Of a stretch of 64,000 bases of DNA, positions 1 to 64,000 are shown piece by piece. This stretch comes from Tachypleus tridentatus (taxonomy: Eukaryota; Arthropoda; Merostomata; Xiphosura; Limulidae): assembly GCF_004210375.1 (NCBI RefSeq), contig NC_134834.1, positions 150,321,009-150,385,008 on the forward strand. Direction: 5' to 3'. A program made the translations under genes and the position numbers. Within the stretch, counting starts at the first letter, position 1, and each line of letters opens with the position of its first letter. Under the pieces are notes generated by a model. The model did no database searches. It was not told the origin of the DNA and saw only the letters and a list, made by a program, of their open reading frames with translations.

Positions 1-2002
1 TCGACGACTGACATGAGATGTAAAAGTCGTCGATATAGAGCCCGTTTGCATGAGTAAGAGGGAATTGTTCAGTGATAGCATTAATCTTAATACTGAAAAT
101 TGTGATACTCAAAACACAGCCCTGAGGGACACCAAGTTCCTGCAAAAAAGAACAGGAAAGTGTCGAACCCACACGAACTTGGAATCTCCTGTCCATTATA
201 AAATGTTAATAAAAATGGGCAAATGGCCACATAACCCATATATATGGAGGTCTCGAAAATGCCATACTTCCATTTTGTATCATAAGCCTTCTCAATGTCA
301 AACAATATTGATACAAGATGTTGTCGTTTGAGAAAGGCTTCTCTGATTGACGTTTCAAGTCGAATCAAGTGGTCCACAGTGGAACGCTGTTATCAGAACC
401 CACACTGGGTGGGCAAGAGAAGTGTTTGGTTCAAGGAACTAAACAAGACGAGCATTAACCATCCTCTCTAAGGTCTTACAAAGACAGCTTGTCAAAGCAA
501 TTGGACGGTAGTTTGAAGGAATCTTGGGATCCTTCCAAGGCTTAGAGAAAGGTAGAATAATAGCCTGGTGCCAGGCATCAGGAAAAACTTTCTCCTGCCA
601 GATCTGCTTAAATACAATCAGAAGAATAGCAAGAGAAATTGGAGATAAATGGCGCAGCATTTCATGGTTTACATTATCAGGTCCGACGGATGTACTTCCA
701 GACTGATGAATGGCCAATTTGAGTTCCGCCAGTGTAAAGGGACGATTATAGTCATAGAGACAATCCGCTCAAAAGGAAAGAGGTGATCGCTCTACCCGAG
801 TCTTGATGGCTAAGAAGGTGGAAAAAGAAGCAGAAGTGCAAGATACCTGGCAAAAGCTTTCACCTTGAGTATCAGCGAGGCTCCGGGTATCAGCTACTTC
901 CTGGCCATCAGAGAACAAGATCGAGAGGGGGACAGAATTATATTGCTCACTGATCTTTCGAATCTCGTCCCATGACTTTGGAACTGGTAGTAGAAAATAT
1001 GCTGGTTGTGAGCTTAATCCAATATTCCTTCTTACCCACCGAGCATATGCACGGACCTGCTGGAAAGCGACGTGGTTCGAGACTGTGGGATATCTATGGA
1101 AAGAATCCCAGGCCCGTGTTTTAGCCTTCCGTGCCATGTGGCAGGCAGGATTCCACCACGGACGAGGAAATAGTAAAAATCTTGTCGAGGTTTTAGGAAT
1201 ACACTGAGCAGCTGCTTGTACAATACAGTCAGTTACTGCTGCCACACATTCGTCTATTGATGATTTACAGACGATGGCAGGATCAAGTTCTGTGAGGGCA
1301 GTGAAAGAGAGCCAGTTTGCATGATCCAGCTTCTACCGAGGCATGTGGGTCGGGTGGCATCAACCATGGCCAGTCTCTCTCAAAATTATAGGGAAATTAT
1401 CACTGCCTCATGGATTATTGTCAACCCTCCACGAAAAATGGGAAAATAATGAAGTGGGAATCAAAGTGAGAGAGCAGTAAAGAACTGACTAGGTGCATGA
1501 AAATAAGTAAAAGAACCTGTATTGAAAAGAGAAAGGTAGTGATCAGAGAGCACACGCTCTACAGAGCAACCCTTCCTATAAATATCAACACTTTCCCAGA
1601 GGGGATGATGTCCAATAAAGTACCTCAGGATTAAAAAGAGAGATGGCAACTGTTCAATGAGAGCATTAAGGTTGTCTCTCCAGGCAACAGGTAGAGAGAA
1701 CAAACAGTGATGGTATGACCTGAGAAAACACGGATGGCTACGACCTCCAAGGGTGTGTCGAGTGGCAAAGACAGGGTGGGCACATGCTGATCAACCAACT
1801 GTGCCACACCTCCATGCACTCGTCCATTACACAGCCTGTAATTTCTGTACAGAGAAAACTGCTGAAAGGTGACTGTGTTGGCAGATTTCAGAAATGTTTT
1901 TTGCAAGGAAAGACATACAGAATGGTAGGAAGCAATCAGTGTTTTGATGTCATCTAGATTAGAGCATAAATCTCGACAGTTCCATTGTATCAAGGTGGCC
2001 AT
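1..2002 (-). pseudogene. LINE ORF2 (endonuclease plus reverse transcriptase), broken and partial
   Basis: Begins MATLIQWNCRDLCSNLDDIK at 2002, an apurinic-type endonuclease start. Its middle (about 769-1245) is degraded. RT fragments lie at 439-717 (GPDNVNHEMLRHL; NYRPIALTSCLCKTLERMV) and 87-377 (ILFDIEKAYDTKWKYGI, RT motif A with the catalytic Asp). Stops and frameshifts separate the pieces. Confidence 0.82.
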
Positions 2003-2308
2003 TTTTATTTATATGTAGGCGAATTGGGTGGAGAACACTTCCGTTTACGACCACGTCTTTTTTCCTTACTGTCCTTATTCAAGGGAGGTCTATCGACCTC
2101 CATGGATCCTGCCCTGGGTCGATTGGGCACGTCTTTGCTGTTGGAAGGGGATTCCAGCAATTGAAGACGTGAACGAATGATCGTTTTGCATTTTGGGGTG
2201 GGAGAAGAAGATGTACCCGAGGAAATGCCTGTATCCAGAACCAAAGAAAGTGGATATTGGGATTTGTTGGAATATATGTAAGGGACAGAGATGAGTGTTG
2301 AAGTTGAT

Positions 2309-3242
2309 TCATGAACGTTTTGAACCATGGAGGTTAAAGGACTTCATTTGTTTTGAGAACGATTCTGTCAGAGGCACAGAGCGATCTGTCTGCACTCCCA
2401 CTGTAGTAGTGGAATGAAGTGCAGGAGCATACGTCCGAGATGAAATGGTGGACAGCAACTTTCGAGCTTCAGGATAAGTAATGTTATGAATCGTTTTCAA
2501 ACGCTGCACCTCTTTTTCTTCCAACCTTTTAGGGCAAGAACGAAAGTAGGACGGGTGATTCAATGAGGGTCTGTTTCACATTCATAGGCATCGTGGTTCT
2601 TGCCACCGCAACGAGCACAGGTCAAGAAACCACAACACGACGTCTTTGAGTGACCAAACCGCTGACACTGGAAACATAAGAGAGAGTTTGGAATGTGTGG
2701 CTGTACCCTGCAACGAAGATAACCTGCTTTGATGGTGATGTAAATGTCAAAACAAGGATATTGGTCGGCATCGTAATTCCATCTTTGAGAGTGGAGATAC
2801 ACCTCACTGCAGAAACTACTTGGGTGAAGAAGCCAGCGAGAATCTCTGACTCGGAGATGTTCTTCAAATCCCTCTCAACAATAACTCCTCGTGATGAATT
2901 CAAAGTAGCATGAGGTGTAACCTCAATAGGTATATTTCCAATCGCCTTTGAAAGCAAGAGAAGATCACTGTGTTGAGATGTGGATGTTTCCACCAATATT
3001 TCACCAGATCGAAGCTTCTTTACTAACTTTGGAGAACCAACAAGTCCCTCTAATTCCTTCTGAATGAAAAAGGGAAACGTTTACCCTAAAGGTTTGTCTG
3101 AAAGAGAATGTTGTATAAGAAAATGAGGTACAACAGGTGGTACAGATGTTGAAGATTGCTGCTCATAATCTTCAAGACGTGGTCGTTTACCTTTGGACTG
3201 TTTTTTCATTATTTTATTTAAGTTTTTATTTGGCGGATCCAT
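2309..3242 (-). pseudogene. LINE ORF1 (gag-like), frameshifted
   Basis: Starts MDPPNKNLNKIMKKQSKGKR at 3242 and needs several frame changes (near 3081, 2750-2800 and 2560) to read on. Two zinc knuckles are intact: CFQCQRFGHSKTSC and CARCGGKNHDAYEC, both CX2CX4HX4C. It then continues CPKRLEEKEVQRLKTIHNIT and YPEARKLL, typical of I/R1/Jockey ORF1. It would have bound the element's RNA. Confidence 0.8.
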
Positions 3243-3529
3243 AATAAAAAAGGAATATTTCAGTGCCCACTGACCCCACTCACCATGGAGCCGTAAGAGG
3301 GAACGCACTACAATGCCAAACAAAGACACTTCAGCAACGCCAGGGTTTCGTGAGCACTATACCCAAACGCCAGCATCAGGTACAATGTCCACAACACCTG
3401 TTGAAAACATACAACACCGGTACTTGGTTGACCCTAGCCCAAGTGGACCAGTCAATTGACCCAAGGGGCTACCCCAAGGTCACCCATCTACAGGAATTCA
3501 AGGCCAAAATGGTGTGTTAGGGTTGGACC

Positions 3530-3725
3530 CCTCAACCACCAGGATCCTTTACTCCCCTTCACGGGTCACCACGCACGGCAAACACGAGGTGGATGTTTAG
3601 ATTCCAGAGGAGGTAAACCGAAAGATCAGAACTTTCCCTGGGAGGTCCCCTCACCACGTACAGGAATTCACACCGAGGGGCAGCTACTTGATCCAAATAC
3701 AGAGCTACTCGCAAAAGCATGTTAA
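3530..3725 (-). repeat. 5' portion of the LINE, shared with 31860-32020
   Basis: A block of roughly 150 bp from CACCAGGATCCT onward is repeated with moderate divergence at 31868-32014. It sits upstream of ORF1 in the minus-strand element, so it is probably its 5' UTR; the other copy is then a LINE fragment. Plus-strand open frames here are accidental. Confidence 0.5.
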
Positions 3726-4526
3726 ATTATCACATAATTTATACATTTACCTAAGTAGATCTTAAATCATACCAAGGTGGACCTTTTGTCCCGAAAACGT
3801 TCAGTGTAGTTAGAATAGTTTGATGTAGCACCATTAAATCCCAATAAAACACTGAGTGTTATGTGAAGTCTAATAATGCCTTTAGTGTTTAACCCTTCTC
3901 TAAAACCAATAAAACACTCAATGTTATGTGAAGTTTAATGATGTCTCCAGTGTATAGCCCTTCTATAAATCCACATCGATGTTTGGTCAACCTATTGCTA
4001 CCAATTTTTTTTTATATTTTACAAAGTATTGATAAATAAATGGATCTATAATTCGCGTATATAAGTCGTAGTTAATCCACAAGAATAAGTCCCACTCTCT
4101 GTTTAAACGCAAGTTTTCCCACGTCCTTTACTATTTCTATTCCAATAAGTAACCTGTAATTTCACTATAACAGAACAACAACTGCCAGTTATTTCCAAAT
4201 TCTGGGCGAAACAAAAATACACATCTTCTTCGAGCTGAACAGGTGCGTCTGTTCTCAAGCGACATTAGTACAACAAAAACACCTACCTCACACTAGAGGA
4301 AGCTTTTATTGAGAAGAAAGTTTGTATTTAAACATTTCCACAATAAAACACGGAATGTGAAACGTTTATTCTTTTAAAATAATTTTAAAGCTGTGCAATA
4401 TATTCTCGTCGTTTGGACTGAAAAACAAAATATTTTATCTTGTAGAAATTAAGTTTCTGATTATGAAACTGACTTTCCTACATTATACATTCAAACCGAA
4501 CGCCATCTCACTGTAAATGGCAATGT
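3726..4526. other. No gene seen; one 70-bp duplication
   Basis: AT-rich. A unit of about 70 bp with AATAAAACACT is present twice at 3826-3965. Nothing else recognised. Confidence 0.5.
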
Positions 4527-4645
4527 ACAGCAGTAAGTCAATGGATTTACAATGCTAAAATCAGGGGTTTGATTCTCCTCGGTGGACTCAGCGGATATCC
4601 TAATGTGGCTTTGCTAAAAGAAAGGAAACACACACACAAACTTCA
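4527..4645 (+). repeat. Short tRNA-derived SINE with CA-rich tail
   Basis: GGTTTGATTCTCC resembles a pol III B box, followed by GGTGGACTCAGCGGATA, then TGGCTTTGCTAAAAG and an ACACACAC tail. The same order recurs at 14240-14355 and, inverted, at 20770-20907. Confidence 0.7.
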
Positions 4646-5339
4646 TAAATAAAAAAAGTCTAAATAGAAATTCCATCTGTAAATTTTGTATCTTTTCTTC
4701 TTCGACGCAAACATAAACTCCGAATTGGCAACACTGAACCATCTTGTTAGTATCAGTTGATAAATTTATTAAATCGTGCAGTGATTGTTCTTTAACTACC
4801 AGGAGTGTTTAGTTGCTAACTCTGATCTAACCCTGTCTTTATATCTGGTTTAAACTTCTTTAAACTTTAAAGAAAATTTCAGACCTAAAACTCCCCCTGG
4901 CCAAATAACAATACAAGCATCTAAAACATTAATAACAATACGTTGATGAGACCGAATAAAACAAGCTGTATGTTATTAGCACGATTGTATATTGAATGTA
5001 AAGGATTTTGGAATTGCAGATGATTAGTGGAAGTTAATGTTTCGTTAGAGATTTGTTAAAGTTAACACAAAACTGATCTTAAACCAGAAATGTTAGAATT
5101 TTTCGGTTTTTCATGTGTGTGTGTGTTTTTACCTACTGTAAGCTTATTCAACTTTTTAAAAACACGTTTTGTTATTTTGTTGAAGAATTTGTTTGTGTGT
5201 GTGTTTCTTATAGCAAAGCCACATAATGAGAGTGAAAAGTCTTTCTGCCATTGTGTAAAATATAGATTTAATTCTTACCTCCATGTTTCTTCAGTTTTAA
5301 ACGATAGTTTTACTTACTCCTCATTGAGGTGAACTAAGT

Positions 5340-5440
5340 TTTAAAATGCTACTCAAAGACTCAAAAGCAAGAGTTCGATACCAGCAGTGAGCATAGCGCT
5401 AATAGCTCTGTGCACAGGTTTATGCTGAAATACAAACAAA
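5340..5440 (+). repeat. Short tRNA-derived SINE, degraded
   Basis: AGTTCGATACCAGCAGTGAG (B-box-like) followed by a GCATAGCGC body related to the copies at 17848 and 36835. A truncated minus-strand piece of the same group is at about 5198-5235. Confidence 0.5.
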
Positions 5441-5733
5441 CGAGTAAGTTAAAAAATACTTGCACATAACACCAACAGGAAAATGGGTGACAATTATGAA
5501 GTTAAACCTATCGTCAGCAAAACTTCTTAATTCACAACAGTTACACAGTCACACTAATCACACTCCTTACTTTTAATGATTATTCGGGTCCTTTCTTCAC
5601 ATTTTATTACAATCTTTATTCTGTATTGCTTAGAACATTTTATGTTAGTACAACCGTCGTCGATTCACACCAGTCACTAAGTATTTACTTCAATATTATA
5701 GTGAGCGACCTTACAATAACACTATTATTATCA

Positions 5734-6606
5734 GCATGGTTCACACACACACCACAACACATGATGTTGGTACGTTGAAGTCTTCGCACCAGTACTATAA
5801 GTATGGTTCACACACACACCACAACACATGATGTTGGTACGTTGAAGTCTTCCCACCAGTACTATAAGTATGGTTCACATACACACCGCAACCCATGATG
5901 TTGGTACGTTGAAGTCTCCCCACCAGTACTATAAGTATGGTTCACACACACACCACAACACATGAGGTTGGTACGTTGAAGTCTCCCCACCAGTACTATA
6001 AGTACGGTTCACACACACACCGCAACCCATGATGTTGGTACGTTGAAGTCTCCCCACCAGTACTATAAGTACGGTTCACACACACACCACAACACATGAT
6101 GTTGGTACGTTGAAGTCTCACCACTGGTACTGTTAGCATGGTTCACACAGACACCACAACACATGATGTTGGTACGTTGAAGTCTCCCCACCGGTACTAT
6201 AAGTATGGTTCACATACACACCACAACACATGATGTTGGTACACTGAAGTCTCCCTACTGGTACTATTAGCATTGTTCGCACACACACCACAACACATGA
6301 TGTTGGTACGTTGACGTCTCCCCACCGGTACTATGATGTTGCACACACACGTTGACGTTGACGTCTCCCCACCGGTACTATTAGCATGGTTCACACAGAC
6401 ACACACACACAAATTCTTCAACAAAATAACAAAACAATACATGATGTTGGTACATTGAAGTCTCACCACTGGTACTGTAGCATGGTTCACATACACACCA
6501 CAACACATGATGTTGGTACACTGAAGTCTCCTCACCGGTACTATTAGCATGGTTCACACAGACACCACAACACATGATGTTGGTATGTTGAAGTGTCTCC
6601 ACTGGT
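5734..6606. repeat. 67-bp minisatellite, about 13 copies
   Basis: The unit includes ATGGTTCACACACACACC, ACATGATGTTGGTACGTTGA and AGTCTCCCCACCAGTACTAT. Successive units start at 5736, 5803 and 5870. Copies after 6100 are rearranged; a foreign patch occurs at about 6403-6440. Minus-strand open frames here (YQHHVLWCVCEP repeats) are a by-product. Confidence 0.93.
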
Positions 6607-9528
6607 ACAACTAAAATAAATTTACGTAGCCTCCTGTAAGTTGCTTAAAGTTTCATTTTAATTATTTATATATATATTTTACTGAATCTAATGAAATATA
6701 AATAATTTTCAAACTTGATAAAAGAAAGTGGGCCATTAACGATAAGGAAAAGATAAATCGTACTTCGCAAACAAACATTGAGAATGATGTTAGAGATAAC
6801 GAATAAACGCGATTTCTGTTGGAGTCGTTTATTTAATGGGAGACGTTACTTACTTTAATCGTCTTAAAGAAGAAAGTCCGTGCAGTCGTCTGTTTTACAA
6901 GTTGTAGAGTTTAGAAGAAAGTTTAACATTATATTAGGACCTCAGCGTCAATATATAATTAAACAAGAAATGTGTAATTCTACTTAACTTCAGGGTTTGT
7001 GAAACTGGTCCATTTTAACATCTAACAAGACGAGTAGGTTAAGTTGATTAGAACACTTGAATAAACCCCTATGGTGAATTATAAATAGCTAAAACATTTA
7101 CAAACTCGCACCAGACTGTAAGAAGAGCTAAACCTGTTAAATTAACCTGTGCCAAGATATGAGAAAATTGAAACATGAATTATTGATAACGAGAAAAAAA
7201 TAGTATGGGTATTAATACTGGGTATCACAAACGCAGTCCTACTTATACAGCAACTAAAACCAAAATTAAACCAATATAAAGGAATACCTTTATACCTATA
7301 CTAATTAATAGCCTAAGATCCACATGCGACGCTCCAAACAATCCGGAACCCATCTATACTCTCGTCCCTAAAACATGTGCCCGTCAACAGTCACATTCAA
7401 ACACTCTCTCTTTCTTAATCTTAAGATAATCTAGGAAGATCGAAACGTTGCTCTCTCCTTATCAGTGTTAATACCCATACCAGCCGTTCTGAGATACATT
7501 GAAACATAAAACTGTCCATTTATTAGGCTGTCATGAGAGTTAAACATATAAGGAATTTAAAAGCATGTAGTGAGTCTGTTTCAGGCAATCACAAAAGTTA
7601 AACATGTTATGAAAAGCTGCGATTGGCTATCGTGAACGTTAAACATATTAAGTGAAGTTGTGATTGGCTATCACAAAAGCTAAACGTATCTAATAACGGT
7701 AGTATTTTGGTTTTCGGACTGTAACTTATCTTCACAAATACTTTCTTATAGGCCTTGTGCTATAACTTCAAGAAAAGCTACTAACACGCGCTCTGCGTAA
7801 CCTACAACGTATCTCTCATTACTTTGTGTCGAACCCAAACTTAAATCTCCCAACACTAAACAAATTTACTCAAAAGATATTTCACTACTTCTTACTCAAC
7901 GTATCTCAGTAACAAACGGGAAAAATGACAATCGTATACCCTAACCTGACACACATTTTATACTGTTCAAACTTGTTAATTAGGCCTAAATCAGGTTCTA
8001 ACAAAAGTTTTAAAATGAGAGTGATAAAACAAAGTTATCAGGGAGTTAACACAGAACCATGTTTTCAGGATACAATAAATAAAAGGAATGAATAATTTTG
8101 TAATAATTGAGCTGTTTTCTACTTTGGATTGGTTGCCAAATTCTCTGATCGCTGTTCTTACAAACCAGCACTGACAGAAGAATAAAAAATGCACGTGCTT
8201 GTTATTACTCACTAATCGTTATTTTCCACTTCAAGACTAAAAGAGCGATTCGAACCGAGACAAGGAAGAGACTAAATGATTTAAATGTGTTGTTTCTAAG
8301 GGACCCTAACATCTGTTATAAATAACGAAATAACTAATGATCAGTTGTCTATTCTGTTTGTCGAAACCCTTCCAAACATCATGCCCTCGTGTTCTTTCGT
8401 CTCTTTCTGTAAAGATTGCATTTTGTCTCACTACAGCCAAACTTTTCGAAGCACCCATTTATCACCCTCTTCTTTTATCTTTAGGTAAAAACAAACAAAC
8501 ATACTATTAACTTCTTGTTCTTCCTCAAACCTCCCTTGAAACTTGGCGGCGAGTTCCAAAAAAATAACACTAAAAACTGGGTTTCAAACTCATGATGGTC
8601 ACATTTAGCTTATTATGTATCTTTGTGTTTAAAAGCAATAATTTGTTCCTTGAAAATTAATCATATTTTCTTCTAAAAGATTTTGCAAAATATTTTTTTA
8701 AAAAATCAACGCATATTTTTTTCCATTTCTTAACCACGTTTCCTGTTATTTAACATGCATTAGTCATTTAATGTGCTATAAAGCTGAAAGATATATTATA
8801 GCACTTACTCCTACGGCAGAGACCAATAGCATGAACGCGACAAAAAGACTATAATATTTCTCCTCTGGTAGTTATAATTTTCACTAGCTCTGTAGACACA
8901 GAGAAAATAAATTTTCATTAAAATTCGTCGGCAATTTTCTCACAGGCTTGTGTTTCAGGTACAACAGAAAACATACTTACGATGTATGTTCCAGGCATGT
9001 GTGTGTTCCGAGTATCGTGAAAAACAGACAGCAGAAATAGAGTTTACTCTTGACATCCTGTAAGTATGAATGTTTATCTGATGCTAAATGTTAATAATCA
9101 AATAGATGAACAACATACAAAAGGAGAATTAAAATACCAAAACTCAGACCACAACAATACAGATCCCAGTTCGTTTAGATATCATCGATAAAACTACACA
9201 AACAAACAATATTTATAAATTGCTCTACTACTTCACAACAATATAGATACAAGTTCGTTTCATATCAATATATATACATATCTTACTAACAATATTTAAC
9301 ACTATCCTATAACTCCATGAAAATATAGCGCATTAGATTACGTAATATTAAAAACACTTAAAAGGATTTAGATACACGTACCAATTTTCACGCATTTGAA
9401 AACTTAATCAACGAAAGGCTTTAAACTAAGAAAACAAAACCTAAACATAATATTATTTTTACAAGTTTCAGTCGTAAGATCCATAAAGACGTGTTCTATT
9501 TAGTCATTAGTACCGCTCTATTCAACAA
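6607..9528. other. No gene seen; small repeats
   Basis: AT-rich. Contains a degenerate tandem of about 50-60 bp at 7530-7690 (GCGATTGGCTATC, AGTTAAACAT) and a dispersed element end at 7405-7505. A 95-bp duplication with CAACAATA.AGAT begins near 9140. No exon recognised. Confidence 0.5.
7405..7505 (+). repeat. Dispersed element end (copy 1)
   Basis: AGATCGAAACGTTG followed by GTGTTAATACCCATACCAG and a TCTGAGATAC end. It aligns with 16490-16580. Possibly the 3' end of a Penelope-like element. Confidence 0.5.
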
Positions 9529-9724
9529 GCTTGTTTGTGTTTTGACTTTCGCGCAAAGATGCACGAGGGTTATACGCGCTAGCCGTTCTTAATTTAGCAG
9601 TGTAAAACTAGAAAGAGGGCAGCTAGCCATCACCACCCAACGCCAACTCTTGGGTTACTCTTTTAATAAAGAATAGTGGGAGTGACCGTCACATTATAAC
9701 GCCGCCATAGCTGAAAGAGTAAGA
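9529..9724 (-). repeat. tRNA-derived SINE, tRNA head missing
   Basis: Matches the window's main SINE body (CAAAG, TAGCAGTGTAAAACTAG, CATCACCACCC, AGTGGGAGTGACCGTCACAT) but stops before the tRNA-like part. Confidence 0.85.
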
Positions 9725-11218
9725 ATAATGTAAAAGCAAAATCTGTTTTAACTGTGTTTAAACATAGTTCTTTTGCTATCGTTTCACTTCTTGGAAAACT
9801 GAGAGAACTAACATCCCTCTTCTAAATTATATACAACATTTATTTGCTTTCGCAAATATTTAACAGATCGAAAAAAATCTTAAATTGAAGTGATATGTTA
9901 CTCGAATCCTTCTTTTAAGTTTTAGGAGCAGTAACACAGAAATAATGGAAAGTCTCCTATTTCTTTTAGAAGAGGACCACTGTAAAATCTACTGTTACTG
10001 ATAGTTCGTAGTATATTTAGAATTATTTTTAAGCTAATTTTTCAAAGAGTTGTTGTACCTTTCTAACTTAAAAATCGAATGTCTAGCCAACCCTGACGAA
10101 TCTCTTGAATTATAAATGAGTTATTTCGTCTACACAGTTTTTAATATTTCTTAAAACATGTCAATTCCAGTCTACCACATCAATCAGTGTTATAATTTCA
10201 GGGTTTGTATGAACAAATCAAAAGTTACTTTTTTTAGAATATCTATCATATAATATACGAATTTCTAATCTTCTACGAGCGTCTTCAAAACCAAGTAAGC
10301 ATAGAAAAGGACAACATTTAGATTGGTATTTGTTTTCAATGTAATCTATGTCACTCCAATAGTTTTAATGGTTTAAGCTAATACGTTCTTTTATCTTCCA
10401 AATGTTATACAAAATATTTCATTCTCTTTGATCAATTAAGGCTTAGAATGAGTGGCCGGAGCTCGTTGGATCCAGTTATGTCCCATATGAAAGATCTGAG
10501 CTCAATGGATCTTCGACTGTGTCTTGTCTCTAGATCAATAACACACAGTTAAAAGATACAAAATATAAAATGAGAGCTCACTCCACTACATCAAAAGATC
10601 ATCCATAGACATCAAATTATCATGTGATATAGGGAACAGAAGCTACATAATATAAGAACGAATACAATAATAAATAAAACTTCATTTGAATTCAAGTAAT
10701 CGTAATTAGTTGGTTTAGAAGCACCAAGTTTAGCCTATGTGTGTTGTTTTTTCTTAAAGCAAAGCCACAGTGGGCTATCTACTATGTTCACTGATGGGAA
10801 GTTTAGTTGTAATAGGTTAGCACTCGTATCTTAAATTATTATGAAAGCTGTCTTAGAGTTAATTTACAGGTTCAATACTTTCAACTCCTCACTATTATCA
10901 AAGCGTGTCGTAGGGTTAACTTACAGGTTAACACTTTCTCTCACCAAATTACAGTCACTCTTATAAGATGCGAAGAGCACTTATGCGACAAAGGGACGTG
11001 AGCCACGAACGTTTTTCTCATAAACTTATGACATTTCAAACTCATCGGGTATTTATGTTACTATTTGGCGCATCCTATTTTCTTATCATTCTTTCAATTT
11101 TCAACTTGAACTGTATCTTAAGTGATACATGGACTAAACTATCAAAATTTTAACCATCTCCAACTTAGGACTGGTGGTCTCAGAAAAAAGGCAAGGACTT
11201 AGCAATATCTGCTGACTA
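9725..11218. other. No gene seen
   Basis: AT-rich. A short minus-strand SINE fragment (AAAGCAAAGCCACAGTGGGC) lies at about 10738-10800 and a 65-bp duplication (AACTTACAGGTT) at 10850-10960. Open frames are short and without family features. Confidence 0.5.
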
Positions 11219-11390
11219 CGGGGCTACTCTTAAGCGAACATCCTGATTGACTGTCAAAGTTACAACGCCTACACAGCTGAAAGTGCAGAGAGTAGACAAT
11301 GGTATATCATGGCTCGAACCTCGAACCTTGTGATTCGCTGCATAAACACTACCCACTAGACCATGCCTAACCCTACTTTATTTAACATAT
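11219..11390 (-). repeat. tRNA-derived SINE, heavily degraded
   Basis: GGGGCTACTCTTAAGCGAAC through GATTGACTGTCA, CAGCTGAAAG and a tRNA-like end (GATTCGCTGCATAAACACT) keep the order of the main SINE. Confidence 0.65.
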
Positions 11391-12107
11391 CTTCTGTGCA
11401 TCGTAGAATCCAATGTAAAGGAATAGGCTGCTATCCAACAGAAGGAATCGAGCTCCCAATTTTACTATGAGCCCTCAAAATCCCTGCTGAGAAAAGCAGT
11501 TCCAAGATCCTCGGGCTTTCTCATTAAGATTTCTAATATTACTTCATCGTCTTCAGTCAAGTGTAGGAAAAGGGGGTTAACGGGGTACTGGAACTATCTT
11601 AAGCCAACTGAAGAGAAAAAGACCAGAAATTGCGTCTTTCAGTTTCAAGTGGGATAGAAGAGGCTGACTCCAATCGAATGTTGATTTTCCCTCGAACACT
11701 TGAGCTCGCGCATCACGGATTAGCGATAGTGGTTTTAGAGAAAGTATGTTGCCTGAGGCGGAGATTATAATCTAGACAGACCGTTACGTTTTCTAATTGG
11801 TCGGCAATTCTTTCACTACGATGGTGAATTATTAAAGTAACTTTCAAACCAAGCAGAAGTTATACTGCACGGCGTGGTAACTGTTACTTCTAACTAATTC
11901 TTTTGTTTCTCAGCAGGTTATGAGTATGTACAGTGAGGCTTATATTTCGAGTTGTAAACCATTACGAGATCTAAAACGGTACTCTCTAACATTTTCGGAC
12001 AAAGATTACGCTTTAAGAAAACAGTTAAAATCGTAATTTAACCTATAAACACAGACGATTTGAGACAAAATAAATGAGATTTAATAAACTACACTTTTGA
12101 AATAAAA
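11391..12107. other. Unassigned, partly higher in GC
   Basis: 11400-11770 is less AT-rich than its surroundings but has no long frame and no motif I recognise. It may be an old transposon remnant. Confidence 0.3.
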
Positions 12108-12148
12108 TTTCTTTACTTAATAACATACAAGCGATTTCAATCACTAAC

Positions 12149-12422
12149 ATGTTTGTTTTCGAATTTCGCACAAAGCTACTCAAGGGCTATCTGTGCTAGC
12201 CGTCCCTAATTTAGCAGTGTAAGACTAGAGGGAAGGCAGCTAGTCATCACCACCCACCGCCAACTCTTGGGCTACTCTTTCGCCAACGAATAGTGGGATT
12301 GACCGTCACATTATAACGCCCCCACGGCTGAAAGGGCGAGCATGTTTGGCGCGACTGGGATGCGAACCCGCGACCCTCGGATTACGAGTCGCACGCCTTA
12401 ACACGCTTGGCCATGCCGGGCC
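12149..12422 (-). repeat. tRNA-derived SINE, full length, with target-site duplication
   Basis: Complete body and tRNA-like end (minus orientation; B box as GGATGCGAACCCGCGACC on the plus strand, closing CCATGCCGGGCC). Flanked by ATCACTAAC at 12140-12148 and 12423-12431, within the minisatellite. Confidence 0.93.
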
Positions 12423-12885
12423 ATCACTAACCTACTGGTTCTTTATAACAAACTAGTGTTCCTAATCACTAAATCTATGGTTCTTTATTTTATAATAAAC
12501 TAGCGATCTCAGTCATTAAATCACTGGTTACTTATAACAAACCAGCGTTCCTAATCACTAAATCTATGGTTCTTTATTTTATAATAAACTAGCGATCTCA
12601 GTCATTAAATCACTGGTTACTTATAACAAACCAGCGTTCCTAATCACTAAATCTCTAGTTATTTATAACAAACTAGTGTTGCTAATCGCTAAATCTCTGG
12701 TTCTTTACTTAATAACAATCTAGCGGTTTCAATCACTAAACATGTAGTTCTTTATAACAAACTAGCGATCCTAATCACAAAATCTCTGGTTGTTTACTTA
12801 ATAACGATCTAGCGGTTTCAATCACTAACCATGTGGTTCTTTATAACAAACTAGCGATCCTAATCACTAAATACCTGGCTTTTTA

Positions 12886-13293
12886 TTGCGTTGAGGAATA
12901 ATTCATGAGCGTTTTTTCAAGTTAAATAAATATATTCATAAATGAAACGCTTTCGCAAAATATTTCATGTCATTTGGTAGATAATTTTTTGCTCTAATAG
13001 ATGGTGTGTTTGATTTTCATATGTCTTTAATTTTTGCTTTCATTTTCAGCTCATTAAATGGAATGTCAAATGGACAAAATCGAGCATTTTCGACACCATC
13101 TGCTTTTCGCATTTAATTTCTTGCAATTTCGTTTAAAACAATGCATACTATATACCTAGGTATTACATGAAATAAAGTATCATAATAAATGTTTTGGGTG
13201 TAATGTGTTCATGCATTGAAGTATTGTATAGTCTTGCATGTAATGCTTGAATGAAATTATTTAAAAACGCTCACGAATTATTCCTCAACCTAA
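12886..13293 (+). mobile_element. Mariner-derived MITE, 408 bp
   Basis: Terminal inverted repeats: left TTGCGTTGAGGAATAATTC, right (reverse complement) TTAGGTTGAGGAATAATTC, continuing with TGAGCGTTTT, flanked by TA on both sides (12884-12885 and 13294-13295). Inside, a short frame at about 13072 reads MDKIEHFRHHLLFAFN, like the N-terminus of a mariner transposase; the rest is deleted. Confidence 0.88.
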
Positions 13294-13330
13294 TACTTAA
13301 TAATAATCAAGCGATCCTAATAACTAACCT

Positions 13331-14239
13331 CTGTTTTTTGTTGTTTTGTTTTTATTTTTAAAGCAAGAAATGTTTCTTGTAGCTAAGCTACGTTTTACAA
13401 AAAGTGAATTAGTCCAATACTTGTGCTATATGTTAAATTTTATTTGAAAACGCAGATAGAATCAACTAATTGTTACAAACAGCAAAACTATTGTATCTTC
13501 AAGAATAAGCAGCGTTAGGGTTAAATCGTAAATCACAGAAATGAAAATTGTGTTGGAACGTTCAGTTCAGCACCACAACAATTAGGGCACTGTAGGAGGG
13601 GTCGTCGATACATTAACATTACTGACACAGTGACTTGAGTCAGATGTTCCTTATTTTAGAAGTAAATTTCAGATAATCCCTAAAATCGCGCACTAGTCGT
13701 GTCACAAAAGAATAAAGGCAAAGAATGTTATACAAAGCACACAAAGCCAGAAACGGGAAAATATTAAAATTTTAATGCAAAATCCTATCGAGCAGCAAGC
13801 TGGTGAGTGTATTTACGTTAGCACAAAGCCCTCGGCGCTAAATTGAAGTCTGCACTTTAACTAACGTTAGCACTTGATCATCACTTCTTCCACCGGCTGT
13901 TGCAACGCGAGTAGACAGTGACAAGTTGAATGCCTCTGACAGTCCACCTGTATCTCGAGCGTGTGATGGTTGAGGTTGGTATTAGACATTCTTTTTTATA
14001 ACTAAAAACCAAGAAAAAAAGATTTTTATTACATCTTATATCTGTCAAACCATCTCGAGCGATGGAATCTCTTCCGCTTCCTCACGTATATATGTTGTAA
14101 AAATACGGCTTGTATTACAGCTGTGAAACTACACCGTGACAAAACAAATTTTTAACAAATCTCTATCACTCGAGCCATTTCGAGTCATTTCATTTGTCCT
14201 GTTATTTTTTTCTTTTTTATACATATACTGTATTCTGCT
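13331..14239. other. Unassigned; GC-elevated patch near 13790-13980
   Basis: No repeat family or open frame recognised. The patch holds CTCGGCGCTAAATTG, GGCTGTTGCAACGCGAGTAG and several donor-like GTGAGT and GTGGAC sites. It could be a noncoding exon or promoter of an unseen gene. Confidence 0.3.
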
Positions 14240-14355
14240 AGTACAGCAGTAAATCTACGGATTTGCAACGCTAAAATCAGGGGTTCGATTCCCCTCGGTG
14301 AACTTAGCAGATAGCCTTATGTTGCTTTGCTATAAGAAAATACACACACATACAG
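14240..14355 (+). repeat. Short tRNA-derived SINE with CA tail
   Basis: GGGGTTCGATTCCCCTCGGT is a good B box; then AGCAGATAGCCT, TTGCTTTGCTATAAGAAAA and an ACACACA tail. Confidence 0.75.
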
Positions 14356-14653
14356 CTACTGATTCTTGAGAAAAAATAGGTGGTTCGTTGGGAATAATAA
14401 TTACAGTTCCCATTTCTAGAAAATGATGAATCGTAATTTTTATTTTATTTTTTTTATTTGACATATGTTTTATTAATTTCAGTGTAAGGTAATATCAGTT
14501 GACGTTGAGTGTTTTTGATAAAGCAGTAAGCCTCTAAGGAATTAGCAGGTAACAGTTACTTAAATAATTAAGTCCAGTCCATACTGAAACTACTACATAC
14601 CCCCAACCATAGTTAGGTAGCGTTATAATCAGATATACGGGAATATAGATTGA

Positions 14654-14934
14654 TTTGTTTGTTTGTTTGTTTTGGAATTTCGCACAAAGCTACTCGAGGG
14701 CTATCTGTGCTAGCCGTCCCTAATTTAGCAGTGTAAGACTAGAGGGAAGGCAGCTAGTCATCACCACCCACCGCCAACTCTTGGGCTACTCTTTTACCAA
14801 CGAATAGTGGGATTGACCGTCACATTATACACCCCCACGGCTGGGAGGGCGAGCATGTTTAGCGCGACGGGGGCGCGAACCCGCGACCCTCGGATTACGA
14901 GTCGCACGCCTTACGCGCTAGGCCATGCCGGGCC
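14654..14934 (-). repeat. tRNA-derived SINE, full length, young
   Basis: Near-consensus copy flanked by a perfect 12-bp target-site duplication, AATATAGATTGA, at 14642-14653 and 14935-14946. GTTTGTTTGTTTGTTT at its left end is the retroposition tail read in reverse. Confidence 0.95.
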
Positions 14935-14946
14935 AATATAGATTGA

Positions 14947-17640
14947 AGGTCAAAAGAAAAAGGCCAATTTGGCGTGAGTACAAGAAATATAAATCATCAA
15001 AATAAAGACAAAAAACCGGAAGATGAGAGAGAGAACGAACAAACCGAGGGAAAGGCAAAAAAAGAAAGTACTGTGCTATCAGTAAGAAACAAAACCTATT
15101 TCTAAATCTACTTTATTGATTACCAGCAAATACAGAAATATGCTGTATATGTCCACTAGTATCAGTAACCTCCTGTGGTACAATAAGTATTTTAAATGTT
15201 TAAATTTAAAAAAAAAAAAACTGAAAGCAAATTTTGTAGTAGTGCATTTCGTAGAGACACACATTCATATTTATTTCAAACTAAAAATATCTGCTTCTAT
15301 TTTCAACACAGTTAAATGTGTTAAGATCACAGTTTACGATGCAAAACAAATATTATATCTGTCACAAATAAAACATTTTCATCTCTAAAAAACGAATCAC
15401 GACCTGAAGATACAAAAAACGATTAAAAATATTTTTATTAGGTAAAAACACATATTCCCAATCTTCACAAAAACGTAATGAATAACACATAAACAATGCA
15501 ATATAAATTTCCATACGAAATTTTTCTTCATACCAAAAATAACATTAGGCTATATTATATCACACAAATTTGTTGACAAGGGCTCTTCAGAATCCTTGTA
15601 TTGAACTACTGATTAAGAATATGACAAAAATTACATGCATAGAAGAGAATATAAATAGACGAATAATTCGAATAAGTTCTCTTAATTAAAAGAATCAAAC
15701 ACCTAGTCTTAGAGTGTAGAATTATATTTTATTCATTTATTTCCTCTAATTAACACTTCTGTTTGATTTTACAATGTTCCCGAGCAATGTAGTATCGCTA
15801 CTAATACTACAGAATGTAAGGGTTTTGTTTAGAATTTCTCGAAAAGCTACTCAAGGGTCAACTGCCTTAACACTTTATTATTTAACTAGCGCAACAATTC
15901 AACACCTTTCACCAACGTCACATCACAACGCCTCCACGGCTGTAAGGGCAAGCATGTTCCAAACGCCAGAACCATCAGGCCACAAGAATGTAACAGGTTG
16001 TTTCCATCATTCAATTCTATCCACCTGATGGTACCAATTAAACCTAGCGAAACGTAGTGTTCAAAAGCTAGACAGGTTTAAAAAGAAGAAAAAAATCTTT
16101 TACCTCTCAATAAAACTTTAATGTCTCTTTTACACGTTGTTCTGTCATTAAACAAAAACTTTACCTTAGTTTGTATTAAACTATTAAAAAGTATGTTTAA
16201 TAGTAAATAACTAGGTCAGAAGACAAGTAAAGGAAATTAGGTAAATAGCAGATAACTATGTCAGAAGACAAGTAAAGGAAGGTATGTAAACAATAAATAA
16301 TCTCCTTAAGACAAACCATTTTCCCATAATCTCTATTACACACATCTGTTCTTACTTTCTCAAATTTTTCTTACGTTTGGTTGTGCAGTGCTCAAGATTT
16401 TCACATTTTTTGCAATCATAATTACCATCACAGTTAAGGAATTGTGTTACAATGTTTCAAGTTACACTGGAGTTAACTCTCTTTGTTAACCTAAAGATGG
16501 CCTAAGAAGGTCAAAACGTTGTTCTGTACTTTGTTTTTAATTAAAGTGCTAATACCCATATCAGTCATCTTGAGAATACAACTTTTGTGAATGCTTAATA
16601 ATTAATAGATTAGTTCGGATGCCAACTATAGGAGCCGTCTAGTACACTTCGTGTCAATAAATCTTTGGATGCAATAATTATACGTGAACATATATAATGT
16701 GAATCGAATTATCCAAACATAAAAAAATTTTCTAGACAGTTATTTTATCAAGCTCTGTATAGCTATGAAATATATTTCTCATTTAGTACCAGTTCTCTAC
16801 AAGTAACCAGGATGATAAAAGTTACACTGAAGCCACAATAACCAAATTACAAATGGTATATGGACCCCACATACTCCTCATACATATTATTTTTAAACTA
16901 TTTGTGTATCAATGTTCTCGTGAGTGTTCGACCTTGTTGATTACACAGATTTTAATGCTGTAAGAATCGAACAACTTAGAAACAAAAATACCATTAATAT
17001 TGTAACTAATTCTATTTATTACCGCTAAAAGTCCGTATGCGTTTTACATAGAAAAGAGGCGTCATCAATTGACATGTTTTGTCAGTTATTTTTCTGTTGT
17101 TTATTTTTTCATTTCACGAGTAACGTAAGAGATAAAAACGTTGAAATTACTAAACAAGATAGCTAATAAAGAGACAGTCAAATATACATGTCGATTATTT
17201 GAGAAAAGAGGAAGAGAAAAAAATTCAAATTTGGGTGGAACTTTATAAGTTGGGCTTAGCTACCGCTTACGTCAGATGTTACATTTTCTTTTTAGGCCTA
17301 TATGAAAATGATCAAAGTTAAGAGCCATTAGTGTTACAATAACACACCGCATTAAAAGAAACTTGAATCAATTTTAAACCTTAAGAATCCATTGGGAGCA
17401 AAATGTATCAAAGTATCTTAAACAATGATATTTCTAAGCTATCGTTTAAAACTAAGTAGTACTAATACAAGAAATCAAACTCTGGTAGTATCACTTCGTC
17501 AATTTCCCACAACATCCCTGTAATATGGTCGACACGTAATAACTCGGTTTCTTCTGCAATCTTATGCTCTTAGTAAAATTAACGCCCTCTGTAAATTATT
17601 TTTTCTTTGTGAAAAAGTATACAATAGCTTACCTGTGCTT
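14947..17640. other. No gene seen; degraded SINE and element end
   Basis: AT-rich. A degraded main-family SINE lies at 15826-15985 (AAAGCTACTCAAGG, ACGGCTGTAAGGGCAAGCAT). A 50-bp duplication (TCAGAAGACAAGTAAAGGAA) lies at 16200-16300. Open frames at 15079-15388 are low-complexity. Confidence 0.5.
16490..16580 (+). repeat. Dispersed element end (copy 2), hammerhead-like core
   Basis: CTAAAGATGGCCTAAGAAGG then TCAAAACGTTG and GTGCTAATACCCATATCAG. Aligns with 7405-7505. Confidence 0.5.
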
Positions 17641-17644
17641 TTCC

Positions 17645-17760
17645 AAAGTGGTGAATCGATCCCGATGGGTCGGCGGTAATTTTACTCTAAAATTCGGGTT
17701 CAATTTCCCGCAGTGGGCAAAAGCACAGTGAGCCCACGTTGTCTTTGCTCTAAAATAAAA
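17645..17760 (+). repeat. Short tRNA-derived SINE
   Basis: GATGGGTCGGCGGTAA (A-box region), CGGGTTCAATTTCCCGCAGT (B box), then GGGCAAAAGCACAGTGAGCC. Related to the next copy. Confidence 0.6.
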
Positions 17761-17847
17761 TTATAATGATGAAAAATTCACCGGGGTACATATAATCGAA
17801 TAACATATTCACTGATATTTCACAAAGCTTTAAAACGGTCAAGTCCC

Positions 17848-17960
17848 CGGTGGCTCAGCGGTATGTCTGCGGACTAACACCTCTAAAAACCAGAATTCGA
17901 TACCCGTGGTGGGCATAGCACAGATCGCCCATTGTGTAGCTTTGTGCTTAATTCAACAAC
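17848..17960 (+). repeat. Short tRNA-derived SINE
   Basis: GGTGGCTCAGCGGTATGTCT (A box), GAATTCGATACCCGTGGTGG (B box), GGCATAGCACAGATCGCCCA and a GTGCTTAATTCAAC end. Confidence 0.7.
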
Positions 17961-18690
17961 TAAAACGTTCAATAAATGTATTTTATACAAAACATAGTAT
18001 TTTAGTTACACTGTCTAGGATCCTACGGTGAAAGATTTTATTAATAGACCCGAAAAGTTGTAATATTTTTGTTTTTTTGTAAGTTAAATTCAAAATTATT
18101 TGCATTTAATATATCATTTTTATTAATTTTCTAGTTAATTAAAAGAGACGCATCACAAAGCCGGTAGTAAAACAACTGTAATGAAATTCATTAATAATTT
18201 AGCACTTTTTTTTTTTGTATCATACAACTTGAAAAAACGACTTCAAAGTTATTGTCTCTGATATAAATACAACAAACACAAACACGTTCGTGGTTCTTCC
18301 CAGTACGGAATGTTTTTGAAAAAAGGCATGGTTAAAAGTGATGAAAGAGGTCACGAAAACGATCAGTATTGAGGTATTGATTTGTGAATATTAAAAGACT
18401 CTTAAACAGATATTATTCTAATTTTGTTTACTATACATATGTATATAAGTTCGACCAGTAAGTAAGAAGCATTCACTTTAGAAAGAATGCCATTTTATTA
18501 ATTAAACAAACGTGAAACAAAAAGTATACGATTATCATTTGTTTTTAGCTACTATATTTTATAGTGGCTCTCAGAGAGTTCAACAAAGGTTTCTAAGAAG
18601 ACAGACAACTAACCCAAGTGTATCCATTGTCAGAAAACTATACAAATCTGGATCCATAAAAAAATGACAATTTCGCAAAGAAAAGAAGGG
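17961..18690. other. No feature seen
   Basis: AT-rich sequence without a recognisable frame or repeat. Confidence 0.4.
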
Positions 18691-18699
18691 TCAAGCTAG

Positions 18700-19330
18700 T
18701 CTGAGACTATAGTGGGTATCTCTGAGTTTGTAATCGATGTTGGCCCGTGATGGCCAAACGTGTTAAGGCGTGCGACTCGCAACATGAGAGTCGTGGGTTC
18801 GCATCCCGGTCGCCCCAAACATGCTTGCCCTTTCAGCCGTGTGGGCGTTATAATGTGACGGTCAATCCCACTATTCGTTGGCAAAAGAGTAGCCCAAGAG
18901 TTGGCGGTGGGTGGTGATGACTAGTTGCCTTCCCTCTAGTCTTACACTGCTAAATTAGGGACGGCTAGCACAGATAGCCCTCGAGTAGCTTTGCGCGAAA
19001 TTAAAAAAACAAACAAACAAAAACGTAATCGATGTTGTGAAAAAGAAAGTGTTTATAAGATTGTAGCCCATTGTGTGGACAGGAAGGTGTATCTCTGTGA
19101 TAAGAGACCATGCTGTGGGCAAGAGTGTGTCTCTGAAATTGTAATCTATCCTCTGTACAAAAGGGTGTCTCTGAAACTGTAACCCATGTTATGGACAGGA
19201 GGGGGTGTCTCTGGAATAGCTGAAAATGCTTTCGACAGAAGAATGTCTTTGAGATTATTACTCATGTTGCGGACAGGAAGATGTCTCCGAGATCATTACC
19301 CATGCTGTGAAGATAATTTTTGGTGCGACT
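18700..19330. repeat. Degenerate tandem repeat of about 46 bp, interrupted by a SINE
   Basis: Units share GTGTCTCTGA.ATTGTAA.CCATG and TGTGGACAGGA. The first unit (about 18707) is split from the rest by the SINE at 18743-19024. Confidence 0.75.
18743..19024 (+). repeat. tRNA-derived SINE, full length, with target-site duplication
   Basis: tRNA-like head (GTGGGTTCGCATCCCGG B box), body and (A/C)-rich tail AAAAAACAAACAAACAAA. Flanking duplication GTAATCGATGTTG at 18730-18742 and 19025-19037. Confidence 0.94.
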
Positions 19331-19944
19331 GACGACACTTGTCTTTCAAGATCAGCGACTCTTTGATATGGGTCATGTTCTACACTTCTGACAAGAGGAA
19401 AAGTCTTATGTTTAGTTTTCTGTTTTTACATTTTAAAGAAATAGTTTTTTCCCAAAGTGACTGGTACTACAGTGTCATTCTTTTCACTATGAACAGCGGT
19501 GCACCAAGAGGCCTGACGTTTTTTTCACGACTTTAGCTTCCCTCCCATCAACTACCCAGGAGATCTCATTAAAATACAGTTAATTCCTAGGATCCTTTCG
19601 TTCATCGCATTCTCGTTTGTATCGCATGGTAACTCTTCTTCTGTTTCTTTTGGTGTTTCCAAATTCTGGCAGACATACGTTACCAAACTTAAGAACAGCA
19701 TTAATAACACAAAGATTAAAATTGAAGAACAGAAGTAATAATAATAATGTAAGAATCAAAAGTGACTAATAGTAATAACACAAAGTGTTGAATGGTATTA
19801 ACACGAAGTTGTAAACTGAAAAACAGTAACAATAATAATTACATAAGAACCTTGGATCCAAACTAAATAATAGCATTAATAACACAAGGATTAAAACTTA
19901 AACATGAAGCACATGATCTCGCGTTAACAAGGGTAACGAGAAAA
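19331..19944. other. No gene seen
   Basis: Contains a degenerate run with AATAACACAAAG and TTAAAA repeats at 19680-19900. The short frame at 19339-19536 shows no family feature. Confidence 0.4.
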
Positions 19945-20188
19945 GTTTTCACAAAGCCTATCTGCGATAATATTCTCTAATTCACCACTGAAACACTAGA
20001 GGGAAGGCAGATAGTCATCACCGCCCACCGCCAGCTCTTTAGCTACTCTTTTACTAACGAACAGTGGGAGTGGCTAAAAAATTATAATGCTTCCATGGCT
20101 GAAAAAGCTAGCGTGCTTAGTAAGACAAAGATTCGAGCCCGAGATTCTCAGATTGAGAGTCCTAACCACTCGGCCATGCTGGGTCCAC
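19945..20188 (-). repeat. tRNA-derived SINE, degraded
   Basis: CACTAGAGGGAAGGCAGATA, GTCATCACCGCCCACCGCCA and the tRNA-like end GGCCATGCTGGGTCC are kept. Confidence 0.88.
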
Positions 20189-20769
20189 ACGAAGAGGTTA
20201 GACATTTCAATTTATGGATAGATATGTAAAGGGCTACAAATACAAGAACACGATATTGAAATAAAATTCAAATAAATGCTTTAAATTTATTATAAGGAAC
20301 ATTATTTTATACATAAAAATTCTAAACACCTACATTTGTTATGGATACTTTTTGGGCGCGAAAACCGCTGACAATAAGACAAAAAGTGCCATTTTTGAGC
20401 AAATACTTCAAATTCGTTGTAACTTTATGAGCAAGAGAAGGAAACGTTCAGACTGCTCCCTGTTGGTGAATTATGAAGTTTTTACCACAGACTGTGCCAT
20501 TTTTCCTGAGCTTTTGAATATTGCTACTCTACCAAGACGATCGAATTCCGTTATATTTTTGTAAATAAATTTCAAGCGTACGGCTAGCCCTCGTTGTTCC
20601 AGCGTCTCAGGTTTCCTTCTTCGTGTAGAAGTTTTCAATCAATATAAATCACGTTGTTGTTTTGTCAGTCCTCTATAATCACAGTCTTATTTTCTTCATC
20701 TACCACTAGAGGGTGCTAAGTACAAGGCATTCAAAATCAAAATGTCTTTTGGTTCCAAGTTTGTTTGTG
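20189..20769. other. No gene seen
   Basis: A 70-residue frame at 20352-20564 has no recognised family and no splice context I would trust. Confidence 0.35.
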
Positions 20770-20907
20770 TACGTGTATATATATATATATGTGTTTCCTT
20801 ATAGCAAAGCCACATCGAGCTATCTGCTGAGTCCACCGAGTGAAATCGAACGCATGATTTTTGCGTTGTAAATCTGTAGATTTACCGCTGTATCACCGGG
20901 GGACATA
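20770..20907 (-). repeat. Short tRNA-derived SINE with TA/TG microsatellite tail
   Basis: Inverted copy: GTATATATATATATATGTG tail, CTTATAGCAAAGCCACATCG, CTGCTGAGTCCACCGAGTG, and ATTTACCGCTGTATCACCGG (A box reversed). Confidence 0.75.
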
Positions 20908-20999
20908 ATTTTGTTCTCACAGTTTTTGTAAAATAAATATATACCAAAAAGAAGAATATACGCCCACAAAAAATATAATTTGTATCAGTCAGTGTCAGT

Positions 21000-21260
21000 T
21001 GATTTTGGAAATTCGCACAAAACCAGCATAAGGTCTATTTGTTTCAGTCCTTCTTAATTTTGAATTGATGGAATATAAAAAAAAAGACAAAAAAAATCAA
21101 CAGAACTCACCGCCAACTCTTGGACTACTCTAATCGAATAGTGAGATTTTACTCTCACTATTGTATCGCTCCCATTATCGCAAAGTTCTGCGTGCGATTT
21201 TCGAAAACACAACTCGAGCCATGAATCCTTGGAGTTACAGCCCAGCCCGATAGCTCAGTA
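21000..21260 (-). repeat. tRNA-derived SINE, heavily degraded
   Basis: GGAAATTCGCACAAAACCAG, then CACCGCCAACTCTTGGACTA and CGAATAGTGAGATT. The order of the main SINE is kept with many changes. Confidence 0.6.
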
Positions 21261-21796
21261 GTTACATCGATAAAAGAGCTGTGATCTAATTTAAAAATGT
21301 TTATTTGTCCTCGAGCTGATTTCGGACTGTGTTTTTGAAGCAGCTGGTCCAGAAAAAATCTAAGAAAACCCGCAGAACCACCTGGATGAGCAACACTTAT
21401 ATGTTTCAACACAAACACCTGACGTCCCAATCTTCAACGTTTTATGGCCTTTCATCTTAAAATTTGGTTTGACTTGTTTGTAGCGCAAAGTTACACAACA
21501 GGGGATCTGCATTTTCTCCATCACAGGAAATCAAACCCTGTCGCTTAATGTTGTAAGATAGATAGCATTTATATACATAATATTTCTCTGTACAATTTTT
21601 CTTTTGAAAAAAAAATTTAATGAAAGTTAATTGTCATTAGATTTACTTATTTTCTCCCAAACTGTCATTGATAGAGAATGTTTGAAGACAAATAATACTA
21701 CTATTAAGTTAGTTAAAAATAAGTTAGACAATGTTGGCTTTTTAGGAAACACGACAATGTATATTGTTGGGGAAAAGAGCCAACAAGTAAAACTTT

Positions 21797-21963
21797 TTAT
21801 AATGTGACGGTCAATCCCACTATTCGTTGGTAAAAGAGTGGCGAAAAGTTGAGGGTGGGTAGGGATGACTAACTACCTTTACTCTAATCTTACACAGCTA
21901 AATTAGGGATGGCTTGTGCAGATAGCCCTCGTGTAGCTTTGCGTGAAATTCAAAACAAACAAA
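21797..21963 (+). repeat. tRNA-derived SINE, 5' truncated
   Basis: Starts at TATAATGTGACGGTCAATCC and runs to GCGTGAAATTCAAAACAAAC. Body and tail only. Confidence 0.88.
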
Positions 21964-22284
21964 CCTTTCCTCTTCATGTCTCTCTCCTTCTAGTTTCAGA
22001 TCCAGGTGGTGGTTACGTACGTTGTACCAAATTGACTACCAACACTTTCCCTACTGTCTAACTCTGTTAAAGTACCTTAAGTCTACCATCGTTTAATAGA
22101 TAAGGGTTTTTAAAATATATTACTTATATTGATGGCGACTGTAACTCAGCCACACGACGTAAATATAATTACTTGACTAACACTAAGACATACAACAATT
22201 GTTTAGATTCAGCATGATTACCACTATATTAATATGTACGTTCAACGAGATTTTCAATCATTAATATATATTTTCCAGTGGAAC

Positions 22285-22385
22285 GACGGTAGACAAATGG
22301 AGGTATAACGCTAAAACTCGGGTTCGATAATCGTGGTGGGCAGTGCAGATAGTAACTCGGCTTTGTTATAAAATTAAGCATTAAT
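22285..22385 (+). repeat. Short tRNA-derived SINE
   Basis: AACGCTAAAACTCGGGTTCG ATAATCGTGGTGGGCAG, then CTCGGCTTTGTTATAAAATT. Confidence 0.6.
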
Positions 22386-22491
22386 AATTTAATAATCACG
22401 ATTACTGCACATGATTATCAAACTATAAATGTACAAACTTAAGACAATTTTCACACATTTGATATTTACTAGAAGTGTTTCAACCCTGGCG

Positions 22492-22734
22492 TTTAAGGCA
22501 CTCGACTCGTAATCTGAGGGTTGTGGGTTCGAATCCCCGTCACACCAAACATGCTCGCCCTTTCAGCTGTGGGAGCGTAATATTTTGACGCGCAATCCCA
22601 CTATTCGTTGGTAAAAGAGTAGCCCAAGAGTTGGCGGTGGGTGGTGATGTCTAATTGCCTTCTCTCTAGTATTACACTGTTAAAGTAGAAATGGCTTACG
22701 CGGATAGCCATGCGCGAAATTAAAAAACAAACAA
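22492..22734 (+). repeat. tRNA-derived SINE with target-site duplication, head shortened
   Basis: GTGGGTTCGAATCCCCGTCA B box, full body, tail AAAAAACAAACAA. Flanked by TCAACCCTGGCG at 22480-22491 and 22735-22746. Confidence 0.92.
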
Positions 22735-22746
22735 TCAACCCTGGCG

Positions 22747-24019
22747 GTGGGTCAAGTGATCTCGTGGAAGTAAGATTAGAAGTTAACTCTAACATTTAAA
22801 TATTGAAAATATGTAAAGAATAATTATTCGTTTCCATACGATTTCCAAAACCCTATTCAAAAAAGGTTTTGAACGCTCTTGCATTCAATAATGAAAAATT
22901 CAAATATTTTGACCACATCATGATTGCAACATGGATATGACAAAGCGTAAAAATTACGAATTAATTAGCCCTTTAGGCCTGAACGGTAAATTTCATTCGA
23001 CTACAGCGCTACCTATCGTAAAGTATTGTACATAACATAGTAGTATTCCAATAAATTGAGGTTATTATTATTTTATTGACAGCTATGATTGGTGTGACTT
23101 GCCTTTTATTATCTTTTTTTATTTAATTTTTAAATATTGATTGAAGTTATTTCTTTGGGGTCTTTACCCCCATAACAATTAAAATAAGTACATATCACTA
23201 TCATTGTTAATTGTAATTCGTCTATCTCGTTTATTCGTCAAACCATATCCAATTTCACTTGTTTCCGTTTCCAGCCAGAATCATAAGTTCTTCACCTTAT
23301 TCTTAGAGACTATCGAAGTTTTAATGTCTCATTTAAATCACATGAAAACCATGAAATAATTCTATGCCAAGAATAGGCCGGACAAATATTTAGAAATAGA
23401 TTTACAGTAGTGTCTGCGATAAAATTAAATTTTAATATAAATTCTACTAAAATTACTTACACAGTCAGTGAGACCATATCTTAAGTATTTCTGTAATCAT
23501 AACAAAGCTAGTAGTGTTAACTGTTCCTAATTTTCGATTATTGACCAATGAGAAGACTGCTAGTCAGATACTATATACTATTGAATTAACTGTCACTCTT
23601 CTAACGCGCCAACAAATTAAAGTGCACAAAATTACTTCTCATAAAAGGTTGTTCAAATCATTGCCTTCGAAACCGGCTTCCGGGCTCTACCATAGCGCCC
23701 TTACCCAGCTCTGTTGGGAGTAATGACACGTGAAGGAATATAAGGTTCACGAGAATTATTTCGGGCAGCGTTATATTTTGGTCAGTTACCAAATACTTTA
23801 ATATTAGTACCTAAAAGCGTATTGATTTATTCTTGTTATAATGCAAGCTACTATTAATGTCAAATAGTTTACTAAAAAAAAAGAAAACCTTAGACTGGTT
23901 AAAAAATTCAATTTTTCGATTGAATATTTCATTATCGAACAATTAACAACTGATTCTATTCACCGTAAGAACCATATTAGAATGTAGTCATACTTTTAGT
24001 TTCTTTCTATATCTGCAGG
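22747..24019. other. No gene seen
   Basis: AT-rich. The short frame at 23514-23723 has no family feature. Confidence 0.4.
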
Positions 24020-24890
24020 TAAGATCATGGGTAACATACCAAGGATTGAATACAGATAATACTGTGCACAACATAGTATTTGGAAACAAATACTACAAAT
24101 AACATACCAAAGTTTGAACACAGATAATACTGGGGATAACATACCAAAGTTTGTATACAGATAATACTGGGGATAACATACCAAAGTTTGTATACAGATA
24201 ATACTATGGATAACATACCAAAGTTAGGATACATATAATACTATGGATAACATACCAAAGTTAGGATACATATAATACTGTAGTTAACATACCAAAGTTA
24301 GGATACATATAATACTGTAGTTAACATACCAAAGTTTTAATACAGATAATACTATGGGTAACATACTAAAGTTTGAACACAGATAATACTATGGATAACA
24401 TAAAACGTTTATATACATGTAATACTATGGATAACATTAAAAGTTTAAATACAGATAATAATATGGATAACATACCAAAGTTTGGACACAGATTATACTA
24501 TGAATAACATAAGAAGTTTAGAAACATATAATACTATGGATAATATTAAAAGTTTGAACACAGATAATACTATGGATAACATACCAGAGTTTGGATACAG
24601 AAAATACTGTGGATAACATATGAAGGTTTGAATACAAATAATACTATGGATAACATACCAGAGTTTGAATACAGATAATACTATGGATAACATACCAAAG
24701 TTTGAACACAGATAATACAATGAATAACATACCATGGTTTGAATACAGATATTACTGTGGATAACATACCAAAGTTTGGATACAGATAAGGTTGTGGGTT
24801 ACATACAAAGTTTTAACTACAGATATAGTTGTGGGTTACATATGAAGGTTTAGTTAAATATAAGATTGTGGGAACCTCCCCAAAGTTCAG
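24020..24890. repeat. 37-bp minisatellite, about 23 copies
   Basis: Unit ACATACCAAAGTTTG.ATAC, AGATAATACTATGGATA. Units start at 24101 and 24138. Minus-strand frames with FGMLSIVLSV repeats are by-products. Confidence 0.93.
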
Positions 24891-26455
24891 CTACAATAAT
24901 AGTGTTTCGTTCAGTAAGCCATCATTACTATGGACTTTAGTCCTGTGAAACTCTCAGGTTACGAACATAATTCTGACATACTGAGTAATGTATTAATAAG
25001 TACAATCAACAAACAAGTACTACATCATCTCTCACTTACAAACTACATAGCATGTCATCACTTTTTAAAACAGTATACAGCCAAGTCATTTTCCAGTCAC
25101 ACACATAACACACCATTTTACTACCAAGTACACAAAACATTGTTATAGAGTGATACATGTTAAACTGAACATTCTGTATATTTGTTCTGCCAGATTTACT
25201 TCTCACATTGCAATACAAGATGAAGCTACTTGAGAAATGTATCTTTCTGGATGTGATATCTATCGATGAACCAGGTCAGTGGTGTGTAACAAATGTAATA
25301 ACAAAATCTGGTACTACAATTACATCATCACACAAGATACTGTGGTCTATAATTCATCTTTAATTATTCATTTTTTCACAATCTAATCTTTGATGGACAT
25401 ATCAGTATGACAACCTGAAGAATTGTGGACAGTGATGCTTCATTTAAATAGTTCATGCTCAGTTACCCAACTACTGCAGACAAACACATTTACTGTAGCT
25501 TTCTAAGTCTCTCAGGAGGATATCTTTGTTGCTTGTCCTTCAGAACCAGGTGGAAGTTCTTTTGGTTTACCCTGAAAATGACACAAAATTACTGTTAAGG
25601 GTTAAAGAAAAATTAACTACAAGACTACAAGTGTTTTGTTTAACCATGGTGCGACACAAATTTGGGTCCTTGGTGTGGTTTTCACCAAAAGTAGTCTGTT
25701 TAGAAAAGACAAATGAAACAAAACTATCATCAGATATTAATTAAAATGAAGACTAATAAAGCTAAAATAAAAATCAATTAATTAATATATTTCATTACTT
25801 ATGAGCATTTATTAGTTTCATGGCAAATAAAAATAAATAAAGATGGTAATATCAAGAAAATAATGAACTCAGCAAAATTATAATTACAGGATATTTCTGG
25901 TTCTGAATATTGTCACTGTCCAAGGATTCAAAATACTGCCATTCTTACATCTAATTACTATTTTTAATACTTACAGCTTAATTAATATCAGCTTGGAAAG
26001 ATAATGAGCCAATTAAGGTTATTGTTTCTCATTATTCCAAGTATTTATGTCTTGTGTGTATAATATATCAGCCACACTACATGTACCATCCACAGTGCCA
26101 AAGATGTCTCCTATCTAATACCCAACTTCATCAGGCTAGCTGGGATACAAAACATACTTTACTTATGAACAATGACTGTTCTGTTGTTAAACAGACGAAC
26201 TGTAATTATTGCCAATGTTATCCATGAATAAGCTCATCAATGAATTTCACTAACCACCTAGCACTAAAATTAATAGGAACTTGATTAGTATAAATTAAAC
26301 TCTTTAACACCATCTTGAAGAAGCTGGTGTATTATAGAATTACTTGGATCAGAGGATGGATGGAGTAACTTTTCATGGGGTGGTTCAGACCTCTAAGCAT
26401 ATCTTCCAAAAATATTCTGATTTATTCTAAAATAACAGTAGTGGATATGAGTTTA
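24891..26455. other. No gene seen
   Basis: Frames at 24930-25148 and 25526-25744 lack family features or convincing splice sites. Confidence 0.4.
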
Positions 26456-26457
26456 GT

Positions 26458-29400
26458 GCTTGGAGAAGACAGACCACCCTATAATATAACACAGGTATAT
26501 GTTTATAATGGTGATTAACTTGAGACAGACCACCCTATAATATAACACAGGTATATGTTTATAATGGTGATTAACTTGAGACAGACCACCCTATAATATA
26601 ACACAGGTTTATGTTTATAATGGTGATTAACTTGAGACAGACCACACTATAATTAACACAGGTTTATGTTTATAATGGTGATTAACTTGAGACAGACCAC
26701 ACTATAATTAACACAGGTTTACGTTTATAATAGTGATTAACTTAAGAGAGACCAGACAACAGTTAACCCAGGTTTATGTTTATAATGGTGATTAACTTAA
26801 GAGAGACTAGACAACAGTTAACCCAGGTTTATGTTTATAATGGTGATTAACTTAAGAGAGACTAGACAACAGTTAACCCAGGTTTATGTTTATAATGGTG
26901 ATTAACTTAAAAAAACAGACTACACTATAATATAGCACAGGTTTATGTTTATAATGGTAATTACCTTGAGACAGACCACACTATAATTAACACAGGTTTA
27001 TGTTTATGTTTATAATGGTAATTACCTTGAGACAGACCACACTATAATTATCACAGGTTTATGTTTATGTTTATAATGGTAATTAACTTAAAAAAACAGA
27101 CTACACTATAATATAGCACAGGTTTGTTTATAATGGTGATTAACTTAAAACAGACTACACTATAATATAGCACAGATTTATGTTTATAATGGTGATTAAC
27201 TTGAGACAGACTACACTATAATATAGCACAGGTTTATGTTTATAATGGTGATTAACTTGAGACAGACCACACTGTAATTAACACAGGTTTATGTTTATAA
27301 TGGTGATTAACTTAAGAGAGACTACACTATAATTAACACAGGTTTATGTTTACAATGGTGATTAACTTAAGAGAGACTACACTATAATTAACACAGATTT
27401 ATGTTTATAATGGTAATTAACTTAAGATAGACCACACTATAATTAACACAGGTTTATGTTTATAATGGTGATTAACTTGAGACAGACCACACTATAATTA
27501 ACACAGGTTTATGTTTACAATGGTGATTAACTTGAGACAGACCACACTATAATTAACACAGGTTTATGTTTACAATAGTGATTAACTTGAGACAGACCAC
27601 ACTATAATTAACACAGGTTTATGTTTATAATGGTGATTAACTTAAGACAGACTACACTATAATATAGCACAGGTTTATGTTTATAATGGTGATTAACTTA
27701 AGATAGACCACACTATAATTAACACAGGTTTATGTTTATAATGGTGATTAACTTAAGACAGACTACACTATAATATAGCACAGGTTTATGTTTATAATGG
27801 TGATTAACTTGAGACAGACCACACTATAATTAACACAGGTTTATGTTTATAATGGTGATTAACTTAAAAAAACAGACTACACTATAATTAACACAGGTTT
27901 ATGTTTATAATGGTGATTAACTTAGAAAAACAGACTACACTATAATATAGCACAGGTTTATGTTTATAATGGTGATTAACTTGAGACAGACCACACTACT
28001 ATAATTAACATAGATTTATGTTTATAATGGTGATTAACTTAAGAGAGACTAGACCACAGTTAACACAGGTTTATGTTTATAATGGTGATTAACTTGAGAG
28101 ACTAGACCACAGTTAACACAGGTTTATGTTTACAATGGTGATTAACTTAAAACAGACTACACTATAATATAGCACAGATTTATGTTTATAATGGTGATTA
28201 ACTTGAGACAGACCACACTATAATTAACACAGGTTTATGTTTACAATGGTGATTAACTTGAGACAGACCACACTATAATTAACACAAGTTTATGTTTACA
28301 ATATTGATTAACTTGAGACAGACCACACTATAATTAACACAGGTTTATGTTTATAATGGTGATTAACTTAAGACAGACTACACTATAATATAGCACAGGT
28401 TTATGTTTATAATGGTAATTAACTTAAGATAGACCACACTATAATTAACACAGGTTTATGTTTATAATGGTGATTAACTTAAGACAGACTACACTATAAT
28501 ATAGCACAGGTTTATGTTTATAATGGTGATTAACTTGAGACAGACCACACTGTAATTAACACAGGTTTATGTTTACAATGGTGATTAACTTAAAACAGAC
28601 TACACTATAATTAACACAGGTTTATGTTTACAATGGTGATTAACTTGAGACAGACCACACTATAATTAACACAGGTTTATGTTTACAATGGTGATTAACT
28701 TGAGACAGACCACACTATAATTAACACAGGTTTATGTTTACAATAGTGATTAACTGGAGACAGACCACACTATAATTAACACAGGTTTATGTTTACAATG
28801 GTGATTAACTTGAGACAGACCACACTATAATTAACACAGGTTTATGTTTATAATGGTGATTAACTTAAGACAGACTACACTATAATATAGCACAGGTTTA
28901 TGTTTATAATGGTAATTAACTTAAGATAGACCACACTATAATATAGCACAGGTTTATGTTTATAATGGTGATTAACTTGAGACAGACCACACTGTAATTA
29001 ACACAGGTTTATGTTTATAATGGTGATTAACTTAAGAGAGACTAGACCACAGTTAACACAGGTTTATGTTTACAATGGTGATTAACTTGAAACAGACCAC
29101 ACTTTAATTAACACAGGTTTATGTTTACAATGGTGATTAACTTAAAACAGACTACACCATAATTAACACAGGTTTATGTTTACAATGGTGATTAACTTGA
29201 GACAGACCACACTATAACACAGGTTTATGTTTACAATGGTGATTATCTTGAAATGTTTATAATGGTGATTAACACACTTTAATTAACACAGGTTTATGTT
29301 TACAATGGTGATTAACTTAAAACAGACTACACTATAATATAGCACAGATTTATGTTTATAATGGTGATTAACTTGAGACAGACCACACTATAATTAACAC

Positions 29401-30570
29401 AGGTTTATGTTTACAATGGTGATTAACTTGAGACAGACCACACTATAATTAACACAGGTTTATGTTTACAATAGTGATTAACTTGAGACAGACCACACTA
29501 TAATTAACACAGGTTTATGTTTATAATGGTGATTAAGTTAAGACAGACTACACTATAATATAGCACAAGTTTATGTTTATAATGGTAATTAACTTAAGAT
29601 AGACCACACTATAATTAACACAGGTTTATGTTTATAATGGTGATTAACTTAAGACAGACTACACTATAATATAGCACAGGTTTATGTTTATAATGGTGAT
29701 TAACTTGAGACAGACCACACTATAATTAACAGGTTTATGTTTATAATGGTGATTAACTTAAAAAAACAGACTACACTATAATTAACACAGGTTTATGTTT
29801 ATAATGGTGATTAACTTGAGACAGACCACACTATAATTAGCACAGGTTTATGTTTATAATGGTGATTAACTTGAGACAGACCACACTGTAATTAACACAG
29901 GTTTATGTTTATAATGGTGATTAACTTGAGACAGACCACACTGTAATTAACACAGGTTTATGTTTATAATGGTGATTAACTTAAGAGAGACTAGACCACA
30001 GTTAACACAGGTTTATGTTTATAATGGTGATTAACTTAAAAAAACAGACTACACTATAATATAGCACAGGTTTATATTTATAATGGTGATTAACTTGACA
30101 ACACTATAATTAACACAGGTTTATATTTATAATGGTGATTAACTTGAGACAGACCACACTATAATTAACACAGGTTTATGTTTATAATAGTGATTAACTT
30201 GAGACAGACCACACTATAATTAACACAGGTTTATGTTTATAATGGTGATTAACTTGAGACAGACCACACTATAATTAACACAGGTTTATGTTTATAATGG
30301 TGATTAACTTGAGACAGACCACACTATAATTAACACAGGTTTATGTTTATAATAGTGATTAACTTGAGACAGACCACACTATAATTAACACAGGTTTATG
30401 TTTATAATGGTGATTAACTTAAGACAGACTACACTATAATATTGCACAGGTTTATGTTTATAATGGTGATTAACGGAAGAAAGACTAGACCACAATTAAC
30501 ACAGGTTTACGTTTTTATAACAAACTAGACTACATGTCAAGACAGATTTATGTTTTTAATGGAGATTAAC
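26458..30570. repeat. Large satellite-like array, 56-58-bp unit, about 70 copies
   Basis: Unit: GAGACAGACCACACTATAAT, TAACACAGGTTTATGTTTAT, AATGGTGATTAACTT. Variants (GAGACAGACC / AAGACAGACT / AAGAGAGACTAG; TAATTAACAC / TAATATAGCAC; TATAATGG / TACAATGG) occur in a repeated order. No open frame. Ends about 160 bp beyond the MIC10 poly(A) signal. Confidence 0.95.
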
Positions 30571-30713
30571 TTAAGAGATGAATTGCAGTAAGTTAAGAGA
30601 AATGTAAAAATTAAAAAAAAATATAGTGGATTTAGGTATGTTTTTTCTTTGTCAAGGAAACATGTGTAGGGTCAACCATGAAGAACAAAAAGGTCTTTGT
30701 GGTCCGTACATTA

Positions 30714-30719
30714 TTTATT
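30714..30719 (-). terminator. Candidate polyadenylation signal for MIC10
   Basis: AATAAA on the minus strand about 53 bases after the MIC10 stop and about 160 bases before the large satellite begins. Confidence 0.5.
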
Positions 30720-30771
30720 TAAAATGAATGAAATTAAACTTTACTGGAAATTGGTAATAACATTTTGATTG

Positions 30772-30944
30772 TTAAAAATATAACTCATATTTGTATACTT
30801 CATTTTTACAAAACAACAAACTATTATCAGGTACCTTTAGTTTTTGAACTCTAGAAAAGAATGGCTGATTGAGAGAATGCTGACAGTTTGATATTCCCAT
30901 GCCCAGGCCAGCACCAATACCAAAGGTAAGAGGCCAAGTTTTTC
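30772..30944 (-). CDS. MIC10: MIC10 exon 3
   Basis: 173 bp, KTWPLTFGIGAGLGMGISNC then QHSLNQPFFSRVQKLKV and a tail ending ELYF. Acceptor TTCATAG. The second glycine-rich membrane segment and SNCQH are diagnostic. Confidence 0.94.
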
Positions 30945-33900
30945 CTATGAAAGAAGGAAAGGTATTAAAATAATTGCACATATTAACCAAGATTACTGAA
31001 CATAAATAAACAACCACATGAACACAAAGACAAGTCTTTTGGCCTCCACTGAAATACAGGCTAAATTTGATTAGTTACATACTATTGTTTTAGCAGAATT
31101 GCTTGTGTGAAGTTGATTTATTATGAAATAAACTTATCAAATTAGAGTCATGTGTTACAAGATTCTACTTTGATTTGCTATCATTCAACCAATCAGACAG
31201 TGTCTCATCATCATAATTCTTACAAAAGTATGTCAGTACTTTCCACCAAGGCTTACTGTAATTGATGCACTTATGTTTCCCATTAGAAAGGCCACTTGAC
31301 AAATATGTAGGAATCAAAAGTTTTGGCTGGTAACAGACTGAAGTAAAACTTCACATTTTATTAGAAGCAGTATAGAAGATGTGAAGAGAGTATATGAAAC
31401 TATGTTAGATGTGGGCAAGTTAGAAAGCGTGAATTCTTGAAAATGGTAAGAAGAAAATCAAAAAAATGTTCTTTATATATAATTGTTGCTGTTGTTTGGT
31501 GTTTTATGGTGCAAAGCAACTAGGCTATCTACACTAAACTGGAAAAAACCAACAGAAAACAGTGAAAGTATTATGAAATGTAAATGTTAATTAAGTTAAG
31601 ACAAAAACAGTGACCCAACATTGGGTAGAAACTTAAATAGAATTTTCAAGGCCAATGATCCTTGAAAATTAAAAATATTTGCAAGGTGGATGGTGTCACC
31701 ATCACCAATGACACTGTCTAATGTCAGGGGTAAACCCATGATAAAAATATATCTAAAAGATGTCGTCACTCATGGTTATACCAACGGCACAATGGTAATA
31801 TGTAGCCTACTGTGACTTGAGTGTCACATACACCACACATTGGTGTATCAGTCCCAAATAAATGAGGAATCACCAGGATCCTCTCCACCCCTTCATGGGT
31901 CGCAATGCATGGCAAACACATGGGTGGACGTTTAGATCTCAGAGAAGGTAAACTGAAAGTACAGACCTTCTCTTGGAGGTCCCCTCACCACATACAGGAA
32001 TCCATCTCAAAGGGATACATGATTGTTACCAATGGTTTATTTGCAATTTAAGGTGTAAATGCTACATGCAAAATAAATGCTAGCATGAACTGACCACAAA
32101 AAACCACTGATCAGGACATGTAGCTAAATCAAAAGGCTTAAATGAACATCAGAATTTAAACAATGAATGAGACAACCAGAAGAGAAAGGTACCCTATACA
32201 GATAAATCAAACTTCAAGTTATTTATCAACAATTATTGAGGCAGCTTGACTACTGAGAGGTACAAGTATGTTCTTATCCCATAATGTTGTTTCCTAATGA
32301 ACAAGAACTGTTGGGCAGGGTTTCATTGTTAGCAAAACACTGATATCAAGCATGCAACAAATATGGTGAAATGATACCTGGAAGAAAATGTCAAAAGGAA
32401 TACCCACAAATATGGGATGGTCTGTTTAAAGTCCTGATATGAATATTATTTTGGTTACAAAGCTTATGGAGACCCAGGTCATTTGACAACCAAATGACTT
32501 GTCTGATTTGAAGAAAATAATACACAACACTTGGAACAATATTTCACAATAGTACATTGATAATAAAGTTACAGTAATATAAAAACAAGGTATACCACTC
32601 CATTTACATAAAAATAGAAAATGCCAATGCATTTTGCTTGCTTATCAAAATTGCATGTTTATTACTGTATTGAACCTGTAAACAGCTACATTCATTAAAT
32701 CATTGAAGCCATCTCTAAAACATGCTACTTTTATTCTTTGTGACTCCATAACATGTATTAATCATTTATATACAAGTACGTAACTGGAACCTAAGAGAAA
32801 AATATTTAAATATACAACTCTTGTAACAGTAAATACTACTTACGTTTGAACATTAAAACTGAAAATATGATTCCTACACCGAGGCCAGAACCTGTGAAAA
32901 AAAAATCAAATGAAAATATAGAAAGTAACAATCAAAACAACAGGAAACAAGTAAATGAATACAAGTAATGAAGCATTGGCCTCTCTAAGGAAACATCTGA
33001 AGATGAAAAATTACCCTCACATTTTTGAGAAGCATTTTTTGTAGTTCTTGTAAGATTTCATCTAAGAAGATCCTGTCTTACAAACATATTAATAGTCAGG
33101 CACCCAATAAAGCTTTACATAAAAAAATGTAACACTTAAATAATAGTTACATTTGGTTATACCACAAACATGGCTATAAAAATGGAAGACACTGTCCTAT
33201 TAGTAATATTTATATTTCATAAAATAGCCAATATGGTTATATGAAGGGAAGACATCATCTCATTAACCTATTCTTAATACTTACATTTTATAAAACAGCC
33301 AATATGGCTGTACAAAGGGAAGACACCATCCCATTAACCTATTAATAATACATTTTATAAGACAGCCAATATGGTTATATGAAGGGAAGACACCATCCCA
33401 TTAACCTATTAATAATACATTTTATAAGACAGCCAATATGGTTATATGAAGGGAAGACATCATCTCATTAACCTATTCTTAATACTTACATTTTATAAGA
33501 CAGCCAATATGGCTATACAAAGGGAAGACACCATCCCATTAACCTATTAATTATACTTACATTTTATAAGGCAGCCAATATAGCTATACAAAGGGAAGAC
33601 AGCATCCAATTAACAATACTTAATTTTAAGACAGCCACTATAGCTGTATGAAGGGAAGATATACTAATAATAATCCTTTTTTTTCAATAAAGAACAAATC
33701 TTGTCTCACTAACCTATAAACATTTGTTTTGGAATTTAGCTTCTTACCTGGATGAAATTAAATGAATAGGTTTGATTTGTTTAAGTTTTAAACAATTTTT
33801 ATTGCTGCATAAAATAGTGCTAAAAGAATCACCTCAAATGGAGAAGTGTACAAGTTAGTTTAATGGACTGAAGATTGGTTGAGTGGGAAGAAGAAAACAG

Positions 33901-35970
33901 TTGTTATTGCTAAAGAGTTAAGCCTAACTGGACTAATGTTACAAATAGTGTACCTTGAGGATCTTACATTGATGATACTGACTAAAGCCTAAAAAGGAAA
34001 TTTACATTTGCTAATGAAGTAAACATTTCAGATCTAGCCAGCTTTAACAAGATGATACAATTTTACAGAGGCCTACCTTGACCAATTAGTTGGACAAACA
34101 TGTGGTAAATAACATCTAATCATTATGAGTATAATGTTATAAATGTAAATTTATACATATATTTTAAATATGAATCATTATAGTTACTTGGATGAGAAAA
34201 AAAATCAATCTTGGACATTGGTTGATATATCTTTTAAACTGTTGAGACTGTGGTAATGCTAATAAAATTTTGAGTTCTATAACATATCGACAACATAACA
34301 CACAAGTAACAAAGAAACACTTGAAACTTCAATCCTGTCTCTGTACACCAAACCTTGAGAGATGGCAAGAATTTAAAAATGAATTTTTTTCAGAACTTAA
34401 TAATAAAGTTCCCAACTTCACTACTTCCAATAATAATTCAATTCATAAATTTATCATTCTACTGAGAAAAGAATAATGTCTTAACTGAAGACCACCTCAT
34501 CTTTCCGATATCTCAAACTTCTGTCCTCTTGCTCTATTGTCTTCACAAGGACATCAGAGGCCTCTATTCCCCAGATAATCTTGTAAACTGAATAAGATCA
34601 TCTCTAAACACCCAATGCTCAATGAGAACCTGAACAATCTTCATCAGATAACCCTTTTCACTTTAGAATCATCCTAAGCCTCTTCCTTTGAACTCTTTCC
34701 AACAAGTCAATAATTTACAAGTGCTGGCCTTTAAACTGTAGCATGTTATGTGTTTCCAAAAGTAAGATATCAAAACCTACACCAAAAGGTTTTTATCAGA
34801 GCTCCTCATTATGAAGACATAAAATATAATTAAAATACAAAAATTTATTTATAAAATCAGCAAAACTAGATTAGAAAAAAGCTGCAAACTGCAGTTAGAT
34901 TAAAATTAAGGTTATGGAATATTAATGTTTTAGTTATACTCAATGAAATTATTATGCAAATTACACCAACATTGTATGTAAATTCATATCAGATATAAAA
35001 ACTAAGTTACACAAGAGTAAACTTATTATTACCTGTAGTATAACTCTTACAAAGCATATATCATATATGTCATCTAACTGAACCCACATTTCAAACCAGT
35101 AATCGGGGTTGGTTGGGATGTTTGAAGGGGAACTCATCAATACTTGAGCAAAAAATATATGACACAACATATTTGTTTTTTTTTATAAGATGTAGATGGA
35201 AGCTCACTAGAATATACTTTAAATTAAAATAATAAATTCATGCATTTGTTCATAACATCTAGACAATACTATGTAGTATGAACACTGATTTGGTATGTAG
35301 GCTATTTTATGAATTCTGTAGAAAAATTTTAACAGTTAACAATTTCCATATCAAAGAAATGAAAACAGGCAATTGATATGATGAAATTGACTAGATTTGT
35401 AGAACAAAATCCAATAAAATGAACATTTCAAAAATACAACGACCAAGCCATCAGAACACCCATATAATAAACCTGGCAAATTTCAAAATGTTTTCAAAGT
35501 CTTTTCATTACATATATTTTCTTTAAAATTATTACTGACGAGAAATTTAAGTGGGTTTAACTTAAAGAGAAAGCATGTTCAGTATACGAACGATAAAGGT
35601 TGAATTTAAGATATTTTATTTAGTTATTTATAGTTTTAGTTCAAAGGACGGTAGAGCTGAGATAAACCATTATGTTTTGTACTGTCCAAAATCAAACGTT
35701 ATGTTAGCATTTAACATGTATCAATATTCTAAGAGAAATCTAACCTAGTGACTAGAGGAATTTATCCTATAACAGTGTACGGATCAACAACATATGGAAT
35801 TCTTACACTATCTTTCAATTTGTGCTAATCCGTAACTGTTAAGTTAATAGCTTAAGTTCAGTAACTTTAACTATCCACTTACCCATTTTGATAAAAGTAT
35901 CGGCAATACAATGATCCCATTTTTCACCAACTTCATCTTCAGACTTGCGGTTCACCTTCGCCATGGTCAT
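30772..35970 (-). CDS. MIC10: MICOS complex subunit MIC10 (MINOS1), complete, 3 exons
   Basis: Small inner-membrane protein that oligomerises to bend the mitochondrial membrane at cristae junctions. Exons, minus strand: 35970-35883, 32891-32844, 30944-30772 (stop included), 102 residues, all phases consistent. Seen: EKWDHCIADTFIKMG (16-30), the conserved N-terminal segment; first membrane hairpin with glycine motif GSGLGVG (30-36); positive loop FKRKTWPL (44-51); second hairpin with GIGAGLGMG (54-62); then SNCQHSLNQPF. Human MIC10 has the same order (GTGFGLG, FKRRMWPL, GSGMGLGMAYSNCQH) in 78 residues. This one is longer by about 12 residues at the N-terminus and about 12 at the C-terminus (ending NEVYKYELYF). 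An ATG at 35964 would shorten it by two residues. Confidence 0.95.
31490..32022. repeat. Repeat fragment in MIC10 intron 2, partly shared with 3540-3690
   Basis: The right part (31868-32014: CACCAGGATCCTCTCCACCC, GGAGGTCCCCTCACCACATA) matches the 5' region of the LINE at 1-3730. The left part has TTTTATGGTGCAAAGCAACT, GTGACCCAACATTGGG. Probably an old LINE or LINE-dependent copy. Confidence 0.55.
32090..32640 (+). pseudogene. Tc1-like transposase fossil in MIC10 intron 2
   Basis: Plus-strand translation shows decayed transposase: PYTDKSNFKLFINN (compare WTDES.F), then SPDMNII (compare SPDLNPIE) and LSDLKKIIHNTWNNIS, followed by YIDN. Many stops and frame changes. It is not the same copy type as the element at 48485. 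Confidence 0.6.
32844..32891 (-). CDS. MIC10: MIC10 exon 2
   Basis: 48 bp micro-exon, SGLGVGIIFSVLMFK, the first membrane segment with its glycine motif. Acceptor TTTCACAG, donor AAC/GTAAGT. Confidence 0.93.
33150..33665. repeat. 67-71-bp tandem repeat in MIC10 intron 1, about 7 copies
   Basis: Units share ACAGCCAATATGG.TATA, AAGGGAAGACACCATCCCAT, TAACCTATTAATAATAC; CAGCC starts at 33296, 33363, 33430, 33501 and 33572. Confidence 0.9.
34490..34725 (-). pseudogene. CR1-like LINE fragment, reverse transcriptase C-terminus
   Basis: The minus strand reads LLERVQRKRLRMILK, then KGLSDEDCSGSH, and RDDLIQFTRL with stops between, matching the conserved ERVQRRATKMI...L.RRLRGDLI tail of CR1-type LINEs. 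Lies in MIC10 intron 1. Confidence 0.65.
35883..35970 (-). CDS. MIC10: MIC10 exon 1
   Basis: 88 bp. Start ATGACCATGG; encodes MTMAKVNRKSEDEVGEKWDH then CIADTFIKM. Donor ATGG/GTAAGT. Confidence 0.92.
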
Positions 35971-36302
35971 GGTAATAGTAAACTAAGCGAAGAGACCCCT
36001 GGCGGTATATTACTTTACATATTAATTCCAAATAACGATTGAGCGGAAATTTAAAATTGCATGTGAACGTAATAATTAAATATCATAAGAAATCTTCATA
36101 ATGGGTATAATAAAATTTTAAGCTAGCCTCGCTTTGGCTTTAATCTAAAATATATTGCTTTATATTTTTCTAATATGTGTCTTTGCACATTCAAATCGTG
36201 AAAAAATTTGCCCTGTAAACATTTTCTAATTTAGGTTAAAGATATATGTCATGTCAAAGTCGAATATAAATAAAATAGTTAAAAAATAGTTTAATTGCGA
36301 AT

Positions 36303-36575
36303 TGATTTGTTTTTAATTTCGCGCAAAGCTACATGAGGGCTATCTACGCTAGCCATCCATAATTTAGCAGTGTAAGACTAGAGTGAAGACAGCTAGTCAT
36401 CACCACCCACCGCCAACTCTTGGGCTACTCTTTTACCAACGAATAGCGGGATTGATCGTCACATTATAACGCCCCCACGGCTGAAAGAGCAAACATGTTT
36501 GGTGTGATGGGTATTCGAACCCGCGACCCTGAGATTTCGAATTTGAATGCTTTAACCACCTGACCATACCGGGCC
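36303..36575 (-). repeat. tRNA-derived SINE, full length
   Basis: Body from TTTCGCGCAAAGCTACATGA to CTGACCATACCGGGCC, just upstream of MIC10. No clear target duplication. Confidence 0.92.
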
Positions 36576-36834
36576 TTTTTATTGGAAAGAACAATTACAA
36601 AAGTTATTATATGATGTATGAAAGGGAGCGTTATCTATATTTTACCTAACCTTAATCCTTTTTTAGTAACATCCGACTGCCACACATAATAAAATAGAAG
36701 ATGGAAACAAACAGGCAATCATCCCGAAGTAACTGTAATTAATAGTGACAACATTTAGTAAAATGTTATTGTAAGACCAACTCAATAGTGGCAATCCTGG
36801 TGGCAACCTAAGGCAGCTTTCCACTTGATACTCT

Positions 36835-36960
36835 TAGCGTTTCCCCTTCAGTCCCCATTCATTGGTAATTCTAAGGGCTCATGACGCCAAAATTCGTGTT
36901 TCGATATCCATAGTGGGCGGAGCACAGATGGCTCGGTGTGTAGCATTGTGCTTAACAAAA
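36835..36960 (+). repeat. Short tRNA-derived SINE, degraded
   Basis: ATTCGTGTTTCGATATCCAT AGTGGGCGGAGCACAGATGG, GTGTAGCATTGTGCTTAAC. Confidence 0.6.
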
Positions 36961-37416
36961 ACATTTGAAAGTGATTCGCTTACTACAATGTGTAAGTTCA
37001 CCTGTCTACGACTGAGCATTGGTAAGATATGACGTGCTGAACAGTAAACCTTTCTTTAGAGCCACTAGACTGTGTAATAACTAAATAAACTAACAAAGTA
37101 CAGCAAATGAATGTTATCTCGACATGGTTTTTAAACCAAACGAACGCTGTAAGTATGGTTTATCAGCTACTCGAATCTCAGTCTTATTTAAGGTTTATCT
37201 TCGAAATTATGCTATAAAATTATTAAAACTGATTTAGAATAATTTTGCTTACACTGCAGATTAGAAAATGAAAATACTTTTTTCAGATATCTTTATTCTC
37301 CTGTAGAAAAATTAATGAATGATTTCAATTTGGAAACCAATATCTATTGACCCTTTTTTCCCACATATTATGGATTTCTTTCTCTTTATCGTTTGAATCC
37401 CGAGGTTGCTTACGAA

Positions 37417-37699
37417 TGAGTCCGGCATGGCCAGGTGGTTAAGGCACTCGACTCATAATCTGAGAGTCGCTGGTTCGAATTCCCGTCACACCGAACATGC
37501 TCACTCTTTCAGCCGTGGGGGGCGTTAAAAGGTTACGGTCAATCCCACTATTCGTTGGTAAAAGAGTAGTCTATGAGTTGGCGGTTGGTGGTGATGACTA
37601 ACTGCCTTCCCTCTAGTTTTGCACTGCTAAATTTGGAACGGCTAGCGCAGATAGTCCTCGTGTAGCTTTGCGCGAAATTTAAAACAAACAAATAAACAA
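37417..37699 (+). repeat. tRNA-derived SINE, full length, with target-site duplication
   Basis: Head TCCGGCATGGCCAGGTGGTT, B box CTGGTTCGAATTCCCGTCAC, tail AAAACAAACAAATAAAC. TGCTTACGAA at 37407-37416 and 37700-37709. Confidence 0.93.
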
Positions 37700-37730
37700 T
37701 GCTTACGAACGATGATTTTCGGGTAAATAT

Positions 37731-37972
37731 ACTTGGTGGTGTCCTGTATAGGTAGCCACCCCTAATTTAGCAATTAAAGACCCGAACGAAGGCATCGACT
37801 CAACACTATCCATCGCCAGTCCTTGGGGTGCTTTTTTTTAACCAACAAATAGTGGGATTGACCGTAACATTATGACTCTCCTACAGCTATAGGGGCAAGC
37901 ATGTTTGCCAACGGGGATTCGAACTTGTGCCCCACAGCTTGCGATACGAAAGCAAAAACAAGTAGACCATTA
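37731..37972 (-). repeat. tRNA-derived SINE, degraded
   Basis: CCCCTAATTTAGCAATTAAA, AACAAATAGTGGGATTGACC, and a tRNA-like end GGGGATTCGAACTTG. Inverted relative to the neighbouring SINE, 30 bp away. Confidence 0.8.
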
Positions 37973-38219
37973 TATAAATAAGATCTCAAAACGTTTACTT
38001 TGAAATGTCTTCCTTAAATAGGTCTATACTGCATAAATTCTATTTAGGTAGGTTATAAATGGGTACGTTAGCTTGAGGCAACTGTTCACAAATAATTACA
38101 AGGTTTATTTAGACTGTTATCTGGAAAACCAAAAACCTATAAATTTAAAACGTGTTTCTGTATAAGGAACAAAGATAGATTCGTTACCTGTGCGTTACAA
38201 TGTGTAATAAAGGCTTAAT

Positions 38220-38495
38220 TTGTTACATGTTTGTATGTTATTAACAACCGACTGGAAGGAAGTTATCTAAATTCATAATTAATGAAAGGTTATCTTTGGA
38301 CAAGAAGAGTTACTTCCCTTATATGCAATTATATTTTTAATAAACGCCCATAAGAACTACAACATACAAAATGTAAATTTGAATGTACCCCACATGGACC
38401 CATCAAACCTTCATACCAAATTTGGTGAAGACCCATTAATAGAGGGCGAAGTAGTGGTACAAAACATGGACCTAATGTATCCCTGATATAATTCG
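38220..38495 (+). repeat. Dispersed repeat with ACCAAATTTGGTGAAGAC (copy 1)
   Basis: Shares order and motifs with 61110-61480: GTTATTAACA, TTAATGAAAG, AAAATGTAAA, CATGGACC, CCAAATTTGGTGAAG, GAAGTAGTGG. Confidence 0.6.
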
Positions 38496-40200
38496 TTTAA
38501 GATTGTTAGGTCTAAGAGGACTTTTTACGTAGTTATTTTCGCAAGTTATTATTATCATTAGAAGTAAGAACGTAGTTAGTTTGGTAACTTATTGTTAGAA
38601 GTAAGAAAGAAGTTGTTAGTTTGGTAACGTATTATCTACTCTTCAGTTAAACGGTATACTTGTGTTATAGGGAATCATAAAAACATAGCTACAGTTTGTA
38701 ATAATACATCACGTTAAGGGTCAAAGTTATGAAAAACGAGGGTTGTCATGAACTTAGTAAAATTGAGGCATGCGTATTAACTACGGGAATAAATGATTGG
38801 TGAGTATTGTAGATGTATCGCTAAATTTTTCCATAAGCCAATTGGAAACGACTTAGTGATAAGCTAACTATGACGTAAGTATTTTATTATTTCATGTGAC
38901 AAAAAAATTGTTAATAGGTATGTCGTGAAAATGGACTGTAAAAATGTTTATACTTTCTTCTAATTTACGATGCCACGCACAGAGGGCGCTAGTAACTAAT
39001 AATAAATATGAAATGCAGCTTTTACAGACTGTAAAGAAATTTGTTTTGTTTTTTATTTATTCTAATGATATATGTTTTCGATCTGTATTTCATTGATATG
39101 TTAATTTAAGAAACTTTCATTTTCGTCCATGAGGTTCCGGTATGATTAATGGCATAAGTTAGTTTCAGAAACAAACAGTAGAGGATATGTGATGAAAATT
39201 GGATTTATTAAATAACCTTAAAACCTGTACAAGCGGCAATGAATATAAAATAACAAACAACGATTCATATTATGTTACACGTTTTTAGTTCAAATTCAGC
39301 GGTGCATATATTTTATCTTATAATTTTCACACCACCTTCTAAGACAACCTTCAGTGACCGTGGGGTAAAATTAAATCAAAACCAGCTTATCTACAGTATT
39401 AATAATATAAAGAAAAGTTAATGTAGCTACTACTGGGCACAACTTACTCGCTAATAAATCTGCAGTCCTTAAAATCTATTAACTTTTAGGAAGTTCTGAA
39501 TATGATGGTGTAAATTCGATTACATCTAATCAAAGACAAGAGAACATGAAGAAAAACTATCCCTAATATTCAGTTTAATCTATAACAGGTAGAATAATAT
39601 CTATAGGGCAAAAGTTAAAAATTGATATGTATATAGAATGTGTATTCACAAAACTACACTAATAATATTTTGTACTAAACTTTCCCAAACTAAAGTAAAT
39701 ATTGACAGTGTATATTCTTGTACCTTATCTTTTATATTAAATGTAATAATATTATTTCACGTGTTACAATCAGCTGAATTTCAAATAACACCAGATACAA
39801 GTATAATATTCAAAATTAAAACTTACGGTGAAGTTAAAGAGCCATATTCCTCTTTTTTTCAGAAAATAAACATCAATTTCAGTCTTATTTCATTAAATAG
39901 ATAGCCCACATTGATCTTATTGTAAGTATCATCTTCTCTACCCCACTCCTCAAGAAAAAAACAAAAAGAAATACAGCACCCGTTTTTGTTCAAAACCTCC
40001 ATAAGAATGGAAGTACACACGCGGCTAAAACGTACACCCAAAACTTGGATGTTTATTCAGCGTTAACAACCAAGCGTATATTCATGAGAAGAATTTAACA
40101 CTAGTATTTCTCAGGTACACAGATAGTGTTTTAATGCATTTTCAGTGCATTCGTTAATTAGTTCTACTCGAGGTGTAAGGTTAAAGACGATTTAAAACCT
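38496..40200. other. No gene seen
   Basis: AT-rich. A 46-bp duplication (TTAGTTTGGTAAC) at 38540-38630. The frame at 39638-39904 has no family feature. Confidence 0.45.
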
Positions 40201-40229
40201 TGTTGTTTCGTATTCTCCAATAAAACGAC

Positions 40230-40430
40230 GAAATATGTTGTCATGACAACCAACCACACTGGTACATATTGTTCACTACACGCCTGAAAATAACAAGATA
40301 CGTCGTCATGACAATTTAAATTAATTTTATTGCTTGACATTTTGCAACACGTTACAAATATATCATCGCCATGATAAACTATCGTAAAGTCTATATTCTT
40401 ATAACCAACTACAATGTTGTCATGGCGACT
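40230..40430. repeat. Four spaced copies of a palindromic motif TTGTCATGACAA
   Basis: Cores at about 40238, 40303, 40364 and 40416; the first is a perfect palindrome, the others diverged. They explain a 113-residue minus-strand frame at 40164-40505, which I do not call as a gene. Confidence 0.45.
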
Positions 40431-40779
40431 GTTTAAGTTCACCCTCATGCCTTTACGAGTACCAAAGGATAGCACGTGAACAGGAGAAATTAAGTTCGTT
40501 ACCATGTTAAGTTGTGACTGGTCTGGAAAGAGACAAAAAGTGGAATCACAATAATAGCATTAGCGCAAGAACTGCTCACTACATATCAAAGTCAGACCAA
40601 AGATGGTTAAGGACATTTCACAGACACGTATTGATATAACTAATCAAGATTCTAATCCTGAAATCTAAAGAAATCGTGAAAATCAGTGAAATGATTCAAC
40701 ATACCTAGATTAATGAACCACAAATAAATGTAATCCCTTACTCCGATTACTGGAAACCAACATAAGTTGAAAGATAAGT

Positions 40780-41070
40780 GTGCAACAATATAAACTGAAA
40801 CGCACGTTTACAACAATATAAACAAACATAAGATTAAACAATATAAATATAAACGTCAGTTTGCAACAATATAAACAAACATAAGATTGAACAATATAAA
40901 TAAAAACGTCAGTTTGCAACAATATAAACTGAAACGTTAGTCTGCAACAATATAAACAAACATAAGTTTGAACAATATAAATAGAAACGTCAGTTTGCAA
41001 CAATATATATAAACACAAGTTTGAACAATATAAACTGAAACGTCAGTTTACAACAATATAAGCAAAGATA
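40780..41070. repeat. Minisatellite of about 54 bp
   Basis: Units GTTTGCAACAATATAAACAA, ACATAAG.TTGAACAATATA, AATA.AAACGTCA; about five copies. Confidence 0.85.
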
Positions 41071-41499
41071 AGTTTCTTTAATCACATAATACTTCTGTCA
41101 CACGAAAAGTGTTTGTACACTGAACCACATGAAACTGTTCACTGTGGCAGGTTAGAGCAGTCCAACAGGAAAATTATAAAGGCACTTAAACTGTTGCAGT
41201 TGAGCAAAGAAAACGTTTATATACATGCATATCGTAAGAGTTTACCGCCAAGAATATCTCAGACACAAAACCTGCACTCGATTGCTTGATCACATGACTC
41301 ACATTACCTGCGGGCAATGTACATCTTGGAATGAAGGTTTATACTGTTTTACACACTTTATAGATTTATGTGAGAAACTTAACCAGTACCAATAAGTATA
41401 AGCTGAACTTAAAATACTGATACGAAAGCTTGCAAAAAATTATAATCAGATAACAATTCACTGCTTAGCTGCAGCATGGGTTCACTAACGTTAGGATGA

Positions 41500-42210
41500 A
41501 AACCTTAAATAAATTCATCAACTAATGAGTTCTTTAAATTCGTGACGGTAATTAAACAGTTTCCTAAGCTCGTGGATTTACTAAGATGATGATGATAATA
41601 ATCCTAAATAGCTTAATAAATTAACATGTTTAATAGCATTAAGAAGACAATCCTAAAGACCTTCACAAGTTCACTAGCCTTACACTAAGCCGTTTTATAA
41701 ACTTATGGCTTCACTGGATAATAACCCTAAATAAATCCCTAAACTAATGGGCTAACATGAGGAAGTTAACCCTAAACACTTTACTAGATTAATGGTCTAG
41801 CATTGAGAAGCTAACCCTAAACACTTTACTAGATTAATGGTCTAGCATTGAGAAGCTAACCCTAAACAATATCCAAATTAATGGATTCTCTTACTTGCAT
41901 TACGAAAGTACTAAACACTTTATTGAACCAATTGGTTCATTACGAGTATGGTTATAATCGTAAATAGTTTCCTAAACCTATGGGTTCACTACCATTACGC
42001 TGAGCTACATTTCTAAGCTAATGGTTTCACTGGACGATAACCCTAAATAAATTCCTAAATTGATGGGTTAAACAAAATTATGAATATTGTCTCAAATAGC
42101 TTCCTATACTCATAGGTTCAATATAATTTGATAACAACTCCAAACAGCTTACTACACTCATTGGGTTTACAAGCATTGTAATTATAGTCCTAAATAGTTT
42201 CCTAAAGTGC
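41500..42210. repeat. Degenerate tandem repeat of about 48 bp
   Basis: An exact pair (CTAAACACTTTACTAGATTA onward) starts at 41771 and 41819; looser units (CCTAAATAG.TTCCTAAACT, CATGGGTTCACT) surround it. Confidence 0.75.
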
Positions 42211-43059
42211 TAAAACATTCTTTTTACTTCAACATCTAATAAGAGATTTGGAGACTTGAAAAACATGTTATACGTGCATGGGAAAATAGCAGCAGTTACA
42301 CAACTGTGAGTAAATTTGTTTCTTTCTAAAATAGTTCAAATAATACTGTTTTTTGTTCAGTAAAATACTTACTGAAAGTAGCCTTAAAGATTAGAACAAA
42401 AACAAATGTTATATAAACATTTCAACATCGTAAAAGTAACCGTGCCATCTATGTGAGAATATTTATATAACTGGTTTTGCTGTTTGTCCTACACTTAATG
42501 GAAGTTTTCTTAACTTAATCCTGGAAAAGCGGGTTAAAAATCATATACAAATTATAATAAAAGGAAACATTTGGCAAAACTAAATTTCATACAATCGTTT
42601 CATTATTATTGTTTTTGCGGGTACACAGACAAAATCAATAATGATTTATATATTACAGTAAGTTGATTCAAGGTTCAAATTTCGTATTACCTCCATTTGT
42701 AACTCAACGAATTGTTACCAAATTTAAAGTCTGTACTCTTTGTATTCTTGTGTACTATAAATTACGTGAAGTTTCACTTCATATTTTCACGTTCATCAAA
42801 TGTGGCAAGGTTAATAGTGACAAATGTAAGAATATATTCGTTGTAAAGATTTTATATTATAATGATAAGGTTAATCATTTAACACTGCCAGAAAAATCAA
42901 AACAACACCAAAACTACTCATTCGTTGTACATTATTGTAAAATGTTACTTAATACGCTTGAAGAAAACATACAGTACTTCTACATTATTGTAACATGCCA
43001 CTTAACATATTTGAAGAAAACATCCAGTCCTTCTACATTATTGTAAAATGTTACTGTGA

Positions 43060-43390
43060 ACTACCAGTCATTACATATTACTTTAAAATACAAGTATTAT
43101 ATATTAGTGTAAAATACCAATATTATGTGTTAGTGTAAAATACAAGTAGTATATATTACTGTAAAATACCAGTTATTATATATTATTTTAAAACATCAGT
43201 CATTATATATTATTGTAAAATACCAGTCATTATGTATTACTGTAAAATACAAGTATTATATATTACTGTAAGCTACATGTCATTACGTATTACTGTAAAC
43301 TATCAGCATATATTATTGTAAAATACAAGTATTATATATTACTGTAAACTGTCAGTCATCGTATATCACCGTAAACTACAAGCATAAAAT
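43060..43390. repeat. Short tandem repeat, about 27-31 bp
   Basis: Units of TATTATATATTACTGTAAAA TACCAGTC and variants, about eleven copies. Confidence 0.85.
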
Positions 43391-43900
43391 CACCTCAACT
43401 ACGACCTTATGTAACTATTCTCCCCAAAATACTTAAAACATTTTAAATTAAAAAAATAGAAAGGAACGTTTAAATTTTACTTCACAATCTAGATTTGTTC
43501 TCATTTCGGTACGCCGAAAAGATGCTGACCAGAAAAAGAGAGACAAATACAGTACTGGCCTTACTAACCAGTTGAGTTTTAGAAGGTTACTGTCTGACAG
43601 GGGTTGTGGACGTATGCAATTAATAACCTCTTCTTCCTGCACTACTTTACTCTCGTATTACAACATAAAATTCGCTTTCCTTCGTAGTTGTATGAGCTGT
43701 TTTATTCTTAGTGCTCTCGAGAGTAAACTACTATTACGAGTATTCAGCTAAAAACATTTTCAAGTTGGCCATCCTACACTAAAGATCATTACGCATGGTG
43801 ATGTAGGATTTCTCTCGATCCAATTAGATGATGCAGATTTCTATAAAACTTACAAGACCATAGAGCATTGTGTAAACTTTAAGAATATCAACTGCATCTA
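43391..43900. other. No gene seen
   Basis: No recognisable frame; the 64-residue minus frame at 43448-43642 lacks family features. Confidence 0.4.
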
Positions 43901-44270
43901 GTAGTACTGTCTAATATTCTAGGACTACAAACTTGCGTAAACCTTACAAATATCAACTCCATCTTGTGTTAATATTCTTAGATTACAGATTTAAGTAAAC
44001 TTTACGAATATAAACTCCATCTAGTGGTAGTATTAAATGGTTGCCGACTTTTGCGTAAACTTTACGAATATAAACTCCATCTAGTGGTAGTATTAAATGG
44101 TTGCCGACTTTTGCGTAAACTTTACGAATATTAGTTCCATCTATTCTAGTGCCATTGTTCTAAGGCTACATATATGCGTAAACTTTACAAATATCAACTC
44201 CATTTAGTGGTATTATTTTAAGACTACATATATGCGTAAACTTTACGAACATCGGCTCCATTTGTAATAT
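43900..44270. repeat. Tandem repeat of about 60 bp
   Basis: Units GCGTAAACTTTACGAATATA AACTCCATCTAGTGGTAG; one unit is duplicated exactly around 44000-44120. Six copies. Confidence 0.88.
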
Positions 44271-45090
44271 TTGCCCTGAAATACAAAATACTTACAGTGC
44301 GTCGATTTTTTCTCTCATATTTATAAGATCAAAAAATTTAATTAATCCATGACAAACCACTACCTTGGAATATTCTTTCTGGAATAAAAATAGCCAGAGC
44401 GACTTTAAAATCGCATGTGCAATGTAGTATTTTATACACGTAATATAGTTGTAAATACATTTCCTTCGCAACTAATAAAGTGAACTAAGTGAGAAGTCGT
44501 AGAAGTATTCACTCTACGGTGGCCGGACATGTATTCTCCTATTCATGAAACTTGGTCTCGTTGGGTACTTTCGTACTTTGGGCTCTACTCCTAAGACGTA
44601 TCTTCTCTGAAGAAACTTCTAGAATTGAACACTCTTTTCACACGTGTTTGATTCAGCTCTTCAACGTGGAGTAACAGGGAATCTAATACCTTCCAGAATG
44701 TTCCACATAATAAATTATCGTTTCAAGTCTACCTTTTACATGCTACTTTTCAACAACCTTCAACAATATGCTTATGTAGTAACTTAGAAATTTCGTGTTA
44801 ATCTTCTGGATCGGAATTTTGGTAATTAATTTTTTCACACTTTACACATTTTAATTAAAATAAGAAAGCAAAATATCACGCTTTCCAGCCACCAGAATAC
44901 TCACTTCTTTACATTGAAGTATCCTACACGAAAATGAGCTAAATAATTTAGTATCTCTAAAGTTAGGGCTATCTCTCAAGGTATTCTGCTTCTCTGTAAT
45001 AGAACTATGTATACAAAGTTTTCTTAGCTTATTAAAACTGTTTTTGCGGAAAAGTAAGTCAAACAGGTGTTTTTTCAATATTAATAAAGT
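44271..45090. other. No gene seen
   Basis: No repeat or exon recognised; sequence is moderately AT-rich. Confidence 0.4.
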
Positions 45091-45097
45091 ACTGGGA

Positions 45098-45315
45098 AGT
45101 TTAACCCTAAATGCAAGATCTGATCCCACAAAAGAGATAAGTTTAATCCTAAACGTAAGATCTGATCCCACAAAACAGAGAAATTTAACCCTAAACGTAA
45201 AATCTGATCCTGTAAAACAGAAAAGTTTAACCTTAAACGTAAGATTTGATCTTGTAAAACAGAGAAGTTTAACCCTAAACGTAAAATCTGATCCCACAAA
45301 ACAGATAAGTTTAAA
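45098..45315. repeat. 42-bp minisatellite, about 5 copies
   Basis: Unit AAGTTTAACCCTAAACGTAA GATCTGATCCCACAAAACAG AG. Being a multiple of three, it leaves frames open on both strands (SLTLNVRSDPTKQ on plus, LRLGLNFSVLQDQI on minus). Lies just beyond the Kv-beta 3' end. Confidence 0.92.
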
Positions 45316-45440
45316 ATAACAGCCTCAAGGCACACCTTCTTACACATCTGAAACTAAACCACCAGAAAATAAGATAAAAATTCAAGTCCAACAGAAAGTT
45401 TCGTGTATAAGAAGTTTTTAGTACCTTCTAAACAGTTAGT

Positions 45441-45446
45441 TTTATT
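45441..45446 (-). terminator. Candidate polyadenylation signal for Kv-beta
   Basis: AATAAA on the minus strand about 175 bases past the TAA that ends the extension. No transcript data; weak single-hexamer evidence. Confidence 0.35.
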
Positions 45447-45620
45447 AAGGTGTTGCTTCTGTCTCTAAGGTTTTACTTGCTATCGTAGCTGGAAAGTTGT
45501 CTGTATAACTACAGATCTCTAATATTGGAATCGTTCTTTGCGTTATAAAATTCTCAGGCTGTTTCAAAGAGTAAGTTATGTCATCCTAGTTTATGTTTCA
45601 CGCGAGGTTAATTTGTTAAC

Positions 45621-45806
45621 TTATTGGATGGAGCAGGCATTCAGAATTCTCTGTACCACCCCCCGAGTCTCCAGGTGATGGAAGCTTGGAGCTTCCCCAG
45701 AGTCACTCCTCCTTCTGTTAGCCTCTTCTCCACTAAGTGAGTCCTCCTCCAACAAATCATGCCTGGGTCCCCTGCCCCCACAGGAGTCCCGAGGCATCCC
45801 TAGTCA
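45621..45806 (-). other. Hk: Putative stop-codon readthrough extension of Kv-beta (60 sense codons)
   Basis: After the TGA at 45806-45804 the same frame stays open for 60 codons to TAA at 45623-45621. The stop context is TGA CTA G, the motif known to allow efficient readthrough in metazoan mRNAs. The extension is plainly richer in G and C than the introns and 3' flank, as coding DNA is here. The predicted tail holds an acidic stretch (DLLEEDSLSGEE), a basic Ser stretch (RRRSDSGE) and ends RILNACSIQ. I recognise no domain in it. It could instead be 3' UTR or an exon joined by splicing around the stop. Confidence 0.55.
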
Positions 45807-45890
45807 CCTGGTCAGAGGTTGTCGTATTGGCTTGTTGTCTAGAATTTTTTCAACCTCATTCACGATATTCGTGTTCAGTCGTGGCACCAC
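45804..45890 (-). CDS. Hk: Kv-beta exon 14 (C-terminus and TGA stop)
   Basis: 87 bp, [20 protein letters not shown] then PIRQPLTR and TGA (338-365). It matches the IDSILGNKP and ERILENKPVRPP C-termini of mammals and flies. Acceptor TGCTAG. The stop is TGA CTA G; AG/GTGACT overlapping it also looks like a weak splice donor. Confidence 0.93.
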   Translation of the reverse strand: MVPRLNTNIVNEVEKILDNKPIRQPLTR

Positions 45891-48800
45891 CTAGCAGGGA
45901 AACATGGTTAATATAAGAAGTTTCACTGATGTAAGATTAATTCTGTAAATGACAACAAATACTGAGTGTCCGTTAATTAGTACGGCATCTGGGGTGTTAA
46001 TCTCTGGTTTAAGTGGGGTTATGTGAGAGACATTGTTGATAAAACACTATGAAAGTACCTTTAACAGTTTTACACTTTATTTAGCAGATTTAAAGAAATC
46101 TTAACACACATATAAACCTAACATTCCTACAGTCGTTTATCCTGCGAACGTTTCTTTCTTTCCGATTTTGACTAACCCCATATCGTACTTCGTAACAGAA
46201 TAATAGTATCTAGAAATCACTGAGTGGTTCTTTAATTTCTAATGATTCGATTACTGTCAAAACCTTTTTCCTTTTTTCTATCGATCGGGTTGATCATTAA
46301 GGAAAACTGTGTTTATCTTTCTATTCATCAAGTTAACTGGTACCCAAATCATGTTTATCTTTCTATTCATCAAGTTAACTGGTCACCGAACGATGTAACC
46401 ATGAAGTTAGAGCATGAATATTTCTAAACTTTTGCATTATTTGTACGTTACCCTTACCTGTAATGCGTGCAAGTGGTCAAGGAGCTGTTCAACAGTCGAG
46501 GCTCCGACAAGAACACAATGGACACAATCGTTTTTAAGGCACCATGCTGGAAAACACGTCAAGCAATTATTAATATAAATATATATCTATGAATTTAAAA
46601 CAATATATAAAAATAATATTAATTAAATGTGATACGAGAAATACGATGACACATTTCAGATGCCTTTTCTGGTTCACAGATACAAACAGTACTCGACGTT
46701 TCGCGTTTTGAATATCGCCTGCTTCAAAGTATTTTATTATTCGAACAAAAAGCAAGAAACAATTGGGTTTTATACCTGAAGCGAAACAAAGATGTCGATA
46801 AAATATCAATACTTCGATACTTCGTCGTAAAGAAAATATAAATCTCTAAATAAATCAAATCGTTTCAGTGTTACTTTCGAATGTTCACCAGCATTATCAT
46901 AAAAATATCAATTTTAAATAATAAAGACATTTCGGAATAAATTACAGTATATTGGAGGAAGGGCGAATTTATTAAGAAATGGGATCAGACGTTTCGGTGA
47001 CATTTTGAGACACTTAATATCATTTTGAATTCGCAACTGAATAAGAAAACCTCATAACGTTTCGGTGTTGAATTCTCTGAATCTGTGTCATTGTAAACAA
47101 TGCAGAAACCTGTAAAAGTTTGGCAGGTGAGAGCAATTTGTCATTCATTTAAATAAATTAGCGACTATCAAACGTTCTGCCATAACAATAGTCACGTTTT
47201 TATATAAACTATAGAAAGTTTGAGACCCTTACGTAACAGAAGAAATATACTGTTATATATAAAAAAAAAAAAATGTAACGTAGAAACACTTTGTGTGACA
47301 AACCTTGTTATAGAATAAGAGAATAATAATAACAAAGGGAAAGGTTCCAATTTATGAGAAAAAAATCGAAATTTATTTTGACCTGGAAATGTGTTAAGTA
47401 AGATAGTGTTAAATAGCTTTGACTGGCATGTTTAACACCACTGTTATGTGTGAATGTGTTAAGACAGTGTTAGATAGCCTTGACTGGCATGATGAACGTC
47501 ACTGTTATGTGTTAATGTGTTACATAAGATGTTAAAGTTTACAGAAATTAGATCAAGCAATTAATAATACACAGGAATTAATCCAGAAAAATTCTACACC
47601 ATTTAAAATCACTGAAATAAATTTGAAATATTTAATGTTAATACTCTTGTCGTTATAAAGTTAAAAGTTAATTTTAAAAGATGGCGAGACCAAATTCACA
47701 AACCGTACCTATAAATAACTGGTTTAACGTACAGCTTAACTTCTCCACGATGAAAGAAAGTTGTTGAATCTTAGACTGATGTTTAGGACTGCGATTGTCG
47801 TCCATAACAGCTTTGTCAGTAGTCCCTGAATAGTGCTGTTCACGAGAAACAAAATTGATTGCCATCTAGCGGTAACTAAAATAGGTAAAGTTTCACGTAT
47901 TGAATTACGTTTATATTTTATTGTTTTTATTGTTGTAATGTTTTGACTATATAAACCTAAGTATCTTAGCAATAGACATAACATATACATACAAATAATC
48001 CTTACTCTAACAAAGTAATAAAACAGAAAGAAAAATATACCATTGAAAGTGTGAGTTGTGAAGGTAACTATAGTAACAGAAGCATAAACTATGTTGATAC
48101 TTCATTCTTAACACAGAATAACAGCACGTTAAACCGATATTCACCCTGATGGAGCCCCTGGAAAGAAGATTAATTCCTTCATCAAACTTTCCACTCAATC
48201 CAAAAGCCTGAGGGGACCACGTCATAGTTCCAACCCCTAGTGGTAAACAAATTTACATATCTAAATCATGTGAAAGTTTAACTCTGTCACTGACACATAT
48301 ATAGACAAATAATATATGTTTTGATATACTATAAAAAGAAAAATATACGTTTTAATGCGTCATTACTTAGCTAAAAGTTGACACTTGGGAAAGTTCAATA
48401 ATTATGTTATTTATTTTCATAGTGGTACAAAATTAGAAACACAAATACTGTTAATATTATGTCATACTAAGTGTATTAGGGTTATACAGTCATGTGAAGA
48501 AATTAGGACACCCTATGAAAGTCTGTGTATTTTTGTAACATTTTTGGATATATAGATATTTAATCTCAATTTTAACAATACTGATAGATTATAGGAATAT
48601 AACTAAACAATTAAAACTGAAGAAAATACTTTTCAAGATCTTCTGTAAATGTCATGCTACAAAAATGCATATTCGAACTGAGAAAAAGTTAGGGCACCCT
48701 ACCCACTAATAGCTAGTGTTACCCCCTTTAGCTGAAATAACTGCAGTGAGACGCTTTTTGTAGCCATCTACCAGTCTCTGACATCGGTCTCAAGGAAGTT

Positions 48801-51800
48801 TGCCCCACTCCTCAATGCAGAATTCTTTCAGCTGTGAGATGTTTCAGGGGTTTCTTGCATGTACAGCTCGTTTCAAGTCACCCCACAGCATCTCAATGGG
48901 ATTAAGATCTGGGCTTTGATTCGGCCATTCCAAGACTCTCCATTTCTTAGTTTTCAGCCAGTCCTTGATGGATTTACTGGTATGTTTTGGGTCATTGTCG
49001 TGTTGCAGAGTCCAGTTCCGCTTCAGTTTTAATTTTCTTACAGATGGTCTCACATGATCCTCGAGCACCCTCTAATACACAGTAGAATTCATGGTGGATT
49101 CTATGATTGTGAGCTGTCCAGGTCCTGCTGCAGCAAAGCAGCCCCAAACCATGACACTTACACCTCCATGTTTCACAGTTGGTATGAAATTAAACTATTT
49201 GGACTCATCTGTCCAAAGAACACTATCCCAGAAGTCCTGGTCTTTGTCTACATTCTGGCAAACTTCAGTCTGGCCTTGATGTTTCTCTTAGAGAGCAAAG
49301 GTTTCCTCCTTGCACACCTCCCATGCAAGTTACACTTGTGCAGTCTCTTTCTGTTTGTAGAGGCATGCACTTTCACATCAACAGTAGCCAGAGCCTGCTG
49401 TAGGTCCCGTGATGACACTTTAGGGTTTTTGGAGACCTATTTTAGCATCTTATTGTCTGCTCTCGGGATGAACTTGGACGACCAGACCTGGGCATGTTGG
49501 AAGTTGTTTTGAAAGCCCTCCACTTGTTGACTATTTTCCGGACATTGGAATGGCTGATTTCAAACTCTTTTGAGATCTTTTTAAATCCCTTACCAGACTC
49601 ATAAGCTGCTACAATTTTCTTTCTGAAGGCCTCAGACAGCTCTTTTGCTCTCATCATGGTGCTCACTCTCACTTCAGCAGTCAGGAACACACCAAACTAA
49701 ATGTCTGAGGTTTAAATAGGGCAAGCCTCATTCACAATGCTGAGTAATGATCTTCTAATCACATGCACCTGGTGTTATACACCTGTGTTTGAGTTGAGCC
49801 ATTTTATGTGGGTATAAATGTCTGGGTGTCCTAACTTTTTCCTCAGTTAGAAAATGCATTTTTATCGAATTACAATTTACAGAAGATCTTGAAAAGTCTT
49901 TTCTTCAGTTTTAATTGTTCAGTTATATCCCTATAATCTCTCAGTGTTGTTAAAATTGAGGTTAAATATCTATATATCCAGAAACGTTACAAAAATACAC
50001 AGGCTTTCATAGGGTGTCCTAATTTTTTCACATGGTTGTATAAGTGATTATTATGTGGTATTAAATGTATATGGTTATACAAACGATTATTATGTTATAT
50101 TAGATCTATTGGTTATACAGGAAATTACGAGGGATATTAAGTCTATTTGGGTATATAGAGGATTATTTTGTAACATTAGCACTATTAGGGGGCCTTACCA
50201 CGTCGTCGGAGTCCATATTGGCACGTATAGCCAAAACTATACATCTTGACAACAGTCCTGCGTGGTAATTTTTTTTTTTTAAATACTCCATCTTTAGGCC
50301 GTCATTTCCTAAACCCACAACTCTTCTCTGTGTGCTTTCCCTAATCAATGCAGTGCACGAGGAAGACGGTTTCACATGAGTCGTTTCAACAATGTACTCG
50401 CTGAAAAATTAATAGGTGCTACGACTGCGTTTTGACTGGCTTGTCTTCATGTGAAATAACGTTTCATTTTCCAGCTGGTTGGGTTATACAATAGCAGATC
50501 ACTAGATACGACTGTAAATCTTATTTCAATAAACCCGTAACTTGTTGGTATTGTTTCCAACAAATATAATTTTTGATTATGTTGGATAACGTTGTTTGGG
50601 GCACGAGGACGGCTTTTCAAACTGAGCTTTATAGTTCTCAGCTGTTACAAAATGCCGCATTTTACTTACCATGTTTGGAGTACGAATTTTCCAAGTATTT
50701 TTCTAGATGGTCCTGGTACCCTATGTTGATGCATATTTCTTTGTTTACCAACAATATAAAATACATGATATATCTCCATCTTGGAAAGTCTAAATTTCCG
50801 ATCTGAACACATCACTATGAACTGAGTGTATGAATTTCTGGTGTCAGAAAGTGTTGTTAAATACCTTTCCATAAAGTTTTGGTTCTAAATCATGTAATTA
50901 CACGCGACTTTATACCGGATGTAGTTGTCACGTAGTTTCCTAACTTGTATATTGATAATCATTTTAAAATAACGCACCCAATAGTATGTCTCAGGACAGT
51001 GCCATTGAGGAGAACACATATGTGCTACTAACAGTAATCTAGAAGGGTACACTATATGTTACCTTTGCAATCACATCAATGAAGCCCGGCATAGTCAGGT
51101 GGTTAAGGCACTCGACTTGTAATCCGAGGGTTGCAGGTTTGAACTCCCGTCACACCAAACATGCTCGCCCTTTCAGCCGTAGGGGCGTTATAATGTCCGG
51201 TCAATCCCACTATTTGTTGGAAAAAGAGTAGGCCAAGCTGCCTTCCCTTTAGTCTTACAGGGCTCTTACAGTCATACATATATTATAACATGAGGTGTTA
51301 TAATATGACAGCTAATCCTGGTAATCAATTAGGTAGCCTAAGAGATGGAGATAGGTGCTGTTGACTAGCTGCCTTTTGTCAGATATATAACTTTTAAATT
51401 AGGAACACTAGCACAGATGTCCTTCATGTAGATATGCATTAAATTCAAAACAAAACAAAAATGCAGTGACCTGTAGAGGTGGGGTCATGTATGCGCGCAT
51501 ACTGGTACTAAAAAGAATAGAGAGGAGGATATTTGAGCCCACGGCTGTGAAGGAATTCCGAATTAACTGTTAGTGTAAGTAAAAGTGAAGACGACGAAAA
51601 CCAATAAAAGTGTTAGAAGGTGAAAAAATATAAAAACAGAACACTGGACACAGTCTTGTTTACCATAACACTATCCTATCATATTTCCTACATATTCCAT
51701 TAAATCATTTTCTTTAACCACGTGGCAAGGTTACGCAAGCAGTACTAACCAATCTTATGGAAGAGTTCCGGATGACATAGCTCCACCTTCTCTCTCTGGA

Positions 51801-54800
51801 ACATGTGATACTCTGTCTGTTCCATGATTGGAGGAATCTGATTAAATTGTCGAGCGACACTGTACGCTTCCTGTTGGTAGAGAGAGAGGACCATGACAAT
51901 ACTATTGGTAAGTGGTTATAAACATTCTGCTTTAGGATAAAGAATCACGACAGTACTGTTGTTCATTAGTTAAGGTTAACACCCAGAAACTCATATTATA
52001 AACATTCTGCTTTAGATTAAAGAATCACAATACTACAGTTGTTCATTAGTTAAGGTTAACACCCAGAAACACATATAAACATTCTGCTTTAGGATAAAGA
52101 ATCACGACAGTACAGTTGTTCATTAGTTAAGGTTAACACCCAGAAACACATATAAACATTCTGCTTTTAAAGAATACAGTACAGTTGTTCATTAGTTAAG
52201 GTTAACACCCAGAAACACATATTATAAACATTCTGCTTTAGATTAAAGAATCACAATAGTACAGTTGTTCATTAGTTAAGGTTAACACCCAGAAACTCAT
52301 ATTATAAACATTCTGCTTTAGGATAAAGAATCACGACAATATTGTACGTTCATGCTTCTCTGTAATCGAGTCAGAGATTGGAATGTTAATTGTATTCTTG
52401 CTTTATTCTGTTGTGAGGTTCGCTATAGCCCACTCCACAGCAAAGTTATTAACTCTCATACGACTCAGTTCATTATATGTTGTTTACTACCAGTTTGGTC
52501 CAAACATTGTATTATATATTATTTACTATCAGTGTGGTTGACACATAGTATTATACATTATTTACTACCAGTATGATCCACATATTGTATCATATCTTGT
52601 TTAGTACCAGTATAGTACGCACATTGTATCATATCGTGTTTAGTACCAGTGTAGTACCCACATTGTATCATATATTGTTTACTACCAGTGTGGTCTACAT
52701 ATTGTATTATATATTATTTACTACCAGTGTGGTGCACATAATGTTTACAAGAATCGTGCCAATAATTACTGGGTTTAATTTTATTAATGCTGACAATACT
52801 TCTCTCGAACCTGTCTGTGTGTGAGAGATATGTTAATACAACAACAACAGGAAGTAACACATACGGAGTCACGTACATAATTGGCTTAGCAAAATATATT
52901 TTTGAAGTGGGATGGTCCATTCGTGTTACACTGGTAATTCTAAATTTAAAGTATAAACGTGGACTACTTAATTTTTTTTATTATAACTTTAAATATCGTA
53001 ATTGTGTGTTGTTTATTCAACAGAGCTGCTAACAAATGCACAACAATGAGATTTGTGACATTGTTAAGCTTACAGCTTCCGTGAAGACTTAACATCATTG
53101 TTTTATGATATATTGTTAACAGATTTAGTAGATAGATATACGTATACAACATAATTTTTCGACAAACGTAAGTACGCAACACTGCAATTTCTAGGAGAAA
53201 TATTTATTGATTTTTACCATGATCTCCATGGCTGTCCACCGTGATGTTCCCCAGTACAACGCCATTCCCTGATTCACACAGTACGTGCACGCTCGGACGA
53301 CTTCTGAAAGTAAAAAGTTTCAGTTAAATATAAGTTCCATGAGGCACACAAGGAGTTTTAGTTTCTGAACTTCTATGTAAAACTGTAACGTTTCCGGAAA
53401 TCATAAAGATGAGTCGATTAATTAAAGAATGAAAGGACTATTTGCCCATGTACAAGTAACGGTTAGGCTTACCTATGTTTTCTAAACAGTTGTATTCCTT
53501 AATCTGAAATATTAATATACAGGTGTATTTGTTTAATTTAAATCAAAAATCAAGTGTTTATTTTATTTTTGCAAACTCAGTTCCTCATTATTATATATTT
53601 AATGTATATAATCTTTATTACTCAGATCTTAAGAGAGAGTCAGAGGCCATCGAATATTGTATTACTTGCGTTTCTTATTTTATAATTTCTTTCAAGTTTA
53701 TCGTGTCTGTAAGACGACATACAGAATATTAACTGATTTTTTCTTTATGATTTCTTTTTTTCAAGTTCAGAGACATAGATGCGTGTTTCATTTGCACTAC
53801 ACACGTTTCTACGAAACAGAGAAAAATAATGGTATGTATTGTTCCCGTACTGACAGCTTTATGTATCTACATAAATATTACGCTTGCGTTTGTAAGTCCG
53901 GAACTTTTTTCAAATTTCTAAATCAAACACTACAAATCTAATGTCGTTAGAAAGGCCTTTGTCTGAGAAGCTAGATTTATATTTAGGCCTTTCAATTGAG
54001 AATCACCTTACTTGTCTTTTGTTTAGTTAAACTTCTTAATTCAAAGAGAATGGTGTATGGTAGGATCACGTGGCCACTGCTATGGGCTTTCTGGACTTAT
54101 TATCTAGGTCTAAACAACGCATGCGCAGTTCGTTCAAACCACATGCTTATCAGACGTTTCTGCATAGTAAGCTAAATTTGCTTTCATTACAGCTTTACGT
54201 TTACTTTACCTTGCAATAATTCAGCTTCGGTTCGTTTCATATACTATTATAAACACATTTTAGCTGCTATTTCCTTTAGTATTGATTTTATTATTTGTTG
54301 TTGTGTCAGTTTTTTTTATTTCGACTCGTAAAACTTATCAGACGCTGAACGTTCGTAACTGTTTCATACTCCGTACATTACTATTAATTGCAATTTTATG
54401 TTTTATTGTTTATTTTACGTGAAGTTTTATTAAATAAACTTACGGCTACGTGAGATAGTTTACGTCGACGTACGTATTTTCATATAGACCTGGATTTATT
54501 GATCTAACACATAATGTCTGCGAGAAAGCGTAGCTCAAATAGTGTGCGTGATAAAGTTAGAACAATGAAAACTCAAGGGGAGGGATTCGTTTTTTTTTTT
54601 TTTAATTTCGTGCAAAGCTAGCCGTCCCTAATTTAGCAGCGTAAGACTAGAGAGAAGGCAGCTGGTCATCACCACCCATCGCCAACTCTTGGGCTACAAG
54701 GGGAGGGAAAGAAAACTATCAGACATGTCACGGTTACTTTATTTTACTCACACTACAGATGTTTCCGTGAAACAGACTGAATTAATGTACATACTGACAG

Positions 54801-57800
54801 GCAGTATATCCTGTCGTATCTCACTATGGAACTACTCTAAGTAAAAGCATTAAACGTGACATTTACGGTTAAAATTTAAAGCTTAATCACCAAAATAACA
54901 TAGTTCAACATAGGGTTTACTGATATTTTTTAATGTTGGGTAGAGGTCAACTATGCATTTAATTTCCATTCAATAAAGGAAGCTGTGTCTGGACACTAGT
55001 TCGTAAAATATAAGACCTATTTATTCACCTTCCTTGGTGGCTGAATCATATGGAGTTTAGTAATCAGCCTATTTATTTCCCATTGTGAATAAGGCTTCTG
55101 CTCTAGAAACAAATCTATCTTCATTCCGTTTAGAATAAAAAAAGTTTATTTTAAGGACTGATCTAAGTACCATTTCTTGACAGGAATCAATTGTCATACC
55201 AGACTATTATCTTTGTTGGCTAGTGTAACCATCTTCAATGTAACACATGAATCATTTCTATTGGCTGCAGCACCTTTCTTCCACGTGATACATATAGTAA
55301 GTATTTTTGGCTAATGAGTTTAGCTTACATTAGGCCAGTTTTATTTGCCATATATTCACCTTTTAAGGTGCACACCGGTCGTTTCTACTGGTCAGTATGC
55401 CTACCTTTCATGGGACATTTGGAGTTGGTGAGTGTACTCACCTTCTATAGGACACACGGATCGTTTATATTGGCTGGTGTACCTACCTTCCATGGGGCAC
55501 ATGGGGTCAGCTTTGTTTATCAGAAGAATATCCACGTAGTTCAACTGGAGTCTTTCTAGAGAAGCGTGAAGTCCTGTGGTCAAATAAACACAGATGTTTT
55601 TGATATACTGAAGTATATATTGACAAAAGTTCACACCACCTTTTGGGTAAAAGTGAAAACAGTCAATCGTGAAAAAGAAAAAACGTTTAAATTTTTTTAA
55701 TGGCAGGCCATGCATCACTTGAGCCAAGGTGCGGAACATAATGCTGCCAAAGGGAAAAATCTGTCAATAAAAAATCAATACAGTTAAAACAGCCTCAGGC
55801 ATTAGTGTCTATCGCCACCTAGTGGGGTTTATAAAAAATTTGATAATGGCTTAAAAAACTTAACTTACACTGTGACATATATATATATATATATCAGAAA
55901 ATAAAACTGTTAGTTCGTCATATATTCCTCTTTCACATTCACATATATAAATACATATTACAAAATTATTGTTTAGTTTAATTAGCTTTTCTGAGTCTCA
56001 CATATTTATTGCTAAAGTATTATTGGTGACTAGCCCTATAAATTGTTATTAAAATATGGAGATAACTGTGATAACTTACAGCGAAATAAATTCATAGATA
56101 AATCAGAGAATGTCTGGAGATATGAAAAGTGCCATTCCAAAACAAAACAATGAATGCAGGCTCAAACAACAAAATAGAGTTGTAAAGTGAATGGGGATAT
56201 AGAGGAAAATATTAGCAGAAACCTGCTGTCGGAAATCAATATTGTAGTCTTTAATAATACAGTTCAATTAAACTGACAAGACCTACAGGAATAATTTAAA
56301 TCAGTAAATGATATTACTTGATTTTTACAAATATAAAAACATTTTGTATCATAGCGAGACGTAATTATAAAATCCTGTTTCACAGTTATTTAGTCTATAT
56401 GCGTGGTGTTCAGAAGTAATTTAAAGAACTACGTTATTACAGTTTTCTCGTCCAAACGTAGCACAAGCTAGTCTGGAAAACGCGCATGAAACTGACTTCG
56501 TTTCTGTCTTATCGCGTACATTCTTCACAGTTAAATTACTTATCATATGGAAACAACGTAACCCACTTAGTCGAAGGATATTGATTTGTACGGTTGGGTA
56601 TAATGGTGCTTAGTGTGTGTAGCGAACGTTAAGGTTCTTAAAAATTTGTAGCTCATGGTTTATTTAAATGCAGGGCTGCACAATGGGCCACCTGCACTGT
56701 GCCCGCTGCGTGGATAAAACCTTAGATCTTAAGCATGTGAGGTAGACCGATGGAACTTATTCAAACCATGATGTTTCCTATTTCTATACTACTTCATTTC
56801 TTATTATTTTATTACTGTGTCTCTTCATCCCCTAGCTTGGCCGTCATGCCCTCTTAATGAGATGTTTCAAACTACTGTGCACTGCCTAAAAGTCAACGTC
56901 TGTTAAACAAGATCCTGCTGCACAAGGGGGGAGCAAACAGGGGACCGGTCCCCCCATAACTCTATGCATATCAACTCATCATTTTGGTGAGTGTTTTGCT
57001 GTAAAACATGATATGTGTGTTGATATGGTTCATATACTTACTAGTGTCAAGCTATTTAATGACAAACGTTATTTTATTTTCAGTATATTACACGCTTCTA
57101 ACCCCATTTATTTGAGATTTGATTGAGTATCCAATTTTTAGGATACTTACTAAGCCTTTCTGGAATCTGGAGTTGCCACACATATTACAGATACTATACA
57201 TTAATCCATTACATCAAACAAAGAAACCGGATATCATTTCTAATAATAACTTCTCTCTTGTGTTTCTCTCTTTGAGTTCGGTTTACAAATATTCAAATAA
57301 AAATAACATTGGAACACTCTACATTCACATTAAGATAACTCGATGACGTCATGCGAACCACAACCATATCATGCCGAGAACCAGTTAATCAGAGCATGTC
57401 AAGTGCATGCATACATTATTTAAACATTCGTCCGCCAGAGGGTCAAAGCATGCGATATTTAAAGGAAATACGAGATGAAAACTTTTCAACAGGGTGAAGT
57501 CACATGACTTGCCTTCAATTATCTGTTTCCTTGACATCCCCTTTTCAATGTCTGATCTAACAACACCAAAAACAAAACAAAAAACACAATCAGAAGGTGA
57601 AACACTCGAACGACAGGAATTCTCACAAAGAACAAAGAAACACGAAAACGTCCTTAAAGGACTTACCTTCCAGTCCAAAACAACTTCGTAGCAATGACGT
57701 AACTGGACCGTCTGGAATAAATAGAATAAAAGTTACTTGTTTATTTGTCTAAAATCTAGAGAGCTATCTGCACTAGCTGTCCCTAATTTTAAAATCATAA

Positions 57801-60800
57801 ATTAGAGTGAAGGCAGCTAGTCATCACCACTCGCCGCCACCTCTTAGTGCCATTGACCATTACATTATTATACCTCCATAACTAAAAGGCGAGCGTGTTT
57901 GAGGATTGGGCTCCAACCCGAAACCCTCAGACTGCGGGTTGAGGTTCCTAGCTACCAGGGCATGCAAAAAAATGTGTAAGGTAAATACACTCACTTAGAA
58001 GAAATTTCCAACAACAACAAAAATAATTCTGCTTGTTTTTTTTCGGTCACAACGTCTTAGACTGTGCTCTTACGGTTGTGTCGCTGTGTACGTCGTGTTT
58101 AAAAGCAAAAACGCTTAAATCTACTTTAGGTTTTTTTTCTGTGGAATATTTTTATTAACTGTATCTAGTCAATTGTTGTTTTTTGACAAGATCATGATAT
58201 TAAGAACGATAATGATTTCACTTTTGTGTGAAAGTACCGAATATTTTATGGAAAAAGAAGTCATCTGTGCCCTCACTATTCCATAAAAGGGCATTTGACA
58301 CTTAAACAGGACTGATTGGTTTGGTTTGTTTTAAATTTCGCGCAAAACTACACAAGGGCTACCTATTAGCCGTCCCTAATTTAGCAGTGTAAGACTAGAG
58401 GGAAGACAGCTAGTCATCACTACCCACTGCCAACTCTTGGGCTACCCTTTTACCAACGAATAGTAGGATCAAACGTAACATTATAACGCCCCCACGGATA
58501 AAAGGGTGAGCATGTTTGGTGAGAGGGGAGGATTCGAGCCCGCGACTCTCGGATTACAAGTGGATAGCCTTAACCACCTGGCTATGCCGGGCCAAACAGG
58601 AGTGATCAACTTCATACCTAGGACTGTGCAGATGTTCCCAACACTAAGATATTGTCTTAAGCACTTATTCAATTTAGTCATTAGCAAAGCATTCTTGTAA
58701 TTTAAAATTGTAATTCTATAACACCATTTCGTTACCTTTATGAGGAAGGGTTTGTTTTTTTTCTTAAATCTTCTCAATAAAATTCTGATATGAAAAGTCA
58801 GGGTTTTGGAAACCAAGCGGACAGAAAGCTACAATTGTCTCCTCTATGACAAAATGTTAGGTATTCTTGTCCTCGTGGACAGGTAAACCAGTTAATAAAG
58901 TAATCTCATCTTCAGAGAAAAGTGACAACATAGCGTGTAACATACCTCCAACCTTTCTTCTTTAGAATTTTCCCAAGCATTAGCTCTGCCCTGAAAAAGA
59001 AAGACAAACAGATTTGCACTGAGGGAGAAACAAAACTGAGACCAAACTACGACTTTAATTTGCAGTTTTTATTTCCCATAACTACGAAAGGTCGTAGAAA
59101 GAACAAACAGGTTGTTTCAACAGGATTAATCCTAACATTAGCTTTTGCATAAAAATCAAAATACGCTTCGAACCATAATCGATAAATGCATATCTGAAAT
59201 ACATCATGGTGAATTTGAAAATACCAAGACGGTTAAAATAGTTGTTAAGAAATATAAATATTCATAAAGCTTTATGATCGTCAACGTCAGCAGAAGCGTA
59301 AATAACAACGAAAAAAACTTCATTTTTGTCAAAAACACGCTACAGCTGTTACATTAAGCCTAAATAATCAGAATTAAAGAATTCGTATGCCCTTCTTGTT
59401 TCGAAATATTTTTGTTATAAAAATAATAAAATAGAAAAATATTCCTTATATCAACCCAAATTACTCGGTCAATTAACCACAAATAATATCTTATCAGCGT
59501 TTGGCAAAAACGTACTTTCCACCACCATAGGCATCTGCTGTGTCAAAAATGTTGATTCCACTCTCGTAAGCTGCAGTCAGAATATCCTCAGCCCTCTGTT
59601 GAGACAACATAGAAATATTTTATATAAATTTATAATTAACCTGACAAGTTAAAAGTTCCAAAAAAGAAAAGAAAGATCTGAGTTACAAAACTTTGAAGTT
59701 TGAACAATTCCCTAATAATAAACTTATAGTATTCATTTAAAAGACGGCGAGGCCTACCTCTTCAGAAATCTGTGTTCCAAAATGTACCCATGTGCCTGAA
59801 AACATCAATAAATTCATTTTATATTTTGTAAAGTGGTTTACCAAACTTTGATAACAAAATCAGCTTCATAACTAAAGAGCATTTTCTCTCCAAACTATTT
59901 AGTAATTCGTTATTTCATTAGAAACATTATAAATGCTTATGTAATTTTATTCTACAAAAAAAAGGAAGATAAAACACATATAGGACAAACAATCAGATCT
60001 TACCAAGGCCGATACAAGAAATTCTCAAACCAGACTTTCCAAGGTTTCTAGGGTGAAAAAAAAAAATAGCGACAGATTAAAAATTGTAATTATTAGAGTG
60101 ATTAAATGACAATTTGTGCTATTATATAATTTATTAACTAAATAATTACGTGTTATACGTTTCATTATTTCTCTGTTCTTCAGGTCACCCGTAGCCATAT
60201 CTTAAGACACAAGTTTCTATTTGATAAGTCTGTTTGTATCTGAATATTTACAACAACCTTATGTGCCACTACATGTGAAAGGTTAAAGACAAATGTCTCA
60301 AACTCTTGCGACGTCACAGAGTCTGGTGTCCACCTGTCTTTCATCAGGACTTGAGAGAATGTTGTAAAAATTACTTCCACACTTGCTTCCAGTATGTGGT
60401 GGTCCCATTTTTACAAATATTGGTTTTGACAATACCTTCTGAATGTCTTGGTACTTTAACTGATACAACGTTTCACTGTATACACACATATATATATGTA
60501 TAGTTAGGGCTTCAATATTCTTAGGTTGATTTTTTTTTTTGTCGTTGTGAACTCTAAAACGTCTTTTTGTTTTTTTCTTTCTGACCATGAAACTCAGGCT
60601 ATTTCTGAATTATCACTATGATTTCACGAAACATTTAACACAACATCAGTCTGTGCAATGATGGTAAGGATAAGCATGACAATCGAAACACAATGCCACG
60701 TAGATTTCAAACCAAACTAATGTTTCCTAACAACACCTACCGATAACGCATTCCCGTAGCCCAATGGACAGAGGGTTGTCGACTTGGAGGTCGAGTAGTG

Positions 60801-60853
60801 ATTGGGCTATCGCTGGACATCGTGCTTTCGTCCAAGCATTCTAGACTGGCCAT
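45804..60853 (-). CDS. Hk: Voltage-gated K+ channel beta subunit (Kv-beta / Hyperkinetic), complete, 14 coding exons
   Basis: Cytoplasmic beta subunit of Shaker-type potassium channels, built on an aldo-keto-reductase (AKR) fold that binds NADPH. Exons, minus strand, in order: 60853-60741, 60047-60004, 59795-59758, 59595-59516, 58990-58946, 57711-57667, 57556-57513, 55573-55487, 53303-53218, 51870-51750, 48236-48145, 47835-47709, 46546-46458, 45890-45804. All junctions keep phase, giving 365 residues, the usual family length (mammalian Kv-beta2 is 367). Seen in the translation: [12 protein letters not shown] at the core start; AKR tetrad D83, Y88, K116, N156; GTSRW at 184-188; Q212; W241. These positions lie two residues before the Kv-beta2 numbers. 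[13 protein letters not shown] (158-170) resembles Drosophila Hyperkinetic, hence the symbol; KCNAB is the vertebrate name. The start at 60853 has a good context (ACCAATGG); an in-frame ATG at 60820 is the alternative. Alternative first exons outside the window cannot be excluded. The TGA stop is followed by a long open extension, listed separately. Confidence 0.95.
46290..46390. repeat. Short direct duplication
   Basis: TGTTTATCTTTCTATTCATC AAGTTAACTGGT occurs twice, in the Kv-beta intron between exons 13 and 14. Confidence 0.8.
46458..46546 (-). CDS. Hk: Kv-beta exon 13
   Basis: 89 bp, [20 protein letters not shown] then [10 protein letters not shown] (308-337), matching [22 protein letters not shown]. 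Acceptor TTCCAG, donor CAG/GTAAGG. Confidence 0.94.
47390..47530. repeat. Direct duplication of about 65 bp in a Kv-beta intron
   Basis: AGTGTTA.ATAGC.TTGACTGG CATG, CACTGTTATGTGT.AATGTG occurs twice between exons 12 and 13. Confidence 0.75.
47709..47835 (-). CDS. Hk: Kv-beta exon 12 (divergent loop plus helix)
   Basis: 127 bp, residues 266-307. The first 20 residues ([20 protein letters not shown]) replace a loop that differs between mammals and insects; then [20 protein letters not shown] matches the [20 protein letters not shown] helix. Acceptor GAACAG, donor ATAG/GTACGG. The exon start relies on phase and on the only suitable AG. Confidence 0.85.
48145..48236 (-). CDS. Hk: Kv-beta exon 11
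   Basis: 92 bp, residues 235-265, [20 protein letters not shown] then [16 protein letters not shown] with W241 is the nicotinamide-stacking tryptophan segment. Acceptor CACTAG, donor AGG/GTGAAT. Confidence 0.93.
48485..50040 (-). mobile_element. Tc1-like DNA transposon with long terminal repeats of IR/DR type, dead
   Basis: 1556 bp between TA dinucleotides (48483-48484 and 50041-50042). Terminal inverted repeats of about 218 bp: 48485-48702 and 49823-50040, beginning TACAGTCATGTGAAG and TACAACCATGTGAAA. Each holds two direct repeats, an outer AATTAGGACACCCTATG and an inner AGTTAGG.CACCC, the IR/DR layout. It lies in the Kv-beta intron between exons 10 and 11 with its transposase in the same direction as the gene. 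Confidence 0.95.
48706..49657 (-). pseudogene. Tc1 transposase, DD34E, broken by stops and a frameshift
   Basis: Starts [20 protein letters not shown] at 49657 with a helix-turn-helix region ([12 protein letters not shown], then PRSGRPSS). The frame breaks after this and again near the first catalytic Asp (VLWTDESK). Further stops lie before and after the last open part (48844-49068), which holds [11 protein letters not shown] and [11 protein letters not shown]. Exactly 34 residues separate the second Asp from Glu, so it is DD34E. It would have cut and pasted the element but cannot be made now. Confidence 0.92.
50043..51080. other. Intronic, no feature recognised
   Basis: Part of the Kv-beta intron between exons 10 and 11. 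The frame at 50163-50375 (minus) is slightly GC-rich but has no family features. Confidence 0.4.
51084..51462 (+). repeat. tRNA-derived SINE, one rearranged copy or two fragments
   Basis: Head and first body part at 51084-51270 (GCCCGGCATAGTCAGGTGGT; B box GCAGGTTTGAACTCCCG), then a second diverged body and tail at 51295-51462 (AAATTAGGAACACTAGCACA, AAATTCAAAACAAAACAAAA). Confidence 0.75.
51750..51870 (-). CDS. Hk: Kv-beta exon 10
   Basis: 121 bp, residues 195-234, with [20 protein letters not shown] then [10 protein letters not shown] and PELFHKI. Q212 and the [11 protein letters not shown] stretch are near-invariant in Kv-beta. Acceptor CAACAG, donor TTG/GTTAGT. A dead Tc1 element lies in the following intron. 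Confidence 0.95.
51905..52345. repeat. Tandem repeat of about 75 bp, six copies
   Basis: Units CATTCTGCTTTAGGATAAAG AATCACGACAGTACAGTTGT TCATTAGTTAAGGTTAACAC. Begins just upstream of Kv-beta exon 10 in its intron. Confidence 0.92.
52460..52750. repeat. Tandem repeat of about 40 bp
   Basis: Units ACCAGTGTGGT.CACATATTG TATCATATATTGTTTACT, about seven copies; plus-strand frames at 52352-52824 come from it. Confidence 0.88.
53218..53303 (-). CDS. Hk: Kv-beta exon 9
   Basis: 86 bp, [20 protein letters not shown] then RWTAMEIM (167-194). The GTSRW segment is a family hallmark near the cofactor. Acceptor TTTCAG, donor ATG/GTAAAA. Confidence 0.94.
53304..54513. other. Kv-beta intron 8 part, nothing recognised
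   Basis: Short frames at 53523-53941 are AT-rich and without family features. Confidence 0.4.
54586..54696 (-). repeat. tRNA-derived SINE, truncated, with target-site duplication
   Basis: Tail TTTTTTTTTTTAATTTCGTG and body to CAACTCTTGGGCTA. Perfect 12-bp duplication CAAGGGGAGGGA at 54574-54585 and 54697-54708. Confidence 0.93.
55190..55500. repeat. Small tandem array containing copies of a splice donor
   Basis: On the minus strand, AAG/GTAGGTACAC, AAG/GTGAGTACAC, AAG/GTAGGCATAC and AAG/GTGAATATAT follow each other with spacings of 45, 37 and 45 bp, each with CCAGCCAATATAAACGATCC-like sequence after it. The first is the donor of Kv-beta exon 8. Looser units continue to about 55190. Confidence 0.75.
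55487..55573 (-). CDS. Hk: Kv-beta exon 8 (catalytic Asn)
   Basis: 87 bp, residues 137-166, [20 protein letters not shown] then ADPMCPME. N156 is the tetrad asparagine (FANRPDP in mammals). The donor GAAG/GTAGGT lies inside a small tandem array that repeats donor-like sites further into the intron. Confidence 0.94.
55860..57350. other. Kv-beta intron, nothing recognised
   Basis: AT-rich with a TATATATA run at 55880. A 12-bp palindrome GGGACCGGTCCC lies at about 56940. Confidence 0.4.
57511..57512 (-). promoter_or_regulatory. Non-canonical GC splice donor
   Basis: AAG/GCAAGT at the end of Kv-beta exon 7. Apart from the C it matches the donor consensus, as is typical of GC-AG introns. No usable GT donor in the right phase lies nearby. 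Confidence 0.8.
57513..57556 (-). CDS. Hk: Kv-beta exon 7, followed by a GC-AG intron
   Basis: 44 bp, [14 protein letters not shown] (123-136), matching the ERGLSRKHIIEG helix. The donor is AAG/GCAAGT, so the next intron starts with GC instead of GT. Joining it to the acceptor at 55574 restores the expected [13 protein letters not shown] in frame. Confidence 0.91.
57667..57711 (-). CDS. Hk: Kv-beta exon 6 (catalytic Lys)
   Basis: 45 bp, [14 protein letters not shown] (108-121). K116 is the tetrad lysine. Acceptor TTCCAG, donor AAG/GTAAGT. Confidence 0.93.
57755..57965 (-). repeat. tRNA-derived SINE, degraded
   Basis: AAGGCAGCTAGTCATCACCA, TAAAAGGCGAGCGTGTTTGA and CTACCAGGGCATGC keep the family order. 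Confidence 0.8.
58317..58593 (-). repeat. tRNA-derived SINE, full length, with target-site duplication
   Basis: Complete copy ending GGCTATGCCGGGCC. AAACAGGACTGAT at 58304-58316 and AAACAGGAGTGAT at 58594-58606 (one mismatch). Confidence 0.94.
58607..58940. other. Kv-beta intron, nothing recognised
   Basis: The frame at 58481-58816 runs into the SINE and is accidental. Confidence 0.4.
58946..58990 (-). CDS. Hk: Kv-beta exon 5
   Basis: 45 bp, [14 protein letters not shown] (93-106), matching the AEVVLGNIIKKKGW helix of the family. Acceptor TTTCAG, donor GAG/GTATGT. Confidence 0.92.
59516..59595 (-). CDS. Hk: Kv-beta exon 4 (catalytic Asp and Tyr)
   Basis: 80 bp, residues 66-92. Contains [15 protein letters not shown] with D83 and Y88 of the catalytic tetrad. 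Acceptor CAACAG, donor AAA/GTACGT. Confidence 0.94.
59758..59795 (-). CDS. Hk: Kv-beta exon 3
   Basis: 38 bp, [12 protein letters not shown] (54-65), matching the TWVTFGGQITDE segment that contacts NADPH in the family. Acceptor TTTTCAG, donor GAG/GTAGGC. Confidence 0.92.
60004..60047 (-). CDS. Hk: Kv-beta exon 2
   Basis: 44 bp, residues 38-53, [15 protein letters not shown], the first strand of the AKR barrel. Acceptor CCCTAG after a T-rich tract, donor TTG/GTAAGA. Confidence 0.93.
60741..60853 (-). CDS. Hk: Kv-beta exon 1 (start codon, N-terminus)
   Basis: Encodes 37 residues plus two bases of Arg38 and ends MRYR across the junction; the family has a similar GMKYR before NLGKSG. The donor is CG/GTAGGT. 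The N-terminal 34 residues are rich in Ser, Thr and Pro and I see no family match; variable N-termini are normal for Kv-beta. It lacks the long basic ball peptide of inactivating mammalian isoforms. The frame stays open upstream of the chosen ATG, so the 5' limit of the exon is unknown. Confidence 0.85.
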
Positions 60854-61109
60854 TGGTGCTCGGAAACTATGGAATATCAAGAAATATATATGTATATACC
60901 ACTGGACATTGTACCTCCTTTAATATAACAACATATATTGTCATAATTGTTATGTACCACATACAAGTGGAATACAGTAGAGGTAGTCATTATTTTTATG
61001 AACCCCATAGTATAGACGTCGCCATATTGAATATTTCGTTTACGTTTTTACATCCTGACATCTTTATTTACTAGCAATATTTTTATTACAAACTATCTGG
61101 TTGGTTTTT

Positions 61110-61480
61110 GACATACTTGTTTGTTATTAACACCATCTGGAGTACTCGTCCCCTGGATTGAAGTTATATAGATTAATGATTAATGAAAGTTTATTGTAGG
61201 GCACGAATTGTTAATTCCTTTATTTGTATTTATGAAAAATGTGCATAGAAACTGGAAAACACAAAATGTAAACCCACAAGTTTGAATGAGTTTTCGCACG
61301 GAGTCATTAAACCCAGGCACCAAATATGGTGATGATCCATCAAGAGAGGACGAAGTAGTGGAAAAATTCGTAAAAACACATCCATAAAACTGCAAAACTC
61401 AAAGCTGAAAATTTATATGGACCTCTGCATGGACCTAGTAAACTCCCACACCAGATTTGGTGAAGGCACAGTCATATCCT
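61110..61480 (+). repeat. Dispersed repeat with CCAAATATGGTGATGATCC (copy 2)
   Basis: Same order of motifs as 38220-38495, with a partial internal second unit (CCAGATTTGGTGAAGGCAC near 61450). Lies upstream of Kv-beta exon 1. Confidence 0.6.
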
Positions 61481-61839
61481 GCCAAATAGCTATATGAATG
61501 TACAACAGACAGTACTATTGTATTTATATACATTATCTTTATATAGGTTTTTGTTTTTAGTTTTGAAACTTTGAAATATCTTTCACTTCAGTTAGTTCAG
61601 TATATATATATTTTACTGAAACACCAAAAGTTGTACCACCTTTTATTCTTGAACAAAAACATTGAGCTATACGAAACAGCTCCAACCAAAAACCTTTACG
61701 AGTGTTTCTATTTTTAAAACAGAAAGATTTTCTATATTTAACCACTGCTGTCAGTAAATAAAAGAGAAAATGATGACAATCAAACTAGGTGGGAGTTTAT
61801 AAATAATGTTGTCTTCCTACACAATATCTGATGGTATAA

Positions 61840-63962
61840 CACTGGGAGAGTTATCTCCTAGGTTAACAACACTGGGAGAATATAATTTCTAGGTTACAAA
61901 CAGCGGGAGAGGTATCTCCCAGGTTAGCAACAGCTGAAGAGATATCTCCCAGATTAACAAGAGCGGGAGAGATATCTTCCAGGTTAACGACAGCGGGAGA
62001 GATATCTCCAAGATTAACGACACTGGGAGAGATACCTCCCAGGTTACCAACAGTGGGAGAGATATCTTCCAGGTTAACAACAGTGGGAGAGACATCTTCT
62101 AAGTGAACAACAGTGGAAGAGATATATTCCAGGTTAACAATAGTGGGAGAGATATATGCCAGGTTAACAACAGTGGGGGTGATATCTTCCAGGTTAAAAA
62201 AAGCTGAAAAGATATATCACAGGTTAACAAGAGCGGGAGAGATATCTCCAAGATTAACGACACTGGGAGAGATACCTCCCAGGTTAACAACAGTGGGAGA
62301 GACATCTTCTAAGTGAACAACAGTGGAAGAGATATATTCCAGGTTAACAACAGTGGGGGTGATATCTTCCAGGTTAAAAAAAGCTGAAAAGATATATCCC
62401 AGGTTAACAAGAGCGGGAGAGATATCTCCAAGATTAACGACACTGGGAGAGATACCTCCCAGGTTAACAACAGTGGGACAGATATATCTAAAGTCAATAA
62501 CAGTGGGAGTGATATCTTCCAGATTAACAACAGTGGGAGTGATATCTTTCAGGTTAGCAACAGTGGGAGAGATATCTTCCAGGTTAACGACAGTGGGAGT
62601 GATATCTTCTAGGTTAACGACAGTGTGAGAGATACTTCCAGGTTAACAACAGTGGGAGAGACATCTTCCAAGTGAACAACAGTGGGAGAGATACCTTCCA
62701 GGTGAACAACAGTGGAAGAGATATATGCCAGGTTAACAACAGTGGGGGTGATATCTTCCAGGTTAACAACAGTGGGAGAGATATCTTCCAGGTTAACGAC
62801 AGTGGGAGTGATATCTTCTAGGTTAACGACAGTGGGAGTGATATCTTCTAGGTTAACGACAGTGGGAGAGACATCTTCCAGGTCAACAACACTGGGAGAG
62901 ATATCTGCCAGGTTAACAACAGGGGGGTGATATCTTCCAGGTTAACAACAGCTGAAGAGATATCTCCCAGGTTAACAAGAGTGGGAGAGATATCTTCCAG
63001 GTTAACGACAGCGGGAAAGATACTTCCCAGGTTAACAACAGTGGGAGAGATATATCTAAAGTCAATAACAGTGAGAGTGATATCTTCCAGGTTAACGACA
63101 GCGGGAAAGATACTTCCCAGGTTAACAACAGTGGGAGAGATATATCTAAAGTCAATAACAGTGAGAGTGATATCTTCCAGATTAACAACAGTGGGAGTGA
63201 TATCTTTCAGGTTAACAACAGTGGGAGTGATATCTTCTAGGTTAACGACAGTGGGAGAGATACTTCAAGGTTAACAACAGAGGGAGAGATACTTCCCAGG
63301 TTAACAACAGTGGGAGAGATATATCTAAAGTCAATAACAGTGAGAGTGATATCTTCCAGGTTAACAACACTGGGAGAGATATCTTCCAGATTAACAACAG
63401 TGGGAGTGATATCTTCTAGGTTAACGACAGTGGGAGAGATACTTCAAGGTTAACAACAGAGGGAGAGACATCTTCCAGGTTAACAACAGGGGGTGATATC
63501 TTCCAGGTTAACAACAGCTGAAGAGATATCTCCCAGGTTAACAAGAGCGGGAGAGATACCTCCCAGGTTAACAACAGTGGGAGAGATATAACTAAAGTCA
63601 ATAACAGTGGGAGTGATATCTTCCAGGTTAACAACAGTGGGAGAGATATATTCCAGGTTAACAACAGTGGGAGAGATATCTTCCAGGTTAACAACAGTGG
63701 GAGACGTATTTCCAGGTTAACAACAGTGGGAAAGATATCTTCCAGGTTAACAACACTGGGAGAGATATCTTCCAGGTCAACAACAGTGGGAGAGACATCT
63801 TCCAGGTGAACAACAGTGGGAGAGATATCTACCAGGTTAACAACAGTGGGAGACGTATTTCCAGATTAACAACAGTGGGAAAGATATCTTCCAGGTTAGC
63901 AACATTGGGAAAGATATCTTCCAGGGCAACAACAGTGGGAGAGATATCTTCCAAGTTAGCCC
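61840..63962. repeat. 30-bp minisatellite, about 70 copies
   Basis: Unit AGGTTAACAACAGTGGGAGA GATATCTTCC. The period is a multiple of three and both strands stay open for long runs (RLTTVGEISS decapeptides on plus, LLLTWEISLP on minus). Larger 210-bp (7-unit) duplications are visible, e.g. 62101 and 62311. It ends just before the window edge. Confidence 0.94.
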
Positions 63963-64000
63963 ACCTTTGATCCTGTCAGCAACCAAGATAGCTAAATGAA

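Follow-up and report, generated by a model that had tools for sequence, protein, structure and literature searches.

Does the Kv-beta (Hyperkinetic) gene of the horseshoe crab Tachypleus tridentatus end at its annotated TGA, or do some ribosomes pass this stop and add a C-terminal tail? The question arose from a 64,000-nucleotide stretch of the genome, called the window here, for which the original prediction, made from the letters alone, described a readthrough motif at the end of the gene and a coding-like tract behind it. We consider in turn the gene, its paralogues, the evolution of the tract, the RNA structure beside the stop and the end of the predicted tail.

The gene occupies the minus strand of the window, within which 14 coding exons were assembled (Table 1), with AG acceptors throughout and GT donors apart from one GC donor. 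With splice sites taken from NCBI model P0001, the core from MASLE onwards comprises 365 aa. The database entry for P0001 bears the name voltage-gated potassium channel subunit beta-2-like of Tachypleus tridentatus. This model begins at an ATG beyond the edge of the window, omits exon 5 (15 residues) and stops at the TGA. The identification of the gene as Kv-beta in the original prediction is borne out by the aldo-keto reductase match PF00248 in P0001 (Pfam, E = 3.7e-45), by Kv-beta2 as the best PDB match of the joined exon pieces (E = 6.3e-55) and by a 25-row tree in which the window protein clusters with chelicerate Kv-beta proteins. Judged by these matches, the gene product is a Kv-beta/AKR6 member. 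Pieces of a Tc1-like (Sleeping Beauty type) transposase lie within a Kv-beta intron (48847-49696, minus strand), spread over more than one frame, and a 30-bp unit in ~71 tandem copies lies upstream of the window's first coding exon (61838-63958).

Table 1. Features of the Kv-beta gene and of its stop region (positions within the window).
Feature	Position	Strand	Remarks
Exon 1, from MASLE	60741..60853	minus	NCBI model has a further upstream exon beyond the window
Exons 2-12	47709..60047	minus	AG acceptors, GT donors and one GC donor; matched in paralogous genes
Exons 2-6	60047-60004, 59795-59758, 59595-59516, 58990-58946, 57711-57667	minus	
Exons 7-9	57556-57513 (GC donor), 55573-55487, 53303-53218	minus	
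Exons 10-12	51870-51750, 48236-48145, 47835-47709	minus	exon 12 acceptor per NCBI P0001
Exon 13	46458..46546	minus	splice sites and match in paralogous genes
Last exon to annotated stop (VVPRL...QPLTR)	45807..45890	minus	NCBI P0001 ends here
TGA stop, proposed readthrough site	45804..45806	minus	within 16-nt block TGACCAGGTGACTAGG, identical in three paralogues
CTAG context after the stop	45800..45803	minus	UGA-CUAG tested in reporters (PMC4132726)
Putative readthrough extension, 60 codons, LGMPRDSCGGRGPRHDLLEEDSLSGEEANRRRSDSGEAPSFHHLETRGVVQRILNACSIQ	45624..45803	minus	proposed from frame and paralogue conservation
3' stem-loop, 15 pairs	45760..45796	minus	consensus starts at the 8th nucleotide after UGA; compensatory changes
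Invariant C-terminus LNACSIQ	45624..45644	minus	last four residues fit a CaaX box
Second stop, TAA	45621..45623	minus	end of paralogue similarity
AATAAA	45441..45446	minus	sequence match; offset 360 from TGA, the sole one in the 1500 nt examined in C10

The last exon starts at 45890, preceded by TTTCCCTGCTAG, and ends in CTG ACC AGG. The described gene end, AGG TGA CTA GGG followed by 60 sense codons up to a TAA, was confirmed on the minus strand (45806-45621). The long form would have 426 residues, as had been proposed: 365 aa of core, one residue at the stop and 60 of tail. The tract was also correctly described as richer in GC than its surroundings, with 0.54 for 45600-45799 vs 0.25-0.42 in 200-base windows of 44000-48000 not touching 45500-45999. 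The same tract is overlapped, on its two strands, by seven further frames, 30-71 codons in length; the openness of the tail frame is therefore weak evidence alone, and we rejected it as an argument by itself.

More can be learned from the relatives of this gene in the same genome. A whole-genome DNA search with 45600-45892 returned the window itself and four other places, and the count of five Kv-beta last exons used below comes from the DNA and tail-protein searches. The window gene is designated C10, and the paralogues, on C8 and C6, are designated C8, C6a, C6b and C6c. In four of the five last exons (C10, C8, C6a and C6b), TGA-CTAG is followed by a tail that stays open for 60-61 codons and finishes in LNACSIQ-stop; the fifth, C6c, reads TAA-CTAA, with a frame that runs for 21 codons before it closes. 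The C8 exon and tail, used as a protein query, led to the same five places: the four tail-bearing ones contain a single TGA each, and C6c contains a single TAA. Two extra matches of this search (E 0.53 and 0.59) are not credible. The exons of C8, C6b and C6c could be joined into genes, with AG at the acceptors and either GT or GC at the donors. The recurrence of TGA-CTAG, the open frame and the terminal CSIQ at four of five last exons places the tail beyond chance.

C6a is a partial duplicate (C6:164870001-164910000), in which exons 6-14 were found and exons 1-5 were not, within the 40 kb examined. Its tail is identical to that of C6b, about 457 kb away, and the four tail-bearing places thus represent three independent sequences. 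C6c (C6:8849343-8849435) has lost both tail and TGA; a similar hairpin is still present, and an NCBI isoform of this gene runs past the stop site into a downstream exon. The GC-AG intron after exon 7 (GCAAGT) is present in C10, C8, C6a, C6b and C6c, kept through the duplications. The tree, which covers 25 proteins, unites C10, C8 and C6b in one clade (100/100), within which Limulus orthologues group with C6b (100/100) and with C8 (93/90); the partner of C6c is a third Limulus protein (99/99). The protein database contains the Limulus orthologues of C8 and C6b as P0002 and P0004. These groupings indicate that the duplications are older than the Tachypleus-Limulus split.

The polyadenylation side of the locus can be described briefly. 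The single AATAAA at offset 360 in C10 suggests that the tail may be inside the mRNA. In C8 the first AATAAA stands at offset 1511, and none was found within the about 1.5-1.7 kb examined in C6b and C6c. A 42-bp unit in about five copies (45096-45314) lies beyond the AATAAA that follows the tail in the window.

The comparison at the DNA level covers three independent paralogue sequences from one genome, whose tails are 67-69% identical (about 32% nucleotide divergence). The original prediction had named frame-disrupting indels and a lack of synonymous bias in related species as evidence against it. Among these paralogues of a single genome, the sole indel is one of 3 nt, which leaves the frame intact, and the in-frame omega (dN/dS) of the tail is 0.50 (p = 0.01; star-tree codon model, 60 codons). 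Differences fall mostly at third codon positions (26 of 60 in each pair, vs 17-20 at first and 12-15 at second positions). The other two sense frames, both interrupted by stops, gave omega values of 0.99 (p = 0.98) and 2.0 (p = 0.02). For the antisense frames the values were 1.1, 0.50 (p = 0.012) and 2.8 (p = 0.001); stops interrupt the second of these frames in every copy. Under the same model, omega for 327 core codons was 0.09. Pair by pair, the in-frame tail values were 0.46 (p = 0.039), 0.64 (p = 0.24) and 0.43 (p = 0.024).

The signal is unevenly distributed along the tail. Without the first 15 codons, omega was 0.57 (p = 0.08); protein-level selection was not significant for the middle (codons 16-53, omega 0.76, p = 0.45) or for the last 20 codons taken alone (omega 0.61, p = 0.31). 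From these segment values, the coding signal appears to lie mainly at the two ends of the tail. No variation occurs among the last seven residues (P = 3e-4, with 21 of the 60 tail residues invariant overall), and their codons differ only by synonymous third-position changes, in four of the seven. Conservation concentrated near the C-terminus is also described for the mammalian OPRK1, OPRL1 and AQP4 extensions (PMC4132726).

The three tail pairs scored 180, 179 and 189 vs shuffled means of 62-65, each exceeding all of 300 shuffles. For the 3' flanks past the second stop and the ends of intron 13, no pair stood clearly above its shuffled versions (42 to 191 of 300 as high). When neutral substitution was simulated with indels ignored, all three frames stayed open in about 10% of 4000 runs. 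A possible remnant of the tail in C6c is not claimed: it beats 300 of 300 shuffles against C10, but 47 of 300 against C8 and 167 of 300 against C6b score as high. Peptides predicted from the tail include HDLLEEDSLSGEEANR and SDSGEAPSFHHLETR for C10, and QDLLEEDIPGGGAGER and SNSIEDPQLHR for C8.

These comparisons bear on the alternative of chance, a random UGA-CUAG in front of a tract that is open by accident. Few stops are expected in GC-rich DNA, and the other open frames of the tract fit such an accident; however, motif, frame, hairpin and CaaX end recur in three paralogues at the divergence given above, between flanks without detectable similarity, and chance can be given almost no weight.

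The region just 3' of the stop folds into a stem-loop, which the original prediction did not include. In the consensus of the three paralogues, 95.6% of 45 cells are paired, vs at most 57.8% when the partners are slid; of the 15 pairs, four carry changes at both partners, and two are disrupted in one of the sequences. Pairing, both-side changes and covariation score were each reached in 10 of 500 shuffles, and the count of further pair types was not unusual (109 of 500 as high). The alifold consensus energy was -22.2 vs -5.7 +/- 2.8 with synonymous codons redrawn (0 of 2000 as low), a control that breaks the relatedness of the three sequences and so somewhat overstates the hairpin signal. Folded singly, C10 and C8 gave z values of -3.1 and -2.9, with a stem starting at the 7th nucleotide in C10 and outer pairs that differ from the consensus in C8. 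C6b alone (z = -1.0) does not stand out from its shuffled versions (32 of 200 as low), and its minimum-energy fold is the inner stem only. The similar hairpin of C6c (z = -3.2) has its pairs shifted by one base in a hand alignment; as it is kept despite the TAA and the lost frame, the hairpin may have another role. Three Rfam matches (E 3.8-4.9) lie far below the gathering scores and were discarded.

Such a role could suggest that the whole tract is an untranslated RNA element of the 3' UTR, for example a protein-binding hairpin, with the open frame as a by-product. The hairpin is indeed the strongest signal, its counterpart survives in C6c without a coding tail, and the tail middle lacks significant protein-level selection. 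However, the hairpin reaches no further than the first third of the tract, conservation at the far end is that of amino acids (LNACSIQ) and continues to the second stop, and the presence of UGA-CUAG where readthrough would require it would be a coincidence. We regard this explanation as very unlikely. RNA editing of UGA into UGG, with the tail made by ordinary translation, is extremely unlikely. Editing would produce an identical protein and leave selection on the tail unchanged, and a stable hairpin near the UGA could suit it; the UGA, however, lies 7 nt outside the consensus hairpin, and CUAG is invariant here although editing is not known to require it.

The arrangement agrees with a described class of signals. 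Type II readthrough is described as UGA-CUA with a stem-loop about 8 nt further downstream (PMC3542737). Of the first element, given as UGA followed by CUA or CGG, the form TGA-CTAG is present in C10, C8, C6a and C6b; the second, an extended stem-loop about 8 nt 3' of the stop, is found in the consensus fold. The viral members (alphaviruses, tobraviruses and coltiviruses, with UGA-CGG/CUA and an extended 3' stem-loop) thus share UGA-CUA and a stem-loop ~8 nt 3' with the Kv-beta site (PMC3542737), whereas here the signal would sit in a nuclear animal gene and add a short C-terminal tail instead of a replicase. UGA CUA G had been put forward as an animal readthrough context on the strength of OPRK1, AQP4 and MAPK10, and the same seven nucleotides are indeed those treated in PMC4132726. 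The mammalian OPRL1, OPRK1, AQP4 and MAPK10 share UGA-CUAG with the horseshoe crab genes, and AGG is the last codon before the stop in MAPK10 too (PMC4132726). They differ in that 12 nt past the stop appeared enough for maximal readthrough in that work, whereas a hairpin is also conserved here. By itself, UGA-CUA supports 1.5% readthrough in human cells; for OPRL1, the signals around its stop included, the figure is about 31% (PMC4132726).

Motif and hairpin position matching type II, the coding signal of the tail and the invariant CSIQ together lead us to the readthrough reading. We consider it highly probable that the Kv-beta stop site undergoes readthrough, and the best reading of the site is a putative type II programmed stop-codon readthrough cassette: UGA-CUAG, a 7-nt spacer including CUAG, and a stem-loop. 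The interpretation originally offered is supported, in the three paralogues, by an in-frame dN/dS below 1, by similarity that ends at the second stop and by the lack of any frame-breaking indel. Its wider premise, that many arthropod genes use readthrough, stands in part: a 2016 survey describes readthrough as abundant in Pancrustacea but in none of the other species that it tested, one arachnid and one centipede among them (PMC5100048).

The same bases may also be read by the spliceosome. It had been anticipated that splicing from AG/GTGACT might remove the stop, and the paralogues lend this some substance. An NCBI isoform of C6c, P0005, runs past the homologous AG/GTAACT into sequence about 2.8 kb downstream; its residues past the last common one, TNWRPSLSEAEHNSKES, are encoded after an AG and joinable at AG/GTAACT. 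By predicted U1 pairing, the stop-site donor ranks 6th to 8th of 14 donors in four genes, and in C10, C8 and C6b it is middling (6th or 8th). Additionally, 12 of the 13 proteins with horseshoe crab, spider or tick names among P0001-P0024 end in Arg (the name of P0019 is incomplete, 'Rh'), as AG/GTRA read as an unspliced donor would give. Among all 24 of these Kv-beta proteins, Arg is terminal in 22 (not in P0005 and P0009), and the overlap of splice site and stop may be old; P0067 (name incomplete, 'De') has a different end.

On this evidence one could take AG/GTGACT for an alternative 5' splice site, the motif and hairpin for splicing controls, and the tail for a retained intron. Removal of the tail by splicing, however, leaves unexplained the invariant LNACSIQ, its synonymous-only changes, the codon-sized indel and the end of similarity at the second stop. 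Furthermore, no alternative exon like that of C6c was seen in the window downstream of C10 with an 18-aa query, which is a weak probe; the downstream sequence covered for C8 and C6b extends to about 1.7 kb. We therefore judge it unlikely that splicing accounts for the tail, even if the junction itself is used in C6c. Two other splicing schemes fail by reasoning: an 8-nt micro-intron GTGACTAG would shift the frame, and joining exon 12 to an acceptor at CTAG would cost the protein its conserved reductase end.

Alternative splicing and readthrough may coexist at the stop site. Doubtful, if possible, is the broader proposal that the ten-base site offers a three-way choice between stopping (cytosolic Kv-beta), readthrough (a CaaX-anchored tail) and splicing at AG/GTRACT (another C-terminus), in a cassette that would predate the C10/C8/C6b duplications and set the share of beta subunits held at the membrane.

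If readthrough is accepted as the preferred reading, the end of the tail suggests what it might do, a feature likewise added to the original prediction. At the four tail-bearing places, CSIQ-stop puts a Cys fourth and an aliphatic residue second from the C-terminus, which fits a CaaX box; at this base composition, a strict CaaX end arises by chance with a frequency of about 0.0013. A terminal Gln in a CaaX box favours farnesyltransferase. Given readthrough, prenylation of the long Kv-beta form is somewhat more probable than its absence. The preferred linker before the CaaX Cys is described as small or hydrophilic, flexible and about 11 residues long (PMC1175975); the linkers here, GVVQRILNA, HGLLDGLLNA and HWILHRVLNA, mix hydrophobic and polar residues and are less hydrophilic than that preference.

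Lipid control of Kv-beta has a precedent, as S-acylation of Kv-beta2.1 at C301/C311 shifts the mainly cytosolic protein to membrane domains (PMC8994742). The likeness lies in a lipid modification that brings Kv-beta to the membrane; the difference is that core cysteines are palmitoylated there, whereas the horseshoe crab tail carries a putative prenylation end encoded by readthrough. Targeting signals appended by readthrough are known as well: PTS1 on LDHB and on fungal enzymes (PMC4359377, PMC3840789 and PMC4973966 are cited for targeting-signal readthrough) and, as a prediction in a table, a farnesylation signal on Drosophila Syx17 (PMC3840789). These share with the present case a minor long form with a C-terminal address signal. 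They are unlike it in that a Kv-beta subunit would be the carrier here and the signal a CaaX-like end, which the duplicated genes have conserved.

Database and literature searches brought no counterpart. No tail homologue was among the protein matches listed (120 of 4048; none over 86% of the query), and two further searches listed one of 31 candidates, the window's own gene product, and 0 of 7 candidates, respectively; NCBI Kv-beta models end at the TGA, and absence of the tail from protein records says little. A Cys-x-(A/I/L/V/M/C)-x end or CSIQ was absent from the 120 Kv-beta search proteins examined, and Pfam gave no match in the two tails scanned. In the open-licence literature we found no published report of Kv-beta readthrough (the main text of PMC13170385 does not contain Hyperkinetic) or of readthrough joined with a CaaX end, and farnesylation was absent among the matches listed.

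We propose the following mechanism, inferring readthrough, its rate, prenylation and the effect on channels alike from the sequence. Most ribosomes would stop at the UGA and release the ordinary beta subunit, and a minor fraction would insert a near-cognate residue there and add the 60-residue tail. The CSIQ CaaX box would be the conserved working end of this tail, and the long form would probably be farnesylated and attached to the membrane. Such a lipid-anchored form would keep some of the beta subunits close to the membrane.

If this is true, programmed readthrough would extend to a chelicerate gene, Kv-beta, beyond the group in which it was found to be abundant, and the full type II layout would be present in a nuclear gene. 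C6c, without both the stop context and the tail, would provide a natural control. The tail would also have a testable function, that of a potassium-channel subunit switched between soluble and lipid-anchored forms.
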